Below are positions 1 to 64,000 of a stretch of 64,000 bases of DNA, piece by piece (within the stretch, counting starts at the first letter, position 1; every line of letters begins with the position of its first letter). The stretch comes from Bacteroidales bacterium. GTDB taxonomy: Bacteria > Bacteroidota > Bacteroidia > Bacteroidales > Tenuifilaceae. The translations under genes were made by a program, and so were the position numbers. The stretch spans positions 1 to 64,000 of the forward strand of contig JANYLA010000028.1 in NCBI GenBank assembly GCA_025361485.1, given 5' to 3'. Below the pieces are notes generated by a model. It was not told the origin of the DNA, made no database searches, and saw only the letters and a list, made by a program, of their open reading frames with translations.

Positions 1-1
1 A

Positions 2-118
2 ATAAAAAGAAAATATCTACAGCAATACCTTGATGAGTTCGTTTACAAACTAAACAGAAGGTATTTTGGTGATAAAATCTTCGATAGGCTCGTGGTAGCA
101 AATATTACAGGATTATGA
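2..118 (+). mobile_element. C-terminal fragment of an IS1595 (ISXO2-like) family transposase, truncated by window start
   Basis: Frame 2 reads IKRKYLQQYLDEFVYKLNRRYFGDKIFDRLVVANITGL*, resembling the C-terminus of IS1595-family transposases; not in the ORF track because it is cut off. Confidence 0.75.
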
Positions 119-203
119 CAGATTACGGATATACAAATAGAAATTAAATAAAAAAGCATCATTTATGAAATGATGCTATATATAAAATCGATTTGTGCTC
201 TTA

Positions 204-905
204 TCAGCCTAAATTACTAATTCTATCGAGTTTATAGGCATCTAGGATTTTTATTCTGCGTCCATCGAGTTCAATAACACTTTCGTTACAGAAACCAGAA
301 AGGGTTCGAATGGCGTTGGAGGTAGTCATATTGGAAAGATTAGCAAGATCCTCACGGGAGAGGTATACCTTTATTGTTTGCTCATCATCCTCAAGTCCAT
401 AGGTATCGCGAAGAAATAAAAGTGATTCAGCAAGCCTTCCTCTAATATGCTTTTGGGTTAGCGTGATTGTACGATTGTTGGAAAAACCTAACTCGGTTGC
501 TAATGATTTTAGAATATGGAATGTAAGATCTGCATTGGTTTTAAGAATCTCTAAAAGGCAATCGCGCTCAATGGTACAGATGATTGAATCTTCAAGAGCT
601 TCGGCGGTTGCAATATGATTCTCATCGGCAAACATGGCTCGGTAGCCAAAAAAACCGACAGGTTTAGCCATACGAACAATTTGATCGCGGCCACCAACAC
701 CCTCTTTAAAGATTTTTACTTTACCCTTATACAAACAAACAAGTCCAGTTGGTATTTCACCATCTCTGAATATAATTTCACCTCGTTTAATGTAAGAGCA
801 TGTAAAATTTGCTCTTATCTTCTCTTTTTCATGTGGTTGAAGATTATGAAAAAGCGCACAAACAGCCTCAAAAGCACTCTGAATATCGATATTGTGATGA
901 GCCAT
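204..905 (-). CDS. Crp/Fnr family transcriptional regulator
   Basis: cNMP-binding-like N-terminus (KRGEIIFRDGEIPTGLVCLYKGKVKIFKEG) and C-terminal Crp HTH (LSREDLANLSNMTTSNAIRTLSGF). Confidence 0.9.
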   Translation of the reverse strand: MAHHNIDIQSAFEAVCALFHNLQPHEKEKIRANFTCSYIKRGEIIFRDGEIPTGLVCLYKGKVKIFKEGVGGRDQIVRMAKPVGFFGYRAMFADENHIATAEALEDSIICTIERDCLLEILKTNADLTFHILKSLATELGFSNNRTITLTQKHIRGRLAESLLFLRDTYGLEDDEQTIKVYLSREDLANLSNMTTSNAIRTLSGFCNESVIELDGRRIKILDAYKLDRISNLG

Positions 906-1004
906 TGCAGTAACTATCTAGGTTTTGGTTGAGCAAAGTTAATAAAATATGCTTTTAAACATCCGGTCGCTTTTAAAAAATAACCGTAAAAAAGATTGGA
1001 AAAC

Positions 1005-2663
1005 TTACCAATGGGCAACAAGGGGCATTCTTCGTCCAAACCCAAAGGCCTTTGAGGATACTCTAAGAATTGGAGGTGCTTGAAATCGCTTGTATTCATT
1101 GATATTCACAAGTCGAATAGCTTTAAGCACAGTTGCTCTATCAAATCCCTCTGAGATAATTGTTTCAGGATTTTTCTGCTCTTCGATATATCTGAACAGT
1201 ACACTATCAAGTATTTCGTATTCAGGCAAGGAGTCGGAATCCTTTTGATCGGGTCTCAGCTCTGCAGATGGTGGTTTTAATATTGTATTGTTGGGGATAA
1301 CCTCTCTCTCACGATTGATGTAGTGGGCAAGTTTAAAAACGTCGGTTTTGTATATATCGCCGAGTACGCTCAAGGCACCGTTCATATCACCATAAAGAGT
1401 TCCATAGCCAACTGCAGCCTCGCTTTTATTTGAAGTATTGAGCAAGAGGTGACCAAATTTATTTGAAAGAGCCATCAATAAATTTCCGCGGATTCTGGCT
1501 TGGAGGTTTTCCTCTGTAATATCCTCCTTCATCCCCATGAATAGTTCGGATAGCCCTTTGTTAAAGCTATCGAATATTTCTTGAATATTAATTATATCGT
1601 ACTTGACATTCAGCGTTTCGGCCAGCATAATTGCATCGTCAATTGAATGTTGAGATGAATACTTCGATGGCATCAAAATAACCCTAAGATTTTGGCAACC
1701 TAATGCATCAGCTGCCAAGGCTAAGGTTACTGCAGAATCGATACCACCTGAAAGGCCAAGCGTGGCTTTCGAAAAGCCCATTTTTTGGAAATAATCGCGG
1801 ATACCTAATATTGCTGCACCGTATATTTTTGATATTCTTAAATCCTCAGAGCTGTTGATTATAGGTGTTGATAGGGTTGTTTCAAGCGATTCGGTATCGA
1901 TTATCTTAAAGTCTTCAACAAAACTTTTTAGCTGCTCAAGGATTTGCCCTTTTCGGTTTAGAACCATTGACCCTCCATCGAAAATTAGCTCAGCGTTTGC
2001 ACCAACCTGATTTACGTATATAACTGGTAATCCAAATCGATGGACGTTATCAGCAAAAACCTTTTTGCGCCGTTCCTCATTATTATATGAAAATGGTGAT
2101 GCTGCTATATTAATGATCAGATCAGGATTGAAAACCGAGAGCTCCTCCATGGGTGATTTACTGTAAAGCCGGCTACGAGCAAAACTTGTTGACACAGGCT
2201 GATCATCCCAAAGATCTTCGCAGATTGTGACTGCAATTTTTTTCCCGTTAACAGCGATGATGCTAAACTCATTATTTGGTTCAAAGTATCGGTATTCATC
2301 AAAAACATCGTAAGTCGGAAGAAGTGTTTTGTTATGAATGCTTGAAACTTGTCCATTCCGAAGAACAAAAGCTGAGTTGAAGAGCATTTTCCCCTTTGGG
2401 TTCGAATTCAAACTAGGCGATCCTACAATTGCAGTAATACCTACACAATGAACCGCTATCTCATTAATAGATTTTTGGCATTTTATAATAAAATCCTCCC
2501 GCTCAAGTAAATCGAGAGGAGAGTATCCGCATACAGCTAATTCGGAGAATACAATCAGTTCTGCTCCACTTTGTTTCGCAAGTTCAATGGTTTGCGTAAT
2601 CTTGCTCTTATTGTACTCAAAATGGTTAACAATGAAGTTAAGCTGCGCCAGCGCAATTTTCAT
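1005..2663 (-). CDS. nadE: NAD+ synthase (glutamine-hydrolysing)
   Basis: N-terminal nitrilase domain plus C-terminal NAD synthase with SGGIDSAVTLALA and TSNKSEAAVGYGTLYGDMNG. Confidence 0.95.
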   Translation of the reverse strand: MKIALAQLNFIVNHFEYNKSKITQTIELAKQSGAELIVFSELAVCGYSPLDLLEREDFIIKCQKSINEIAVHCVGITAIVGSPSLNSNPKGKMLFNSAFVLRNGQVSSIHNKTLLPTYDVFDEYRYFEPNNEFSIIAVNGKKIAVTICEDLWDDQPVSTSFARSRLYSKSPMEELSVFNPDLIINIAASPFSYNNEERRKKVFADNVHRFGLPVIYVNQVGANAELIFDGGSMVLNRKGQILEQLKSFVEDFKIIDTESLETTLSTPIINSSEDLRISKIYGAAILGIRDYFQKMGFSKATLGLSGGIDSAVTLALAADALGCQNLRVILMPSKYSSQHSIDDAIMLAETLNVKYDIINIQEIFDSFNKGLSELFMGMKEDITEENLQARIRGNLLMALSNKFGHLLLNTSNKSEAAVGYGTLYGDMNGALSVLGDIYKTDVFKLAHYINREREVIPNNTILKPPSAELRPDQKDSDSLPEYEILDSVLFRYIEEQKNPETIISEGFDRATVLKAIRLVNINEYKRFQAPPILRVSSKAFGFGRRMPLVAHW

Positions 2664-2672
2664 ATTTATTCC

Positions 2673-3341
2673 TTAAAATACAATTCCAATTCGAAGAGAT
2701 AGGCTTCCGATACTCACCTTTCCGTACCCTGCTTTATACGCCTCAACGAAACCATTGGAGTAAATTATCCCGGCTTGTATACTGCTTGACCCTCCAAGAG
2801 AATATTCTGCACCAGCACCTACATGGTATGAGGCAAAAAGCAAATTGAACTGCTGAGATGCCGTTTCTTTGTCGATATTCAACGCTTCCTCCCATGCGGA
2901 CCCTTTCAATCTAACATGGCCCGAAACCCCAACCTGTGCTGTGAAAGTAAAATACCCAATTTCGTTGGTTTTAAATTTTAAGCCAACTGGTACTGTTAAA
3001 TATTGAGCTTTTAATTTCAAAGTGGTACCAGCGTCTATTTTATAAGTAGAGTCCCTTGTTTCAAGTTTATACCCATCCTTCATATATTTTAGACTTCCGC
3101 CCAAATTATCAATAGATAATCCGGTGAAAAAGGCATATCGTTCTGCAAAATATTTTTCGGCAGTAAAACCGATATTAAAACCACTAACTGAACCATCTGG
3201 CTTAAACTGTTTGGTGTCAGATGTAAACCATGAAAGTTGAGGATCAGCAAAAATACTAAAGCGGCGGTTAGATTCTTGTGCTGTTACAAATGTTATGTTC
3301 ATTAGCAAAATCCCGAATAGGATGTTGAAAGTCTTTTTCAT
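2673..3341 (-). CDS. Outer-membrane beta-barrel (PorT-like) protein
   Basis: Signal peptide (MKKTFNILFGILLMNITFVTAQ), alternating beta-strand pattern; likely start at internal Met (ORF track extends to 3365). Confidence 0.7.
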   Translation of the reverse strand: MKKTFNILFGILLMNITFVTAQESNRRFSIFADPQLSWFTSDTKQFKPDGSVSGFNIGFTAEKYFAERYAFFTGLSIDNLGGSLKYMKDGYKLETRDSTYKIDAGTTLKLKAQYLTVPVGLKFKTNEIGYFTFTAQVGVSGHVRLKGSAWEEALNIDKETASQQFNLLFASYHVGAGAEYSLGGSSSIQAGIIYSNGFVEAYKAGYGKVSIGSLSLRIGIVF

Positions 3342-3469
3342 AGATGTTTTTTTAATAAAAATCATTAATACAAAAGTAAATAAAAAGAAGTTATTCCGAA
3401 CTAAATCATGTTTGAAGTTAAGGAACTAATCAAAGATTGAACCAATTTCATTAATCAATAAGACTTTCT

Positions 3470-3477
3470 TAACTTTG
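3470..3477 (+). promoter_or_regulatory. Bacteroidetes-type -7 element (TAACTTTG) for ispE
   Basis: TAACTTTG matches TAnnTTTG; lies about 28 bp upstream of the preferred ispE ATG (3505). Confidence 0.5.
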
Positions 3478-3504
3478 TTTTCGCATTTGACCATAAAACC
3501 TATT

Positions 3505-4326
3505 ATGATTGTATTTCCAAACGCAAAAATTAACATTGGGTTAAACATAGTTGCTCGCCGCGAAGATGGATTTCATAACATCGAAACTATCTTTTACCCT
3601 GTAAAAGGATTATGCGATATCCTTGAAGTTGTTTCGAGCCTCGATCAGAAAGAATCGTTGATTTTTTCACAAACAGGCTTAATCCTAAACGAACCTGATG
3701 AAAACAATCTTTGTGTAAAAGCTTATCATTTAATCAAATCATATATTGAATTGCCTCCAGTAACAATTCATTTACATAAACAAATTCCATTTGGCGCAGG
3801 TTTAGGCGGTGGTTCATCGGATGGTGCACATACATTAGTTGCCCTCAATAAACTTTCAACCAATCCACTATCTCAAAAAAAACTTCTTGAGATTGCGCTT
3901 AAGCTTGGCAGCGATTGCCCGTTTTTTATATACAACTCACCCTGTTATGCAACGGGCAGAGGTGAAATACTTAATCCTCTTGATTTGAATTTAAGTGGCC
4001 TTAATATCCTTTTAGTTAATTCTGGATTACACATTAATACTGGAAAGGCGTACTCACTTTCAAATCCGAAACCATCGGTGTATAAACTTCCAAAAAGTAT
4101 AGCAACAGCAACAGAACTTTGGAAGGGTATCATTTCGAATGATTTCGAAAAGGTAGTTTTTGATCTTTACCCAGAAATTGGGTTAATTAAAGATGAACTA
4201 TACAAAATGGGAGCCATCTACTCTGCAATGTCGGGAAGTGGTTCAACAGTGTTCGGTATTTTTAATGAAAAGCCTAAGTACGAATTACTCTTTTCAGATT
4301 ATTATACTTTCTATCAGAAACTATAA
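3505..4326 (+). CDS. ispE: 4-diphosphocytidyl-2-C-methyl-D-erythritol kinase
   Basis: GHMP kinase motifs FPNAKINIGLNIV and IPFGAGLGGGSSDGA; the ORF-track start 3475 overlaps a promoter motif, MIVFPNAKINIG at 3505 preferred. Confidence 0.93.
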   Translation: MIVFPNAKINIGLNIVARREDGFHNIETIFYPVKGLCDILEVVSSLDQKESLIFSQTGLILNEPDENNLCVKAYHLIKSYIELPPVTIHLHKQIPFGAGLGGGSSDGAHTLVALNKLSTNPLSQKKLLEIALKLGSDCPFFIYNSPCYATGRGEILNPLDLNLSGLNILLVNSGLHINTGKAYSLSNPKPSVYKLPKSIATATELWKGIISNDFEKVVFDLYPEIGLIKDELYKMGAIYSAMSGSGSTVFGIFNEKPKYELLFSDYYTFYQKL

Positions 4327-4330
4327 ATAT

Positions 4331-4360
4331 TAGAAAAAGGGGCTTGAAGCCCCTTTTCTA
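4331..4360. terminator. Bidirectional intrinsic terminator between convergent ispE and BCCP genes
   Basis: TAGAAAAAGGGGCTTGAAGCCCCTTTTCTA palindrome. Confidence 0.8.
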
Positions 4361-4382
4361 ATAAAATACGAAAATTGTTTTG

Positions 4383-4616
4383 TTAGTCTAAAACTACCAT
4401 AACAAATCCTTTAACAACTCTATCGCCAGATTTAACATTAACCTCTTTAACGGTTGTGTTAAACTGAGATAAAATCCTATTATGCATTTTCATCGCATCT
4501 AATACTACTAGAGTCTCTCCCTGCTTTACCTGTTGACCAACTTTAACTTTAACGTCAACAATTGTTCCAGGTATAAAGGCAGTCAGCTGTTTTTTATCGA
4601 GTCTGCTTAATGACAT
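4383..4616 (-). CDS. Biotin carboxyl carrier protein (biotin/lipoyl attachment domain)
   Basis: VLDAMKMHN biotinylation motif, 77 aa. Confidence 0.88.
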   Translation of the reverse strand: MSLSRLDKKQLTAFIPGTIVDVKVKVGQQVKQGETLVVLDAMKMHNRILSQFNTTVKEVNVKSGDRVVKGFVMVVLD

Positions 4617-4681
4617 ATTGCAATTTTGTTTAGATGATTCGTTTGTTAATAATCACTTTACTTTTAACCATCCGTAAAATT

Positions 4682-6226
4682 CTAGAATGGAGGAATTCCA
4701 TGCTTTTTAGCTGGACGATCTGCAATCTTTGTGCTTGAAACCTCTAGCGCATGAAGAAGTTGTTTACGGGTTTCCTTTGGTTCAATCACAGTATCGATAT
4801 AACCTTTAGAAGCCGCAACGTATGGGTTTGCAAATTTCTCCTTATACTCCTCAACCTTTTTGCGACGCATTTCATCAGGATTTGCAGCCTCTGTAATTTC
4901 CTTACGGAAAATTATGTTTGCAGCGCCTTCTGGACCCATAACAGCAATCTCAGCACCTGGCCATGCAAATACAAAATCAGCACGTAGATGGCGTGAGCTC
5001 ATGGCAATATAACCGCCACCATAGGCTTTACGAAGAATCACTGTCATTTTTGGAACTGAAGCCTCGCTATAGGCGTAAAGAAGTTTCGCACCGTGACGTA
5101 TTACACCAGCATGCTCCTGATCGATTCCAGGAAGGTATCCCGGAAGATCAACTAAAGTACAAAGAGGTATGTTGAATGCATCACAGTAACGAATAAATCG
5201 AGCGGCTTTATCGGAGCTGTCAACATCTAGCACACCTGCCATTACAAGCGGTTGATTTGCAACAAAACCGACAGTTTCGCCATTCAAACGACCAAAACCA
5301 ATTACAATGTTGGCAGCCCATAGCTCCTGAATTTCGAAGAAATCAGAATCATCTGCTAAAGCTTTGATAACATCACGAACATCATACGGTTGTTTTGCAT
5401 CGTTTGGAACGATATTGCTGATATTATATTCAGGTTTTGGTTCTTTAGGCTCAAATCTGCGAGCTTTACGTGAGTTGTTCCACGGGATAAAGGTAATAAG
5501 CTTCTTAATTTGCTCGAAGCACTCTATCTCGCTTTCAGCGAAGAAATGAGCGTTACCAGTAATCTCAGCATGAACTCTTGCACCACCAAGCTCTTCCTGT
5601 GAAATCTCTTCACCTAGAACCGATTTAATAACCTCGGGTCCGGTAATAAACATTTTCGAAATCTTATCAACCACAAAAACGAAGTCGGTTAAAGCGGGCG
5701 AGTAAACTGCTCCACCAGCGCAAGGGCCCAAAATAACCGATATTTGTGGGATTATACCACTTGATAAGGTATTACGCCAAAAGATTTCGCCATAACCAGC
5801 CAACGAATTAACACCCTCCTGAATACGAGCACCCCCTGAATCGTTAATCCCGATTAATGGAATTCTCATACGAAGAGCATAATCCATAATTTTGGTAATC
5901 TTGCGGGCATGCATCATCCCCAAAGAGCCACCCGCTACAGTAAAATCCTGAGCGAATACTGCAACAGGGGCACCATACACCGATCCGGTTCCAATAACTA
6001 CTCCATCACCGTGGAGTACTTTGTTATCCATACCAAAATCGCGTGCCTCATGCTCAACAAAAAGATCGTACTCATGGAAAGAGTCTTCATCTAACAAGGC
6101 GATAACTCGCTCACGTGCAGTAAGTTTACCCATTGCGGCTTGCTTTGCATTGGCTTGTTCTCCCCCACCCTGTAGAACTTCTTCTTTACGTTTTTGTAAT
6201 TCTTCAATTTTGCTTTTTAAAGCCAT
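4682..6226 (-). CDS. Acyl-CoA carboxylase carboxyltransferase subunit beta (propionyl-/methylmalonyl-CoA type)
   Basis: GKLTARERVIALLDEDSFHEYD, GGARIQEGVNSLAGYGEIF, IILGPCAGGAVYSPAL-like; ends with KHGIPPF. Confidence 0.93.
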   Translation of the reverse strand: MALKSKIEELQKRKEEVLQGGGEQANAKQAAMGKLTARERVIALLDEDSFHEYDLFVEHEARDFGMDNKVLHGDGVVIGTGSVYGAPVAVFAQDFTVAGGSLGMMHARKITKIMDYALRMRIPLIGINDSGGARIQEGVNSLAGYGEIFWRNTLSSGIIPQISVILGPCAGGAVYSPALTDFVFVVDKISKMFITGPEVIKSVLGEEISQEELGGARVHAEITGNAHFFAESEIECFEQIKKLITFIPWNNSRKARRFEPKEPKPEYNISNIVPNDAKQPYDVRDVIKALADDSDFFEIQELWAANIVIGFGRLNGETVGFVANQPLVMAGVLDVDSSDKAARFIRYCDAFNIPLCTLVDLPGYLPGIDQEHAGVIRHGAKLLYAYSEASVPKMTVILRKAYGGGYIAMSSRHLRADFVFAWPGAEIAVMGPEGAANIIFRKEITEAANPDEMRRKKVEEYKEKFANPYVAASKGYIDTVIEPKETRKQLLHALEVSSTKIADRPAKKHGIPPF

Positions 6227-6415
6227 ATTATTCTCTGTTAGTTAATAATAAGCGTACCGAAAAAAACATAATGACGGTAAATTAGACTGCAACGTTACAA
6301 AAACAAAGCTTAATACGAAAAAATATAGATGGTAATTTATGAACCTGAACGGTATATGTCAATATATCAGAAATTTAAAATTCAAACAGCAGTTTTATCT
6401 ATATTTCTACCTTTA

Positions 6416-7510
6416 CTACTTTGGCGCCATTCTGTAAAGACCTATGGCAACGATAGAAAAAATAATATTTGGTATCCATACTGCAATGCCTGGCGTTAGT
6501 AATCCACCAACAGCAAACATGGTTGTAAAGCGCATGAAAAGAATATAAGTAAAACTAATACCCAAACCAGTTCCTATGTGCAAGCCTATTCCACCTCGTA
6601 CTTTGCGTGAGGAAAGTGACACCCCGATAAGAGTTAAGATAAAAGTTGAAAATGGGAAGGCCAATCGTCCATACTTCTCTATGAGAAATACATCTACATT
6701 ATCGGCGCCCTGTAAACGCTGTTGATCAATAAATTCATTTAGTCGAAAAAGATTCATTGTCTCAACCACATCTGTTCTCTGGGTAAAATCCTTTGGTGTA
6801 ATATAAATTGTAGTATCAATTCTAATGCCTTTAATAATTTGTTGTCCGTCTGAGTTGTAATTTCTTATATAGTAGTTCTCAGCAATCCATTTATTCTTGG
6901 TTGAATCCCATCTTGCATAGTCTGATATAAGTTTAGATTCTAATCGATTATCAACAAAATGCTCGATAGAGAAATTATATCCCGTTTGATTAAAGGAGTT
7001 GTATGACTTCATGTAAACGAATACTCCCGGACGAACCTGTTTATGAATATTTTGCTCGCTATTCCGATAGGGTTTTCGGACGTAGGTGTTCTCGAAATCT
7101 AATCGGACTCTATTGGCGGGAGGTATAACAAAACTGGTCAGAAAAAAGGATAGAATGGCAATTAATGAAGCTGAAACAAAATATGGATACAGCAATCGCT
7201 TAAAGCTAACTCCACTGCTTAGAATGGCAATGATTTCAGTATCATACGCCATCTTTGAAGTGAAAAAAATTACCGCTATGAACGTAAAGAGTGAACTGAA
7301 TAGGTTTGCAAAGTATGGAATGAAATTAAGGTAGTAGTCAAAAACTATTGCGCTTAACGGGGGTTTCTTCTCCATGAAATCGTCCAACTTTTCAGAGAGA
7401 TCAAAGATTACAGCAATCCCAACGATGAGTACAATTGCAAAGATATAAGTTCCAATGAACTTACGGATTATGTAGAGGTCGATAGTTTTTAATCGATATT
7501 TTTCTCTCAT
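6416..7510 (-). CDS. LptF/LptG family permease
   Basis: YjgP/YjgQ-type N-terminus (DLYIIRKFIGTYIFAIVLIVGIAVIFDLSEKLDDF) and multiple TM; overlaps tgt by 4 bp. Confidence 0.9.
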   Translation of the reverse strand: MREKYRLKTIDLYIIRKFIGTYIFAIVLIVGIAVIFDLSEKLDDFMEKKPPLSAIVFDYYLNFIPYFANLFSSLFTFIAVIFFTSKMAYDTEIIAILSSGVSFKRLLYPYFVSASLIAILSFFLTSFVIPPANRVRLDFENTYVRKPYRNSEQNIHKQVRPGVFVYMKSYNSFNQTGYNFSIEHFVDNRLESKLISDYARWDSTKNKWIAENYYIRNYNSDGQQIIKGIRIDTTIYITPKDFTQRTDVVETMNLFRLNEFIDQQRLQGADNVDVFLIEKYGRLAFPFSTFILTLIGVSLSSRKVRGGIGLHIGTGLGISFTYILFMRFTTMFAVGGLLTPGIAVWIPNIIFSIVAIGLYRMAPK

Positions 7511-8637
7511 AATCTATACGATAATTTTTTAACCATTTGATTCTTCCATTGGGTAAAATCATCCTTCAAAATATGCCTTCGGGCCTCATTAACCAGCCAA
7601 AGGTAAAATCCTAGGTTATGAATACTTGCTATCTGAGGGCCAAGCATCTCGGCTGAAATAAATAGATGTCGAAGATAAGCCTTTGAATATCTTTTATCAA
7701 CAAAAGTTAAGCCATTCGGATCAATTAATGAAAAATCATCCTTCCATTTTAGATTACGAATGTTTATAATCCCCTCGCTAGTGAAAAGCATTCCATTCCG
7801 CCCGTTACGTGTTGGCATTACACAGTCAAACATATCAACACCAAGGGCAATTCCCTCAAGAATATTTTCAGGGGTTCCCACACCCATCAAGTATCGTGGC
7901 TTATCCTTCGGGAGTATTTCGTTTACAACATCAACCATCTCATACATGATCTCGGCTGGTTCGCCAACCGATAAGCCTCCAATAGCATTGCCATCGCAAT
8001 TTAATTCGGCAATATGCTCGGCCGCCTTACGGCGTAATTCAGGGTAAACGCACCCCTGAACAATTGGGAAAAAGGTTTGAGAATAACCGTATTTTGGATC
8101 GGTTTCTTTAAATTGTTTAATGCACCTATCAAGCCAATGTTCAGTTAACTCTAACGATCTTTGCGCATACTGAATATCAGCCGTACCGGGTGGACATTCA
8201 TCGAATGCCATAATAATATCGGCTCCAATGATTCGCTGTATATCTACGGCATATTCGGGAGTGAACATATGCTTCGAGCCATCGATGTGCGAGCGGAATG
8301 ATGCTCCTTCTCGTGTAAGCTTTCTGTTTGCTGCCAAAGAAAAAACCTGATAACCGCCGCTGTCGGTAAGTATTGGTCGGTTCCAACTCGAAAATTTATG
8401 TAATCCGCCAGCTGCTTCCAGAACTTCCAGGCCAGGTCGAAGATAAAGATGATAAGTATTTCCAAGTATAATTTGAGCGTTGATATCATTTTCAAGATCT
8501 TGATGATTAATCCCTTTTACGCTTCCAACAGTACCTACAGGCATGAAAATTGGCGTAGAAATTTCGCCATGATCGGTTACAATCTTACCAGCACGTGCTT
8601 TGCTCGATTTATCGGTATGTTCTAATTTGAAATCCAT
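7507..8637 (-). CDS. tgt: tRNA-guanine transglycosylase
   Basis: TPIFMPVGTVGSVKG, LTDSGGYQVFSL, GGLSVGEP, YLMGVGTPENILEGIALGVDMFDCVMPTRNGR. Confidence 0.96.
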   Translation of the reverse strand: MDFKLEHTDKSSKARAGKIVTDHGEISTPIFMPVGTVGSVKGINHQDLENDINAQIILGNTYHLYLRPGLEVLEAAGGLHKFSSWNRPILTDSGGYQVFSLAANRKLTREGASFRSHIDGSKHMFTPEYAVDIQRIIGADIIMAFDECPPGTADIQYAQRSLELTEHWLDRCIKQFKETDPKYGYSQTFFPIVQGCVYPELRRKAAEHIAELNCDGNAIGGLSVGEPAEIMYEMVDVVNEILPKDKPRYLMGVGTPENILEGIALGVDMFDCVMPTRNGRNGMLFTSEGIINIRNLKWKDDFSLIDPNGLTFVDKRYSKAYLRHLFISAEMLGPQIASIHNLGFYLWLVNEARRHILKDDFTQWKNQMVKKLSYRL

Positions 8638-8735
8638 TAACCCTATTTTTCGGTGGCAAAGATAATTAAAATCGTCGTTGAAAATAATTTAAGCTTTTTC
8701 TCCTGTCTTGGTAAACCCAAAAATGTTTAATATCA

Positions 8736-9908
8736 TTGTCTACGTTTAAATTTGTCTTTACTGTGAGAGGAATAATTTCAAATTCAACTGTTTACGAATT
8801 AGCATTAGTATCAGTTTTAGTAGTTGCCTTTTTAATTCAGCTTTATTACTACTTAGGTATTTACCTTCGGGTCGCATTGCCTAAAAAAAGATCGGTGGAT
8901 AACTCATCGGCTCATTGTATACCGATATCCGTTGTAATCTGCGCTCGAGACGAAGAAGAGAACCTTGAAAATTTCTTGCCTTTTATCCTCGAACAGGATT
9001 ATCAGGATTTTGAGGTAATTGTTGTAAATGATTGCTCGTCGGATAATAGCGGATACACTCTGGACAGAATGCTTAAAAAGTATCCAAAGCTAAAAGTTAC
9101 AACCATTAAGCAAGACGAAAAATTTACCCATCACAAAAAATTAGCGTTAACAGTTGGTATTAAGGCCGCAAAGAATGAATGGCTCGTGTTGACCGATGCC
9201 GATTGTAGACCTGATAGCAATAAATGGCTTGCCTCAATCGCTTCAAATTTCTCGGAAAATTCAGAAATTGTTTTGGGTTACGGAGGCTTTTTCGAAGAGC
9301 GAAGCTTCCTCAATAAGCTCATTCGCTTCGATGGACTATTCATTGCAATGCAATATCTTGGACTTGCATTAGCTGGAAAACCCTACATGGGCGTAGGAAG
9401 AAATTTGGCATACAAGAAAGAGGTGTTCTTTCGGAACAAGGGATTTGCTTCACATGCTCATATTTATTCAGGGGATGACGATCTTTTCATCAATGAAGTT
9501 GCCAAAAAGAATAATACAAGGGTAGAATTTCGAAGCAATTCCCATACAAGGACTATTCCAAGGAATAGTTTTAAAAGATGGGAGATCCAGAAACGTAGGC
9601 ATATTACAACTTCAAAAAGGTATCGGTTATCATCAAAAATAATGCTTGGAGGAGAAATTCTATCCCGAATTCTATTCTATGGCTCATCAATTGCATTAAT
9701 AGCTTTGCTATATTTCCCTTGGATAATTGGTGGTTTAGTTTTTTTACGTTTGATTATTCAACTGTCAATAATAAAAGGTGTGATGTATCGCTTGAGCGAA
9801 AGGAAATTATTGCTACTTTCGCCTTTATACGATTTTTATTCGCTTTTCTTTTACGGAAGATTGGCGTTGTTAAACATTATTAATCCGCGAAAATCATCAT
9901 GGAGGTAA
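8736..9908 (+). CDS. Family 2 glycosyltransferase, membrane associated
   Basis: PISVVICARDEEENLENFLP...VIVVNDCSSDNS...LTDADCRP; start codon uncertain (track start is TTG). Confidence 0.88.
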   Translation: MSTFKFVFTVRGIISNSTVYELALVSVLVVAFLIQLYYYLGIYLRVALPKKRSVDNSSAHCIPISVVICARDEEENLENFLPFILEQDYQDFEVIVVNDCSSDNSGYTLDRMLKKYPKLKVTTIKQDEKFTHHKKLALTVGIKAAKNEWLVLTDADCRPDSNKWLASIASNFSENSEIVLGYGGFFEERSFLNKLIRFDGLFIAMQYLGLALAGKPYMGVGRNLAYKKEVFFRNKGFASHAHIYSGDDDLFINEVAKKNNTRVEFRSNSHTRTIPRNSFKRWEIQKRRHITTSKRYRLSSKIMLGGEILSRILFYGSSIALIALLYFPWIIGGLVFLRLIIQLSIIKGVMYRLSERKLLLLSPLYDFYSLFFYGRLALLNIINPRKSSWR

Positions 9909-10507
9909 GTGCAAACCTATCGGATAAGGCAAAACATGATTTAGTTTTAGTTGAACAAGCTATTGCAGGAAATCAAAAATCATACGCTGAGTTATTGGAT
10001 AGGTATAAGGATGCCATTTACTTTATGCTGTTAAAAATGGTTAATAATAAAAGCGATGCCGAGGACTTAACCATTGAAGCATTCGGGAAAGCGTTTAAAA
10101 ACATCCAGCAATACACACCAAGTTATGCTTTTAGCACCTGGCTTTTTAAAATAGCAACAAACAATTGTATTGACTTTATCCGCAAAAAAAAGGCTAATCT
10201 TATTTCAATTGATCAAACCTCAGAGGATTTAGAAGGGCCAATATCATCTCCAACAGCGCACCTTCAATCAAGCAATCTTGATCCGGAGGAGCAGCTCATA
10301 AAAGAGCAGAGCATTAAACTTATTCAGGACGTTGTTGGAACCCTTAAACCAAGATACCGAAGGTTAATTGAACTTAGGTATTTCCGAGAATTCTCGTACG
10401 AAGAGATAGCCGAAGAGCTTAGTCTTCCCATTGGCACTGTAAAGGCGCAACTTTTCAGAGCGCGTGAACTACTTTTTAATATTTTAAAGAATAGTCCTCA
10501 CCAGTAG
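9899..10507 (+). CDS. RNA polymerase sigma-70 (ECF-type) factor
   Basis: Region 2 DAEDLTIEAFGKAFKNIQQY and region 4 YEEIAEELSLPIGTVKAQLFRARELL. Confidence 0.92.
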   Translation: MEVSANLSDKAKHDLVLVEQAIAGNQKSYAELLDRYKDAIYFMLLKMVNNKSDAEDLTIEAFGKAFKNIQQYTPSYAFSTWLFKIATNNCIDFIRKKKANLISIDQTSEDLEGPISSPTAHLQSSNLDPEEQLIKEQSIKLIQDVVGTLKPRYRRLIELRYFREFSYEEIAEELSLPIGTVKAQLFRARELLFNILKNSPHQ

Positions 10508-10600
10508 GCTTTCACACCAGATATTAGATAAGATTTAATAATCGTTATCTCTCTAAAAGTATTATATACAGAGCTATTTTGAAAATTGACATTAATTCCA

Positions 10601-11221
10601 ATGGATAGAATTATCAAGTATTTTCCCGAGCTGAGCAGCACTCAACGTAAGCAATTATCGGAACTTGACCCACTTTACAGGGAATGGAACTCGCGGATAA
10701 ATGTTATTTCTCGAAAAGATATTGAAAACATATTCCTACACCATGTACTTCATTCTTTAGCAATTGCAAAGATTATTTCTTTTGCAAAAAACACTCGAAT
10801 ACTTGATGTTGGAACAGGTGGTGGCTTTCCGGGTATTCCATTGGCCATTTTCTTTCCCAATTGCAGCTTTACACTTGTTGACTCAATCGGCAAAAAAGTT
10901 ACTGTGGCAAACGAAGTCGCCCAATCACTTGGTTTAACGAATGTAAAAGCGATTAAGTCGCGTGCTGAAGACCTTGAAAATGAATTTGATTTTGTTGTAA
11001 CCCGTGCCGTAGCACCCTTACCAACCCTTAATAGCTGGGTTCAGAAAATAATTAAACCCAGTGGGTTGAATCAACTACCCAATGGAATTATTGCCTTAAA
11101 GGGTGGCGATTTGAAAGAGGAATTAGCTCCTTTTGGAAAGAAAACTACAAAATGGACGATAAATACTTTCTTCGAGGAAGAGTATTTTCAAGAAAAGTCA
11201 ATCATTTTCATTCCAAGGTAA
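10601..11221 (+). CDS. rsmG: 16S rRNA (guanine-N7)-methyltransferase
   Basis: LDVGTGGGFPGIPLAIFFP, NVKAIKSRAED, VTRAVAPL; probable start MDRIIKYFPELS (track start 10586). Confidence 0.93.
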   Translation: MDRIIKYFPELSSTQRKQLSELDPLYREWNSRINVISRKDIENIFLHHVLHSLAIAKIISFAKNTRILDVGTGGGFPGIPLAIFFPNCSFTLVDSIGKKVTVANEVAQSLGLTNVKAIKSRAEDLENEFDFVVTRAVAPLPTLNSWVQKIIKPSGLNQLPNGIIALKGGDLKEELAPFGKKTTKWTINTFFEEEYFQEKSIIFIPR

Positions 11222-11340
11222 AAGATTTATTGTTAAAAATATTTACTGCTAAGTATTGATATTTATTGAGTTGTCATATTTGTCGCTTAGTATTTTATAC
11301 TTTATGCTTTTATTATTTAATATAATTTTGAGCTATTCTT

Positions 11341-11369
11341 TTTGTACTTTCAAAAAAAGTATATCTTTG
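11341..11369 (+). promoter_or_regulatory. Bacteroidetes-type promoter (TTTG ... TATCTTTG) upstream of rpmH
   Basis: TTTG at 11341 and TATCTTTG at 11362-11369 separated by 17 nt. Confidence 0.55.
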
Positions 11370-11435
11370 CAATCTCAAAAAAAGTTTGAGTATTTCACAT
11401 ATTGTGCTGAAAATCATAAGTAGCAGAAAATATAA

Positions 11436-11609
<174 letters not shown>

Positions 11610-11631
11610 AAACCATTTATAGAGCATAGGA

Positions 11632-11657
11632 AGGCAGGTTTATACCTGCCTTTTTTT
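11632..11657 (+). terminator. Intrinsic terminator after rpmH
   Basis: AGGCAGGTTTATACCTGCCTTTTTTT stem-loop plus T-tract. Confidence 0.85.
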
Positions 11658-11689
11658 GTTTTACATAGAGCCACTGTGTAAAAACTTTT

Positions 11690-11697
11690 TACATTTG
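11690..11697 (+). promoter_or_regulatory. -7 element (TACATTTG) for mqnE
   Basis: TAnnTTTG match 22 bp upstream of the ATG. Confidence 0.45.
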
Positions 11698-11719
11698 CGA
11701 TATAGCAAAAACAAAAAAA

Positions 11720-12850
11720 ATGCTTGATAAAAATAAACTGATTTCTTACATAGAAAATTCCAAGTCGCTAGATCCTTTCATCCACATATCTGAAAAGGTA
11801 TTGAAGGGTGAACGCATATCAGTGGATGATGCTATTTTGCTTTACGAAACTGCCGATTTAGGATATCTTAGCATGCTTGCGAACCATGTGCGTGAGACAA
11901 AAAATGGAAATCATGTATATTTTAATAAGAATTTTCATATTGAGCCAACCAACACCTGTATTTACAATTGTAAATTTTGTTCCTACCATAAATTAGCTGG
12001 CGATCCTGAAAGCTGGGAGATGTCGTTAAACGAAATAACCAAGCTCTCCGAGAGCTATAAAAACAAAGACATTACTGAGGTTCATGTTGTTGGTGGCGTT
12101 CACCCAAAATGGGACATCAATTATTACGGAAAAATTATCCAGAGCATAAAGAAAGAATTGCCCCATGTACACGTTAAAGCATATTCGGCCATTGAGCTTG
12201 AATATGTAATCAAAAAAGCAAACCTAAGCTATCGCGAAGGGATGCGAAAGCTGAAGGAGTTAGGATTAGATTCAATTCCGGGCGGGGGTGCTGAGATTTT
12301 CGACCCCCATGTACGTGAAAAGATTTGCTCCGATAAAGCCACAGGAAAGCAATGGCTTGATGTCCATGAAGCTGCGCATCTCGAAGGAATTCCCTCGAAT
12401 GCTACTATACTTTATGGCCATATTGAAAGCTATAAACACCGCGCTTTACACATGGAGGCAATTCGTAACCTTCAGGATAAAACTGGGGGTTTTAACTGTT
12501 TTATTCCCCTTAAATTCAGAGCACAGAATAATAAACTGGGATACATTGGTGAAGTTGGTACGGTTGAAGATTTAAGAAACTTTGCGGTATCCCGCATTTT
12601 CTTCGATAATATAACCCACCTAAAGGCGTACTGGCCAATGCTGGGTCAACAGAATACAAAACTTGCCATCGCGTTTGGTGTTGATGACATTGATGGAACC
12701 ATCGATGACACAACAAAAATCTACTCGATGGCCGGGGCCGAGGATCAAAAACCGGCAATGACCGTTGATATGCTTTGCGATATTATCAGAAGCGTTGGGA
12801 AAACTCCTGTTGAAAGGGATTCACTTTACAAAATCGTTAAACTCTACTAA
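11720..12850 (+). CDS. mqnE: Aminofutalosine synthase (radical SAM, menaquinone biosynthesis)
   Basis: Radical SAM motif CIYNCKFCSYHK; VHVVGGVHP; PGGGAEIFDPHVREKICSDKATGKQWLDVHEAAH. Confidence 0.93.
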   Translation: MLDKNKLISYIENSKSLDPFIHISEKVLKGERISVDDAILLYETADLGYLSMLANHVRETKNGNHVYFNKNFHIEPTNTCIYNCKFCSYHKLAGDPESWEMSLNEITKLSESYKNKDITEVHVVGGVHPKWDINYYGKIIQSIKKELPHVHVKAYSAIELEYVIKKANLSYREGMRKLKELGLDSIPGGGAEIFDPHVREKICSDKATGKQWLDVHEAAHLEGIPSNATILYGHIESYKHRALHMEAIRNLQDKTGGFNCFIPLKFRAQNNKLGYIGEVGTVEDLRNFAVSRIFFDNITHLKAYWPMLGQQNTKLAIAFGVDDIDGTIDDTTKIYSMAGAEDQKPAMTVDMLCDIIRSVGKTPVERDSLYKIVKLY

Positions 12851-12977
12851 GAAATAATTCATTTTACTTTATCTTATGCTGAACAGATGTTATTTAGGCA
12901 TATAATTATAAATTTGCCATTAATTACAATATTCTATTTCCAAAAGAGTTTTTATTCGAATTAAGCCATTCAAAACT

Positions 12978-13853
12978 ATGTGGGAGAGTATTAAAAAACT
13001 TTTACTAAAGATCTATTCGAACTACAACGTTCAAACTATTCTATTTCCGTTGATCGCGATTGTTGGATCGATACTACTATTTTTTATTTTTCTATTCATC
13101 TTCACCCGTCATGGGCAAAGTTATCCTGTACCTAGCTTCAGCGGACTAAAGCAAACAGAGGTTATTAAACTAGCAAAAAAATACAAGCTTAGGGTTGAGG
13201 TTACTGATTCGGTGTATATATTAACCCGAAAACCGGGTACTGTTGTTGACCAGAATCCTTCGGTTGGAACAAAAGTAAAGCAAAACCGCAGAGTGCTTTT
13301 AACAATGAATGCTAGAAACCCTAAAAAGGTTGAGATGCCTAATATTGTTGGAGTTACCCTACGTCAAGCAAAAGGAATACTCGACCTTCAGGGTCTTATA
13401 ATTGGAAACTTAGTATTTGTAACCGATATTGCAGTGAATAATATCCTTGAGCAAAAATTCAAAGGGAAGACAATTGAACCCGGTAAGTTTATCCCAAAAG
13501 GCTCAAGGATAGATCTTGTCTTAGGACGTGGGATGCAAAACGAAAGGACTGGATTGCCACTACTCATTGGGTTAAACCAAAGTGAATCGCGTAGCCGCTT
13601 AATTGATGCTTCGCTAAACCTTGGTCAAGTTAAATACGATGAAACAATAAAAGATTATAAAGATTCGTTGAATGCAATGGTATATAGCCAATATCCAGGG
13701 TATTCCGAATCGAATCCGATTAGCTTCGGAGCAAGAGTTGATATTTGGTTAACCTTAAACGAGGCTCGAGTACCAAGGATTAAAGCAGAACTTGGGGTTG
13801 ATTCTTCGTATATGAAGGTTGATACAACCCTACTTAATGATATCGTTGAATGA
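12978..13853 (+). CDS. PASTA domain-containing membrane protein
   Basis: N-terminal TM then repeated PASTA-type units (YPVPSFSGLKQTEVIKLAKKYKL...VDQNPSVGTKVKQNRRVLLTM; MPNIVGVTLRQAKGILDLQGL). Confidence 0.9.
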   Translation: MWESIKKLLLKIYSNYNVQTILFPLIAIVGSILLFFIFLFIFTRHGQSYPVPSFSGLKQTEVIKLAKKYKLRVEVTDSVYILTRKPGTVVDQNPSVGTKVKQNRRVLLTMNARNPKKVEMPNIVGVTLRQAKGILDLQGLIIGNLVFVTDIAVNNILEQKFKGKTIEPGKFIPKGSRIDLVLGRGMQNERTGLPLLIGLNQSESRSRLIDASLNLGQVKYDETIKDYKDSLNAMVYSQYPGYSESNPISFGARVDIWLTLNEARVPRIKAELGVDSSYMKVDTTLLNDIVE

Positions 13854-15796
13854 GAAAATTGTTTTTTTTTATTCTTTTAATCGTAATCTCTGCAAGTTCA
13901 TTTGGTCAGGAGGTGTTAATTGATTTGCAATCCCTGCCAGTAAAGCAAAGCACAATAAAAAAATCAAAAAATCAAGCAAAAGCAAAGTCGGCATTGGTCT
14001 TACCGTTCTTCGATGATTTCTCAAAAGGATTTTCATTGCCAGACCCCGACAAATGGCAAAATTCTTACGTGCTAGTTAACCAAACCTACGCCATTAATCC
14101 TCCTACTATTGGCGTGGCAACCTTTGATGCAATTAATCAGTACGGAAAGTTATACAATCTAAAAGATTCCATTCCTGCCGATACTCTTACATCTCAGCCA
14201 ATTAACCTAAGCCTTCCGGAAAGCGATAGCATCTATTTATCGTTTCAGTACCAGCCTAAAGGGTTAGGAGAAGCGCCAGATACAACAGATAATGCCCATT
14301 TTGGTTGCGATTCGTTAGTGTTAGAATTCTTTGCTGTAGCTGAAAATAAATGGATTCGGACATTCTCTGTATCTGCGTACTTTGGAAGCAACAAAGTAAA
14401 GGAAAAGCACCACCTTTCAAATACAATCATTACCCAAAAAGCACCTGATATTTCAAAGCATTTTTTTAACGTGATGCTGCCGATAACAGATGAACGATTC
14501 AGGAAGAATGGATTTCAGTTTCGGTTTATGAATTATGCATCTTTTCCTCCAAACACACAATACCCGAGTATTAGAGGCAATGGCGACCATTGGCATATCG
14601 ACCTAGTTTACCTTGACAGTGGAAGAATTGCAACCGATACAATTCTAAACGATGTTGCTTTTAGTAAACCCATTAAATCGTTCCTTAAGAATTACGAATC
14701 GATTCCATGGAAGCATTTCACAAGCCAAGCCATGCTGGCTGAGCTGACGAATCCACTTTCCTTTAAAATTCAATACCGATATTTGGGTGCAGGACCTCAA
14801 CCAGTAAATCTAAATAGAGTATTTACTATAAGCAATCTCTCCATACCAAACAATAGTTATGAGTTCACAGGCGATGTTGAAGTAATTAATCCTTTTCAAA
14901 CAATTGATTATTCCCGTGGCTACGAATATGCCTTCTTATCGAATTGGTCTGATTCTGCAAAATATTCAATGGAATGCCGTTTGGAAATGATTGACCTTAG
15001 TCCAACTCCATACCTCAATTGGAATGATACCGCAAGGTATACTCAGCAATTTTTTAACTACTACGCTTACGATGATGGCTCGGCGGAGAAAGGCTATGGA
15101 CTATACGGTGAGGGAGCTCAAAACGGAATGGTTGCGCTGAAATATCACACATACGTTTCCGATTCGCTAAAAGGAATTCTGATCTATTTTAACCAATTAC
15201 TTGATTTTGGCCCTAAAAATAAGTGGTTTGATCTTGTGGTTTGGAACAATAATAATGGAAAGCCTGGAACCGAATTATATCGAAAAACTGTTTTAAAACC
15301 TACTTCAGCCTACAACAAAGATACACTCTACAAAATAGACGAAAAGCTAAAGTTAAGCGGCGATTTCTGGATTGGCACAGTAAACAGCACTGATGATATG
15401 CTCAATATAGGCTTTGACCTAAATAATAATCACGGCGACAGGCTTTACTACAACCTTACTGGAACATGGGTAAACTCAACCTATGAGGGTTCTCTAATGA
15501 TGAAACCTGTTTTCGGAAAATTTGCGTTGGGTCAAACGGGTATCGAAAAACCAGCGATTAGAACAGAGTTCACCATTTACCCTAATCCGGCAACCAATCA
15601 GATTAGTATAAACTTGCTCGATGGAGAACATCCCGAAAAAATACGAATCGTCAACCTTGCTGGTCAAATTGTGCTAAGCAAGCCCTACGACAGTAATAGT
15701 ATAGATGTTAGTAATCTTTCAACAGGAATATATCTTTTTCAGCTAACGCTCCGTAATCAAACCACGACCACTAAAAAGTTGGTAATCATAAAATGA
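13850..15796 (+). CDS. T9SS type A sorting domain-containing secreted protein
   Basis: Signal peptide and C-terminal FTIYPNPATNQISINL...IRIVNLAGQIV...STGIYLFQLTLRNQTTTTKKLVIIK. Confidence 0.9.
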   Translation: MRKLFFFILLIVISASSFGQEVLIDLQSLPVKQSTIKKSKNQAKAKSALVLPFFDDFSKGFSLPDPDKWQNSYVLVNQTYAINPPTIGVATFDAINQYGKLYNLKDSIPADTLTSQPINLSLPESDSIYLSFQYQPKGLGEAPDTTDNAHFGCDSLVLEFFAVAENKWIRTFSVSAYFGSNKVKEKHHLSNTIITQKAPDISKHFFNVMLPITDERFRKNGFQFRFMNYASFPPNTQYPSIRGNGDHWHIDLVYLDSGRIATDTILNDVAFSKPIKSFLKNYESIPWKHFTSQAMLAELTNPLSFKIQYRYLGAGPQPVNLNRVFTISNLSIPNNSYEFTGDVEVINPFQTIDYSRGYEYAFLSNWSDSAKYSMECRLEMIDLSPTPYLNWNDTARYTQQFFNYYAYDDGSAEKGYGLYGEGAQNGMVALKYHTYVSDSLKGILIYFNQLLDFGPKNKWFDLVVWNNNNGKPGTELYRKTVLKPTSAYNKDTLYKIDEKLKLSGDFWIGTVNSTDDMLNIGFDLNNNHGDRLYYNLTGTWVNSTYEGSLMMKPVFGKFALGQTGIEKPAIRTEFTIYPNPATNQISINLLDGEHPEKIRIVNLAGQIVLSKPYDSNSIDVSNLSTGIYLFQLTLRNQTTTTKKLVIIK

Positions 15797-16866
15797 TCAA
15801 CCCTAACGATTTAAACCCCATTGCCGACGATGAACTGGATGAAGCCTCGGACGAGCAATCAGAGCTATTTGAGCATTTCCACTTTGATGTTGATCGTGGG
15901 CAAGCAATGCTGCGAATCGATAAATTCCTAAGCAGCAAAATTCATCAGGTTTCACGAAACCGAATACAATCTGCGGCCGATGCCGATAATATTCTGGTTA
16001 ACGGCAAAGCGGTTAAATCATCCTATAAAGTAAAGCCTTTAGATTCTATTTCGATTGTGATGGCTTACCCGCCAAGGGATACCGAGATAAAAGCCGAGGA
16101 TATTCCGCTAAAAATACTTTTCGAGGACGCTGACCTGATTGTAATCAATAAAGACCCTGGAATGGTGGTTCACCCTGCCCACGGCAATTTCACTGGAACT
16201 CTTGTTAACGCGTTGATGTATCATTTAAAGGATATTCCGCTGTTCAGCTCAGGCGAGGTTCGCCCAGGGTTGGTGCACAGGATTGATAAAAATACGTCAG
16301 GAATTCTAGTAATTGCAAAGAGCATAATTGCCATGAATCGCTTGGCAAAACAGTTCTTCGACCGCACCTCATCGCGTAGGTACATCGCATTGGTTTGGGG
16401 CAACATGGAGACCGACGAGGGAACCATAACCGGGAATATTGGTCGGCATATCCGCGACAGAAAAAAAATGCAGGTATTCCCCAATGGAGAAGAGGGCAAG
16501 CACGCAGTTACTCATTGGAAAGTTATTGAACGCTTGGGCTATGTAAATGTAGTAGAATGCAAACTCGAAACAGGACGAACCCATCAGATCCGAGCGCATT
16601 TTGAGTATATCAAGCACCCACTTTTCAACGATGATAAGTACGGAGGGAATATCATTGTAAAAGGTACTGTGTTTACCAAATATCGCCAATACGTTGAGAA
16701 TTGCTTCGGGATATGCCCTAGGCATGCTCTACATGCAAAATCGTTGGGTTTTACACATCCAACAACGGGTAAAGAAATGTTTTTTGAATCAGAACTACCC
16801 GATGATATGAAGCTCGTTATTGAGAAATGGAGGAATTATGTAGTAGGTAGGGAGATTGAAGAATAG
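15793..16866 (+). CDS. RluA/RluD family pseudouridine synthase with S4 domain
   Basis: GLVHRIDKNTSGILVIAKS and ETGRTHQIRAHF motifs; ATGA overlap with upstream gene. Confidence 0.94.
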   Translation: MINPNDLNPIADDELDEASDEQSELFEHFHFDVDRGQAMLRIDKFLSSKIHQVSRNRIQSAADADNILVNGKAVKSSYKVKPLDSISIVMAYPPRDTEIKAEDIPLKILFEDADLIVINKDPGMVVHPAHGNFTGTLVNALMYHLKDIPLFSSGEVRPGLVHRIDKNTSGILVIAKSIIAMNRLAKQFFDRTSSRRYIALVWGNMETDEGTITGNIGRHIRDRKKMQVFPNGEEGKHAVTHWKVIERLGYVNVVECKLETGRTHQIRAHFEYIKHPLFNDDKYGGNIIVKGTVFTKYRQYVENCFGICPRHALHAKSLGFTHPTTGKEMFFESELPDDMKLVIEKWRNYVVGREIEE

Positions 16867-16884
16867 GATGGGTTATGTGTTGTC

Positions 16885-16979
16885 GATGAGAGGTGAGAGG
16901 TGAGAGGTGAGAAATGAGACTTCCAACTTCGGACTTCTGTCTTCCAACTTCTGTCTTCCAACTTCTGACTCCCGGATAC
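16885..16979. repeat. Intergenic heptanucleotide tandem repeat (GGTGAGA)n followed by (RNCTTCY)n
   Basis: GATGAGA GGTGAGA GGTGAGA GGTGAGA AATGAGA CTTCCAA CTTCGGA CTTCTGT CTTCCAA CTTCTGT CTTCCAA CTTCTGA; 7-bp periodicity. Confidence 0.85.
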
Positions 16980-17058
16980 TTTTTCCAATTCTTGCTCTCT
17001 TTATCTTTCGGCAATAAACTCTTTTCAATATCTTTGGAATGTTTTTGAAAAATAGAAT

Positions 17059-18051
17059 ATGACTAAACATCGAAATATTGCAATACTTGCCGGTGGCAAC
17101 TCCTCGGAAGAAGGCATTTCGCTAAAAGGTGCTGCTCAAATTACCAAATGGCTAAGTAAAACGAGCTATAATGTTTACACAATACTCGTTAAAGGCATTG
17201 GTTGGACGCTAAAGCATCCTGAACTTGGTGATTTTCAGGTATCCAAAGATGATTTTAGCGTTACAATAAATGGCGAAAAAATTGTTTTCGACTGTGCGCT
17301 AATTGCCATCCATGGCACACCCGGCGAAAATGGACTGCTTCAAGGGTATCTTGAAATGCTTAATATTCCATACACCACTGGTGGAGTTATGAATACCTCG
17401 GTTACTTTCAATAAATACTTTTGTAAAGAGTTGGTTAGGGATACAGGTGTTGACCTTGCAAAAGGATCAATATTCCATAAGGGTCAGGTTATCGACCCTT
17501 CAATAATTGCAATCCATTTAGGTCTTCCTGTATTTGTAAAACCTAACGAGAGCGGAAGCAGCTACGGAATAAGTAAGGTTAAAACCCTTGAAGATATTGC
17601 TCCTGCAATAACAAAGGCCTTAACTGAAGATAATACAGTGCTTATTGAGGAATTTATTGCCGGAAGGGAGTTAACCTGTGGGCTAGTTAAATCCTCTGAT
17701 AAAGAATACATTTTCCCAGTAACTGAAATAATTTCGAAGAATGAATTTTTCGACTACGAAGCAAAATACCTCAACCAATCCGAAGAGGTAACGCCTGCTG
17801 AAATTAGCGATTCTTTATCAGAGCGTATAAAAATTCTTTCATCAAGAATATATGACAAGCTGAACTGCCGAGGAATTGTGAGAATCGATTATATCTACAG
17901 CAACGATCAACTGTATTTTCTCGAAATAAATACCGTTCCGGGTATGAGCGAAGCAAGCATCATTCCTCAACAAGTCAATGCCTTTGGCAAAGATATGCAC
18001 GAAATATTCAGTATGGTTATTGAGGATGCTATTGCAAAAAAGGATAATTGA
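17059..18051 (+). CDS. ddl: D-alanine--D-alanine ligase
   Basis: ATP-grasp: AIHGTPGENGLLQGYLEMLNIPYTTGGV, FVKPNESGSSYGISKV, EINTVPGMSEASIIPQQ. Confidence 0.94.
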   Translation: MTKHRNIAILAGGNSSEEGISLKGAAQITKWLSKTSYNVYTILVKGIGWTLKHPELGDFQVSKDDFSVTINGEKIVFDCALIAIHGTPGENGLLQGYLEMLNIPYTTGGVMNTSVTFNKYFCKELVRDTGVDLAKGSIFHKGQVIDPSIIAIHLGLPVFVKPNESGSSYGISKVKTLEDIAPAITKALTEDNTVLIEEFIAGRELTCGLVKSSDKEYIFPVTEIISKNEFFDYEAKYLNQSEEVTPAEISDSLSERIKILSSRIYDKLNCRGIVRIDYIYSNDQLYFLEINTVPGMSEASIIPQQVNAFGKDMHEIFSMVIEDAIAKKDN

Positions 18052-18118
18052 AAAACCTTCTCTTTTTGCACATTTCCTAATCGAGTTAAATCAACACTTA
18101 AACCGCAAGGGCCTATCT

Positions 18119-18505
18119 TTATTTAGTGCCTTTGAGCGTGAATAGATGAACGCTCACTCCGGTGGCTATTATAATTAGTAAAACCTTAACAAATACTGGC
18201 GTGTGAATTACAGATAGAGAAACCAAAATGGTTAACCATAGAATGCATATTGTAATCCACTTAATCTCGTTTTTTACTGTTTTCCTCTTAATATAATTCT
18301 GAAGGTGTTTTCCAAAGAATCGATTGGTTAACAACCAATCATTAAACTTATTGTTGCTTCGTGCAAACGAGTATGAGGCAAGAAGTAAAAAGGGTGTTGT
18401 GGGTAATAAGGGGACGAAAACACCAATAACTCCAAGCGCCAATGCTAATACGCCAAGAAATAGAAGAAAAGCCCTTACAAAAGGGCTTGGATGTATGTCA
18501 ATCAT
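18119..18505 (-). CDS. DUF454 / YbaN family inner membrane protein
   Basis: LGVIGVFVPLLPTTPFLLLASYSFARSNNKFNDWLLTNRFFGKHLQNY. Confidence 0.9.
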   Translation of the reverse strand: MIDIHPSPFVRAFLLFLGVLALALGVIGVFVPLLPTTPFLLLASYSFARSNNKFNDWLLTNRFFGKHLQNYIKRKTVKNEIKWITICILWLTILVSLSVIHTPVFVKVLLIIIATGVSVHLFTLKGTK

Positions 18506-18523
18506 AAAATAATCTTTCGTAAA

Positions 18524-18715
18524 TTATTCTTTATGGCTTCCATCGCAGAAAGGCTTAATCTTCGATTTTCCGCAAGCGCAAAGAAAAACCTCCTTGTTAA
18601 AATCAGTATTCAGTATATTGCCATCTATACCTACAACATTAAAATTGCCTGAAATTTTAATGGGTTGATTTCGGGTTAATTGAACTTCAGCAGAAACTCG
18701 TTTCTTCTCCTCCAT
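18524..18715 (-). CDS. CDGSH iron-sulfur domain protein
   Basis: VFLCACGKSKIKPFCDGSHKE. Confidence 0.92.
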   Translation of the reverse strand: MEEKKRVSAEVQLTRNQPIKISGNFNVVGIDGNILNTDFNKEVFLCACGKSKIKPFCDGSHKE

Positions 18716-18718
18716 GGA

Positions 18719-19204
18719 TTATCCCTCCGAATCTTTAAAGTTTTTCTTAAAATGGCTTCCATCGCAAAAAGGTTGGCTATTGGAAAACCCACACCTGCAT
18801 AGCGAAATCATCTGCATTGACTTTAACTCGTTTCCATCATACCCAATCACCCTAAACTTACCTGAAATAAGCATCGGACCATTCCTCATTATCTGAACCC
18901 TGGCAGGTTCGCTATCGAACTCACCCGTGTTTTCCTGAGGTTCCTCTTTCACTACTTTGGGTGATCGTTCAGCGCTATTTTTTTGGGGATCGTTCCATTT
19001 AAACATTAATGCATTGGTAGGACACTCGTTTACTATATCAATTACCTTTTCAACATCTGCCCCCTCCATAGTAATCCATGGTCGATTACGTGGATTAAAA
19101 ACTGATAGCAACTTAGTATAGCAAATTGATGCATGGATACATTCCCCGGAATTCCAAAAAACGGTTATATCTTCGTTCGAATACTTCTTTTTCACTCTTT
19201 CCAT
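18719..19204 (-). CDS. Mono-cluster 4Fe-4S (Fer4_19/YjdI-like) domain fused to CDGSH iron-sulfur domain
   Basis: [25 protein letters not shown]...[11 protein letters not shown] and [23 protein letters not shown]. Confidence 0.9.
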
Positions 19205-19273
19205 AAATAATTTAGTTCATCTCCATAGTGAACGGAAACCCTATTGGATTTGTTTAAAAAGAAAAAATAAAAA

Positions 19274-19783
19274 TTATTTTTGAATCACTAAACACCTGGC
19301 TATTAAATCGTGTAACGCCTGTTTTTTTTCTGTAAAACCAGCAATAATATATCCAATTAGCAAAGTCATATTAGTAATTATTCTTGAGAAGTAACGACCA
19401 GTGGCTCTACCGAAGGTAATCCTATTCCCCTCCATGTCAACAACTTTAATGCTAACAGCCATTTTGCCAAGGGTTCCGCCGAATTTAGACGACTCCATTA
19501 AAGCATAATATAACCACTTCATAACAATGCTGATAAGTATTGCTAGTATTATCATACCGATTATCCCTCCAATCATCAGTAATCCATCATGGGTAAACAA
19601 ATCTTTGAAGTTGCTAATCCCATCTAAGTTTACACCGAAAGCAATTATACCCAAAATTATTGGTACAAAAAGAATAAATCCAGCAATCCCTATTACAAAC
19701 TGATCAATTATGTAAGCAGCGAATCTTAACCAGAATCCTGCATATTTAACTTGACTCTGCTCTGAATTTGAAATTACTTCCAT
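19274..19783 (-). CDS. RDD family membrane protein
   Basis: AGFWLRFAAYIIDQFVIG...GGTLGKMAVSIKVVDMEGNRITFGRATGRYFSRII. Confidence 0.9.
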   Translation of the reverse strand: MEVISNSEQSQVKYAGFWLRFAAYIIDQFVIGIAGFILFVPIILGIIAFGVNLDGISNFKDLFTHDGLLMIGGIIGMIILAILISIVMKWLYYALMESSKFGGTLGKMAVSIKVVDMEGNRITFGRATGRYFSRIITNMTLLIGYIIAGFTEKKQALHDLIARCLVIQK

Positions 19784-19942
19784 GGCTTTAGCGTTTTTAA
19801 TTTTTTGTTAAATTCATCAAATAAATCAGTACATGAAATATATTTGCCTATAATTTGTAGTAAAATTAGAAATACTTTAACATCATTCTTTAATCAACAA
19901 CAAAAAAACGAAATTATTCGTTAAAAGCCGTAGAGATTAATT

Positions 19943-20542
19943 ATGATAAAGTTTTTTGCGATACTATTTTCAATTCTATTTGTGCCAGTATTTGAGGGAT
20001 TGGCTCAGCAAACTATTGTTATTGATGGTTTCACAATTCCCGGTGTTACCATTGTTGACGGCGAACAAATACCCAATTGGGTAATTCCCGGAATTGTTGT
20101 ATTTCCTAAGCGTGATTTCAAAACGAAAAAGGATTATCGCCAGTACCAGCGGATGATTCGAAATTTAAAGGTGGTTTATCCGTACGCTAGAATTGCTAAG
20201 ATAAAATTAACCGATATGAATTGGCAGCTGATGCAGCTGAAAACCAAATGCGAAAAAGAGCAATTTGTAAATCAAATAGAAAAAGAGATAAGAACTGATT
20301 TTGAAAAAAAATTAATTGGTCTTACCGTTTCACAAGGGAAGATGCTAATTAAGCTGATTGATAGAGAAACAGGGAAAACTTCGTACGAATTACTCAAAGA
20401 GTTGAAAGGAAATTTTTCGGCGGGGCTATGGCAGGCTGTTGCCCGAATTTTTGGCTCAAACCTAAAAAGCGAGTTTGACGAAGAGGGCGAGGACAAAATC
20501 CTTGATGAGCTAATTGTGCTTTACGAATACAAGCAATTATAG
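19943..20542 (+). CDS. DUF4294 domain-containing secreted protein
   Basis: Signal peptide; VVYPYARIAKIKLTDMNWQLMQLKTK and GLTVSQGKMLIKLIDRETGKTSYELLKELKG. Confidence 0.8.
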   Translation: MIKFFAILFSILFVPVFEGLAQQTIVIDGFTIPGVTIVDGEQIPNWVIPGIVVFPKRDFKTKKDYRQYQRMIRNLKVVYPYARIAKIKLTDMNWQLMQLKTKCEKEQFVNQIEKEIRTDFEKKLIGLTVSQGKMLIKLIDRETGKTSYELLKELKGNFSAGLWQAVARIFGSNLKSEFDEEGEDKILDELIVLYEYKQL

Positions 20543-20582
20543 TTTTCTATAGCTAAAACAGTCATAAATCACCTGAAATAAA

Positions 20583-21992
20583 TTAAACCCCTTTACCTTT
20601 AAATACCGTTATCAAAGTGTATATAATGATTTTGAGATCAACCAAAATCGACATGTTATCGATGTACAGAAGATCGTATTTTAGCCTTTCAACCATTTGA
20701 TCAACATTTTCGGCATAGCCGTACTTCACCTGTCCCCACGAAGTGATTCCCGGTTTTACCTTCTGAAGGTGAATATAATGGGGTGCAACTTTAACAATCT
20801 GATTCACGAAGAACTGCCGCTCAGGACGTGGGCCAACCAACGACATCTCACCCCGAAGTACATTAAAAAAGTTAGGAATCTCATCGAGCCGGGTTTTGCG
20901 CATAAATCGGCCTAATGAAGTAACCCGAGTATCGGTTTTACTTGATAATGCTGGGCCTGATTGCTCGGCATTAACTAGCATTGAACGAAATTTAAAAAGA
21001 GTGAAAGGTTTCCCGTATTGGCCAATTCTTTCCTGTTTATGAATTATCGCTCCTTTAGATGTTAACTTAATTAAAATACATAAAATAAAAATTAAAGGGA
21101 GCAGAACTATTAACGCAAATCCAGCAATTACAATATCCATGAACTGTTTTACCTTAACCTGCCAGGGTGGCATTAACTCGAAAGAGACCTTGAAAAGGGG
21201 TGCGCTAAAAATCTCCGACATCTTAACTCTGCCAGTCAGATAGTCATATAAACTTGGTATGGCTTTGATTATAACATTCATACTTTGTAGCTCATTAATG
21301 AGCTTAAGCATACTCTTATTATCGGAACTATCGAGCGCTATTAACACCTCCTCAATTCTGTTTTTTTGGATAATGCTATCAATGGATATTAAATTGCCTA
21401 AATGAGGTATAACCCCGGTTAAACTATTATTTCCGCCAATATCGACAAAACCAACAATTTTATAACCCTGGGATTTGATTTGAGCCTGTAATTCGTTGTA
21501 GAGTTCAAGCGCTTTTTCGCCTTCACCGATTATGATAGTTGGAAAACCATACTTACGTGTATGAATCCGATTTATTGTTATTGATGTAATAATTAACCTT
21601 GGGAAATAGGTTAGTATAAATACTAAGAAAAATAGAATATAGAACAGTTTGAAGTAATAAGATGAGGATAATATAACATCTTTAAACATCAACACAAAGA
21701 AGATTATCAGAGTACCGATTAGGGTTATTCCAATTGAATTGCCAAGCTCCTTTAATCTCGATTTCCGAAAAATATCGTTATAAAATCCTGCTAGGCTAAA
21801 CAAAATCAACCAAAAAAGGATGAAAAGTGCTATTCCTATATAAAATCGGATGGAAAGTTCAGATGGAATTAATTTAAGGGTTATCGATCCTTGGATTATT
21901 TTACTTCGATAATAAATAAAAAGAAACCAAGCAAGTAAAATGCCAATAAAATCGAAGGTAATGTATTTGATAATCTGCCACTTCCTATTCAC
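20583..21992 (-). CDS. Undecaprenyl-phosphate sugar phosphotransferase / exopolysaccharide polyprenyl glycosylphosphotransferase
   Basis: N-terminal TM bundle, CoA-binding-like middle, C-terminal IIHKQERIGQYGKPFTLFKFRSM...TRLDEIPNFFNVLRGEMSLVGPRPE. Confidence 0.92.
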   Translation of the reverse strand: MNRKWQIIKYITFDFIGILLAWFLFIYYRSKIIQGSITLKLIPSELSIRFYIGIALFILFWLILFSLAGFYNDIFRKSRLKELGNSIGITLIGTLIIFFVLMFKDVILSSSYYFKLFYILFFLVFILTYFPRLIITSITINRIHTRKYGFPTIIIGEGEKALELYNELQAQIKSQGYKIVGFVDIGGNNSLTGVIPHLGNLISIDSIIQKNRIEEVLIALDSSDNKSMLKLINELQSMNVIIKAIPSLYDYLTGRVKMSEIFSAPLFKVSFELMPPWQVKVKQFMDIVIAGFALIVLLPLIFILCILIKLTSKGAIIHKQERIGQYGKPFTLFKFRSMLVNAEQSGPALSSKTDTRVTSLGRFMRKTRLDEIPNFFNVLRGEMSLVGPRPERQFFVNQIVKVAPHYIHLQKVKPGITSWGQVKYGYAENVDQMVERLKYDLLYIDNMSILVDLKIIIYTLITVFKGKGV

Positions 21993-22054
21993 AACTCGTC
22001 GTTTTGGGGTATCTAAATTAAGGAAATTATGCAGATTCCAAAAATAAATATGTG

Positions 22055-22924
22055 TTAGTTCATCGGGTAAAGGCGTTCTTCTATCGCTTCAAAAATGCTT
22101 AGCGTTTCAATTGCATTCTCAATACCAAAACTTAAAGAAGATTTTGACAATACCTCCTGAGTATAAATGCTTAGATTTGTTATGAAACTTTCATCGGATA
22201 GGATTAATTCGGGCGAATTTAGGACTCTTGTCTCGAAATCGGCATTATTAACAGGCAAATCTTTAAAATAACCATCATCTCCAGAAAAGAATCGTAATAC
22301 ACATCTTTCTGCTTCATCAACTCGTGTTATACTCGATGCAATGACACTGCTATTATCGTACTCCATTCGCAAATTAATGGCTTTTGGACTTTTAGTGAAT
22401 AAGGGTAACCCATTCACTCTTAATTTTCGCATACCGCAAGGCTTAATCCTTACAAACGAGGCGATATCATAAATAAGCATTCGACGAAAAGCATCATCGT
22501 TAGCGCTTTTTCCAGCATCACGAGTAAGCTGAAGCATAAAGTAGTTTCCAATTATCTCATCCTGCTTAACCAATATCTCGCCGGCACATCCAAAACCAAT
22601 CGGAAAACCGATTTCAATTGATAATTCATTAATTTCGAGGAGGGAGCTTAGGGAATAATCAGGTAGACTTGCTAAAAAAATATTAACCCCTCTTTTTAGC
22701 GCTTTGGTTACAAAATCAAAATAATTATCACTGTCATAAAAAACATATGCAACCTCAATCTGCACTAATAGTTCATCCTCCAATTCATAGATTTTAGTAT
22801 CAAAATCATTGGTTTTTTCATTGGTTCTAAAATAGACTCCTACCAGCTCAAGGTTATTTCGATATGCAATCGTTTGCAGTAAATCGGTTCCAACTAGATT
22901 TTGAAAGAAAAAGCCTGCTTTCAT
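22055..22924 (-). CDS. Divergent Gfo/Idh/MocA-like oxidoreductase-related protein
   Basis: Dinucleotide-fold-like topology only; no clear catalytic motif. Confidence 0.35.
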   Translation of the reverse strand: MKAGFFFQNLVGTDLLQTIAYRNNLELVGVYFRTNEKTNDFDTKIYELEDELLVQIEVAYVFYDSDNYFDFVTKALKRGVNIFLASLPDYSLSSLLEINELSIEIGFPIGFGCAGEILVKQDEIIGNYFMLQLTRDAGKSANDDAFRRMLIYDIASFVRIKPCGMRKLRVNGLPLFTKSPKAINLRMEYDNSSVIASSITRVDEAERCVLRFFSGDDGYFKDLPVNNADFETRVLNSPELILSDESFITNLSIYTQEVLSKSSLSFGIENAIETLSIFEAIEERLYPMN

Positions 22925-23085
22925 AAACAGATACTGTTATTGATGGGAGAAAATATAACCAATAAACCTCAACTTTATCGATTTAAATTCTAATACAAAC
23001 TTACCCTAATTTAGACCCAAATAACGTTTATAAATGGTCTTTTTATTAACTAAATAGTAACAGTTCATAATATTAAAACTCCTGT

Positions 23086-23093
23086 TATCTTTG
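23086..23093 (+). promoter_or_regulatory. -7 element (TATCTTTG) upstream of pcm
   Basis: TAnnTTTG match about 30 bp upstream of ATG. Confidence 0.45.
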
Positions 23094-23122
23094 TAACTAC
23101 AATTAGAGTTGAGCACAATAGA

Positions 23123-23767
23123 ATGCAGGATACATATAGACACAAAGGTCTCCGAAGGAATTTAGTTGACGAGCTTAAGCTAAAAGGAATATCCGATCAG
23201 AAAGTTTTAGATGCTATCTATGCTGTTCCTCGTCATTTTTTTATGGATAGCGGGTTTATTAATTTTGCTTACAAAGATTCTGCATTCCCCATTGGTGCCG
23301 GGCAAACAATATCACAACCTTATACCGTAGCTTTTCAAACCCAGCTATTAACCATTCAACCTTTAGAAAAAGTCCTCGAAATTGGAACAGGCTCTGGCTA
23401 TCAAACTGCCGTTCTAATGGAGATGGGCGCTAAGGTATACACCATTGAGCGACAAAAAGAGCTATACATAAAAGCTAAAGCGCAGCTTGAAGCAATGGGC
23501 TATCATCCTCACTTCTTTTATGGTGACGGATACTTAGGAATGCCCAGCTATGGGCCTTATAGTAAGATTATCATAACTGCTGGTGCTCCTGAAATTCCAG
23601 CAATGCTAATTGAACAACTTCAAATCGGAGGTAAATTAATATCTCCTGTTGGAGATAAGCTCGGGCAGGTTATGACTTTAGCTGAGAAGGTGAGCGAAAC
23701 AGAAACAATCATCACCCAGCACGGAAACTTTATCTTTGTTCCGTTGTTAAAGGGTACAAAACAGTAG
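23123..23767 (+). CDS. pcm: Protein-L-isoaspartate O-methyltransferase
   Basis: VPRHFFMDSGF...FPIGAGQTISQPYTVAFQTQLL...VLEIGTGSGYQTAVL. Confidence 0.93.
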   Translation: MQDTYRHKGLRRNLVDELKLKGISDQKVLDAIYAVPRHFFMDSGFINFAYKDSAFPIGAGQTISQPYTVAFQTQLLTIQPLEKVLEIGTGSGYQTAVLMEMGAKVYTIERQKELYIKAKAQLEAMGYHPHFFYGDGYLGMPSYGPYSKIIITAGAPEIPAMLIEQLQIGGKLISPVGDKLGQVMTLAEKVSETETIITQHGNFIFVPLLKGTKQ

Positions 23768-23780
23768 ATAAAAAAATAAA

Positions 23781-24422
23781 ATGATACAGGTAAAGACGTT
23801 AATACTTAATCCATTTCAAGAGAATACTTATATTATTTACGACCAAACCGGCGAAGCTATTATAATAGATCCTGGGTGCTACTCCAAATCAGATTTCGAT
23901 GAGGTAAAATGGTTTGTCGATTCAAACGAATTAACAGTAAAGCACTTAATTCTAACCCATGGACATATCGACCATATTCTTGGCATCGACTCTTTAAGAG
24001 ATTTATATCAAGTTAAATGTCTTGCACATGCTGACGATCTCCCGTTAATCGAAAACTCACCTGTACATGGTCTAATGTTTGGAATCTCAATCGATAAAGC
24101 GCCAACGATCGATGAATTATTAAAGGATGGTGATAAAATTTCCTTCGGTAAATCCACCTTAGAAATAATTCATACTCCGGGTCACTCAAAGGGTGGAATT
24201 TGTATTCTATTCCGTGATGAGAAAAAACTTTTTACAGGCGATACCCTTTTTAATGGGTCAATTGGTAGAACTGACTTGATGGGGGGAAACTATGAAACTT
24301 TAATTGATAGTATTGTTCACAAAATTATTCCCCTTGGCGATGATATGGCTGTTTACCCTGGACATGGGAGCCCGACTACAATTGGATTCGAAAAAAAGAA
24401 TAATTCATTTCTTCAAAAGTAA
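23781..24422 (+). CDS. MBL-fold metallo-hydrolase (glyoxalase II-like)
   Basis: LTHGHIDHILG, IIHTPGHSKGG, FTGDTLF, VYPGHGSPTTIG. Confidence 0.93.
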   Translation: MIQVKTLILNPFQENTYIIYDQTGEAIIIDPGCYSKSDFDEVKWFVDSNELTVKHLILTHGHIDHILGIDSLRDLYQVKCLAHADDLPLIENSPVHGLMFGISIDKAPTIDELLKDGDKISFGKSTLEIIHTPGHSKGGICILFRDEKKLFTGDTLFNGSIGRTDLMGGNYETLIDSIVHKIIPLGDDMAVYPGHGSPTTIGFEKKNNSFLQK

Positions 24423-24540
24423 TAGGAATGATTTCTTTTTTAACAAAGTGATAAATCTCAAATCTAATCCGAAATCATTTTTTTACTTTTGCATCAATTT
24501 TGGAAATCGTAATTATTTAACAAAATAAAAATCAATTATA

Positions 24541-27408
24541 ATGATAACCGATTCTTTTGTTTCACGTCATATTGGTCCTCGCGACCAGGAACTTAACGAG
24601 ATGTTGAAGGTTGTTGGTGTATCGTCTCTCGACGAACTTATAAATCAAACTGTACCAACATCAATACGGTTAAAAAAGCCGCTCAACCTTCCTGCTCCAC
24701 TTACTGAGTTTGAATATTTAAACAAAATCAATGCTCTTGCAGCCAAGAATCAAATTTACCGTTCATTTATAGGTATGGGTTATTACGGCACTGCAACACC
24801 TGCAGTTATAATGCGTAATATTTTTGAGAACCCAAGCTGGTACACTTCATACACTCCTTACCAAGCAGAAATTAGCCAAGGTCGTTTAGAGGCATTGCTA
24901 AACTATCAGACTATGGTTATGGATTTAACAGGAATGCAGATTGCCAACGCATCGCTACTTGATGAATCTACCGCAGCTGCTGAAGCGATGATCATGATGT
25001 TTAACCTTCGTAGTCGACAAGCAGTAAAGGATGGAAAAAATGTAATTTTTGTTGATAAAGATATCTTCCCCCAAAACCTTGAAGTAATTATTACTAGGGC
25101 AAAACCTCTAGGTATGGAGGTTGTAACAGGATGCTATAGCGAGTATACTTACACTGGAAAAGAATTTGGTGCAATTGTTCAGTATCCATCAGCGAAAGGT
25201 ACAGTAAGAGATTATGCTGGTTTTACAACCAAAGCACATGAAGCAGGTGTTCTTGTTGCTGTAATATCTGATCTTTTAAGTCTTGCACTAATTACACCTC
25301 CAGGTGAATGGGGCGCTGACATCGTTGTTGGTTCAACCCAACGTTTTGGTGTACCCATGGGATTTGGCGGTCCTCATGCCGCTTTCTTTGCAACCAAAGA
25401 TGAGCACAAACGCAGCATGCCGGGTCGCATCATCGGCGTTTCTGTTGACCGCTATGGCAATAAAGCGTTACGTATGGCTTTACAAACCCGCGAACAACAT
25501 ATCAAACGCGAGCGTGCAACCTCAAATATTTGTACTGCACAAGCACTTCTTGCAACTATGGCTGGAATGTATGCAGTATATCATGGGAAAGAGGGTATTA
25601 GAAGAATTGCTTCCTACACCCACAGCGTGGCAGTTATAGTTGCTAACGAGCTTACAAAACTAGGATATACTCAAAATGTAAAGAGTTTCTTTGATACTAT
25701 TGAAATAGCTCTTCCTACCTCTGTAAACGTAAATACTATCAAAGAAAAAGCACTTGCGAACAAGCTAAATTTCTGCTACAAAGAGAATGGCAATATTGGT
25801 ATCAGCTTCGATGAGGTTACCAATGTACATGATATCAACTCTATCTTAACTGTTTTTGCTGAAGCCGCAGGCAAGAAAGCAACTGTAATCAACGAAATCG
25901 TTGAATCAAACCAGATACCTGCTAATTCAAAGCGTACAAGCAGCTATTTAACCGAGAAGGTATTCAACATGTTCCACTCTGAAACCGAGATGATGAGGTA
26001 TATCAAGAAGTTGGAACGTAAGGATATATCATTAACCCATAGCATGATTTCGCTTGGTAGCTGTACTATGAAATTAAACGGTGCTGCATTAATGATGCCG
26101 CTTAGCCGTCCAGAGTTTGGAAACATTCACCCATTTGTTCCAGTTGATCAAGTTGCTGGCTACATGGAGATGATTCACGATTTGGAAAAATACTTAGCAG
26201 AGATTACTGGATTTGCAGCCGTTTCGTTACAACCTAACTCAGGTGCAGCTGGTGAATATGCAGGTTTAATGGTTATCCGTCAGTATCATATCGACAGAGG
26301 TGATGCTCATCGTAATGTTGTACTAATTCCAGCATCCGCACACGGAACAAATCCAGCCAGCGCTGCAATGGCAGGCATGGAAGTTATAGTTGTTGCATGT
26401 GATGAAAAGGGAAATATCAATGTTGATGACTTAAAGGTAAAAGCCGAACAGCATAAGGATAAACTTTCATGCTTTATGGTAACTTATCCATCGACCCACG
26501 GAGTATTCGAGTATAAAATCCGTGAGATGATGGATATTATTCATAAAAACGGTGGTCTAGTTTATATGGATGGTGCTAACATGAATGCTCAGGTTGGACT
26601 TACTAGTCCAGGCGAGATTGGCGCTGATGTTTGCCACTTAAATCTACATAAAACATTTGCAATACCCCACGGCGGCGGCGGCCCAGGCGTTGGTCCAATT
26701 GCTGTTACCAAAGAGCTTGCCCATTTCCTACCTTCTCACCCAGTTTTGAAAACTGGAGGCGATAAGGCAATTACAGCCGTTGCTGCTGCTCCTTACGGTA
26801 GCGCAAGCGTTCTCCCTATAACTTATGGTTATATCCTAATGCTTGGAAACGAAGGTTTGACCAGCGCCACGAAGTGGGCAATTCTCAACGCAAACTATAT
26901 GGCAACTCGCCTTAAAGGTTATTTCAGCGTTCTATATACAGGTGAAACTGGACGTGTTGCACACGAAATGATTCTAGATTGCCATCATTTTAAAACATGC
27001 TATGATGTTGAAACGGGCGATATCGCTCGTCGTTTGATGGATTATGGTTACCACGCTCCTACCCTTTCGTTCCCAGTTCACGAAACCCTAATGGTTGAAC
27101 CAACCGAGAGCGAATCGAAGCAAGAACTCGATCGATTTGTCGACACGCTAATAGCTATCAAGCAAGAACTCGATGATATTAAGAATGGCAAAGCCGATAA
27201 GGTTGATAACGTTCTAAAGAATGCACCACATACTGCCACTGAAGTTACTGCCGATGAGTGGATCCATGTTTATGGTCGTCAGAAAGCTGCATTCCCGCTA
27301 CCTTGGATTGCAGGAAATAAATTTTGGCCAGCTGTTGGCAAGATCGACTCTGGCTATGGCGATAGAAACCTAGTATGCTCTTGTGCTCCGATAGAAGATT
27401 ATTTATAG
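24541..27408 (+). CDS. gcvP: Glycine dehydrogenase (aminomethyl-transferring), P protein
   Basis: FVSRHIGPRDQE...GMGYYGTATPAVI...GSCTMKLN...NLHKTFAIPHGGGGPGVGPI. Confidence 0.97.
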   Translation: MITDSFVSRHIGPRDQELNEMLKVVGVSSLDELINQTVPTSIRLKKPLNLPAPLTEFEYLNKINALAAKNQIYRSFIGMGYYGTATPAVIMRNIFENPSWYTSYTPYQAEISQGRLEALLNYQTMVMDLTGMQIANASLLDESTAAAEAMIMMFNLRSRQAVKDGKNVIFVDKDIFPQNLEVIITRAKPLGMEVVTGCYSEYTYTGKEFGAIVQYPSAKGTVRDYAGFTTKAHEAGVLVAVISDLLSLALITPPGEWGADIVVGSTQRFGVPMGFGGPHAAFFATKDEHKRSMPGRIIGVSVDRYGNKALRMALQTREQHIKRERATSNICTAQALLATMAGMYAVYHGKEGIRRIASYTHSVAVIVANELTKLGYTQNVKSFFDTIEIALPTSVNVNTIKEKALANKLNFCYKENGNIGISFDEVTNVHDINSILTVFAEAAGKKATVINEIVESNQIPANSKRTSSYLTEKVFNMFHSETEMMRYIKKLERKDISLTHSMISLGSCTMKLNGAALMMPLSRPEFGNIHPFVPVDQVAGYMEMIHDLEKYLAEITGFAAVSLQPNSGAAGEYAGLMVIRQYHIDRGDAHRNVVLIPASAHGTNPASAAMAGMEVIVVACDEKGNINVDDLKVKAEQHKDKLSCFMVTYPSTHGVFEYKIREMMDIIHKNGGLVYMDGANMNAQVGLTSPGEIGADVCHLNLHKTFAIPHGGGGPGVGPIAVTKELAHFLPSHPVLKTGGDKAITAVAAAPYGSASVLPITYGYILMLGNEGLTSATKWAILNANYMATRLKGYFSVLYTGETGRVAHEMILDCHHFKTCYDVETGDIARRLMDYGYHAPTLSFPVHETLMVEPTESESKQELDRFVDTLIAIKQELDDIKNGKADKVDNVLKNAPHTATEVTADEWIHVYGRQKAAFPLPWIAGNKFWPAVGKIDSGYGDRNLVCSCAPIEDYL

Positions 27409-27424
27409 ATTTACTCTGATTAAT

Positions 27425-27463
27425 AAAAAGTTCCGTATCTGAAAGGGTACGGAACTTTTTTCT
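27425..27463 (+). terminator. Intrinsic terminator after gcvP
   Basis: AAAAAGTTCCGTATCTGAAAGGGTACGGAACTTTTTT. Confidence 0.85.
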
Positions 27464-27470
27464 ATAAAAG

Positions 27471-27500
27471 AGAAAGGGTCTACTTTCGTAGACCCTTTCT
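27471..27500. terminator. Second hairpin after gcvP
   Basis: AGAAAGGGTCTACTTTCGTAGACCCTTTCT palindrome. Confidence 0.6.
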
Positions 27501-27716
27501 AGCTAAACAACTAATTAACCACCGGAGATTTAAGCATAAAATGCTTTTCTCACGCTCAAATTTAACTCTAGTTTGCCTTTATCTATCTTTGTTTTGACTA
27601 ACCACTCCATTCTCTTGGTAAACATTGTTTTTTAAGCATGGAATCATTAGCCACTCTAATCATTTTCTTAATCCCCTCATATTGAAGCATTACATAACTT
27701 AAATAGCACCAAAGTA

Positions 27717-27932
27717 TTATGGATAGACAGAATCTCGATATTCAAGAATGTCTCCAGGTTGGCAGTTGAGCGCTTGGCAAATTAAATCAAGCGTTGACAG
27801 CTTAATTGCTTTTGCCTTCCCTTGTTTTAAAATAGATAAATTTGATAATGTTATGCCAACTTTTTCAGACAATTCATTTAGTCTCATCTTTCTTTTAGCA
27901 AGCATCACATCAAGATTGATTATTATAGCCAT
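27717..27932 (-). CDS. Cro/C1-type (YozG-like) HTH regulator
   Basis: MLAKRKMRLNELSEKVGITLSNLSILKQGKAKAIKLSTLDLICQALNCQPGDILEY. Confidence 0.92.
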   Translation of the reverse strand: MAIIINLDVMLAKRKMRLNELSEKVGITLSNLSILKQGKAKAIKLSTLDLICQALNCQPGDILEYRDSVYP

Positions 27933-27935
27933 TTC

Positions 27936-28445
27936 TTAGATTGTTAAGTTTGTTTGATCCTGCAACTCACATCCTTTTTTAAAAACATGAGAAATAATAT
28001 AGATAACAGCGGCTAGGAAAAGAGTTTTTATATCAAGCCCTTTAGTAAGAATAACAAATGCATTTAATAACTTATTGGGAATATCTTGTTTAGAAACTGC
28101 TACCGAGCCGATTATTGTCAATAAATAGCTAATTATAACGTATAAAAATAGAAGTACCGATATGTTTTGAATCCTTCTCACATTTACAGGTTCAAAAAAA
28201 GTCTCTTTATTAAATCTGTCTAGCAATTTCCTGAGTTGGAGCGTTACAAAAAATGCAATAATTAAAAAAAGGATGATAGAAATATACATAAACAACATGG
28301 TCTCCTGCATGCTGTCTTTAAGGGGCAAGCAGTGATAATAGATATTTCCAACATGGGCAAGGATTGCGACCAATTCTAAAACCAATGCTATACTTAAAAT
28401 TGTTTTCAGAACCGAAGTCATGGATTTTTTACCAAAAGTTTTCAT
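27936..28445 (-). CDS. DUF2975 domain-containing membrane protein
   Basis: Four predicted TM segments; adjacent to YozG-like HTH, a standard pairing. Confidence 0.8.
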   Translation of the reverse strand: MKTFGKKSMTSVLKTILSIALVLELVAILAHVGNIYYHCLPLKDSMQETMLFMYISIILFLIIAFFVTLQLRKLLDRFNKETFFEPVNVRRIQNISVLLFLYVIISYLLTIIGSVAVSKQDIPNKLLNAFVILTKGLDIKTLFLAAVIYIISHVFKKGCELQDQTNLTI

Positions 28446-28702
28446 AGCTTTATTTTTTATGTTTATAATGCAAATATAATAATTATATATTGTTTTACAA
28501 TAAATATTTATTGTTTTAAATATTAATATTCAATAATCATTCAGCCGATAAGTAATAAAAATATTGTGCTGATGATGCAGATAATGTTTTATTTTTGTCA
28601 ATAAGTTATTATTAATCAGTTGGCAAAGCAATTTGTACGTTAGCTAGACTCAACAATATCACTTGCCACAAAAATGTTTTAAAAACCGTAAATTGAGACA
28701 CT

Positions 28703-29971
28703 ATGAGTAACGAAATAAGTATCAGCGTTAATTCCGAAATAGGAGAACTAGAGGGAGTTATCCTTCATACTCCGGGAGCAGAGGTTGAGAATATGACCCC
28801 ACAAAATGCACAGCGTGCACTTTACAGCGATATCCTTAACCTTTCAATAGCAAAAAAAGAATATTTGCAGCTTAATGGTGTACTCGCTAAAGTTTCAAAA
28901 ACCTATCAGGTTCAGGATTTACTTGTTAATGTTCTTTCTAAAGAAACTTCTAAGCAAGAGCTTGTATCAACAATTTGCAAACACGAAAATTCCTCATACC
29001 TGATCGATGAACTTCTTCATATTCCTGCAAAAGAGCTTGCCAATTTGCTAATTGAGGGAGTTCCCCTAAAACGAAACGACCTAACAAGTTTTCTAAGTCA
29101 CGAAAGATTTTCGTTACCACCACTTTATAATTTTTACTTTACAAGGGATGCCTCAATTTCGATTCGCGATAAGGTTCTAATCTCACGAATGGCAAACAGG
29201 GTCAGGGATTTGGAATGCATAATCATGGAGGCAATATTTAAACACTCCGGAATTTTTGCAACATCTACAATTAATCCATTAGACTATGGCTGCAATGATA
29301 ATACAACTATTGAAGGAGGTGATGTTCTAATTGCTCGCGATGATATTCTGCTTATTGGTAATAGTATACGAACCACAACTCACGCTATCGATTTTATCCT
29401 TAGGCAATTAGTCGCAAAAAACGATAAAGGAAAAAGATATATAATTGTTCAGGAACTTCCTGAATCACCCGAATCATTCATTCACTTGGATATGGTATTC
29501 ACACTTCTTGATGTGGATAAATGTATGGTATTCGAGCCCGTTATCCTTAAACCAAACCGCTACCAAACCGTTCAAATAACGATTCAGAATGGAAAGGTAT
29601 TAGAGATTAAAACCGTTGAGAACATGCTTACGGCTTTAAAAAGCCTTGGGATGGATCTTAAGCCAATAATTTGCGGAGGTTCACGTGATCCCTGGATTCA
29701 GGAACGGGAGCAGTGGCATAGCGGTGCAAACTTCTTTGCCGTAGGCCCAGGAAAAGTTATTGGCTACTCTCGGAATACCTATACAATGGACGAGATGAGT
29801 AAAAATGGGTTTGATATAATCCGAGCCAAAGACGTACTTGCCGATAAAATTAATCTGAAAGACTATAAGAAATTTGTGCTCACCATTGATGGGAACGAAC
29901 TACCACGTGGAGGTGGTGGTGCAAGATGTATGACAATGCCAGTTCGAAGGAAGCCAGTGATTTGGAAATAA
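28703..29971 (+). CDS. arcA: Arginine deiminase
   Basis: EGVILHTPGAEVENMTP, FTRDASISI, EGGDVLIARDDILLIG, HLDMVFTLLD, GGGGARCMTMPVRR. Confidence 0.9.
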   Translation: MSNEISISVNSEIGELEGVILHTPGAEVENMTPQNAQRALYSDILNLSIAKKEYLQLNGVLAKVSKTYQVQDLLVNVLSKETSKQELVSTICKHENSSYLIDELLHIPAKELANLLIEGVPLKRNDLTSFLSHERFSLPPLYNFYFTRDASISIRDKVLISRMANRVRDLECIIMEAIFKHSGIFATSTINPLDYGCNDNTTIEGGDVLIARDDILLIGNSIRTTTHAIDFILRQLVAKNDKGKRYIIVQELPESPESFIHLDMVFTLLDVDKCMVFEPVILKPNRYQTVQITIQNGKVLEIKTVENMLTALKSLGMDLKPIICGGSRDPWIQEREQWHSGANFFAVGPGKVIGYSRNTYTMDEMSKNGFDIIRAKDVLADKINLKDYKKFVLTIDGNELPRGGGGARCMTMPVRRKPVIWK

Positions 29972-30021
29972 ACAATTTAGTTTTTCACTTGTTTAATAGT
30001 TAAATATTAAAACTAGAACAA

Positions 30022-30222
30022 ATGAAAAAAAATGTTGGGAAAGTTGATATGATTATAAGATTAGTCATAGGAATTGCAATTGCCTCTATAGGTATTGTTT
30101 ATCAAAGTTGGTGGGGGTTATTAGCAGCAGTTCCTCTTTTGACTGCTTTTATTAATTTTTGTCCGCTTTACACCGTTTTTGGATTAAGAACATGCTCCGC
30201 AAAGGAGGCAAAAACCTTATAG
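30022..30222 (+). CDS. DUF2892 (YgaP-like transmembrane) protein
   Basis: NVGKVDMIIRLVIGIAIASIGIVYQSWWGLLAAVPLLTAFINFCPLYTVFGLRTC. Confidence 0.9.
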   Translation: MKKNVGKVDMIIRLVIGIAIASIGIVYQSWWGLLAAVPLLTAFINFCPLYTVFGLRTCSAKEAKTL

Positions 30223-30230
30223 TTTGAACC

Positions 30231-30267
30231 AAAAAAAACCGAGGCAAAAAAAGTCTCGGTTTTTTTA
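30231..30267. terminator. Terminator between convergent DUF2892 gene and sucC
   Basis: AAAAACCGAGGCAAAAAAAGTCTCGGTTTTTTT. Confidence 0.8.
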
Positions 30268-30285
30268 TTCGTTTCGTAAATACAA

Positions 30286-31473
30286 TTACTTAACCGCTAC
30301 TTTTACCAAATCAGCCGCTTCCTGCAACGAAACGGCTGAAGAAACTTTAAGACCCGATTGGTCGATTAGGTCTTTGCCCTCCTTTGCATTTGTTCCCTGT
30401 AAGCGAACAATTACTGGAACTGAAATATTACCGATCTCTTTGTAGGCATCCACAACACCTTGGGCAACTCTATCGCAGCGAACAATTCCTCCAAAAATAT
30501 TTATTAGGATGGCTTTAACATGTGGATCCTTTAAAATTATTCGAAAACCAGCTGCTACAGTTTTTGCATTTGCTCCACCACCAACATCCAGAAAGTTTGC
30601 AGGATCTCCACCTGAAAGTTTAATAATGTCCATGGTAGCCATGGCTAATCCAGCTCCGTTTACCATACAACCAACATTACCATCGAGTTTTACAAAATTC
30701 AAGTTGTTTTCACCCGCCTCAACCTCAGTAGGATCCTCCTCGTCTGTATCGCGCAATAATTCAAGATTGGGATGACGATAAAGGGCGTTATCCTCAATAT
30801 TTACTTTAGCATCGACAGCCCAAATATCTTCATTTGAGGTTTTTACAAGCGGGTTAATCTCTAGTAAAGAGAGATCGTTTTTAATATACGTATCGTACAT
30901 GGCCATTACGCACTTCACCATTTGAGAAAATGCCTTATCCTTTAAACCAAGGTTAAAAGCGATTCTTCTTGCTTGAAAAGCCTGAACACCAATGGGATGA
31001 ATTTCCTCTTTAAATATCAATTCCGGAGTTTGGGCAGCAACTGCCTCAATATCCATCCCTCCTTGAGAAGAATATACGATCATATTTCGACCTGTAGCCC
31101 TATTGAGTAGTATACTAATATAGTACTCCTTAATCTCTGATGGTCCAGATTGGTATATCCCTTGTTGAACTATAATTTTACGAACAAATTTACCGACCGG
31201 GCCAGTTTGGTGAGTTACCAGAGTCATGCCAATAATCTGTTTTGCAAACTTCTCTACCTCCTCAACATTATGGGCAATTTTAACTCCACCGCCTTTACCT
31301 CGTCCTCCAGAATGAATTTGAGCCTTCACAGCAATTTCATCAGTGCCGGTTTGCTCAAAGATTTCCTTTGCACCTTTAGCTGCCTCCTCAGGAGTAAAAG
31401 CAAGAATGCTTAATGGAACTGGAACCCCTGATTCCTGCAATAATTGCTTAGCTTGATATTCGTGAATATTCAT
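30286..31473 (-). CDS. sucC: Succinyl-CoA ligase (ADP-forming) subunit beta
   Basis: MNIHEYQAKQLLQESGVPVP...NGAGLAMATMDIIKLSGGDPANFLDVGGGA. Confidence 0.96.
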   Translation of the reverse strand: MNIHEYQAKQLLQESGVPVPLSILAFTPEEAAKGAKEIFEQTGTDEIAVKAQIHSGGRGKGGGVKIAHNVEEVEKFAKQIIGMTLVTHQTGPVGKFVRKIIVQQGIYQSGPSEIKEYYISILLNRATGRNMIVYSSQGGMDIEAVAAQTPELIFKEEIHPIGVQAFQARRIAFNLGLKDKAFSQMVKCVMAMYDTYIKNDLSLLEINPLVKTSNEDIWAVDAKVNIEDNALYRHPNLELLRDTDEEDPTEVEAGENNLNFVKLDGNVGCMVNGAGLAMATMDIIKLSGGDPANFLDVGGGANAKTVAAGFRIILKDPHVKAILINIFGGIVRCDRVAQGVVDAYKEIGNISVPVIVRLQGTNAKEGKDLIDQSGLKVSSAVSLQEAADLVKVAVK

Positions 31474-31528
31474 AGGATAAATATTTGTTTGGCCAGCCTC
31501 TAAATTACAAAAAAAGGTTTATCTACCT

Positions 31529-32089
31529 TTGCAAAAAACAAAAACAATGACAGATAAAAGAAAACTTGATAATAAAGAGTTAAACCGTAAAACTGTTGAA
31601 GAGTTCAAATACACCTCGAAAACTCCGATTATTGTAGTTCTTGATAACATTCGAAGTCTTAATAATATTGGTTCAGTTTTTAGAACTTCCGATGCTCTAC
31701 TAGTCGAAAAAATCCTCCTTTGTGGAATAACAGGAACACCTCCAAATAATGATATTCATCGAACAGCACTGGGTGCTGAGGATTCAGTAACGTGGGAATA
31801 TTTTGAAAGAACTACAGATGCCATTATAAAACTCAAAGAGGATGGCTATAAAGTGATTTCACTTGAGCAAACGGTTAGCAGCATCGATTTGATGAAATAC
31901 CAACCATCAGTAGAGTATAAATATGCTTTAGTTTTCGGAAACGAACTCCGTGGTGTTGAGCAAGACGTGATTGATCTATCAGACGAATGTATTGAAATTC
32001 CTCAATTTGGAACAAAGCATTCATTCAACATTGCCGTTTCGGCAGGAATTGTGCTATGGGATTTTGTAACCAAAATAGCTGTAAAATAG
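31529..32089 (+). CDS. TrmH/SpoU family RNA methyltransferase
   Basis: VLDNIRSLNNIGSVFRTSDA...ALVFGNELRGVEQDVIDLSDECIEIPQFGTKHSFNIAVSAGI. Confidence 0.92.
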   Translation: MQKTKTMTDKRKLDNKELNRKTVEEFKYTSKTPIIVVLDNIRSLNNIGSVFRTSDALLVEKILLCGITGTPPNNDIHRTALGAEDSVTWEYFERTTDAIIKLKEDGYKVISLEQTVSSIDLMKYQPSVEYKYALVFGNELRGVEQDVIDLSDECIEIPQFGTKHSFNIAVSAGIVLWDFVTKIAVK

Positions 32090-32128
32090 TTTATCCCTTA
32101 TTTATTTTACCCAACAATAAACTATTTA

Positions 32129-32169
32129 TAAAAAAAGAGGCTGCTTGAAAAAGCAGCCTCTTTTTTTAT
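32129..32169. terminator. Bidirectional terminator
   Basis: AAAAAAAGAGGCTGCTTGAAAAAGCAGCCTCTTTTTTT. Confidence 0.85.
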
Positions 32170-32180
32170 AAAAGTGCTAA

Positions 32181-33896
32181 TTACTCAACAATAGCTTTGA
32201 AAGCATCGTTTTGGAAATAGTTACGGAATTCTAAGTCGTTTTTAGCACGAGCTTTTAAAGAAGCGTCTTTACCAAGTGCAGTGCGTAGGTTGTTAAGAAC
32301 CATTGACTCATCAGTCATGCGAGCACCTACAATTGCTAAACCATAAAAACCTTTAGCAGTTTCAACCTTTGTGAAGGTATTTTTAGCAGCATCAATCTTA
32401 TTGGTTAATACCAATGCTAAACCTTGATTGAAAGAATCGGAACCACCTAAATACTCAACAGCAGCTGGGTATTGATTCTTGATGATAGCAATAATACCAA
32501 GATTGTATTTTACATCTGGACCTGCATTAGCAGCTTGAGCAAAAAGTTTCTCAGCACCGTCGATATCACCTTCTAATAAAGCAACACAACCACGATTATT
32601 GATGATTGATGGTTCATTTGAAGTAGCCGCTTTTTCTAAAGCAGGTTTTGCGTTAGCAACATCTTTCTTTAGTAAGTATAGATATGCGATGTTGTTGATA
32701 GCACGAACATCATTGAATTTATCAGCAACTTTCTTATAAACTTCAATTTTCTTGTCAGCGTCACCAATTAAACCAGCAGCATACATAGTTTCTTCTAAAG
32801 TTAAACTGTCATATGTATTGGTGTTAATTTTATTTACTAACTCTTCGTCTGAATAACCAACTAGGTTGATATTAGCAGTCATTTTTGAACGACGTAATTG
32901 AGGAAGAATTTTTTCAGCAAGAACTAAGTATACTTTTGATAAGTTTTTGATTTCTTTTTCACGAACAGCTGGATCTGAATACATTGAAAGAACACGTAAA
33001 ATAAGTTCTTTATCTTGAACATCAGAAGCACCGATTAATGTTTGGAAACCATCCCAGTCTTCGGAGGTAGTTTGAACGGTTACATAATTGGTCGTTTTGG
33101 TATCAACTTTAGCTTTTTTGAAAATATCGGTTAACCATTTTTCAGTGCTCTTACCACGTTCGGTAGAAAGTTTTGCATTATCAGCCTCTGGACCATCTGG
33201 AGATGCGTAAGCAGAAACGCTAACACCTTTAAATTCTTTCTTCTGATCGGCTAAAGTTGCAGTGATGAAATCTTGTAACATCTTAACCTCATCCTTAGTT
33301 AGCTCAGATTTACGAACATCCGCTTTTGAAATAACAAAGTTGATTTGACCATCCTTCTTATCAGGAACAACTCTAACGAATTTATTATCCTTCATCATGG
33401 TTGGCTTAGGATCGATATCAACTAGCTTATAGGTAGCTAAAACGCCTTTCCCTAATTTATAAGGAGCATCGAAAGGGATTTTCTTATCCTTATAGGTAAT
33501 TACAAAACGTAGTTCAAGCTCTGAACTGAACATTTCGTCTTTATAGTCAAATTCAATTTCAGTTTTAAAGCTTCCACCAGCTTCATAGTTGATAACTTGA
33601 TTGTTTGCTTGAACATCCTCGCCTTGTAAAACTTTTACTGCAAGAGGAAGTTCACCACCTTGGTAAACCAATACTGGAGTTACATCAACAATAGCTTTTT
33701 TGTTAAAATACTTTGCAGGTATTACGCCTTCAATAGTTGCTTTAACTTTATTGCCATGAACCTCGAGAGGATTTGGTGTTAATGTAAACTTTACTCCTTC
33801 TGGGAGTTGTTTCATCTTTTCAACCCCACCGCAGCCAATTAAAATAAGGGCAGCTACAGCGATGAATGCTAGATGTTGAAACCTGATTCTTTTCAT
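32181..33896 (-). CDS. Bacteroidetes lipoprotein with OmpA-like middle and C-terminal TPR region
   Basis: Lipobox (ALILIGCGG), SVSAYASPDGPEADNAKLSTERGKS (OmpA-like), TPR-like C-terminus. Confidence 0.75.
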   Translation of the reverse strand: MKRIRFQHLAFIAVAALILIGCGGVEKMKQLPEGVKFTLTPNPLEVHGNKVKATIEGVIPAKYFNKKAIVDVTPVLVYQGGELPLAVKVLQGEDVQANNQVINYEAGGSFKTEIEFDYKDEMFSSELELRFVITYKDKKIPFDAPYKLGKGVLATYKLVDIDPKPTMMKDNKFVRVVPDKKDGQINFVISKADVRKSELTKDEVKMLQDFITATLADQKKEFKGVSVSAYASPDGPEADNAKLSTERGKSTEKWLTDIFKKAKVDTKTTNYVTVQTTSEDWDGFQTLIGASDVQDKELILRVLSMYSDPAVREKEIKNLSKVYLVLAEKILPQLRRSKMTANINLVGYSDEELVNKINTNTYDSLTLEETMYAAGLIGDADKKIEVYKKVADKFNDVRAINNIAYLYLLKKDVANAKPALEKAATSNEPSIINNRGCVALLEGDIDGAEKLFAQAANAGPDVKYNLGIIAIIKNQYPAAVEYLGGSDSFNQGLALVLTNKIDAAKNTFTKVETAKGFYGLAIVGARMTDESMVLNNLRTALGKDASLKARAKNDLEFRNYFQNDAFKAIVE

Positions 33897-34006
33897 ATTC
33901 TACGTATTTTTTGTTTGGTTTTTCTTGTTTATGTATAATGACTTACAAACATACTACTCTTTTATCAAAAAAAGAAAGGATATGTTTTAAAAAATTGAAA
34001 CCATCA

Positions 34007-34636
34007 CTAGAAAGTAACCATATGTACTCCCTTTAAATAGCTTTGGTCAAAAATAACTTCTTTAAGTTTAAGATAATCAGCATTGTTTGAAACAAAATCG
34101 ATGTTGGTTGTATCTATAACTAAAAAGGTATACTCGGGGTGTTGTTTAAAAAAATCGAAGTAGCCTTTCTGTATCTCATCAAGATACTCCGCAGTAATTG
34201 TTTGTTCATAGTCCCTGCCGCGTTTATGGATATTCTCCAATAGCTGATTGGTGGGAAGGTGAAGATAAACGTAAAGTTCGGGTTTAGGTATAGAATTATA
34301 TATAATCTCGAATATCTGCCGATATAAATTATATTCATCGCCGCTCAATGTATTTTTGGCAAAAATGAGCGATTTCATGAAAAAATAATCGGCAATCATC
34401 AAGGGTTGAAAAAGTGAAACAGATCTCAAATCTTCATTAAGTTGTTTATACCTATCGGCTAAAAATGAGAGTTCTAGAGTAAAACTAAAACGCTCGGGAT
34501 TACTATAAAACTTGGGTAAAAAAGGGTTATCGGCAAATCGTTCGAGTACAAGTTTAGCATTAAAATCTTGTGCTAATCTTGTAGCAAGCGTTGTCTTTCC
34601 TGCACCAATATTACCTTCTATTACTAAGTATTGCAT
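34007..34636 (-). CDS. Deoxynucleoside kinase
   Basis: YLVIEGNIGAGKTTLATRLAQDF...RGRDYEQTITAEYLDEIQKGY. Confidence 0.92.
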   Translation of the reverse strand: MQYLVIEGNIGAGKTTLATRLAQDFNAKLVLERFADNPFLPKFYSNPERFSFTLELSFLADRYKQLNEDLRSVSLFQPLMIADYFFMKSLIFAKNTLSGDEYNLYRQIFEIIYNSIPKPELYVYLHLPTNQLLENIHKRGRDYEQTITAEYLDEIQKGYFDFFKQHPEYTFLVIDTTNIDFVSNNADYLKLKEVIFDQSYLKGVHMVTF

Positions 34637-34662
34637 ACTATACTGTTGGAAAGCGAATAAAA

Positions 34663-34686
34663 AAGGAGTTGGTTTCCCAACTCCTT
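34663..34686. terminator. Hairpin between deoxynucleoside kinase and prolyl oligopeptidase genes
   Basis: AAGGAGTTGGTTTCCCAACTCCTT. Confidence 0.65.
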
Positions 34687-34706
34687 GAATATATTATTGT
34701 TAAAAC

Positions 34707-36821
34707 TTATTTCTTCAGTTCTTCACCTAAATTGTAAAATGTAAAGGAGTATATGTCGGTTGCCTCATCAATTAATATTGATGTTGGAGTTCCAGCTCCA
34801 TGACCTGCTCTTGTTTGAATTCTTATCAAAGAAGGGTTTCGGCTATGGCGCTGCTTATCCTGAACAGTGGCAATGTACTTAAATGAATGCGCTGGTACAA
34901 CTCTATCGTCTCTATCGGCTGTAGTAACCATAATAGCAGGGTAACGAACCCCTGAGCGAACATTATGCAATGGAGAATACTTGTACAAATTGACGAACTG
35001 TATTGAATCCGCACTCGATCCAAAATCATTTACCCATAAACCTCCAATGGTAAACTTGTCGAAACGAATCATATCCATTACGCCAACCTCAGGCAATGCA
35101 ACTTTAAATAGTTCAGGACGTTGATTTACAACAGCGCCTATCAACAAACCACCATTCGAGGCACCTTCTATTGCTAATTTCCTAGGTGAAGTATATTTTT
35201 CTTTTATCAGATATTCGGCGGCAGCAATAAAATCATCAAACACGTTTTGCTTATTGAGTTTAGTTCCTGATTTATACCAATTTTCACCGTATTCTCCTCC
35301 GCCCCTGATATTAGCTTGTGCATAGATTCCACCATTCTCTAACCACAATAATCGGTCAGGGCTAAAATATGGAAGTAAACTTACGTTAAATCCACCATAT
35401 CCATAAAGGAGGGTTGGGTTTTTGCCATTCAAAACAACTCCCTTCTTACAGACGATAAACATTGGAACCGAAGTTCCATCATTGCTTGTATAGAATACCT
35501 GCTTGGTTTCATAATCATCAAAGTTGAAGTTAATTGTTGGCTTGAAATACTCCGACGATGTATTCGTGTTAACATTATACTTGTATACAATAGTTGGTAT
35601 GGTAAAAGATGAAAATGAGTAAAAAGCCAATGAATCCTCAAGGTTTCCGTTTATACCATTAAACTTACCAAGGGTTGGAAAATTTATTTTATTAATCATT
35701 TCACCTTCGAGGTTGTAGACTTCTACTTTGCTTTTTGCATCCTCAATATAGTTCGCAACTATCTTACCACCTATTAAATAGCAACTTTCTAGCACCTCTT
35801 TTTTCTCAGGTAAAATATCTCGCCAATTTCCAACGTCAAGAGTATTAACATTTATTTTAATAAGTTTATATTTAGGAGCCCTATAGTTGGTTAGCACAAT
35901 AATATTATCATTTATATCGTCGAGCACTTTATATTCAAATTCGTAACCGGTAGTGAGCTTAACGAATCCATCGTTGCGAGTTAAATTCTTAATATAAAGT
36001 GAATTCCCGTAGGTTGATTCAGCTTCATAAATAATCAGATACTTTTCATTGCTTGTAACCTGTGTGGTAAAAATCAATGATGGAACAGTACTGTTTCCTA
36101 GAAAAGCCTCATCCTTTTCCTGTGAATCTCCTATTTTGTGGTAGTATACTTTTTGGTACTGATTAACACCAACCATCCCTTTACCATCCTTTGGTGCATC
36201 GTAACGGCTATAGAAGAATCCGTTTTTAAACCATGACATCTCTGAGAATTTAACCCAATTTATCTCATCTTTTAAATCATTTCCAGTTGAAATTTCCAAA
36301 ACCTTTATTTTCCTCCAATCTGAACCTCCATCGGCTATGGCATAGGCGAGATATTTTCCGTCTTTTGAAACGCTAATATCAGAAACTGCAATGGTTCCAT
36401 CAGCGCTAAGTTTGTTAGGATCTAGAATAATCCTAGGCTCTGATTCTATTGTTTCTTGAATGTATAAAACGCTTTGGTTCTGACTGGGTTCTTTCTTGTA
36501 GAAAAAATACTTTCCACCTTCCTTAAATGGCGCAGACTTAGTTGTATAGTTCCAAAGTTCTGTCAATCTCTCTTTGATATTATTCCTAAAAGAAATCTTA
36601 CTTAGGTAATCATTGGTAACTGTATTCTCCTCTTTTACCCATTCTGCAACTTCTGCTGTTGAGTCGTTTTCAAGCCAACGATAAGGATCGTGCACTTTAA
36701 CACCAAAGTAAGTGTCGACTACATCAACCTTTTTAGTTTTTGGGTATGATGCTCCATTTCTGTGACAGGATACAGAAATTAGTAAAATTGCGATCAGAAA
36801 TATGGGGATTAACTTTTTCAT
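34707..36821 (-). CDS. Prolyl oligopeptidase family serine protease (S9A)
   Basis: DPYRWLENDSTAEV...LLYGYGGFNVSLLPYFSP...EGASNGGLLIGAVVNQRPELF...RAGHGAGTPTS. Confidence 0.95.
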   Translation of the reverse strand: MKKLIPIFLIAILLISVSCHRNGASYPKTKKVDVVDTYFGVKVHDPYRWLENDSTAEVAEWVKEENTVTNDYLSKISFRNNIKERLTELWNYTTKSAPFKEGGKYFFYKKEPSQNQSVLYIQETIESEPRIILDPNKLSADGTIAVSDISVSKDGKYLAYAIADGGSDWRKIKVLEISTGNDLKDEINWVKFSEMSWFKNGFFYSRYDAPKDGKGMVGVNQYQKVYYHKIGDSQEKDEAFLGNSTVPSLIFTTQVTSNEKYLIIYEAESTYGNSLYIKNLTRNDGFVKLTTGYEFEYKVLDDINDNIIVLTNYRAPKYKLIKINVNTLDVGNWRDILPEKKEVLESCYLIGGKIVANYIEDAKSKVEVYNLEGEMINKINFPTLGKFNGINGNLEDSLAFYSFSSFTIPTIVYKYNVNTNTSSEYFKPTINFNFDDYETKQVFYTSNDGTSVPMFIVCKKGVVLNGKNPTLLYGYGGFNVSLLPYFSPDRLLWLENGGIYAQANIRGGGEYGENWYKSGTKLNKQNVFDDFIAAAEYLIKEKYTSPRKLAIEGASNGGLLIGAVVNQRPELFKVALPEVGVMDMIRFDKFTIGGLWVNDFGSSADSIQFVNLYKYSPLHNVRSGVRYPAIMVTTADRDDRVVPAHSFKYIATVQDKQRHSRNPSLIRIQTRAGHGAGTPTSILIDEATDIYSFTFYNLGEELKK

Positions 36822-36956
36822 AGAAGTTAAAATTTTCAGTTACTTACTTTGTTGATTTACAAAAATACAATAATGTTTTAAATATAATAATTTGTTGTGA
36901 GGTTGATTTAATAATTCATTACAATTGACAACTTAAAATTGAACTTTTTAGAAACA

Positions 36957-36984
36957 AAAAAAGGAGGTCGCCCTCCTTTTTCAT
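36957..36984 (-). terminator. Intrinsic terminator after pnp
   Basis: AAAAAAGGAGGTCGCCCTCCTTTTT. Confidence 0.75.
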
Positions 36985-36998
36985 AATCAAATAATATA

Positions 36999-39149
36999 CT
37001 ATTCGCTTTTCTTTTCTATTTCTGGATTATTTCTTACTGGTTTAGGAAGTAATGCTTTACGTGATAGTTTATATTTACCTGATTTTTGATCGATCTCGAT
37101 AAGTTTAACTTCAACCATATCACCTTCTTTAAGCACATCTTCAACTTTCTCAACACGGTTCCAATCAATCTCAGAGATATGAAGTAATCCATCTTTACCC
37201 GGCATTATCTCAATAAAAGCACCGAAAGCAAGGATAGATTTAACTTTACCTTTGTAAATTTCTCCAACCTCAGGTACTGCAACAATGCCTTTTATCCATC
37301 TTACTGCGGCATCGCGTGATTCTGCATTTATTGCAAATACATTAACAATACCGCTATTGTTAACCTCTTCAATATTGATGGTTGCACCTGTTTCGCGTTG
37401 AATTTCTTGGATTACCTTACCACCTGGGCCGATTACACCGCCAATTGATTCGCGAGGTATCATAAACTGCTCCATGCGTGGTGCATGAGGTTTAAGATCA
37501 GCCTTTGGTTCAGAGATAACCTCCATCATTTTACCTAAAATATGAAGTCTTCCTTCATGTGCTTGTTGAAGGGCTTTTGCAAGAACTTCGTATGGAAGAC
37601 CGTCAACCTTGATATCCATTTGGGTTGCCGTTATACCATCTTTGGTTCCAGCAACTTTAAAGTCCATATCGCCAAGATGATCCTCGTCGCCAAGAATATC
37701 GGATAAAACTGCAAATTTATTGCTTTTGCCATCGGTGATCAAACCCATAGCAATACCCGAAACAGGTTTCTTCATTTTAATACCAGCATCCATTAACGCT
37801 AATGTACCAGCGCAAACAGTTGCCATAGATGATGAGCCGTTTGATTCAAGAATATCGCTTACAATTCGAACTGCATAAGGATTCTCTGGCGGAGTAGGAA
37901 CCATACTCTTTAACGCACGATGGGCAAGGTTTCCATGACCAATTTCGCGGCGACTCAAACCGCGTGCAGCCTTTGCTTCACCGGTTGAAAATGGAGGGAA
38001 ATTATAATGTAATGTAAACTTCTCAGTTCCTTTTACGAGTACCTCATCGAGCATTTTTTCGTCGAGTTTAGTACCAAGAGTAACTGATGTAAGCGATTGC
38101 GTTTCACCACGAGTGAAAAGAGCTGAACCATGTGTCATTGGTAAGAAATCAACCTCACAGGTGATAGTTCTAATCTCGTCGGTTTTACGTCCATCTAAAC
38201 GAACGCCATCGTTAAGAATCATATTACGCATAGCTTCCTTCTCAACCGAATGGTAATAACGATTAACTAGGAATGTTTTCGCTTTGCGATCCTCTTCGGT
38301 CATCGTATCGATAAACTCTTTTTTAACAGCCGAGAAAGCATCGGATCGTTCGTGCTTTGGAAGCACTGATTTTGCCACTTTATAAACTTTATCGTAGCAA
38401 AATTTATGAACAGCTGCTTTTAGCTCTTCATCATTGGTTTCATGGCAATATGTGCGCTTAACAACGCCTAATTCTTTTGCTAACTCAATTTGAGCAGTAC
38501 ACTGTTTCTTAATCGCTTCGTGAGCAACTTTAATGGCTTCGAGCATTTCTGCTTCAGATACTTCTTTCATCTCACCCTCAACCATCAAAATATTATCATA
38601 GGTTGCGCCTACAAGCATATCAAGATCAGCGGTAGCTAGCTCCGTAAATGAAGGATTAATAACGAATTTACCTTTAATTCGGGCAACTCTTACTTCGGAG
38701 ATTGGTCCGTGGAATGGAATGTCAGAAATGGTTAAAGCTGCCGATGCAGCAAGGCCGGCAAGCGCATCGGGCATGATATCTTTTTCTGCTGAGATCAAGT
38801 TTATAGTAACAAATGTTTCAGCATGAAAATCTTCTGGGAAAAGTGGTCGTAAAGCACGATCTATAAGCCGTGAAACTAGTATTTCAGAATCACCTGGTCT
38901 TGCTTCTCTTTTCATAAAACCACCAGGGAATCGACCATTGGCAGCATATTTTTCTTTGTATTCTACGCTAAGGGGCATAAAATCGACATCTTCCTTAGCT
39001 TCTTTCGCGCTTACCACCGTGGCAAGTAGCATGGTATTACCCATTCGAAGAACAATAGATCCATCGGCTTGCTTAGCAAGTTTACCGGTTTCGAGGGTGA
39101 TAACACGTCCATCACCCAAATCAATCGTTTTCTGTACAACTTTAAACAT
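36999..39149 (-). CDS. pnp: Polyribonucleotide nucleotidyltransferase
   Basis: RNase PH repeats, KH ([31 protein letters not shown]) and S1 domain. Confidence 0.97.
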
Positions 39150-39245
39150 ACAATAATTCTTAAGTAAAAATGAATATTAAAATATAGATATTACAACACA
39201 AATATTTTTAATCGACAAAGAACTTTTAACTGGTTACTAAATTAC

Positions 39246-39279
39246 AAAAAAGGGCAATCCTCGAATTGCCCTTTTCTTT
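39246..39279 (-). terminator. Intrinsic terminator after rpsO
   Basis: AAAAAAGGGCAATCCTCGAATTGCCCTTTTC. Confidence 0.8.
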
Positions 39280-39282
39280 TTT

Positions 39283-39555
39283 TTACTTTCTCAAGTTTAG
39301 CGCCTTTATAATAGCACGATATCTTTCGACATCACGTTCCTTAAGATAATCGAGTAGCCGTCTCCGCTTACCCACTAGCTTCAGCAGAGCACGTTGAGTT
39401 CCATAATCTTTCCTATGGGTTTTCAGGTGATCTGTGAGGTGGCTAATACGGTATGAAAATAGCGCAATCTGTCCCTCAGGGGATCCAGTATCGGTATTAG
39501 ACTTTCCGTACTCGGTAAAAAATTCCAACTTCTTGTCTGCAGTCAAATAGTTCAT
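39283..39555 (-). CDS. rpsO: 30S ribosomal protein S15
   Basis: DTGSPEGQIALFSYRISHLTDHLKTHRKDYGTQRALLKLVGKRRRLLDYLK. Confidence 0.97.
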   Translation of the reverse strand: MNYLTADKKLEFFTEYGKSNTDTGSPEGQIALFSYRISHLTDHLKTHRKDYGTQRALLKLVGKRRRLLDYLKERDVERYRAIIKALNLRK

Positions 39556-39712
39556 AACACTGATAATTAGTGGGTATTTAAATGCGTAATTTGAGGCGCA
39601 AAGATATAACTTATTTTGGAAATAAAAATGCCAGTCGTAACATATATTATTTACAACACATTTAAACCTACTGCAATTAGAAGGATTCAGGCGGTTTTAT
39701 TTGTAAAGAAAA

Positions 39713-40627
39713 TTATGAACAGCCCTTTGTAGCATCAAGAATATTTAAATGCTCTTTTAAACTTTGGATTGAATGAGACAGCGGTTTTGGTTTAAAACCA
39801 ATAAGATTTATTGCTTTAGAAATATTAAGGCTTGAATCAAGCGGTCTTCTTGCTGCTTCGGCTAGTTCAAGTGTTGAAGTTGATAAAAGCAAGGAATCAT
39901 CGTAGCCAAAGACTTTGGCAATTTGCTTGGCAAAATCAAAGACAGATATTTTTTCATCCCCCGAAATATGAAAAATTCCGCCGACCCTTTTTTCAGCTAA
40001 TTTTATCAATGCATCAGCTAATTCCTCGGCATTGGTTGGTGTTCGAAACTGATCGAATGGTAATTTATAGGGTTTCCCATTTTTAAGATGATCGATAACC
40101 TTTAGTGCAATATTTGGGCGCGATAGATGCTCGTCGCATCCGAATACCAGAGCGGTTCGAACAATAGTAGCTCCAATATTCAATTCAAGAATACTTTTTT
40201 CGGCCTCTACCTTTGTTTCACCATAGTATGATACTGGTGATGTGGAGTCTTCTTCAGTATAATCACCTTTTTTGCCATCAAACACAAAATCGGACGAAAT
40301 GAAAATCATATGAGTACCGTAATCCCTACATGCGGTAGCAAGTCGAACGGTAGCTTCGACATTAATTTTACTGCTGCTATACCTATCAACCTCGCAGGCA
40401 TCGGGACTTGCCATTGCCGCACAGTGAATAAGAACATCTGGTCTTATTGTTTCTATCAACTTATTAACATCGGAGTAAACAAGGTTAACAGTAAAAAAAT
40501 TGACATCGGGGCCAAACTGCACTCTTTTTTGAGAAGTGGCAAATATTTGATGCTCCTTCTTCTTAATGAGTAAACGAATAGTTTTTCGTCCAATCAAACC
40601 ATTTGCACCTGTAATGAGAATTTTCAA
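39713..40627 (-). CDS. RmlD-like SDR family sugar-nucleotide reductase
   Basis: MKILITGANGLIGRKTIRLL...PDVLIHCAAMASPDACE...YYGETKVEAEKSIL. Confidence 0.85.
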   Translation of the reverse strand: MKILITGANGLIGRKTIRLLIKKKEHQIFATSQKRVQFGPDVNFFTVNLVYSDVNKLIETIRPDVLIHCAAMASPDACEVDRYSSSKINVEATVRLATACRDYGTHMIFISSDFVFDGKKGDYTEEDSTSPVSYYGETKVEAEKSILELNIGATIVRTALVFGCDEHLSRPNIALKVIDHLKNGKPYKLPFDQFRTPTNAEELADALIKLAEKRVGGIFHISGDEKISVFDFAKQIAKVFGYDDSLLLSTSTLELAEAARRPLDSSLNISKAINLIGFKPKPLSHSIQSLKEHLNILDATKGCS

Positions 40628-40715
40628 GCTAAAGAGGTTTTGTTTTATATTATTAATATGTAAAAATAAAAAAATCTAAATCATCTGGTTTAAAATTGAT
40701 CATCACTTCTTCAAA

Positions 40716-41738
40716 CTATTCTAAAATGCTACCGCTCATAATATCCTTTAATTGCCAAACCTGCTCCCGTGTCCCTAATACAAAGAGTTTATCGCCTGTT
40801 TCGAGTTTTGTTTCGGTCGGAGGGTTAAGAACGTATTGCTTATTTATAGATTTTAATCCTATAATATTAGCCCCTAACATATCTTTAATTTTAATGCTTC
40901 CAATAGTTCTGTTTTCGGGACCATGCTTCGTCTTAGTTAATTGAATCTCGTAAAGTGATACATCGCCTGAACGTTGAAGCATAATATTTTCGATAAACTC
41001 ATGAATATCGGGATGAATTATAAGTTTCGCCATCTTTTGCCCGCCAACTTTATCAGGCAAAATAACATTGGTTGCACCTGCTAATTTTAATTTTTTATCG
41101 TTAGCAATGGCTGATGCTCTGCTTATTATTGTCAGATTTGGATTCATCTCCCTAGCAGTAATTACAACAAAAAGATTATCGGCATCGCTGGCCATAGCGG
41201 TTATAAGCGCTCGGGCCCTTTCTACCCCAGCATTGCTAAGTATTTTATCCTCCGTTGCATCGCCTTGAACGTAAAGTATATTTTCATTATCAAGCACATA
41301 TTGAATAACTTTAGGTCGATTATCGATCACAACAACCGGAATGTTGTGTAATAAGAGCTCCTCAACAGCCTGAGATCCGTTACGACCATATCCCACAACA
41401 ATAACATGATCCTTTATTTTACTAATCTGCTTTTCCACTTTCGTACTGAATTTAAGATTACTTACTACATTCTCAACAAGATATTTTGAGATAACAGCTA
41501 CAGCAAAGGCATAAATTCCTAAGCTTAGAATGATTAGAACAACTGTAAACCACATACCTGCCGTAGAAAGTGGGTGTACCTCACGGAATCCAACCGTTCC
41601 CATAGTAATTACAGTCATATAAACCGCTTCCGAAAAGGTGTACCCCTCGATTACCATGTACCCCGCTAAACCAAAAATAATTCCGCTGAAAAGAAATGAT
41701 AAAGCAATTAATGCGGAACGTTTACTGTGTATTTCCAT
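40716..41738 (-). CDS. Potassium channel protein with TrkA-N/TrkA-C domains
   Basis: Pore TVITMGTVGFREVHPLS; VIVVGYGRNGSQAVEELL Rossmann motif; C-terminal TrkA-C. Confidence 0.92.
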   Translation of the reverse strand: MEIHSKRSALIALSFLFSGIIFGLAGYMVIEGYTFSEAVYMTVITMGTVGFREVHPLSTAGMWFTVVLIILSLGIYAFAVAVISKYLVENVVSNLKFSTKVEKQISKIKDHVIVVGYGRNGSQAVEELLLHNIPVVVIDNRPKVIQYVLDNENILYVQGDATEDKILSNAGVERARALITAMASDADNLFVVITAREMNPNLTIISRASAIANDKKLKLAGATNVILPDKVGGQKMAKLIIHPDIHEFIENIMLQRSGDVSLYEIQLTKTKHGPENRTIGSIKIKDMLGANIIGLKSINKQYVLNPPTETKLETGDKLFVLGTREQVWQLKDIMSGSILE

Positions 41739-41796
41739 GGTTTAATGTTGAATAGATACTTTCAAGGCTTAGGTTCAATTTATTATTTCTCAGGTT

Positions 41797-43098
41797 TCAG
41801 GGCTTAATCGTTTCCACTTTCTTTTTCTCAACGCTCTTCAATAAGAGATTTGCTCCCAAGTGGCAATATAAACATTTCTTTGGCTCGCAGAAACAAGTTT
41901 TCAGCTGAACCATTGCTTGAGTATCGGATGCTGACTCTGCTGTAACACCCAACATTTCAAATCCCTTGGTAATACTATTGCTCTCAGGCTTTATTGACTC
42001 CAACAGCTTAATCGCTTTATCCTTTAAACTATTATTGCCTTTGGCAATTCCATAAGCAAAAATAAATGGAACTAGCGAGTTTATTGCTATAATACTGATT
42101 GTATCCTTTCCTATTCTCTTATTGGTTGATATTGATTCTTTTCCAAAAACATAGTGCGTTTCCCAATACTCCGATGTGTCCACTTGAAATAGGTTTACAA
42201 TCTCTTTAATGTCATTAATCTCTATAATCTTTGAGAATAGTGATGTTGAACTATGAACAAGTTTTACAAATTGGGCAATACGGATGGTTGGAAATGCAGT
42301 CGGTCGCATTCTCAAAAATTTCCAAAGGTGACCTTCTATCGGAGTGAGGTTAAATTTATGCTGTAAATATTTGTATTCCTTTATTAATTCAGATAAATAA
42401 TTATCAATCTCTCCAACTTCTAACAAACCCGATTGGCCAAAAAGCAGGGCCTCAATCTGAAAAAGATTATCCTTATGCTTGGCTAAAACTTTCAATGGGC
42501 TTGCTTTTGCCAAAAGTTCAAATGGTAATGCGTTTGCCTTTAGACCAAAACTTCGAGCAACCGATTGGTAGAATGCCTCCTCCCAGCTTCCTTGAGCGCG
42601 CTCGACTAGTTCAAATACATATTTTGTTTTTTGCTCCAAGCGCTCTACCAAAAGATTTTCGAGCCACATCCGTTTGGTAAACGAATCGAATGCTGAAAAG
42701 CTATCCTCGCACGGAATCCATTTTCCTGAATTTGTTAAGCGCATAAGATTCCATTCCAAAGCATCGGGGTACTTAATTTTGATGGTTGGGATTGCCCGAT
42801 CTTTACTATTTAAGATAATTTTATCGTTGTTAACGACAACGTGAAGAATTACATTATTAAACGCAGGATCGATTTGATGATTATGGATTTGCCAATCGGA
42901 GGAATTAATATGAATCTCCACATTGCCAGCCCATATAGTATCACCAATCCGAATCTTGGCATTAAAAAAATCGGGACCTGAATCGTTATTGAATTCGCCA
43001 GGATTGATAACCTCAACTATTTCACCATCGGTGGTGAGTTGACCATTCAAGGTGAAATGGCTTGTTTTCCAAACAAAATAGAGCAAGTCCTCCTTCAT
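41797..43098 (-). CDS. DUF2851 family protein
   Basis: MKEDLLYFVWKTSHF...GPDFFNAKIRIGDTIWAGNVEIHINSSDWQIHNHQIDPAFNNVILHVV. Confidence 0.85.
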   Translation of the reverse strand: MKEDLLYFVWKTSHFTLNGQLTTDGEIVEVINPGEFNNDSGPDFFNAKIRIGDTIWAGNVEIHINSSDWQIHNHQIDPAFNNVILHVVVNNDKIILNSKDRAIPTIKIKYPDALEWNLMRLTNSGKWIPCEDSFSAFDSFTKRMWLENLLVERLEQKTKYVFELVERAQGSWEEAFYQSVARSFGLKANALPFELLAKASPLKVLAKHKDNLFQIEALLFGQSGLLEVGEIDNYLSELIKEYKYLQHKFNLTPIEGHLWKFLRMRPTAFPTIRIAQFVKLVHSSTSLFSKIIEINDIKEIVNLFQVDTSEYWETHYVFGKESISTNKRIGKDTISIIAINSLVPFIFAYGIAKGNNSLKDKAIKLLESIKPESNSITKGFEMLGVTAESASDTQAMVQLKTCFCEPKKCLYCHLGANLLLKSVEKKKVETIKP

Positions 43099-43454
43099 TC
43101 ATTATCGCTTTACTGAAGTCAAAAGTTACAAATATTTAATTAAACCGCGAATCCCGCAAAAAGAAAAAAATAAATATAATTTTATTTACAATGTAGAAAG
43201 AGGTGTTGCCCTCATATTTATTAGTAAATTTTAAACCGTTAGCGTACTGTGCACAAGATTTAAGGTTCTATAAATTGAACCAACGAGCAAAACGAACAAC
43301 GTCAACCCTTTCCTTTAATGCATAAAATCTCAAACAAACAGGTTTTCAAATCCATTTTTTAGGTGATGCAAATCATCGTTTAATCAGTACTTTTTATGAT
43401 TCTTTGCTATAACTTGTAAAGTCGTTTAAAAAGATTTTTTAAAAAATTAATGCC

Positions 43455-46400
43455 ATGAAACTATTATTAAAATATTTGTACGTTTTAATCTTTAGTGCAT
43501 TCATTACAAACACAATAAAGGCGCAACAACTTACGGAAGTTACCTTACAGCTGAAATGGAAACATCAGTTTCAGTTTGCTGGGTATTATGCGGCTATTGA
43601 GAAAGGTTTTTATAAAGAGGCTAGAATTCATGTTAACTTAATTGAAGCGATTGAAGGCCAAAACCCAACCGATGCTGTATTCGAAGGGAAAGCGCAATTC
43701 GGAATATGCACTTCAGATATCCTGTTAACCCGCTCGCAGAAAAAAAATGCTGTTGTTTTAGCAACAATTTTTCAGCATTCCCCTCAGATACTTATCGCAT
43801 CAAAGAAATCGGGCATTGAGCATGTGCAGGATTTAATTGGGAAACGGGTTGCAATTGAACCCAACTCAGCCGACATTATTGCTTATTTGAACGATGAAGG
43901 CGTATCGCTCGATAAGTGCATCATCGATCAACATACTTTCAATACAGATTTATTAATCGCAGGAAAGATTGATGCGATATCGGCCTATTCTACGGATGAG
44001 CCATTTATGTTAAAGCAAGCAAATTTTGATTATTCCATTTTATCCCCGCCAATGGGTGGCATTGATTTTTACGGCGAAGGATTATTTACAACCGAAGAGT
44101 TAATCAAGAAGAATCCAGCATTGGTCGATAGTTTTCGAAAAGCTTCGCTGAAGGGTTGGAAATACGCAATGGATAACCCCGAAGAAATTATTCAGCTAAT
44201 CTATAATAAGTATAGCCAACGGCATAGCCTTGAGCATCTGCGTTTTGAGGCATCGCATATGAAAAACCTTATCATGGCCGATGTCGTTGAGATCGGTTAC
44301 ACCAATTCTGGAAGGTGGGAATCCATATCAAATATTTACAAAAAGTTGAAAATGCTCAATCCCTCCTTTTCAACAAAAGGACTGCTTTACAACGATTATC
44401 TGAAACCAGAATTAAGCATTCCTTGGGATATTATCAAAATTCTAGTATTGATTATTCTCGTTATTAGCACTGCTGCTTACTTTTATTATAATTCTTCACA
44501 AAAGCTTAAGAAGGAGATTCGGAGTCGGAAAAAACTCGAAAGCTTTTTGCTTGAAGGCGATGAAAAGTATCACACTCTATTTGCAAACTCACCGGATGCA
44601 TATCTGATAATTATCGATGGTGTTTTTGCAGATTGTAACCAGGCAACTGAACGAATACTTGGGTATAACCGAGAACAAATTATTGGGAACCCGCCTGCCT
44701 TTTTCTCACCAGAATTTCAACCCGATGGAAGAAAATCAGCGGAGTCGGCTAATGAAATAATCAGAGAAGCACTCAGAAATGGCAAAAATACCTTTGAGTG
44801 GGTGCATCGCAAATACGATGGCTCTGAATTTATGGTAGAGGTATCTATTGGTTTAATGAAGTTACAAGGAAAACCAGCATTATTTACCACTTGGCGAGAT
44901 ATTAGCGAGCGAAAGCTAGCCGAAGAGCTGCTAAAAGCAAGCGAAACGCGTTTTAAAACAATATTCAACGAAGCCCCTTTGGGTATCGCCCTGATTGATT
45001 CAAGCACAGGACATATTTATGAGGTTAATCCAATGTTTGCCAAAATTACGGAAAGGACATTAGAAGAAATAGTCAATATTGACTGGATGAGCATAACCCA
45101 TCCGGATGATATCCATGCCGATTTGGCTAATATGGCTGCGATGAATGCTGGGAAAACAAATGGTTTCCAAATGGAGAAGCGCTATCTTAACAAAGAAGGA
45201 AGTTCTATCTGGATAAATATGACGATTGCTTCAATTGATGTTGAAGATAAAGCACACCCGCAACACCTCTGCATGATCGAAAACATTACTGAACATAAAC
45301 GGGCAAGAGAAGAAAAAAGAAAAATTGATGACCAAATCAGAACCCTTTCATTAGCCATTGAGCAAAGTCCTGTAGTTACAGTCATAACAGATGTAACAGG
45401 TAATATTGAGTTTGCAAACCCAAAATTCTACGAAATTACTGGTTATTCAGCGGAAGAGGTAATCGGCAAAAATCCAAGAATTCTAAGCTCTGGAAACAAG
45501 TCGAGATCAGAGTATAAGGAGTTGTGGGAGACCATATTGTCTGGTAGAAACTGGCACGGAGTTTTTCGGAACAAGAAGAAGAATGGAGAGTTTTATTGGG
45601 AATCAGCAATAATATCACCAGTTAAGAACGAGGAGGGCGCAATTACTCATTTTCTTGCAGTAAAAGAAGATATTACCGAACGCAAACAGTCGGAAAAAAT
45701 GTTACAAGACATAATATCCGAAAATCCAATATCGATTCAAATTTTAAATAAAAATGGATATACAATTCAAGGAAACCCCGCATTCATTAAACTTTTTGGT
45801 ACAATTCCGCCGCCCGACTTTTCAATTTTTGCTGACCTTCAGAGCAAAAGCCCTGAGTTTGAGAAATTAATTCTGTTTGCGAAAAATGGGGAAGTAGTGC
45901 ATTTCCCTGATATGTATTATAATCTCAATGATATTTCTCCTGATTTTCCTGATAATCCGCTTTGGATAAGTGCGTTTATTTTCCCATTAAACAATGGTAG
46001 CGGAAAACCCGAACAGTTTGTTTTAATGCACGAGAATATTACCGAGCGCAAAAAAACGGAGCAGATTATTCAATTTCAAAACCAAGAATTAATCAGCCTC
46101 AACTCTGATAAGGATCGCTTTATATCAATCCTCGCACACGATCTGAAAAACCCATTCAATACAATACTCGGTTATTTAGAACTCCTAACCGAGAATATTC
46201 GGAAATACGATATCGATAAAATTGAAAAACAGATAGCGATTATTAACAATTCCGCCCAAAATACCTATAATTTATTGTTAGATATACTATTATGGGCTCG
46301 CTCGCAATCGGGGAAAATTCCGTTCGAACCCAAAGAATTAATTTGCAACGATATCTGTAAGACCGTTTTGCCTGAAATGCAATTTCTTGCCGACACAAAG

Positions 46401-46793
46401 AGAATTACAATAAGCCACTCCTCCGATGACGATGTCGCCATTTTTGCCGATATCGATATGCTCAAAACCATTCTTAGAAATTTAATATCAAACGCTATAA
46501 AGTTCACCAACCATGGTGGAAAAATCAATATCTCAATTAAACAACAAGCCGATTCCCAAATTATTTCGGTATCCGACGATGGCGTTGGAATGGTCTCCGA
46601 TATATTAAACAAACTTTTTGAAAGTACCAGAATACACTCAACCATGGGAACTGCCAACGAAAGCGGTACGGGTTTAGGATTAATGATTTGCAAGGAATTT
46701 GTGGAAAAACATGGAGGCAGGATTTGGGCTGAAAGCAAACCAGGAAAGGGAAGCACTTTTTATTTCACACTACCCATTAAAAATATAGTCTAA
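43455..46793 (+). CDS. Sensor histidine kinase: NMT1/THI5-like periplasmic binding domain + TM + four PAS-like domains + HisKA/HATPase
   Basis: LQLKWKHQFQFAGYYAAIEKGFYKEA (NMT1/THI5-type); PAS/PAC motifs DISERK, ENITEHK, EDITERK, ENITERK; SILAHDLKNPFNTILGYL; GTGLGLMICKEFVEKHGG. Confidence 0.92.
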   Translation: MKLLLKYLYVLIFSAFITNTIKAQQLTEVTLQLKWKHQFQFAGYYAAIEKGFYKEARIHVNLIEAIEGQNPTDAVFEGKAQFGICTSDILLTRSQKKNAVVLATIFQHSPQILIASKKSGIEHVQDLIGKRVAIEPNSADIIAYLNDEGVSLDKCIIDQHTFNTDLLIAGKIDAISAYSTDEPFMLKQANFDYSILSPPMGGIDFYGEGLFTTEELIKKNPALVDSFRKASLKGWKYAMDNPEEIIQLIYNKYSQRHSLEHLRFEASHMKNLIMADVVEIGYTNSGRWESISNIYKKLKMLNPSFSTKGLLYNDYLKPELSIPWDIIKILVLIILVISTAAYFYYNSSQKLKKEIRSRKKLESFLLEGDEKYHTLFANSPDAYLIIIDGVFADCNQATERILGYNREQIIGNPPAFFSPEFQPDGRKSAESANEIIREALRNGKNTFEWVHRKYDGSEFMVEVSIGLMKLQGKPALFTTWRDISERKLAEELLKASETRFKTIFNEAPLGIALIDSSTGHIYEVNPMFAKITERTLEEIVNIDWMSITHPDDIHADLANMAAMNAGKTNGFQMEKRYLNKEGSSIWINMTIASIDVEDKAHPQHLCMIENITEHKRAREEKRKIDDQIRTLSLAIEQSPVVTVITDVTGNIEFANPKFYEITGYSAEEVIGKNPRILSSGNKSRSEYKELWETILSGRNWHGVFRNKKKNGEFYWESAIISPVKNEEGAITHFLAVKEDITERKQSEKMLQDIISENPISIQILNKNGYTIQGNPAFIKLFGTIPPPDFSIFADLQSKSPEFEKLILFAKNGEVVHFPDMYYNLNDISPDFPDNPLWISAFIFPLNNGSGKPEQFVLMHENITERKKTEQIIQFQNQELISLNSDKDRFISILAHDLKNPFNTILGYLELLTENIRKYDIDKIEKQIAIINNSAQNTYNLLLDILLWARSQSGKIPFEPKELICNDICKTVLPEMQFLADTKRITISHSSDDDVAIFADIDMLKTILRNLISNAIKFTNHGGKINISIKQQADSQIISVSDDGVGMVSDILNKLFESTRIHSTMGTANESGTGLGLMICKEFVEKHGGRIWAESKPGKGSTFYFTLPIKNIV

Positions 46794-46833
46794 AACGGAT
46801 AAAGCACTAGGCTTTTTTAACATCTAATATCAA

Positions 46834-49461
46834 ATGCACATGAGTATTGACCTTCGCACACTAATTCTAATTATCGGCATTCTTCATCTAATGCAGGTAT
46901 TGATTTTCCTCTATCAGTATAAGGTAAATAAATATCTTAAGGGGCCTGGCTGGTGGTTGGCCTGGAGCGCAATAGAATCGTTCGGATTTGTATTTATCCT
47001 TCTTCGGGGCATTACTACGCTTATTCCGCTAGTAATTCTTTTTCAAAACATAATAATTATATCAGGTACAGTATTTATTTACATTGGTATAATAAAGTTT
47101 TTTGATAAAGCGATAAACTGGAAATTTATTACGTCGTTTCTTGTTTCGTATATCGCCCTCCATCTTATCTTTATTTTTGTCAGCAACAACATTCACCTAA
47201 GAACCTTGGTTCTGGACGCATACCTATCGATAATCGCGTTTGTTACAGCCTTTACTCTTTACAAAAACAAAAACCAATCAATTTCTGCCACCGTAAACTT
47301 TAATACTGCAATATTTATAGCCCACGGTTGCATCTTTGCATACCGATCAGTAGCGATTGTCCTAGGAACTCATGTTGAGGATGTTTTCACACCGTCTGTT
47401 TTTAACCTAGTTCAATACTTTGATGCGCTAATTGTTGGACTTCTATGGACAATAGGTTTTATTATTATGCTGAACCAACGATTGAATGTAAAAATACTTG
47501 AAGCAAAAACCCATTTCGAACAGATTTTCAATACCAGTCCAGATGCTTCACTAATAACCCGTTTAGATAACGGTTTAATAGTCAGCTTCAACGACAATTT
47601 CTTAAAGATATTCGGTTATACCAAAGAGGATTTATCAGGAAAATCAACACTTGATATTAACTTTTGGAAAGATCCCAACAACCGTCCTGACGTTATTAAA
47701 ATGGTAAAAGAGAATGGGTGCGTCGAAAACTATGAAGCCACACTCCAGCGAAAAAACGGAGAATTGATCACTGGATTAGTATCTGCCAAAAGTATTGAAT
47801 TTGATAATATTCCCCATTTGATAAGTGTTACCCGCAATATCACCTCGCGCAAAGAAGAAGAAAAGAGGGACCAAAGAAATGCTGAAACGCTTACCTTTCT
47901 TGCCCAGTATACAAGTATAGATCATGGCAAAGATTTTTTCGCAAAACTTGCTCAACACTTAGCTTCGGCGCTAGATGCAAATTTTGTTTGTATCGACATT
48001 TTAGAGGGTGATGGGTTAAACGCTCGAACCTTGGCTGTTTGGAACGATGGTAATTTCGAGGATAATGTTGTGTACGCCTTGAAAGATACTCCTTGTGGCG
48101 ATGTTGTAGGTAAACAGGTGTGCTGTTTCCCGGCAAGCGTAACCAAATTTTTTCCACGCGACACCGTTCTGATTGATCTAAAAGCCGAAAGCTATGTAGG
48201 TGTTACATTATGGAGTCATACCGGCGCACCAATTGGACTGATTGCAGTAATTAAGAAAATACCGCTAAGTAATCAAAAAGAAGCTGAAGACCTTCTTAAA
48301 CTCGTTTCAATTCGTGCTTCGGCAGAGCTTGAACGAATGAAAATCGAAGAAATAATAAAGGAGAGCGAAAAGCGATTTGCTCTTACCCTCGACGCTCTAA
48401 ATGATGGACTTTGGGATTGGAACATTCAAACTGGAGATGCTTTTTTTAGCCCTAACTACTATTCGCTTCTCGAATTTGAGTTTAAGGAGTTTAAAGCCAG
48501 CTACGAATCATGGCGACTCTTGGTTCATCCCGAAGAACTCGAAAGGGTTGAAAAGGAATTGCAGCAAAGCATTGAAAACGGAAAAGGTTTTAGTATTGAT
48601 CTCCGAATGAAAATGAAATCGGGTAGCTGGAAGTGGGTTTCAACCCGCGGAAAAGTTGTTGAACGAGCTACCGATGGCAAAGCGTTGCGGATGGTTGGCA
48701 TCCTAAGCGATATTACCGAACGCAAGCGATCCGAAACTGAAATCAATATGAAAAACAAAGAGCTTGAAAGGTTAAGTATCGATAAGGATCGTTTTATGTC
48801 AATCCTTGCCCACGATCTCAAAAATCCATTTAACTCAATACTTGGCTTTTTAGAACTCCTAACAGAAAATATTCACACCTACGAGATTGCTAAAATTGAG
48901 AAACAGATAGGTATTATTAATAATTCTGCACAGCACTTTTACAATCTACTAGAAGATTTGTTGATGTGGGCACGGGCGCAATCGGGCAAAATTCCTTTCA
49001 AACCACAAGCATTGAATTTTTCGGAAATCTGCACCGATGTTGTTGAGAATTTAAGCTTAACGGCGATTAGTAAGAACATCACAATCCATCCTTTTAACGA
49101 TTCGAAAACAAACGTTTTTGCCGACGCCGATATGCTAAAAACGATTCTGCGAAACCTAATCTCGAATGCAATAAAGTTCAGCAATAGCGCTGGAGTAGTT
49201 GATGTTTATACCGAGCAAGGAGATTCAAGCCTAACCATTTCGGTTAAGGATAACGGAATTGGAATGTCCCCTGAAATTCTTAATAAACTTTTTGATGTTT
49301 CGCAACCACACACCACCAAAGGAACTGCAAACGAAAGCGGTACAGGTTTAGGGTTATTGATTTGTAAAGAATTTGTGGAAAAACATGATGGTAAAATTTG
49401 GGCCGAAAGCAAAGAGGGAAAAGGAACAACGTTTTATTTCACCTTGCCAATAAGACAATGA
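46834..49461 (+). CDS. Membrane PAS-GAF-PAS histidine kinase
   Basis: About seven N-terminal TM segments, PAS/PAC (RNITSRKEE, SDITERKRS), GAF-like middle, SILAHDLKNPFNSILGFL, GTGLGLLICKEFVEKHDG. Confidence 0.9.
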   Translation: MHMSIDLRTLILIIGILHLMQVLIFLYQYKVNKYLKGPGWWLAWSAIESFGFVFILLRGITTLIPLVILFQNIIIISGTVFIYIGIIKFFDKAINWKFITSFLVSYIALHLIFIFVSNNIHLRTLVLDAYLSIIAFVTAFTLYKNKNQSISATVNFNTAIFIAHGCIFAYRSVAIVLGTHVEDVFTPSVFNLVQYFDALIVGLLWTIGFIIMLNQRLNVKILEAKTHFEQIFNTSPDASLITRLDNGLIVSFNDNFLKIFGYTKEDLSGKSTLDINFWKDPNNRPDVIKMVKENGCVENYEATLQRKNGELITGLVSAKSIEFDNIPHLISVTRNITSRKEEEKRDQRNAETLTFLAQYTSIDHGKDFFAKLAQHLASALDANFVCIDILEGDGLNARTLAVWNDGNFEDNVVYALKDTPCGDVVGKQVCCFPASVTKFFPRDTVLIDLKAESYVGVTLWSHTGAPIGLIAVIKKIPLSNQKEAEDLLKLVSIRASAELERMKIEEIIKESEKRFALTLDALNDGLWDWNIQTGDAFFSPNYYSLLEFEFKEFKASYESWRLLVHPEELERVEKELQQSIENGKGFSIDLRMKMKSGSWKWVSTRGKVVERATDGKALRMVGILSDITERKRSETEINMKNKELERLSIDKDRFMSILAHDLKNPFNSILGFLELLTENIHTYEIAKIEKQIGIINNSAQHFYNLLEDLLMWARAQSGKIPFKPQALNFSEICTDVVENLSLTAISKNITIHPFNDSKTNVFADADMLKTILRNLISNAIKFSNSAGVVDVYTEQGDSSLTISVKDNGIGMSPEILNKLFDVSQPHTTKGTANESGTGLGLLICKEFVEKHDGKIWAESKEGKGTTFYFTLPIRQ

Positions 49462-49624
49462 GGGAATTTGATTACAAAACCTCCCAACCCTCCTTAAACA
49501 AGGAGGGCTAACAGAGCATAGTAAATTGAAAGACTAAAAATAAAATGAAAGATCAATCGAGTTAATAGAAACTGTTTTAGCCCCTTTTTTAAGGGGTTTG
49601 GGTTAATTTTTTAAAATATTTATT

Positions 49625-51559
49625 ATGAACACTAAAGAAGTCGCATTACAAACAGATATAGCAAACGAGATTCAGTTTGTCGATATTTTTGTACTTGAAG
49701 ATATTCAACGCTTACAGGATTTATTCTCCGATGCAAATGGTGTTGCATCAATCATTACACAACCCGATGGTACGCCCATTACCAAACCGAGTAATTTTTG
49801 CAGGCTGTGTAGCCAAATTATCCGCAAAACCGATAAAGGGCTTAAAAATTGCTTTAAATCCGACGCATTACTCGGTCAGCATAATCCCTCGGGACCAATT
49901 GTACAACCTTGCCTTAGCGGTGGTTTATGGGATGCTGGTGCTATCATTACCATTGGCGGGCAACACATTGCCAACTGGTTAATTGGTCAGGTGCGAAATG
50001 AGGATCTGGATGAGAAGCGCATGCTAAAGTACGCCGATGAAATTGGTGCAAACCAAAAAGATTTTATGGATGCGCTAGCCGAAGTTCCGGTAATGTCTAA
50101 AGAGCAGTTTAATAAAGTGTCGAATATGCTGTTTGCTTTTGCTAATGAGCTATCTGAAAGAGCATACAAAAACTTGCTCCTAAAAACAGAAATAGCTGAG
50201 AGGGAGAAAGCCACAGAACAATTAAAGGTAAGCGAGGAGAAATACCGCAGCTTGGTCCAGTACTCAAGCGACCCAATATTTAGCTTTAACCCCGACGAAA
50301 CTTACCGATTTGTGAACGAAGCGTTTGCTACTCCTTTTGGAAAAACGCCAGAAGACATCATTGGTAAAAAACCACATTCTATTTTCTCGCATGATGAGGC
50401 TGAAAAGCGGCTTACGCTGGTTCGTCATGTATTTAAAACTGAGCAAAAGGGTGAAATTGATGTTAAAGTGACTACCCCAACAGGCGAGGTTCGGTACTAC
50501 CTAACAATTGCCGATCCGATTAAGAACGATCAGGGACAAATAATTTTCGTTTCGTGCGTTTCGAAAAATATTACCGAGCGGAAACTGGTGGAATTGGCTT
50601 TACGCGAGAGCGAGGAAAAATATCGTCAGATAGCTGAAAATATTTCGGATGTAGTGTGGACCTCAGACCTAAACCTAAATGTTACATATATAAGCCCTTC
50701 CGTTGAAAAATTATTAGGAATACCTGCTAATAAACAAATGAATACGCCTGTTGAAGAGAGAATTACACCCGATTCGCTAAAACGAATTAAAGCAATACAA
50801 CTTGAAGAGTTTGAGAAAGAAAAAGATCCGAATTGCGATAAGAATAGAACACGAATAATTGAAGCCGAGCACTACCGGGCTGATGGTTCAACGATATGGG
50901 TTGCAATGAACATCTCGTCTGTTCGAGACAGAAGCGGTAGCATAATTGGCTTTCAAGGTGTAAATAGAGACATTTCCGAGCGTAAAAAAATTGAGGAAAA
51001 AGTTCAAAAAATAGGTTCGCACTATAAAGCCTTAATTGAAAAAGCTCCCGATGGGGTTGTACTAATCAACGCTGAGGGACACTTTACGTTTGTTAGCCCA
51101 GCAGCAAGAAAAATATTCGGATATACCCTCACGGAAGAAATTTTGGTTCATCCCGATACAATTACTCATCCCGATGATTTGAATATGGTGCTATCGCACT
51201 TGGCAAGATTATTTGAAGATCCTGAGTACGTCCCAATGCTCCAATATCGGATTGCCGATAAGAATGGCAATTTGATATGGGTTGAAAGCATATTCAGCAA
51301 TTTACTTGCCGACCCAAGCGTTGAATCCATCGTAATTAATTTTCGCAATATCACCGAGCGCAAGCTGGCCGAGGAGGCATTAAAGAAGAAGACCAATCAT
51401 CTCGAAATATTAAATGGCCATTTTATTGACCGTGAGCTAAAAATGATCTCCCTCAAAAAAGAGATAAACGACCTACTGAATCAAGCGGGTAAGGAGGATA
51501 AATATGTAATTCATGGAAAAACTGAAAAATTTGACAATGAGATATTTAGACAATTTTAA
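49625..51559 (+). CDS. PocR sensory domain + three PAS domains, no kinase domain
   Basis: N-terminal EDIQRLQDLFSDANGVASIITQPDGTPITKPSNFCRLCSQIIRKTDKGLKNCFKSDA (PocR), three PAS/PAC, C-tail DRELKMISLKKEINDLLNQAGKEDKYVI. Confidence 0.9.
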   Translation: MNTKEVALQTDIANEIQFVDIFVLEDIQRLQDLFSDANGVASIITQPDGTPITKPSNFCRLCSQIIRKTDKGLKNCFKSDALLGQHNPSGPIVQPCLSGGLWDAGAIITIGGQHIANWLIGQVRNEDLDEKRMLKYADEIGANQKDFMDALAEVPVMSKEQFNKVSNMLFAFANELSERAYKNLLLKTEIAEREKATEQLKVSEEKYRSLVQYSSDPIFSFNPDETYRFVNEAFATPFGKTPEDIIGKKPHSIFSHDEAEKRLTLVRHVFKTEQKGEIDVKVTTPTGEVRYYLTIADPIKNDQGQIIFVSCVSKNITERKLVELALRESEEKYRQIAENISDVVWTSDLNLNVTYISPSVEKLLGIPANKQMNTPVEERITPDSLKRIKAIQLEEFEKEKDPNCDKNRTRIIEAEHYRADGSTIWVAMNISSVRDRSGSIIGFQGVNRDISERKKIEEKVQKIGSHYKALIEKAPDGVVLINAEGHFTFVSPAARKIFGYTLTEEILVHPDTITHPDDLNMVLSHLARLFEDPEYVPMLQYRIADKNGNLIWVESIFSNLLADPSVESIVINFRNITERKLAEEALKKKTNHLEILNGHFIDRELKMISLKKEINDLLNQAGKEDKYVIHGKTEKFDNEIFRQF

Positions 51560-51568
51560 AATAAAACA

Positions 51569-52639
51569 ATGAAACAAACAGCAACCGAAACCCTTCTCCA
51601 AAAAGAAGAAGTTACAAATGAATTCCGCATAACCGGGATGAATTGTAACGGTTGCGAAACCATTATTGAAGAGGTCGTTGGTAAGCTCGAAGGAGTTGCT
51701 TACGTTAAAGCGGACTACATTAAATCCACGGTTAAAGTTACCTATAATACCAATAAAACCAACTTGGTACATATTCAAAAGGCTTGTTTTGCCGCTGGTT
51801 ATCCTTTTGAATTATCGCCGAGCAGCAAAAAACAAAAAGACTCAAAAATTGCCCTTTCAGTTCTTGCCTTAATCGGATTAGCAATAGCTATTATACTTGC
51901 CCGAAATATTGGACATCGGTTGATTTTACCCGAAGTAAATTCTAATACAAGTGCCGTAATGATATTTATGGTTGGTCTGCTTACCGGGTTGCATTGTATT
52001 GGAATGTGCGGCAGTTTCATTATAGGTTTTACTACAAAAGATGTTGAACAAAACCGATCTATAATCCGTTCACACGTTTTGTATGGAATTGGTAAAACAT
52101 TATCGTATGCAATGCTCGGTGCAATGTTTGGTTTTGCTGGATCGCTGTTTCGAATTACTCCGCTAGTAAGCGGTATTAGCTTAAGCTTAGCAGGAACTTT
52201 TTTAATCTTGTATGGGCTGAATATGCTTAACATCTTGTCCGTTTTAAAATATTTTCGAGTAAAGCAACCCAAATTTATTACACGGTTTACAGCTGAAAAA
52301 AAGAGACAAACGAATAGTCCTTTTTATATCGGATTCTTCTCCGGTTTTATAATTGGTTGCGGACCACTACAGGTAATGTATGTATTGGCAGCAGGCAATG
52401 GAAGTGCGATTGAAGGTGCTAAATTCTTAACCATTTTCGGGTTAGGCACATTACCGGCATTGTTTGGTTTTGGAGTTCTTGCTCGCTTGCTATCCAACAC
52501 TATGACCCGTCGTTTCATCCAAGCGTCAGGAATTATCCTAATCGTCTTAGGCTCGATAATGCTTAACAAAGGAATAGTGAAAACAAGTTCAATTGATAAT
52601 TCAAAAGTTATTCCCTCATGCTGTCATGGGGAGAAGTAA
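51569..52639 (+). CDS. HMA domain fused to sulfite-exporter TauE/SafE (UreH/DsbD-like) membrane protein, predicted copper handling
   Basis: HMA: RITGMNCNGCETIIEEVVGKLEGV; membrane part: VGLLTGLHCIGMCGSFIIGF...GFFSGFIIGCGPLQVMYVLA. Confidence 0.88.
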   Translation: MKQTATETLLQKEEVTNEFRITGMNCNGCETIIEEVVGKLEGVAYVKADYIKSTVKVTYNTNKTNLVHIQKACFAAGYPFELSPSSKKQKDSKIALSVLALIGLAIAIILARNIGHRLILPEVNSNTSAVMIFMVGLLTGLHCIGMCGSFIIGFTTKDVEQNRSIIRSHVLYGIGKTLSYAMLGAMFGFAGSLFRITPLVSGISLSLAGTFLILYGLNMLNILSVLKYFRVKQPKFITRFTAEKKRQTNSPFYIGFFSGFIIGCGPLQVMYVLAAGNGSAIEGAKFLTIFGLGTLPALFGFGVLARLLSNTMTRRFIQASGIILIVLGSIMLNKGIVKTSSIDNSKVIPSCCHGEK

Positions 52640-52666
52640 TTGTTTAAATTTTAAAAGTAAATTTAT

Positions 52667-52879
52667 CACTAGTGTCCGATAAAATCTTTTTAGAGTTGCT
52701 AAAACCCTTAATTCTATTGCGTCCCTATCGGGACTTAAAAAACTAGGGGTTACTTTATATTCTACCAATATTGAGTCCATAACGGGACAGTCCCGTAGGG
52801 ACATAATGCTGGTAGATAAAGAGTTAGCTTTTTGCCACATGTCCCGTAGGGACATAATTATTTTTGTCGGACAGTAGTG
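52667..52879. mobile_element. 213-bp MITE-like element with 18-bp imperfect terminal inverted repeats and 9-bp target-site duplication
   Basis: Left end CACTAGTGTCCGATAAAA, reverse complement of right end CACTACTGTCCGACAAAA (16/18); flanking TAAATTTAT at 52658-52666 and 52880-52888; internal TCCCGTAGGGACATAAT twice. Confidence 0.75.
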
Positions 52880-52986
52880 TAAATTTATGAGAACTCTTTT
52901 AACACACAATACCTATCGGCAGGCAAGGTCTTGAAAATGTACTAGAGCTAACTTAAAGATTTACATCCATAAATAAAGGTTGTACA

Positions 52987-55900
52987 ATGAGTAGTATCAA
53001 AATCACCACCATGCCCGTTACGGGTCTCTCGTGCAGCAATTGCGCAATGAGTATCGAAACGAATGTGCGCAAAATGAATGGCGTTTCTGAGGCCAACGTC
53101 GATTTCGCTAGCGAGAAGTTGAACGTATCCTTTGACCCATCACAGATTAGCGAGTTAGATATTATTGCTTTAGTTCGTAATGTTGGATATGGCGTAGCCA
53201 TTGGTAAACTAGAACTACCCATAACCGGTATGCAGGATAATACCGATGCGCTAACCTTGGAGAAAATCCTCATTAAACAGAATGGTGTGTTAAGCTGCAC
53301 CGTAAGCTATAGTACAGAACATGCCTCGCTGGAGTACATCCCTGGAGTGGTAAGCGTTGCCGAACTTGCAGGAGTAATCCGTAAAGCGGGATTTGATCTT
53401 GTTCAAGCCGCCGAAACCGAGGAGATTGATGACGTTGAAGCCAAAGTGCGAGCATCGGAACTCGACAAGCAAAAGCGCTTGCTCCTGCTCGGGCTTATTT
53501 TTACAGTTCCTTTGGTCATTTACAGCATGCTGCACGACTTTAAAATCGTTGGATTTGAATACGATCAGTTTGCAATGCTATTTGCCGCAACGGTTGTGCA
53601 GTTTATTGTGGGTTGGCATTTTTATATCGGAGCATTTAAAAGCCTTCGTTACGGCAGCGCAAATATGGATGTTCTCATCATGCTCGGTTCATCTGTGGCA
53701 TATTTTTCCAGTTTACTTGTCACCATAAAAATTATTGATAGCCCAAATGTTTACTACGAAACGGGAGCAGCAATTATCACCTTAATACGACTTGGCAAAT
53801 ATCTCGAAACGCGAGCCAAAGGCAAAACCTCCGATGCGCTGAAAGCCCTGATGAACTTAAAAGCCAAAACAGCTTTCGTGGTTCGGAATGGTGTCGAAAC
53901 AGAAATAAACGTTGAAGGGGTTGAAGTTGGCGATACCATTATAGTTCGTCCCGGCGGAAAAGTTCCCGTTGACGGTATTATCAGCGAAGGCCGATCGGCA
54001 TTTGAAGAATCGATGATTACTGGCGAATCGATGCCCGTTAGCAAAGGTCCCGGCGATATTGTTATCGGTGCAACGATAAACCGCGAAGGATTAATCAAAT
54101 TCGAAGCCACAAAAGTTGGCAAGAATACAACACTGTCGCAGATTGTAAAGCTTGTGCAGCAAGCACAGGGAAGCAAAGCGCCCATTCAAAAGCTGGCCGA
54201 TGAGGTGGGCAAATATTTTGTTCCGATAATCATCGGAATTGCCCTGTTCACATTTATAGGTTGGGTTTACGTAGCCCATATGGACTGGACTGGAGCGATG
54301 ATAAATGCCATTGCAGTAGTGGTTATTGCCTGTCCTTGCGCAATTGGCTTGGCTACACCAACTGCAATAATGGTGGGCACATCAAAAGGAGCTGAAAATG
54401 GTATCCTCTTCAAAAACAGCGAAACGCTTGAACGAGCAGGGAAGATTAATATCGTGGTGCTCGATAAAACGGGTACAATTACGCGAGGCGAGCCAGAAGT
54501 TACCGAAATCATTTCATTAGATAAAACCAACACGAAGGAAGAGGTTCTTCGCATGGCGGCCAGCGCCGAGCAAGGTTCGGAGCATCCTTTAGGTCGCGCG
54601 ATAATAAAGGCGGCACAAGAAAAGGGGTTAACCCTTAATGAGCCGAGCCAATTCCGAGCGCATAGCGGTTTTGGAATTCGGGCTATTGTGGAAGATCATA
54701 ATATCATTGTTGGAAATCCTCGGATGATGCAGAACGAGGGTATCAATATTGAACCAATTGAAGCAGACATTTTGAAACTGCAAGGCGAAGGTAAAACCGT
54801 TATGGTTTTGGCAAAAAGTAAAGCGAATAGTTCTGAAACTTCAAAATTAATTGGTCTAATAGCAGTTGCCGACACAGTAAAACATGGTGCCAAGGAGGCC
54901 ATAGCCGAATTGCGCCAGCTTGGGCTAGAGATTGTTATGATTACTGGCGACAACCAGAGTACCGCCAACGCTATTGCCAAAGAGGTTGGAATTACCCGAG
55001 TTATTGCCGAAGTTTTGCCCAGCGGTAAAGCCGATGCCATAAAACAGCTGCAAGCATCAAAATCATTGGGCAATTTTGCTCATCCAGTTGTTGCCATGGT
55101 TGGCGATGGCATAAACGATGCCCCTGCCCTAGCCCAAGCCGATGTTGGTATTGCCATTGGTACTGGAACCGATATAGCGATTGCCGCAGCAGGTATAACA
55201 TTAATTAGCGGTGAACTTTCAGGTGTAGGTAAAGCCATCTCTCTATCCCGAGGAACTTCACAAACCATTGTTCAGAATTTAATTTGGGCGCTATTCTACA
55301 ACGTTGCGCTAATTCCCATTGCCGCATACGGATTACTTAGCCCCATGTTTGCAGCGGGAGCCATGGCCTTCAGCTCAATTTTTGTGGTAACCAACAGCCT
55401 TCGTTTACGCGCTTATAAGGTACAAACTTTTACTCCAAAGAAAACAATCTTACGCCAATCGTTAGAACTTGTACCTCGCATTATCGCTCCTGCTGCTGCG
55501 CTTGCCATACTCGTTATTGTGCCAATGGTTTTTATGCCGGGTACCAATATGGAGATAAAAGGAGCAAATGCTGGCGAAATGACCCCGTTTGTTATGATGG
55601 TAATGGCTCTTTCGAATGCTATAATTGCTATCTCGTACGCATCTATTCCCGTTTTCCTAATTGTATTTGTTCGAAAGCGAAAAGACATGCCGTTTACATG
55701 GATTATTTTCCTGTTTGGCCTATTTATTTTGGCCTGCGGAACCACTCACATTATGCATGTAATCGGACTTTGGTGGCCAATTAACTGGGAGCAAGCAACG
55801 GTTGACGCCATCTGTGCATTTATCTCATTGGCAACAGCCATTGTGGTTTGGCCTTATCTGCCCGAATTATTAGCAATTCCAAGCCCTAGCCAGCTACGAC

Positions 55901-58020
55901 AGGTAAATACCGAGCTACAAAAAGAGAAGGATAAACTCATGTACACTCAAAATGAGCTACGTAGCGCATACGCCGATGTGGATCATCGCATAAAAGAACG
56001 AACCTATGATTTGGTAATAGCCAACAAATCTCTTCGAGAGGAGATTAACGAGCGAAAAAAAGCGGAGGAGGCCAAGCAGGTTAGCGAGGAGTATTTTAGG
56101 AATGTGTTCGAACATGCAGCCATTGGTAAGTCTATTACTGAAATTGGCGGAAAGTTAAAAACGAATAAAGCTTTCCGACAGATACTTGGCTACACCGAGG
56201 ATGAATTTTCGGTGCTAAGATGGCAGGACATTACACATCCCGATGATATTAAAGCAGATCAGGCAAACATTGAATCTCTTATATCGGGTAAATACACATC
56301 GTTGCGATGGGAAAAGAGGTATATCCACAAGGATGGACGAATCGTTTGGGTTGATTTAAGTACCGTTCTGCAAAGAGATAAAAATGATAACCCGCTCTAT
56401 TTTATTACCACCATTCAGGATATAACGGAACGCAAAGAGACAGAACGTGAACTAAGAGAGAGTAAAACAAAACTATTAGAGAACGAGCAAAGGTTGTCTC
56501 TTGCCTTAGCTGCATCCTCCGACGCTATATGGGAGTGGAATTACATTACTGGACAAACCTACTACAGCTCCCGATGGTACGAAATGCTTGGCTACGCCGA
56601 TCAGGAGTTTGAAATGACCTTTGATGCATGGAAAAACATTTGTCATCCCGACGATTTTCAACCCGCAGTTGATAAAATTAGTGCCGTTTTAAATAACCCC
56701 GAAAGTACGGGATATAATGCCGAATTCAGAATGCTACACAAGAATGGCAATTGGGTTTGGATTATGGGTCGGGGGAATGTTGTAAAAAGGGATAAAAATT
56801 TAAAACCATTACAGCTAAGCGGAACGAATACCAATATCAGCGAGCGCAAGCAGGCTGAAGAAGCAATTATAAATCTTAACTCCGAACTTGAACAACGGGT
56901 TTTTGAACGAACAAAACTGTTGACAAAAAGCGAGAATTTACTAGCTGAAACCGGAAGGCTTGCAAGGGTAGGAGGATGGGAAATTGACCTTAAATTAAAC
57001 AAGCTAAGCTGGACTGACACCGTGTACCTGATTCATGAGGTAGATCTTAATATTGAACCTACGGTTGAAGAGGCAATCAATTTCTATGCCCCCGAATCAA
57101 TTCCTGTTATTACTAATGCTGTAAAATTAGCAATTGAAAAAGACAAACCATTTGACGAAGAACTGCAATTGATTACTGCAAAGGGGAATAGATTATGGGT
57201 TCGTGCAATAGGAAAGGCATACACCGAAAACGCACAAACTGTAAGAATAGGGGGGATTTTTCAGGACATCAATGAACGAAAACTAGCAGAGCAAGAGCTG
57301 AAACGATTGATAATGAACCTAAATGTAAAATCTAACCAGCTGGAATCTACCAATAAAGAGCTCGAAGCATTCAGCTACTCCGTATCGCACGATTTGCGAG
57401 CACCGCTAAGGCATATTAACGGATTCGTTGATATGCTGACAAAAGATTCACGCGAACAGCTGTCGAAAGATTCTCAACATTACCTAGAAATTATTAATAC
57501 CTCTGCACTAAGAATGGGAACGCTGATTGATGATCTACTGAGCTTTTCGCGAACTGGTCGTGCCGAAATAAAAGAATCAGCGTTTAACATGAATCGGCTG
57601 GTTGAGGATTCAATATCGCAAATCAAACTTTCGACAAAAGATCGCAAAATTAGCTGGAAAATTGCTAACTTACCCGACGTTCATGGCGATTACAATTTAT
57701 TGCGTTTAGCATGGGTTAACCTAATCGATAATGCGGTTAAATACACCCGAACACGCAAAAAAGCGATTATAAATATTGATTGTAAGGAGGAAAAGGGCGA
57801 GTTTATTTTCAGCATTCGCGATAATGGGGTTGGTTTCGATATGCAGTACGCACAAAAGTTGTTTGGAGTATTCCAACGCTTACACTCAACCGCCGAGTTC
57901 GAAGGAACTGGAATTGGCCTAGCCAACGTTCGCCGTATCATCCTTAAGCACGGCGGCCGAACTTGGGCCGAAGCGGAAGTGGATAAAGGGGCAACATTTT
58001 ATTTTTCGTTACCCAGATAG
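52987..58020 (+). CDS. Fusion protein: HMA-HMA-Cu+ P1B-type ATPase - ETR1-like (ethylene-receptor-type) copper-binding TM domain - three PAS - histidine kinase
   Basis: [62 protein letters not shown] and MAFSS in TM7/TM8; then [62 protein letters not shown] motifs; [37 protein letters not shown]. Confidence 0.95.
55579..55890 (+). other. ETR1-like three-TM copper/ethylene-binding-type domain inside the fusion ORF
   Basis: Cys917 and His921 (ACGTTH) align with ETR1 Cys65/His69; Tyr884, Ile887, Pro888 align ungapped with Tyr32, Ile35, Pro36. Confidence 0.9.
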
Positions 58021-58041
58021 TCAATAGGAAGAAGAAGGCAA

Positions 58042-58165
58042 TAGGCAATAGTAATAAGATACCAATGGATGAATTTCAAAATACAAGTAATATGATTATA
58101 AAATTATTACAACATAATGATGACTCCCTAACCACTAACGTCTATTGCCTAATGCCTGTTGCCTA
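58042..58165. repeat. 124-bp perfect direct repeat, copy 1
   Basis: Identical to 58578..58701 by eye (TAGGCAATAGTAATAAGATACC...GCCTAATGCCTGTTGCCTA), offset 536 bp. Confidence 0.9.
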
Positions 58166-58199
58166 TTGCCTAATGCCTAAACCCTAATGCCTCAGAAAC

Positions 58200-58556
58200 A
58201 TGATAAAAAGTTACAAAGACTTAATAGTTTGGCAAAAAAGTGTTGATCTGGTAGTATTAATTTATCAAATCACCGATAAGTTTCCTGCTAAAGAAAAATT
58301 TGGATTAATATCTCAAATGCAAAGAGCCTCTGTATCTATTTCTTCAAATATTGCAGAAGGATATGGAAGACAATCATCAGGCAGTTATGCCCAATTTCTT
58401 TCAATTGCCAGAGGCTCTTTGTTTGAACTAGAAACACAGATTGAATTGTGCATAAGATTAGAGTATATCCTAAGAGTAGAATCAGAAAAATTGCTTATTG
58501 AAACAACAGAGATTAGCAAAATGTTAACATCATTAATTTCAAAAATAAGGAAGTGA
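58200..58556 (+). CDS. Four-helix bundle protein (TIGR02436 / 23S rRNA IVP-like, Avd-related fold)
   Basis: YKDLIVWQKSVDLVVLIYQITDKFPAKEKFGLISQMQRASVSISSNIAEGYGRQSSGSYAQFLSIARGSLFELETQIELC. Confidence 0.95.
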   Translation: MIKSYKDLIVWQKSVDLVVLIYQITDKFPAKEKFGLISQMQRASVSISSNIAEGYGRQSSGSYAQFLSIARGSLFELETQIELCIRLEYILRVESEKLLIETTEISKMLTSLISKIRK

Positions 58557-58577
58557 TAGGGATTAGGGATTAAGCGG

Positions 58578-58701
58578 TAGGCAATAGTAATAAGATACCA
58601 ATGGATGAATTTCAAAATACAAGTAATATGATTATAAAATTATTACAACATAATGATGACTCCCTAACCACTAACGTCTATTGCCTAATGCCTGTTGCCT
58701 A
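58578..58701. repeat. 124-bp perfect direct repeat, copy 2
   Basis: Identical to 58042..58165 by eye. Confidence 0.9.
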
Positions 58702-58835
58702 ATGCCTGTTGCCTAATGCCTGTTGCCTAATGCCTGTTGCCTGTTGCCTAATGCCTGTTGCCTAATGCCTGTTGCCTAATGCCTAATGCCTGTTGCCTAT
58801 TGCCTGTTGCCTAATGCCTGTTGCCTAATGCCTAA
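58679..58835. repeat. Heptanucleotide tandem repeat (WTGCCTR)n
   Basis: TTGCCTA ATGCCTG TTGCCTA ATGCCTG ... about 22 heptamers ending just before the response regulator ATG. Confidence 0.92.
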
Positions 58836-58845
58836 TAAAACCACC

Positions 58846-59292
58846 ATGAACGAACTTAGAACAATCCTCCTTGCCGAAGACAACCCCAACGATGTTGAGC
58901 TAACCCTTGCGGCATTGACTGAGCAGAACCTTGCAAACCGAGTGGTTACTGTTAAAGACGGTGTTGAGGTTATGGAATACCTCCGCTGCGAAGGGAAATT
59001 CAAACTCCGCAAAAAGGGAAATCCTGCGGTACTGCTATTGGATATTAAAATGCCCCGCATGGATGGCATTGAAGTGCTTCAGGTTATCCGTAACGATAAA
59101 ACGCTAAAAACATTACCTATTGTTATGCTCACCTCCTCGCGCGAAGAGCCTGATCTTAAAAAATGCTATAAGCTGGGGGTCAATGCATACGTTGTTAAGC
59201 CTGTAGATTTCAAAGATTTTTTTGAAGCTGTGAAACAACTCGGTGTATTCTGGGCGCTGATTAACGAGTTACCAAATGATGGAGAAAATTAA
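58846..59292 (+). CDS. CheY-like (Rcp1-type) response regulator
   Basis: ILLAEDNPNDVELTLAAL...VLLLDIKMPRMDGIEVLQVIR...PIVMLTSS...GVNAYVVKPVDF; start re-set from 58786, where the ORF reads through the heptamer repeat. Confidence 0.93.
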   Translation: MNELRTILLAEDNPNDVELTLAALTEQNLANRVVTVKDGVEVMEYLRCEGKFKLRKKGNPAVLLLDIKMPRMDGIEVLQVIRNDKTLKTLPIVMLTSSREEPDLKKCYKLGVNAYVVKPVDFKDFFEAVKQLGVFWALINELPNDGEN

Positions 59293-60265
59293 CATGAACG
59301 AAAAAATAAACGTCAATACAGTACTGAACGTACTCTCGCTCGAAGACTCTCAACCCGACTTCGAGATTATTCGAAATCAGTTTATCAACGCAGGGTATAA
59401 TCTGAAATTAACCCATATTGAAAACGAAAAGGATTTTACATCATCAATCCGCAGCAATAAATACGATATCATTCTTGCCGATTTCAATTTACAGGGTTTT
59501 AATGCGTTTGGCGCGCTACGGCTGTGTAACGAGATATGCCCTACCACCCCATTTATCTGCGTTTCGGGTTCCATCGGTGAGGAAACCGCCATTGAGCTGA
59601 TCAAAGAGGGTGCAGTGGATTATATCCTAAAAGACCGATTAGTTAGACTCCCTTCGGCTGTTAAGCGAGCGCTTGATGAAGCAAAGGAGAAAGAATGCCG
59701 GAAGAGATCGGAAGAAGAATTAATAAGAAGCGAGGCTAAACAACGACTGGTATTGGAGAACATTAACGAAATAGTATATTCAATAAAGCAAATTAGCCCA
59801 GATTCCACTGAAGGAATACCCGATTTTGTTAGCAATCGTTCAGAATCAATTTTAGGCATAAAACCGAATGAATTTATACAACACCCTGAACTCTGGTTCA
59901 GCTTAATTCACCCCGATGATATTGGTATGATAGAAAAACAAACTAGTGACATTTTTACGGCTAAAGAAATCGGCTTACGCCTATACCGATTATTAAATAA
60001 ACAATCGGGGAAATATATTTGGGTTGAAGATTTAGTTGTACCTCAACTCGATGATAAGAACAGAGTAATTGGCACATTTGGAGTTGCCCGTAATATAACA
60101 GATCGAAAACTGGCAGAGGATGCCCTAAAAGACAAAGTAGGAGAACTGCAACGCTTCCACGATTTAACGGTAGGGCGCGAGCTAAAAATGATTGAACTCA
60201 AAAAGGAGATAAACGAGCTGCTAAAGGAGTTAGGACGAGAAGCAAAATATGTGATAGTAGGATGA
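59276..60265 (+). CDS. Response regulator receiver + PAS protein with conserved kinase-less C-terminal tail
   Basis: VLSLEDSQPDFEII...DIILADFNLQGFNAFGALRL...YILKDRLVRLPSAV; PAS/PAC RNITDRK; tail VGRELKMIELKKEINELLKELG. Confidence 0.9.
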   Translation: MMEKINMNEKINVNTVLNVLSLEDSQPDFEIIRNQFINAGYNLKLTHIENEKDFTSSIRSNKYDIILADFNLQGFNAFGALRLCNEICPTTPFICVSGSIGEETAIELIKEGAVDYILKDRLVRLPSAVKRALDEAKEKECRKRSEEELIRSEAKQRLVLENINEIVYSIKQISPDSTEGIPDFVSNRSESILGIKPNEFIQHPELWFSLIHPDDIGMIEKQTSDIFTAKEIGLRLYRLLNKQSGKYIWVEDLVVPQLDDKNRVIGTFGVARNITDRKLAEDALKDKVGELQRFHDLTVGRELKMIELKKEINELLKELGREAKYVIVG

Positions 60266-60412
60266 AATAGAACGCCGATAACGCATATGCATCATGCATC
60301 GCAGATTAAAACGGATAAAAAAACATGTGGTACCTAGAGTTAAGAAAAAATGAAATAAAGATCTGCGGTAACCAGCGTTTGGAAATCAGCGTTATCCGCG
60401 TTCAATTGTAAA

Positions 60413-61234
60413 ATGAAACAAACAAACCAACATATCACCGATCTTATCCTGCAATTGCAAGGGGTTGATGTTTCGAAGTACGATGAGACTTTCCTAAACA
60501 AGTCCATTCAGAAAAGAATCACCGAAACCCATTGCAATTCGGTGCAAGAGTATTGTGCCTTACTAGAGCAAAAGAGTAACGAAGGAGAATATTTCTTGAA
60601 TTCACTACATATCAGCTACAGCGAGTTTTTTCGCAATACCCTAACGTACTCTGCATTGGAACACATCGTTTTGCCATCTATTGCCTTGCAAAAAAGAAGC
60701 ACCAAGCAAAAGGAGATTCGCATTTGGTCGGCTGCTTGCGCCGCCGGGCAGGAATCGTACAGCTTAGCAATGCTAATGGAGGAGCTTAAAAACGGTGATT
60801 GTGAAACAATCAAATACAGAATTTTTGCTACAGATCAGGATCAAACGCAAGTAATTGAAGCTCAAAAGGGGCAATATACTGCCGAAGCATTAAATAATTT
60901 GAGTTTAAAACGGTTTAACCAATGGTTTACACAACTTGGAAATAATTATATCGTAAAACAAGAGCTAAAAGCCAATATCGATTTTTCGGTATTCGACCTG
61001 TTCAGCGAGCAGTTGGGATGCCCACCAGCAAGTATTTTTGGCGATTTCGATTTGGTGGTATGCGCAAACCTTTTGTTTTACTACAAACACGAATATCAGA
61101 AAATGATACTCGAAAAAACGAGTGGTTGCAGGGCAAACGGAGGCTACCTTATCTGTGGCGAAACCGAAAGGGATATACTAATTCGACATAATTTTAAGGA
61201 GGTATTCCCACAATCGGCGATATTTAAAAAATAG
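60413..61234 (+). CDS. CheR-type protein-glutamate methyltransferase
   Basis: EFFRNTLTYSALEHIVLPSI, IRIWSAACAAGQESYSLAMLMEE, IFATDQDQTQVIEAQKGQY, FDLVVCANLLFYY. Confidence 0.93.
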   Translation: MKQTNQHITDLILQLQGVDVSKYDETFLNKSIQKRITETHCNSVQEYCALLEQKSNEGEYFLNSLHISYSEFFRNTLTYSALEHIVLPSIALQKRSTKQKEIRIWSAACAAGQESYSLAMLMEELKNGDCETIKYRIFATDQDQTQVIEAQKGQYTAEALNNLSLKRFNQWFTQLGNNYIVKQELKANIDFSVFDLFSEQLGCPPASIFGDFDLVVCANLLFYYKHEYQKMILEKTSGCRANGGYLICGETERDILIRHNFKEVFPQSAIFKK

Positions 61235-61240
61235 AACAAT

Positions 61241-61462
61241 TAACCACAAGGTTCACAAAGAAAAAACACGAAGTACACAAAGAAAAAAATGAAATGATTA
61301 AAAAAACATAGTGGCCTTAGTGAAAACCCTTGTGCCCTTTGTGGTAGAATCTATTTAACCACAAGGTTCACAAAGAAAAAATACGAAGAACACAAAGAAA
61401 AAATGGAATGATTAAAAAAACGTAGTGGCCTTAGTGAAAACCTTTGTGCCCTTTGTGGTTAA
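61241..61462. repeat. Two tandem copies of a 115-bp-period intergenic palindromic element
   Basis: TTAACCACAAGGTTCACAAAGAAAAA...GTGGCCTTAGTGAAAACC(C/T)TTGTGCCCTTTGTGG repeated; complementary ends AACCACAAGG/CCCTTTGTGGTT. Confidence 0.85.
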
Positions 61463-61475
61463 AAACAAGAAGATT

Positions 61476-64000
61476 ATGAACCTGAAAAATCTCAAAATCG
61501 GAACACAGCTCAAACTGGGCTTTATCATACTGCTAGCGTTAATAGCAACTCTTGGAGCAGTATCTTACTTTCAGAGCAGCCAAATCCACCTGCAAACCGA
61601 AAATATGTATTTACATCCGCTTAAGACCCGAAGAGCGTTGGAAGAAATACGAAATAGCGTTCTATTTATGCGCATAAACATTAGGGACTTCCTTCTGGCT
61701 GAGGATTCTAAAGCACGTCAAAATATTCTGAATGAAATGGCTGTTAATCAGTCCTATGTTCCGATTGAAATCCAAAAGCTTCGCCAATGCTACCTTGGTC
61801 CCCAAGCCGATATTGATGATTTTTTCAGAGAATTTACCAAGTGGGTTTCTATCCGCGAAACTACAATTAGAATAGTGGATTCAGGGAGATTGGAGGAAGC
61901 TCGGCTTCGCCATGTTTCAGGAGGAATTGCACCAGTACAAGCACTCAAAACATTGAATTCATTGCAAAAGATTAGTGACTTTGCTATATCCAAGGGCGAT
62001 GAGCTGTATAGCAATTCAAAAACATTAAGCGACACCCTGAATAAACGATTGGTTCTGTTGGTTCTGTCAATTCTACTGGTCTCTATACTTATCAATTATG
62101 CTTTACTTCGGAATATTCGCAAACCTATAGATGAGCTCACTCATGCAGCTCTCCGTTTTCACGATGGCGATATGAATGTTCGTAGCGCATACCAATCGGA
62201 AAATGAGCTGGGCGAGCTATCCGCTTCATTCAATACCCTCGCAGAGGGCATTCAGACAAAAACCGATTTAGACGAAAAATTTGCCACTCTAGCAGCGTTA
62301 ATGCTGAGCGAGTACGATATAAAAAAATTCTTTCAGACTACGCTCAACTCTTTGGCCGAATATACTGGCTCGCAAATGGCAGCCATTTACCTGCTGAGTA
62401 ACGATAAAAAAACCTTCGATCATTTCGAATCCACAGGGCTTGATGGTAATGCCCGAAAATCGTTTGCCGCCGACCGTTTCGAAGGTGAATTTGGGGCTGC
62501 ACTCTCCTCTCGTAAGGTTCAGCATATAAAAAACATACCCGCCGATACCCGCTTTATTTTTCATACCGTAAGCGGTAAGTTTATTCCACGCGAAATTATC
62601 ACCCTTCCCATTTTGGCCAATAACGAGGTGGTTGCCATTATCTCACTGGCAAGTGTGAGCGCGTATGGCCAACAATCGATTCAGCTAATCGACCGAATAC
62701 TTGTTACCCTCTGTGCACGGGTTGAAGGGATATTGGCATACCATAAGATAAAAGAGTTTTTGGAAAAACTTGAGGTTCAAAACCGTGAACTTGAAGCGCA
62801 AAAAACTGAACTAGTATCACAATCGGCTGAGCTAATTGAGCAGAACACCGAGCTCGAAATGCAGAAGAAACAGCTGAACGAGGCCAGCCAGCTAAAAACA
62901 AACTTTTTATCGAACATGAGCCACGAGCTGCGCACACCCCTTAACTCAGTAATTGCGCTTTCGGGGGTGCTCAACCGCCGATTATCCAAAAAGATACCCG
63001 ACGAGGAGTACGGCTACCTCGAAGTAATTGAGCGTAACGGAAAACATCTACTATCTCTGATCAATGATATACTTGATATCTCGCGCATCGAGGCGGGTCG
63101 CGAAGAGTTAGAAATTGCCAAGTTTGATATAAATGGCTTAATTTCCGAGTTGGTAAGCATGATACATCCACAGGCCGAGCAAAAAAACATTCTGCTACTA
63201 CACTCCGATAAAGATTCAACCCTGCACATTACCAATGATTCGGGAAAATGCCGTCATATTCTGCAAAACCTGATTAGCAATGCCGTTAAGTTTACCGAAA
63301 AAGGAAAGGTAGAAGTAATTGCAAAGCAGAGCGGTAAAAATATAATCATTCGGGTAATCGATTCGGGAATAGGAATCTCCGAAAATCACCTACCCCATAT
63401 TTTTGATGAGTTCCGACAGGCCGATGGCAGCACCTCCCGAAGATTTGGCGGGACAGGCTTAGGGCTTGCCATTGCCAAAAAATACGCCAACCTACTTGGG
63501 GGAACAATTACAGTAAAAAGTGAGCCCAGTAAAGGTTCGGAATTTACGTTTACCCTGCCTTTACAATACGCCGCCGAAAATAGAATTATTGATACAAGAA
63601 AGGCTCCCGAGTTTATGTATGAAATCAAAGGAGTATCAGCAAAGCTTCCATCGAGTTCGAACAATAAAACCATTCTGCTGGTTGAGGACAGCGAACCAGC
63701 AATCGTACAGATTAAAGACTTCCTGGAGGAAAGCGGCTATCATATCCTTGTTGCACGCAATGGTGGCGAAGCACTCGGAATCATTGCTCAAACCATTCCC
63801 GATGCCATAATTTTAGACCTGATGATGCCCGAAATAGATGGGTTTGAAATATTAAAAACCATTCGGAATGCCGAAACAACTGCCCATATTCCAGTATTAA
63901 TACTAACTGCAAAGCATATTACGAAAGAAGAACTTAAGTTCTTAAAACGGAATAATATTCATCAGCTTATCCAGAAAGGCGATGTGAACCGCAGCGAGCT
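61476..64000 (+). CDS. Hybrid sensor histidine kinase (TM four-helix sensor, HAMP, GAF, HisKA/HATPase, REC), truncated at window end
   Basis: Frame from ATG 61476: MNLKNLKIGTQLKLGFIILLALIATLGAVSYFQ...RKPIDELTHAALRFHDGDMNV...FLSNMSHELRTPLNSVIALS...GTGLGLAIAKKYANLLGG...ILLVEDSEPA...DLMMPEIDGFE; open at 3' edge so absent from ORF track. Confidence 0.92.
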   Translation, partial: MNLKNLKIGTQLKLGFIILLALIATLGAVSYFQSSQIHLQTENMYLHPLKTRRALEEIRNSVLFMRINIRDFLLAEDSKARQNILNEMAVNQSYVPIEIQKLRQCYLGPQADIDDFFREFTKWVSIRETTIRIVDSGRLEEARLRHVSGGIAPVQALKTLNSLQKISDFAISKGDELYSNSKTLSDTLNKRLVLLVLSILLVSILINYALLRNIRKPIDELTHAALRFHDGDMNVRSAYQSENELGELSASFNTLAEGIQTKTDLDEKFATLAALMLSEYDIKKFFQTTLNSLAEYTGSQMAAIYLLSNDKKTFDHFESTGLDGNARKSFAADRFEGEFGAALSSRKVQHIKNIPADTRFIFHTVSGKFIPREIITLPILANNEVVAIISLASVSAYGQQSIQLIDRILVTLCARVEGILAYHKIKEFLEKLEVQNRELEAQKTELVSQSAELIEQNTELEMQKKQLNEASQLKTNFLSNMSHELRTPLNSVIALSGVLNRRLSKKIPDEEYGYLEVIERNGKHLLSLINDILDISRIEAGREELEIAKFDINGLISELVSMIHPQAEQKNILLLHSDKDSTLHITNDSGKCRHILQNLISNAVKFTEKGKVEVIAKQSGKNIIIRVIDSGIGISENHLPHIFDEFRQADGSTSRRFGGTGLGLAIAKKYANLLGGTITVKSEPSKGSEFTFTLPLQYAAENRIIDTRKAPEFMYEIKGVSAKLPSSSNNKTILLVEDSEPAIVQIKDFLEESGYHILVARNGGEALGIIAQTIPDAIILDLMMPEIDGFEILKTIRNAETTAHIPVLILTAKHITKEELKFLKRNNIHQLIQKGDVNRSE

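Follow-up and report, generated by a model that had tools for sequence, protein, structure and literature searches.

An IVP/S23 four-helix-bundle gene between inverted heptamer arrays at a kinase/regulator junction: one locus of a candidate mobile repeat system

In Coxiella, the 23S rRNA IVS carries an S23p gene, and tandem GACAGAT heptamers lie 5' of the S23p ORF; the S23p protein of Xanthomonas is reported to be a toroidal homopentamer (PMC4990558). Tandem heptamers have been described in other settings as GGGAATC and GGGGA(C/T)T repeats in Xanthomonas and Nostoc (PMC4692102), and as TAACTGA repeats in Beggiatoaceae, which also occur in cyanobacteria and Bacteroidetes, are suspected of horizontal spread and are those for which 'no mechanism is evident' (PMC4679880). 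S23 is mentioned in neither of the latter two papers. The heptamer repeats of cyanobacteria, xanthomonads, Beggiatoaceae and Bacteroidota have so far been described separately and without an origin. No general account of a link between IVP (S23) genes and such arrays was found in the open-licence literature, and an earlier description elsewhere is possible; as far as we searched, the IVP-heptamer system is new. Linking the two gives each a partner and brings the question within reach of a test that needs a single protein and a short RNA or DNA.

The locus studied here lies near the end of the window (the whole 64-kb stretch of DNA that was analysed), between a histidine-kinase gene ending at 58020 and a response-regulator gene starting at ca. 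58846; the unit thus splits a signalling gene pair, as had been noticed from the letters alone. Its features are collected in Table 1. From 5' to 3', the order is a G-rich arm, an AT-rich core, a C/T-rich arm, the IVP gene, a second G-rich arm, an identical core, a long C/T-rich arm and the response-regulator gene. The original prediction was that a four-helix-bundle gene, bracketed by a perfect direct repeat and heptamer arrays, forms a possible non-autonomous mobile unit. Its description of the sequence was borne out. The two repeat copies are identical over their whole length, both open with TAGGCAATAG and then enter a TGCCTR array, and inverted-repeat and TRF analyses confirmed that inverted heptamers frame the AT-rich core. 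The likeness continues at 95% identity across 151 bp (58042-58192 vs 58578-58728), and a chance origin of a perfect 124-bp repeat is ruled out.

Table 1. Coordinates of the IVP unit and of two further repeat tracts in the window
Feature	Position	Strand	Evidence
Outer G-rich arm AGGCAATAGGCAATAG, inward heptamer TAGGCAA	58036..58051	+	Inverted repeats I9-I12 with CT arms, 94% complementary
Copy 1 of the 124-bp direct repeat, a non-coding mini-unit of G-rich arm, AT-rich core and C/T-rich arm	58042..58165	+	100% identical to copy 2; hairpin fold
C/T-rich heptamer arm CTATTGCCTAATGCC..., 7.3 copies	58142..58192	+	TRF period 7; inverted repeat I1, 58163-58192 with 58558-58587, 83%
IVP/S23 four-helix-bundle gene, 118 aa	58200..58556	+	PF05635 E=5e-40; TIGR02436 E=2e-38; PDB 2gsc E=3e-36
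G-rich heptamer arm AGGGATTAGGGATTAAGCGGTAGGCAATAG, adjoining the stop codon of the IVP gene	58558..58587	+	Inverted repeats I1, I2
Copy 2 of the 124-bp direct repeat, the other non-coding mini-unit	58578..58701	+	100% identical to copy 1
Long C/T-rich heptamer arm (TTGCCTAATGCCTG)n, stopping just short of the response-regulator gene	58678..58836	+	TRF scores 215-290; period 14, 10.9 copies, also period 49
Gene-less arrays, (TGAGAGG)n and, immediately after it, (ACTTCTGTCTTCCA)n	16887..16970	.	TGAGAGG part matches arms of own-genome IVP locus L013; second part matches none
Tandem duplicate of a 114-bp unit with ca. 8-nt AG-type repeats (ACAAAG/CTTTGTG) and inverted ends, between coding regions	61240..61459	.	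Repeat finding

Since the arm-core-arm order is repeated in both 124-bp copies, each of them is a hairpin-like unit by itself, and the gene is sandwiched between the two. When folding of the core region was examined, RNA of mini-unit copy 1 (58030-58192) formed a hairpin of -36 kcal/mol (z = -4.6); the second mini-unit with its long array reached only z = -1.5. No Rfam family, rRNA included, scored at the gathering threshold anywhere in the window, and the scan of the unit gave a single sub-threshold match, outside the core. The search for further copies of the core, from which the earlier reading would have drawn its support, covered the own genome and 27 genomes of the family and turned up no other locus, and the core as a dispersed element was rejected. 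As regards the core, this is the outcome that the original prediction had itself named as refuting. Since it is unique to this locus, the core is not the mobile part. What stands of the mobile-unit reading is an inserted unit with inverted heptamers that recurs at most of the IVP loci examined, whereas the 124-bp core as its driver does not. Most simply, the locus would have arisen when a mini-unit at the kinase/regulator junction underwent duplication, either in tandem with the IVP gene or around it.

The upstream gene is a single ORF of 1677 aa (52987-58020) that combines HMA, a copper-type P-ATPase (PF00122), the N-terminal domain of ethylene receptors (ETR1_N, PF25487, E=3e-30), PAS domains and HisKA/HATPase. 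The congener G002 has the same ATPase/ETR1-kinase fusion as part of a longer frame, with 84% across the junction, and G003 and G004 match only its ETR1-kinase half at that place. Because it is a copper ATPase that supplies the ethylene receptor of plants, a bacterial fusion of the two is striking.

The window ORF is an intact member of the IVP family, matching PF05635 with 136.5 bits (cut-off 33.8) over positions 1-106 of 106 and TIGR02436 with 131 bits (cut-off 24), as the original prediction had assigned it. The kinship with the DGR accessory protein Avd that had been proposed together with this assignment appears to be remote: there is distant similarity, but PF22296 (bAvd) and NF033474 (Avd) gave 31.1 and 27.8 bits, below their cut-offs of 40 and 80. 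A reverse transcriptase (PF00078), which had been reported as missing nearby, is absent from the whole own genome (97% complete), and the DGR reading was rejected on the Avd scores and this absence. No recognised catalytic domain was found in the IVP protein, nor was an enzyme for movement identified; an HUH/Y1 transposase was not among the matches of the gene, which were limited to PF05635 and a weak one to bAvd. The fold was assigned from profile matches to solved structures, and the solved homologues 2gsc and 2rld both contain five chains. At orthologous sites, dN/dS was 0.03-0.14 with dS up to ca. 2.6, showing that the protein is maintained and not drifting. IVP/S23 genes occurred in 90 of the 118 sampled Bacteroidota genomes and in 77 of 369 sampled Gammaproteobacteria. 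One 1.5-Mb genome (G470; L369-L374) holds ca. 10 near-identical genes with weak PF05635 matches and identical flanks, without heptamer arrays; these copies are a different kind of repeat unit.

IVP loci were gathered from the 118 Bacteroidota genomes, a multi-phylum scan, cyanobacterial plasmids and the 369 Gammaproteobacteria, and pooling gave 242 non-redundant loci, spread over Bacteroidota, Gammaproteobacteria, Cyanobacteria and further phyla. Self-similarity was scored for lags 3-15, so that the lag served as the internal control. A lag-7 array was present within 200 bp of the IVP gene in 70% of the 242 loci and at 200-400 bp in 9.5%; near the gene, lag 8 was found in 20% and the remaining lags in 0.4-7%. 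A 7- or 8-nt array was located on at least one side in 90% of the loci, while ca. 10% had no detectable array. Lag 7 stood out near the gene in every sample, with mean scores of 10-21, whereas lags other than 7, 8 and 14 averaged ca. 4-5; three independent samples agreed. At the cyanobacterial plasmid loci, the arrays are visible by eye, and cyanobacterial IVP loci carry AGTAGGG/AGTGGGG-type arms.

The two arms of a locus carry one heptamer in inverted orientation. The upstream heptamer and the inverted downstream heptamer of the same locus differed by a mean distance of 1.34 (68% at most 1 apart), compared with 3.39 between loci (2.5% at most 1 apart) and 3.58 when the arms were compared in direct orientation, i.e. 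with the wrong polarity. Read inward, G exceeded C in 250 arrays and C exceeded G in 31. The pooled loci contained 208 distinct heptamers; it is therefore the period and the polarity that are conserved and not the sequence. The dinucleotide AG is enriched (78% of heptamers) and not universal, so an invariant AG was rejected. For strong concerted evolution between the arms of orthologous sites, the data gave only weak support (distance 1.53 within as against 2.0 across; 18 pairs), and it is not claimed. In the own genome, nearly all of the 11 PF05635 places have inverted 7- or 8-nt arrays that differ by locus, such as AAGTGAT/AAGCGAC at parE/parC, TTGACAG at L010, the 8-nt repeat GGAATAAT before a murC-like gene and AGTGCCT-type repeats at nuoC/nuoD. 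These results indicate that the unit almost certainly consists of the IVP gene together with its inverted heptamer arms.

IVP units were found between genes of conserved operons, such as parE and parC, nuoC and nuoD, and in cyanobacteria cas6 and cas4, cas10 and cmr3, and ribonucleotide reductase subunits; other units have murG-like and murC-like or serA-like and DUF1015 neighbours. Those inside cas operons (L252, L257 and L261; cas6/cas4 and cas10/cmr3) are likely insertions and not CRISPR components; a paper on CRISPR discovery names the IVP domain in one of its figure legends (PMC10910872), and this mention may reflect insertion rather than function. Most units (162 of 214) lie between two genes co-directional with the IVP gene and 16 of 214 between two opposite ones, and the IVP gene is therefore probably read from the transcript of the host operon.

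Empty sites, which the original prediction had suggested looking for in relatives, were present: the orthologous kinase/regulator junction lacks the IVP gene in the congeners G002, G003 and G004. In G003 (L134), a gene-less GTTGCTA inverted-heptamer unit and then an 11-nt-period array, (GACGGGTAATA)n, stand upstream of the response-regulator gene. The parE/parC site is filled in G000 and G003, holds gene-less hairpins with other heptamers in G001 and G002, and is decayed in G004, where the G-rich arm and the first IVP codons are left, followed by an unrelated palindromic insertion (L270). A second site is filled in G069 and G104, carries short gene-less repeat units in G030, G042 and G058, and is a bare 11-bp junction in G073. 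The available empty sites are too diverged to delimit a target-site duplication. Inheritance at orthologous IVP sites is often vertical. At non-orthologous sites, similar IVP proteins, Bacteroidota/cyanobacteria pairs among them, had a mean heptamer distance of 2.74 as against 3.33 ± 0.09 in permuted data. The closest relative found for the window gene (68% identity) lies in another family at a different site, and the heptamers of this pair are AGGCAAT and AGGCATT; one heptamer is common to a cyanobacterial and a Bacteroidota copy (L259/L099). Since similar proteins at unrelated sites, including this relative, have similar heptamers, gene and heptamer appear to move together. Judged from such sequence comparisons, IVP units are very probably mobile or horizontally spread.

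The flanking repeats also occur without a gene. In 459 kb sampled from the own genome, gene-less arrays were ca. 4 times as numerous as IVP genes, and the parE/parC arm alone had more than 20 further matches in that genome. As in RAYT/REPIN-type dispersal, the genome also carries the IVP flanking repeats as scattered inverted doublets that lack the gene; among these gene-less copies, some consist of a single arm instead of a doublet. For 18 gene-less arrays, the mean best score against the arms at the ten IVP loci of their own genome was 20.1, whereas sets of ten loci drawn at random from other Bacteroidota gave 11.4 ± 1.0 (maximum of 2000 sets, 15.5). Lag-7 arrays numbered 2 per 400 kb in IVP-poor genomes (0-1 genes) and 41 per 859 kb in IVP-rich ones, a contrast that is supporting only because base composition differs, the IVP-poor genomes being mostly more GC-rich. 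In the window, the tract at 61240..61459 is possibly a gene-less relative with 8-nt spacing. Taken on the evidence of sequence, it is probable that the IVP protein and the heptamer arrays are cognate partners.

Based on these results, we consider it likely that a pentameric IVP protein, cognate heptamer arms and gene-less satellites make up a two-part system with RAYT/REPIN-like logic. The window locus belongs to a very widespread class of units, in which an IVP gene sits between inverted short-repeat arrays, usually of 7 nt and sometimes of 8. Spacing and inward G-rich polarity are kept while the repeat sequence drifts from locus to locus. Units would be gained at intergenic junctions, mostly in sense between co-directional genes, and gene-less derivatives with the same heptamer, either hairpins or single arms, would become scattered around the genome. 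Binding of the heptamers by the IVP pentamer is put forward only tentatively. The homopentamer may bind the arms as RNA or single-stranded DNA with ca. one heptamer per subunit, a stoichiometry suggested by the five-chain structures, the toroidal S23p and the median array length of 4.7 units. Once bound, the arms might be copied or moved by a separate enzyme; alternatively, they might persist as protein-bound hairpins processed by RNase III, as are the arms of the rRNA IVS.

Of the other explanations, the one that survives best is a segment excised in the manner of an rRNA IVS, in which the double-stranded arm stem is cut by RNase III, the unit is tolerated since it is removed from the transcript, and spread is passive through array recombination. 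A precedent is offered by Coxiella, whose 23S IVS has an S23p gene and GACAGAT heptamers, 3-4 in tandem, at its RNase III site (PMC4990558), and the sense orientation of units in operons and the stable hairpin of the first mini-unit (z = -4.6) fit as well. However, some units are antisense to their neighbours, and passive spread explains neither the purifying selection on the protein nor the cognate satellites. We regard this explanation as a real but lesser possibility; its confidence overlaps with that of the two-part system because RNase III processing is compatible with both.

The arrays lie close to the ends of the IVP gene (median 23 nt before the start codon and 10 nt after the stop codon), a position that would suit an autoregulator that recognises its mRNA at the 5' arm, or else its operator, with the heptamers as binding sites and without mobility. 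The strong purifying selection also agrees with such a role. Autoregulation leaves unexplained the filled, empty and gene-less sites, the heptamers common to unrelated sites, and the occurrence of the same heptamer in the cyanobacterial and Bacteroidota copies (L259/L099), and it appears unlikely.

We hold it slightly less likely still that the arrays represent ordinary microsatellites, formed by strand slippage in intergenic hairpins, and that the IVP gene is a passenger with a tendency to land near them. Gene-less arrays do outnumber IVP loci in the own-genome sample, and array sequence and length change fast at one site. Nevertheless, slippage would not account for a period of specifically 7 (or 8) nt with a peak at the IVP gene, for one heptamer in both arms, inverted and with fixed polarity, for heptamer likeness that tracks protein likeness at unrelated sites, or for satellites that match the arms of their own genome. 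Lastly, a non-autonomous element with the 124-bp repeats as its ends and an Avd-like gene from a DGR relative as its cargo is highly improbable, for although perfect repeats bracket the gene, the core is unique among the own genome and 27 family genomes, the genome has no reverse transcriptase and the Avd models fall below cut-off.

Returning to the two-part system, the association of IVP genes with such arrays is a rule across bacterial phyla, so that several long-unexplained 7-letter repeat families may have a partner protein. In its widest form, which we offer as a conjecture with somewhat less than an even chance of being right, IVP would be the trans-acting partner of previously unrecognised pan-bacterial mobile repeats: a pentameric ring would read tandem heptamers, one per subunit, by their spacing and an AG/G-rich step and so drive their spread, and its branches would be the cyanobacterial STRRs, GGGAATC of Xanthomonas, TAACTGA of Beggiatoa and the IVS heptamers of Coxiella. 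Reading by spacing and the AG/G-rich step, and not by full sequence, would allow the heptamer to drift while the arms stay complementary.

Among the known systems, DNA transposons and MITEs share inverted terminal repeats with the window unit, the arms being inverted at most loci that have arrays on both sides, but the unit contains the IVP gene alone and no transposase. DGR Avd resembles the window protein in distant four-helix-bundle sequence similarity, whereas the window locus has no reverse transcriptase and its Avd scores are below cut-off. The 23S rRNA IVS with S23p (Coxiella, PMC4990558) has the same protein family and arms that pair into a stem; unlike it, IVP units lie between protein genes, here between those of the kinase and the response regulator and not inside a 23S rRNA gene, in a window without rRNA. 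The published heptamer repeats (cyanobacterial STRRs, PMC4692102, PMC4679880) are, like the IVP arms, intergenic tandem heptamers, occurring in Bacteroidetes and cyanobacteria among others, and by this analogy may be IVP satellites. RAYT/REPIN (PMC3116915) resembles the IVP units in having distinct single-copy genes with short inverted repeat flanks and many dispersed, gene-less, palindromic cognate copies, and in pairing different genes with different repeat families. The IVP units differ from it in encoding a four-helix-bundle IVP protein instead of an HUH/Y1 transposase, and in their repeats, which are arrays of tandem heptamers that keep their period and polarity as the sequence drifts.
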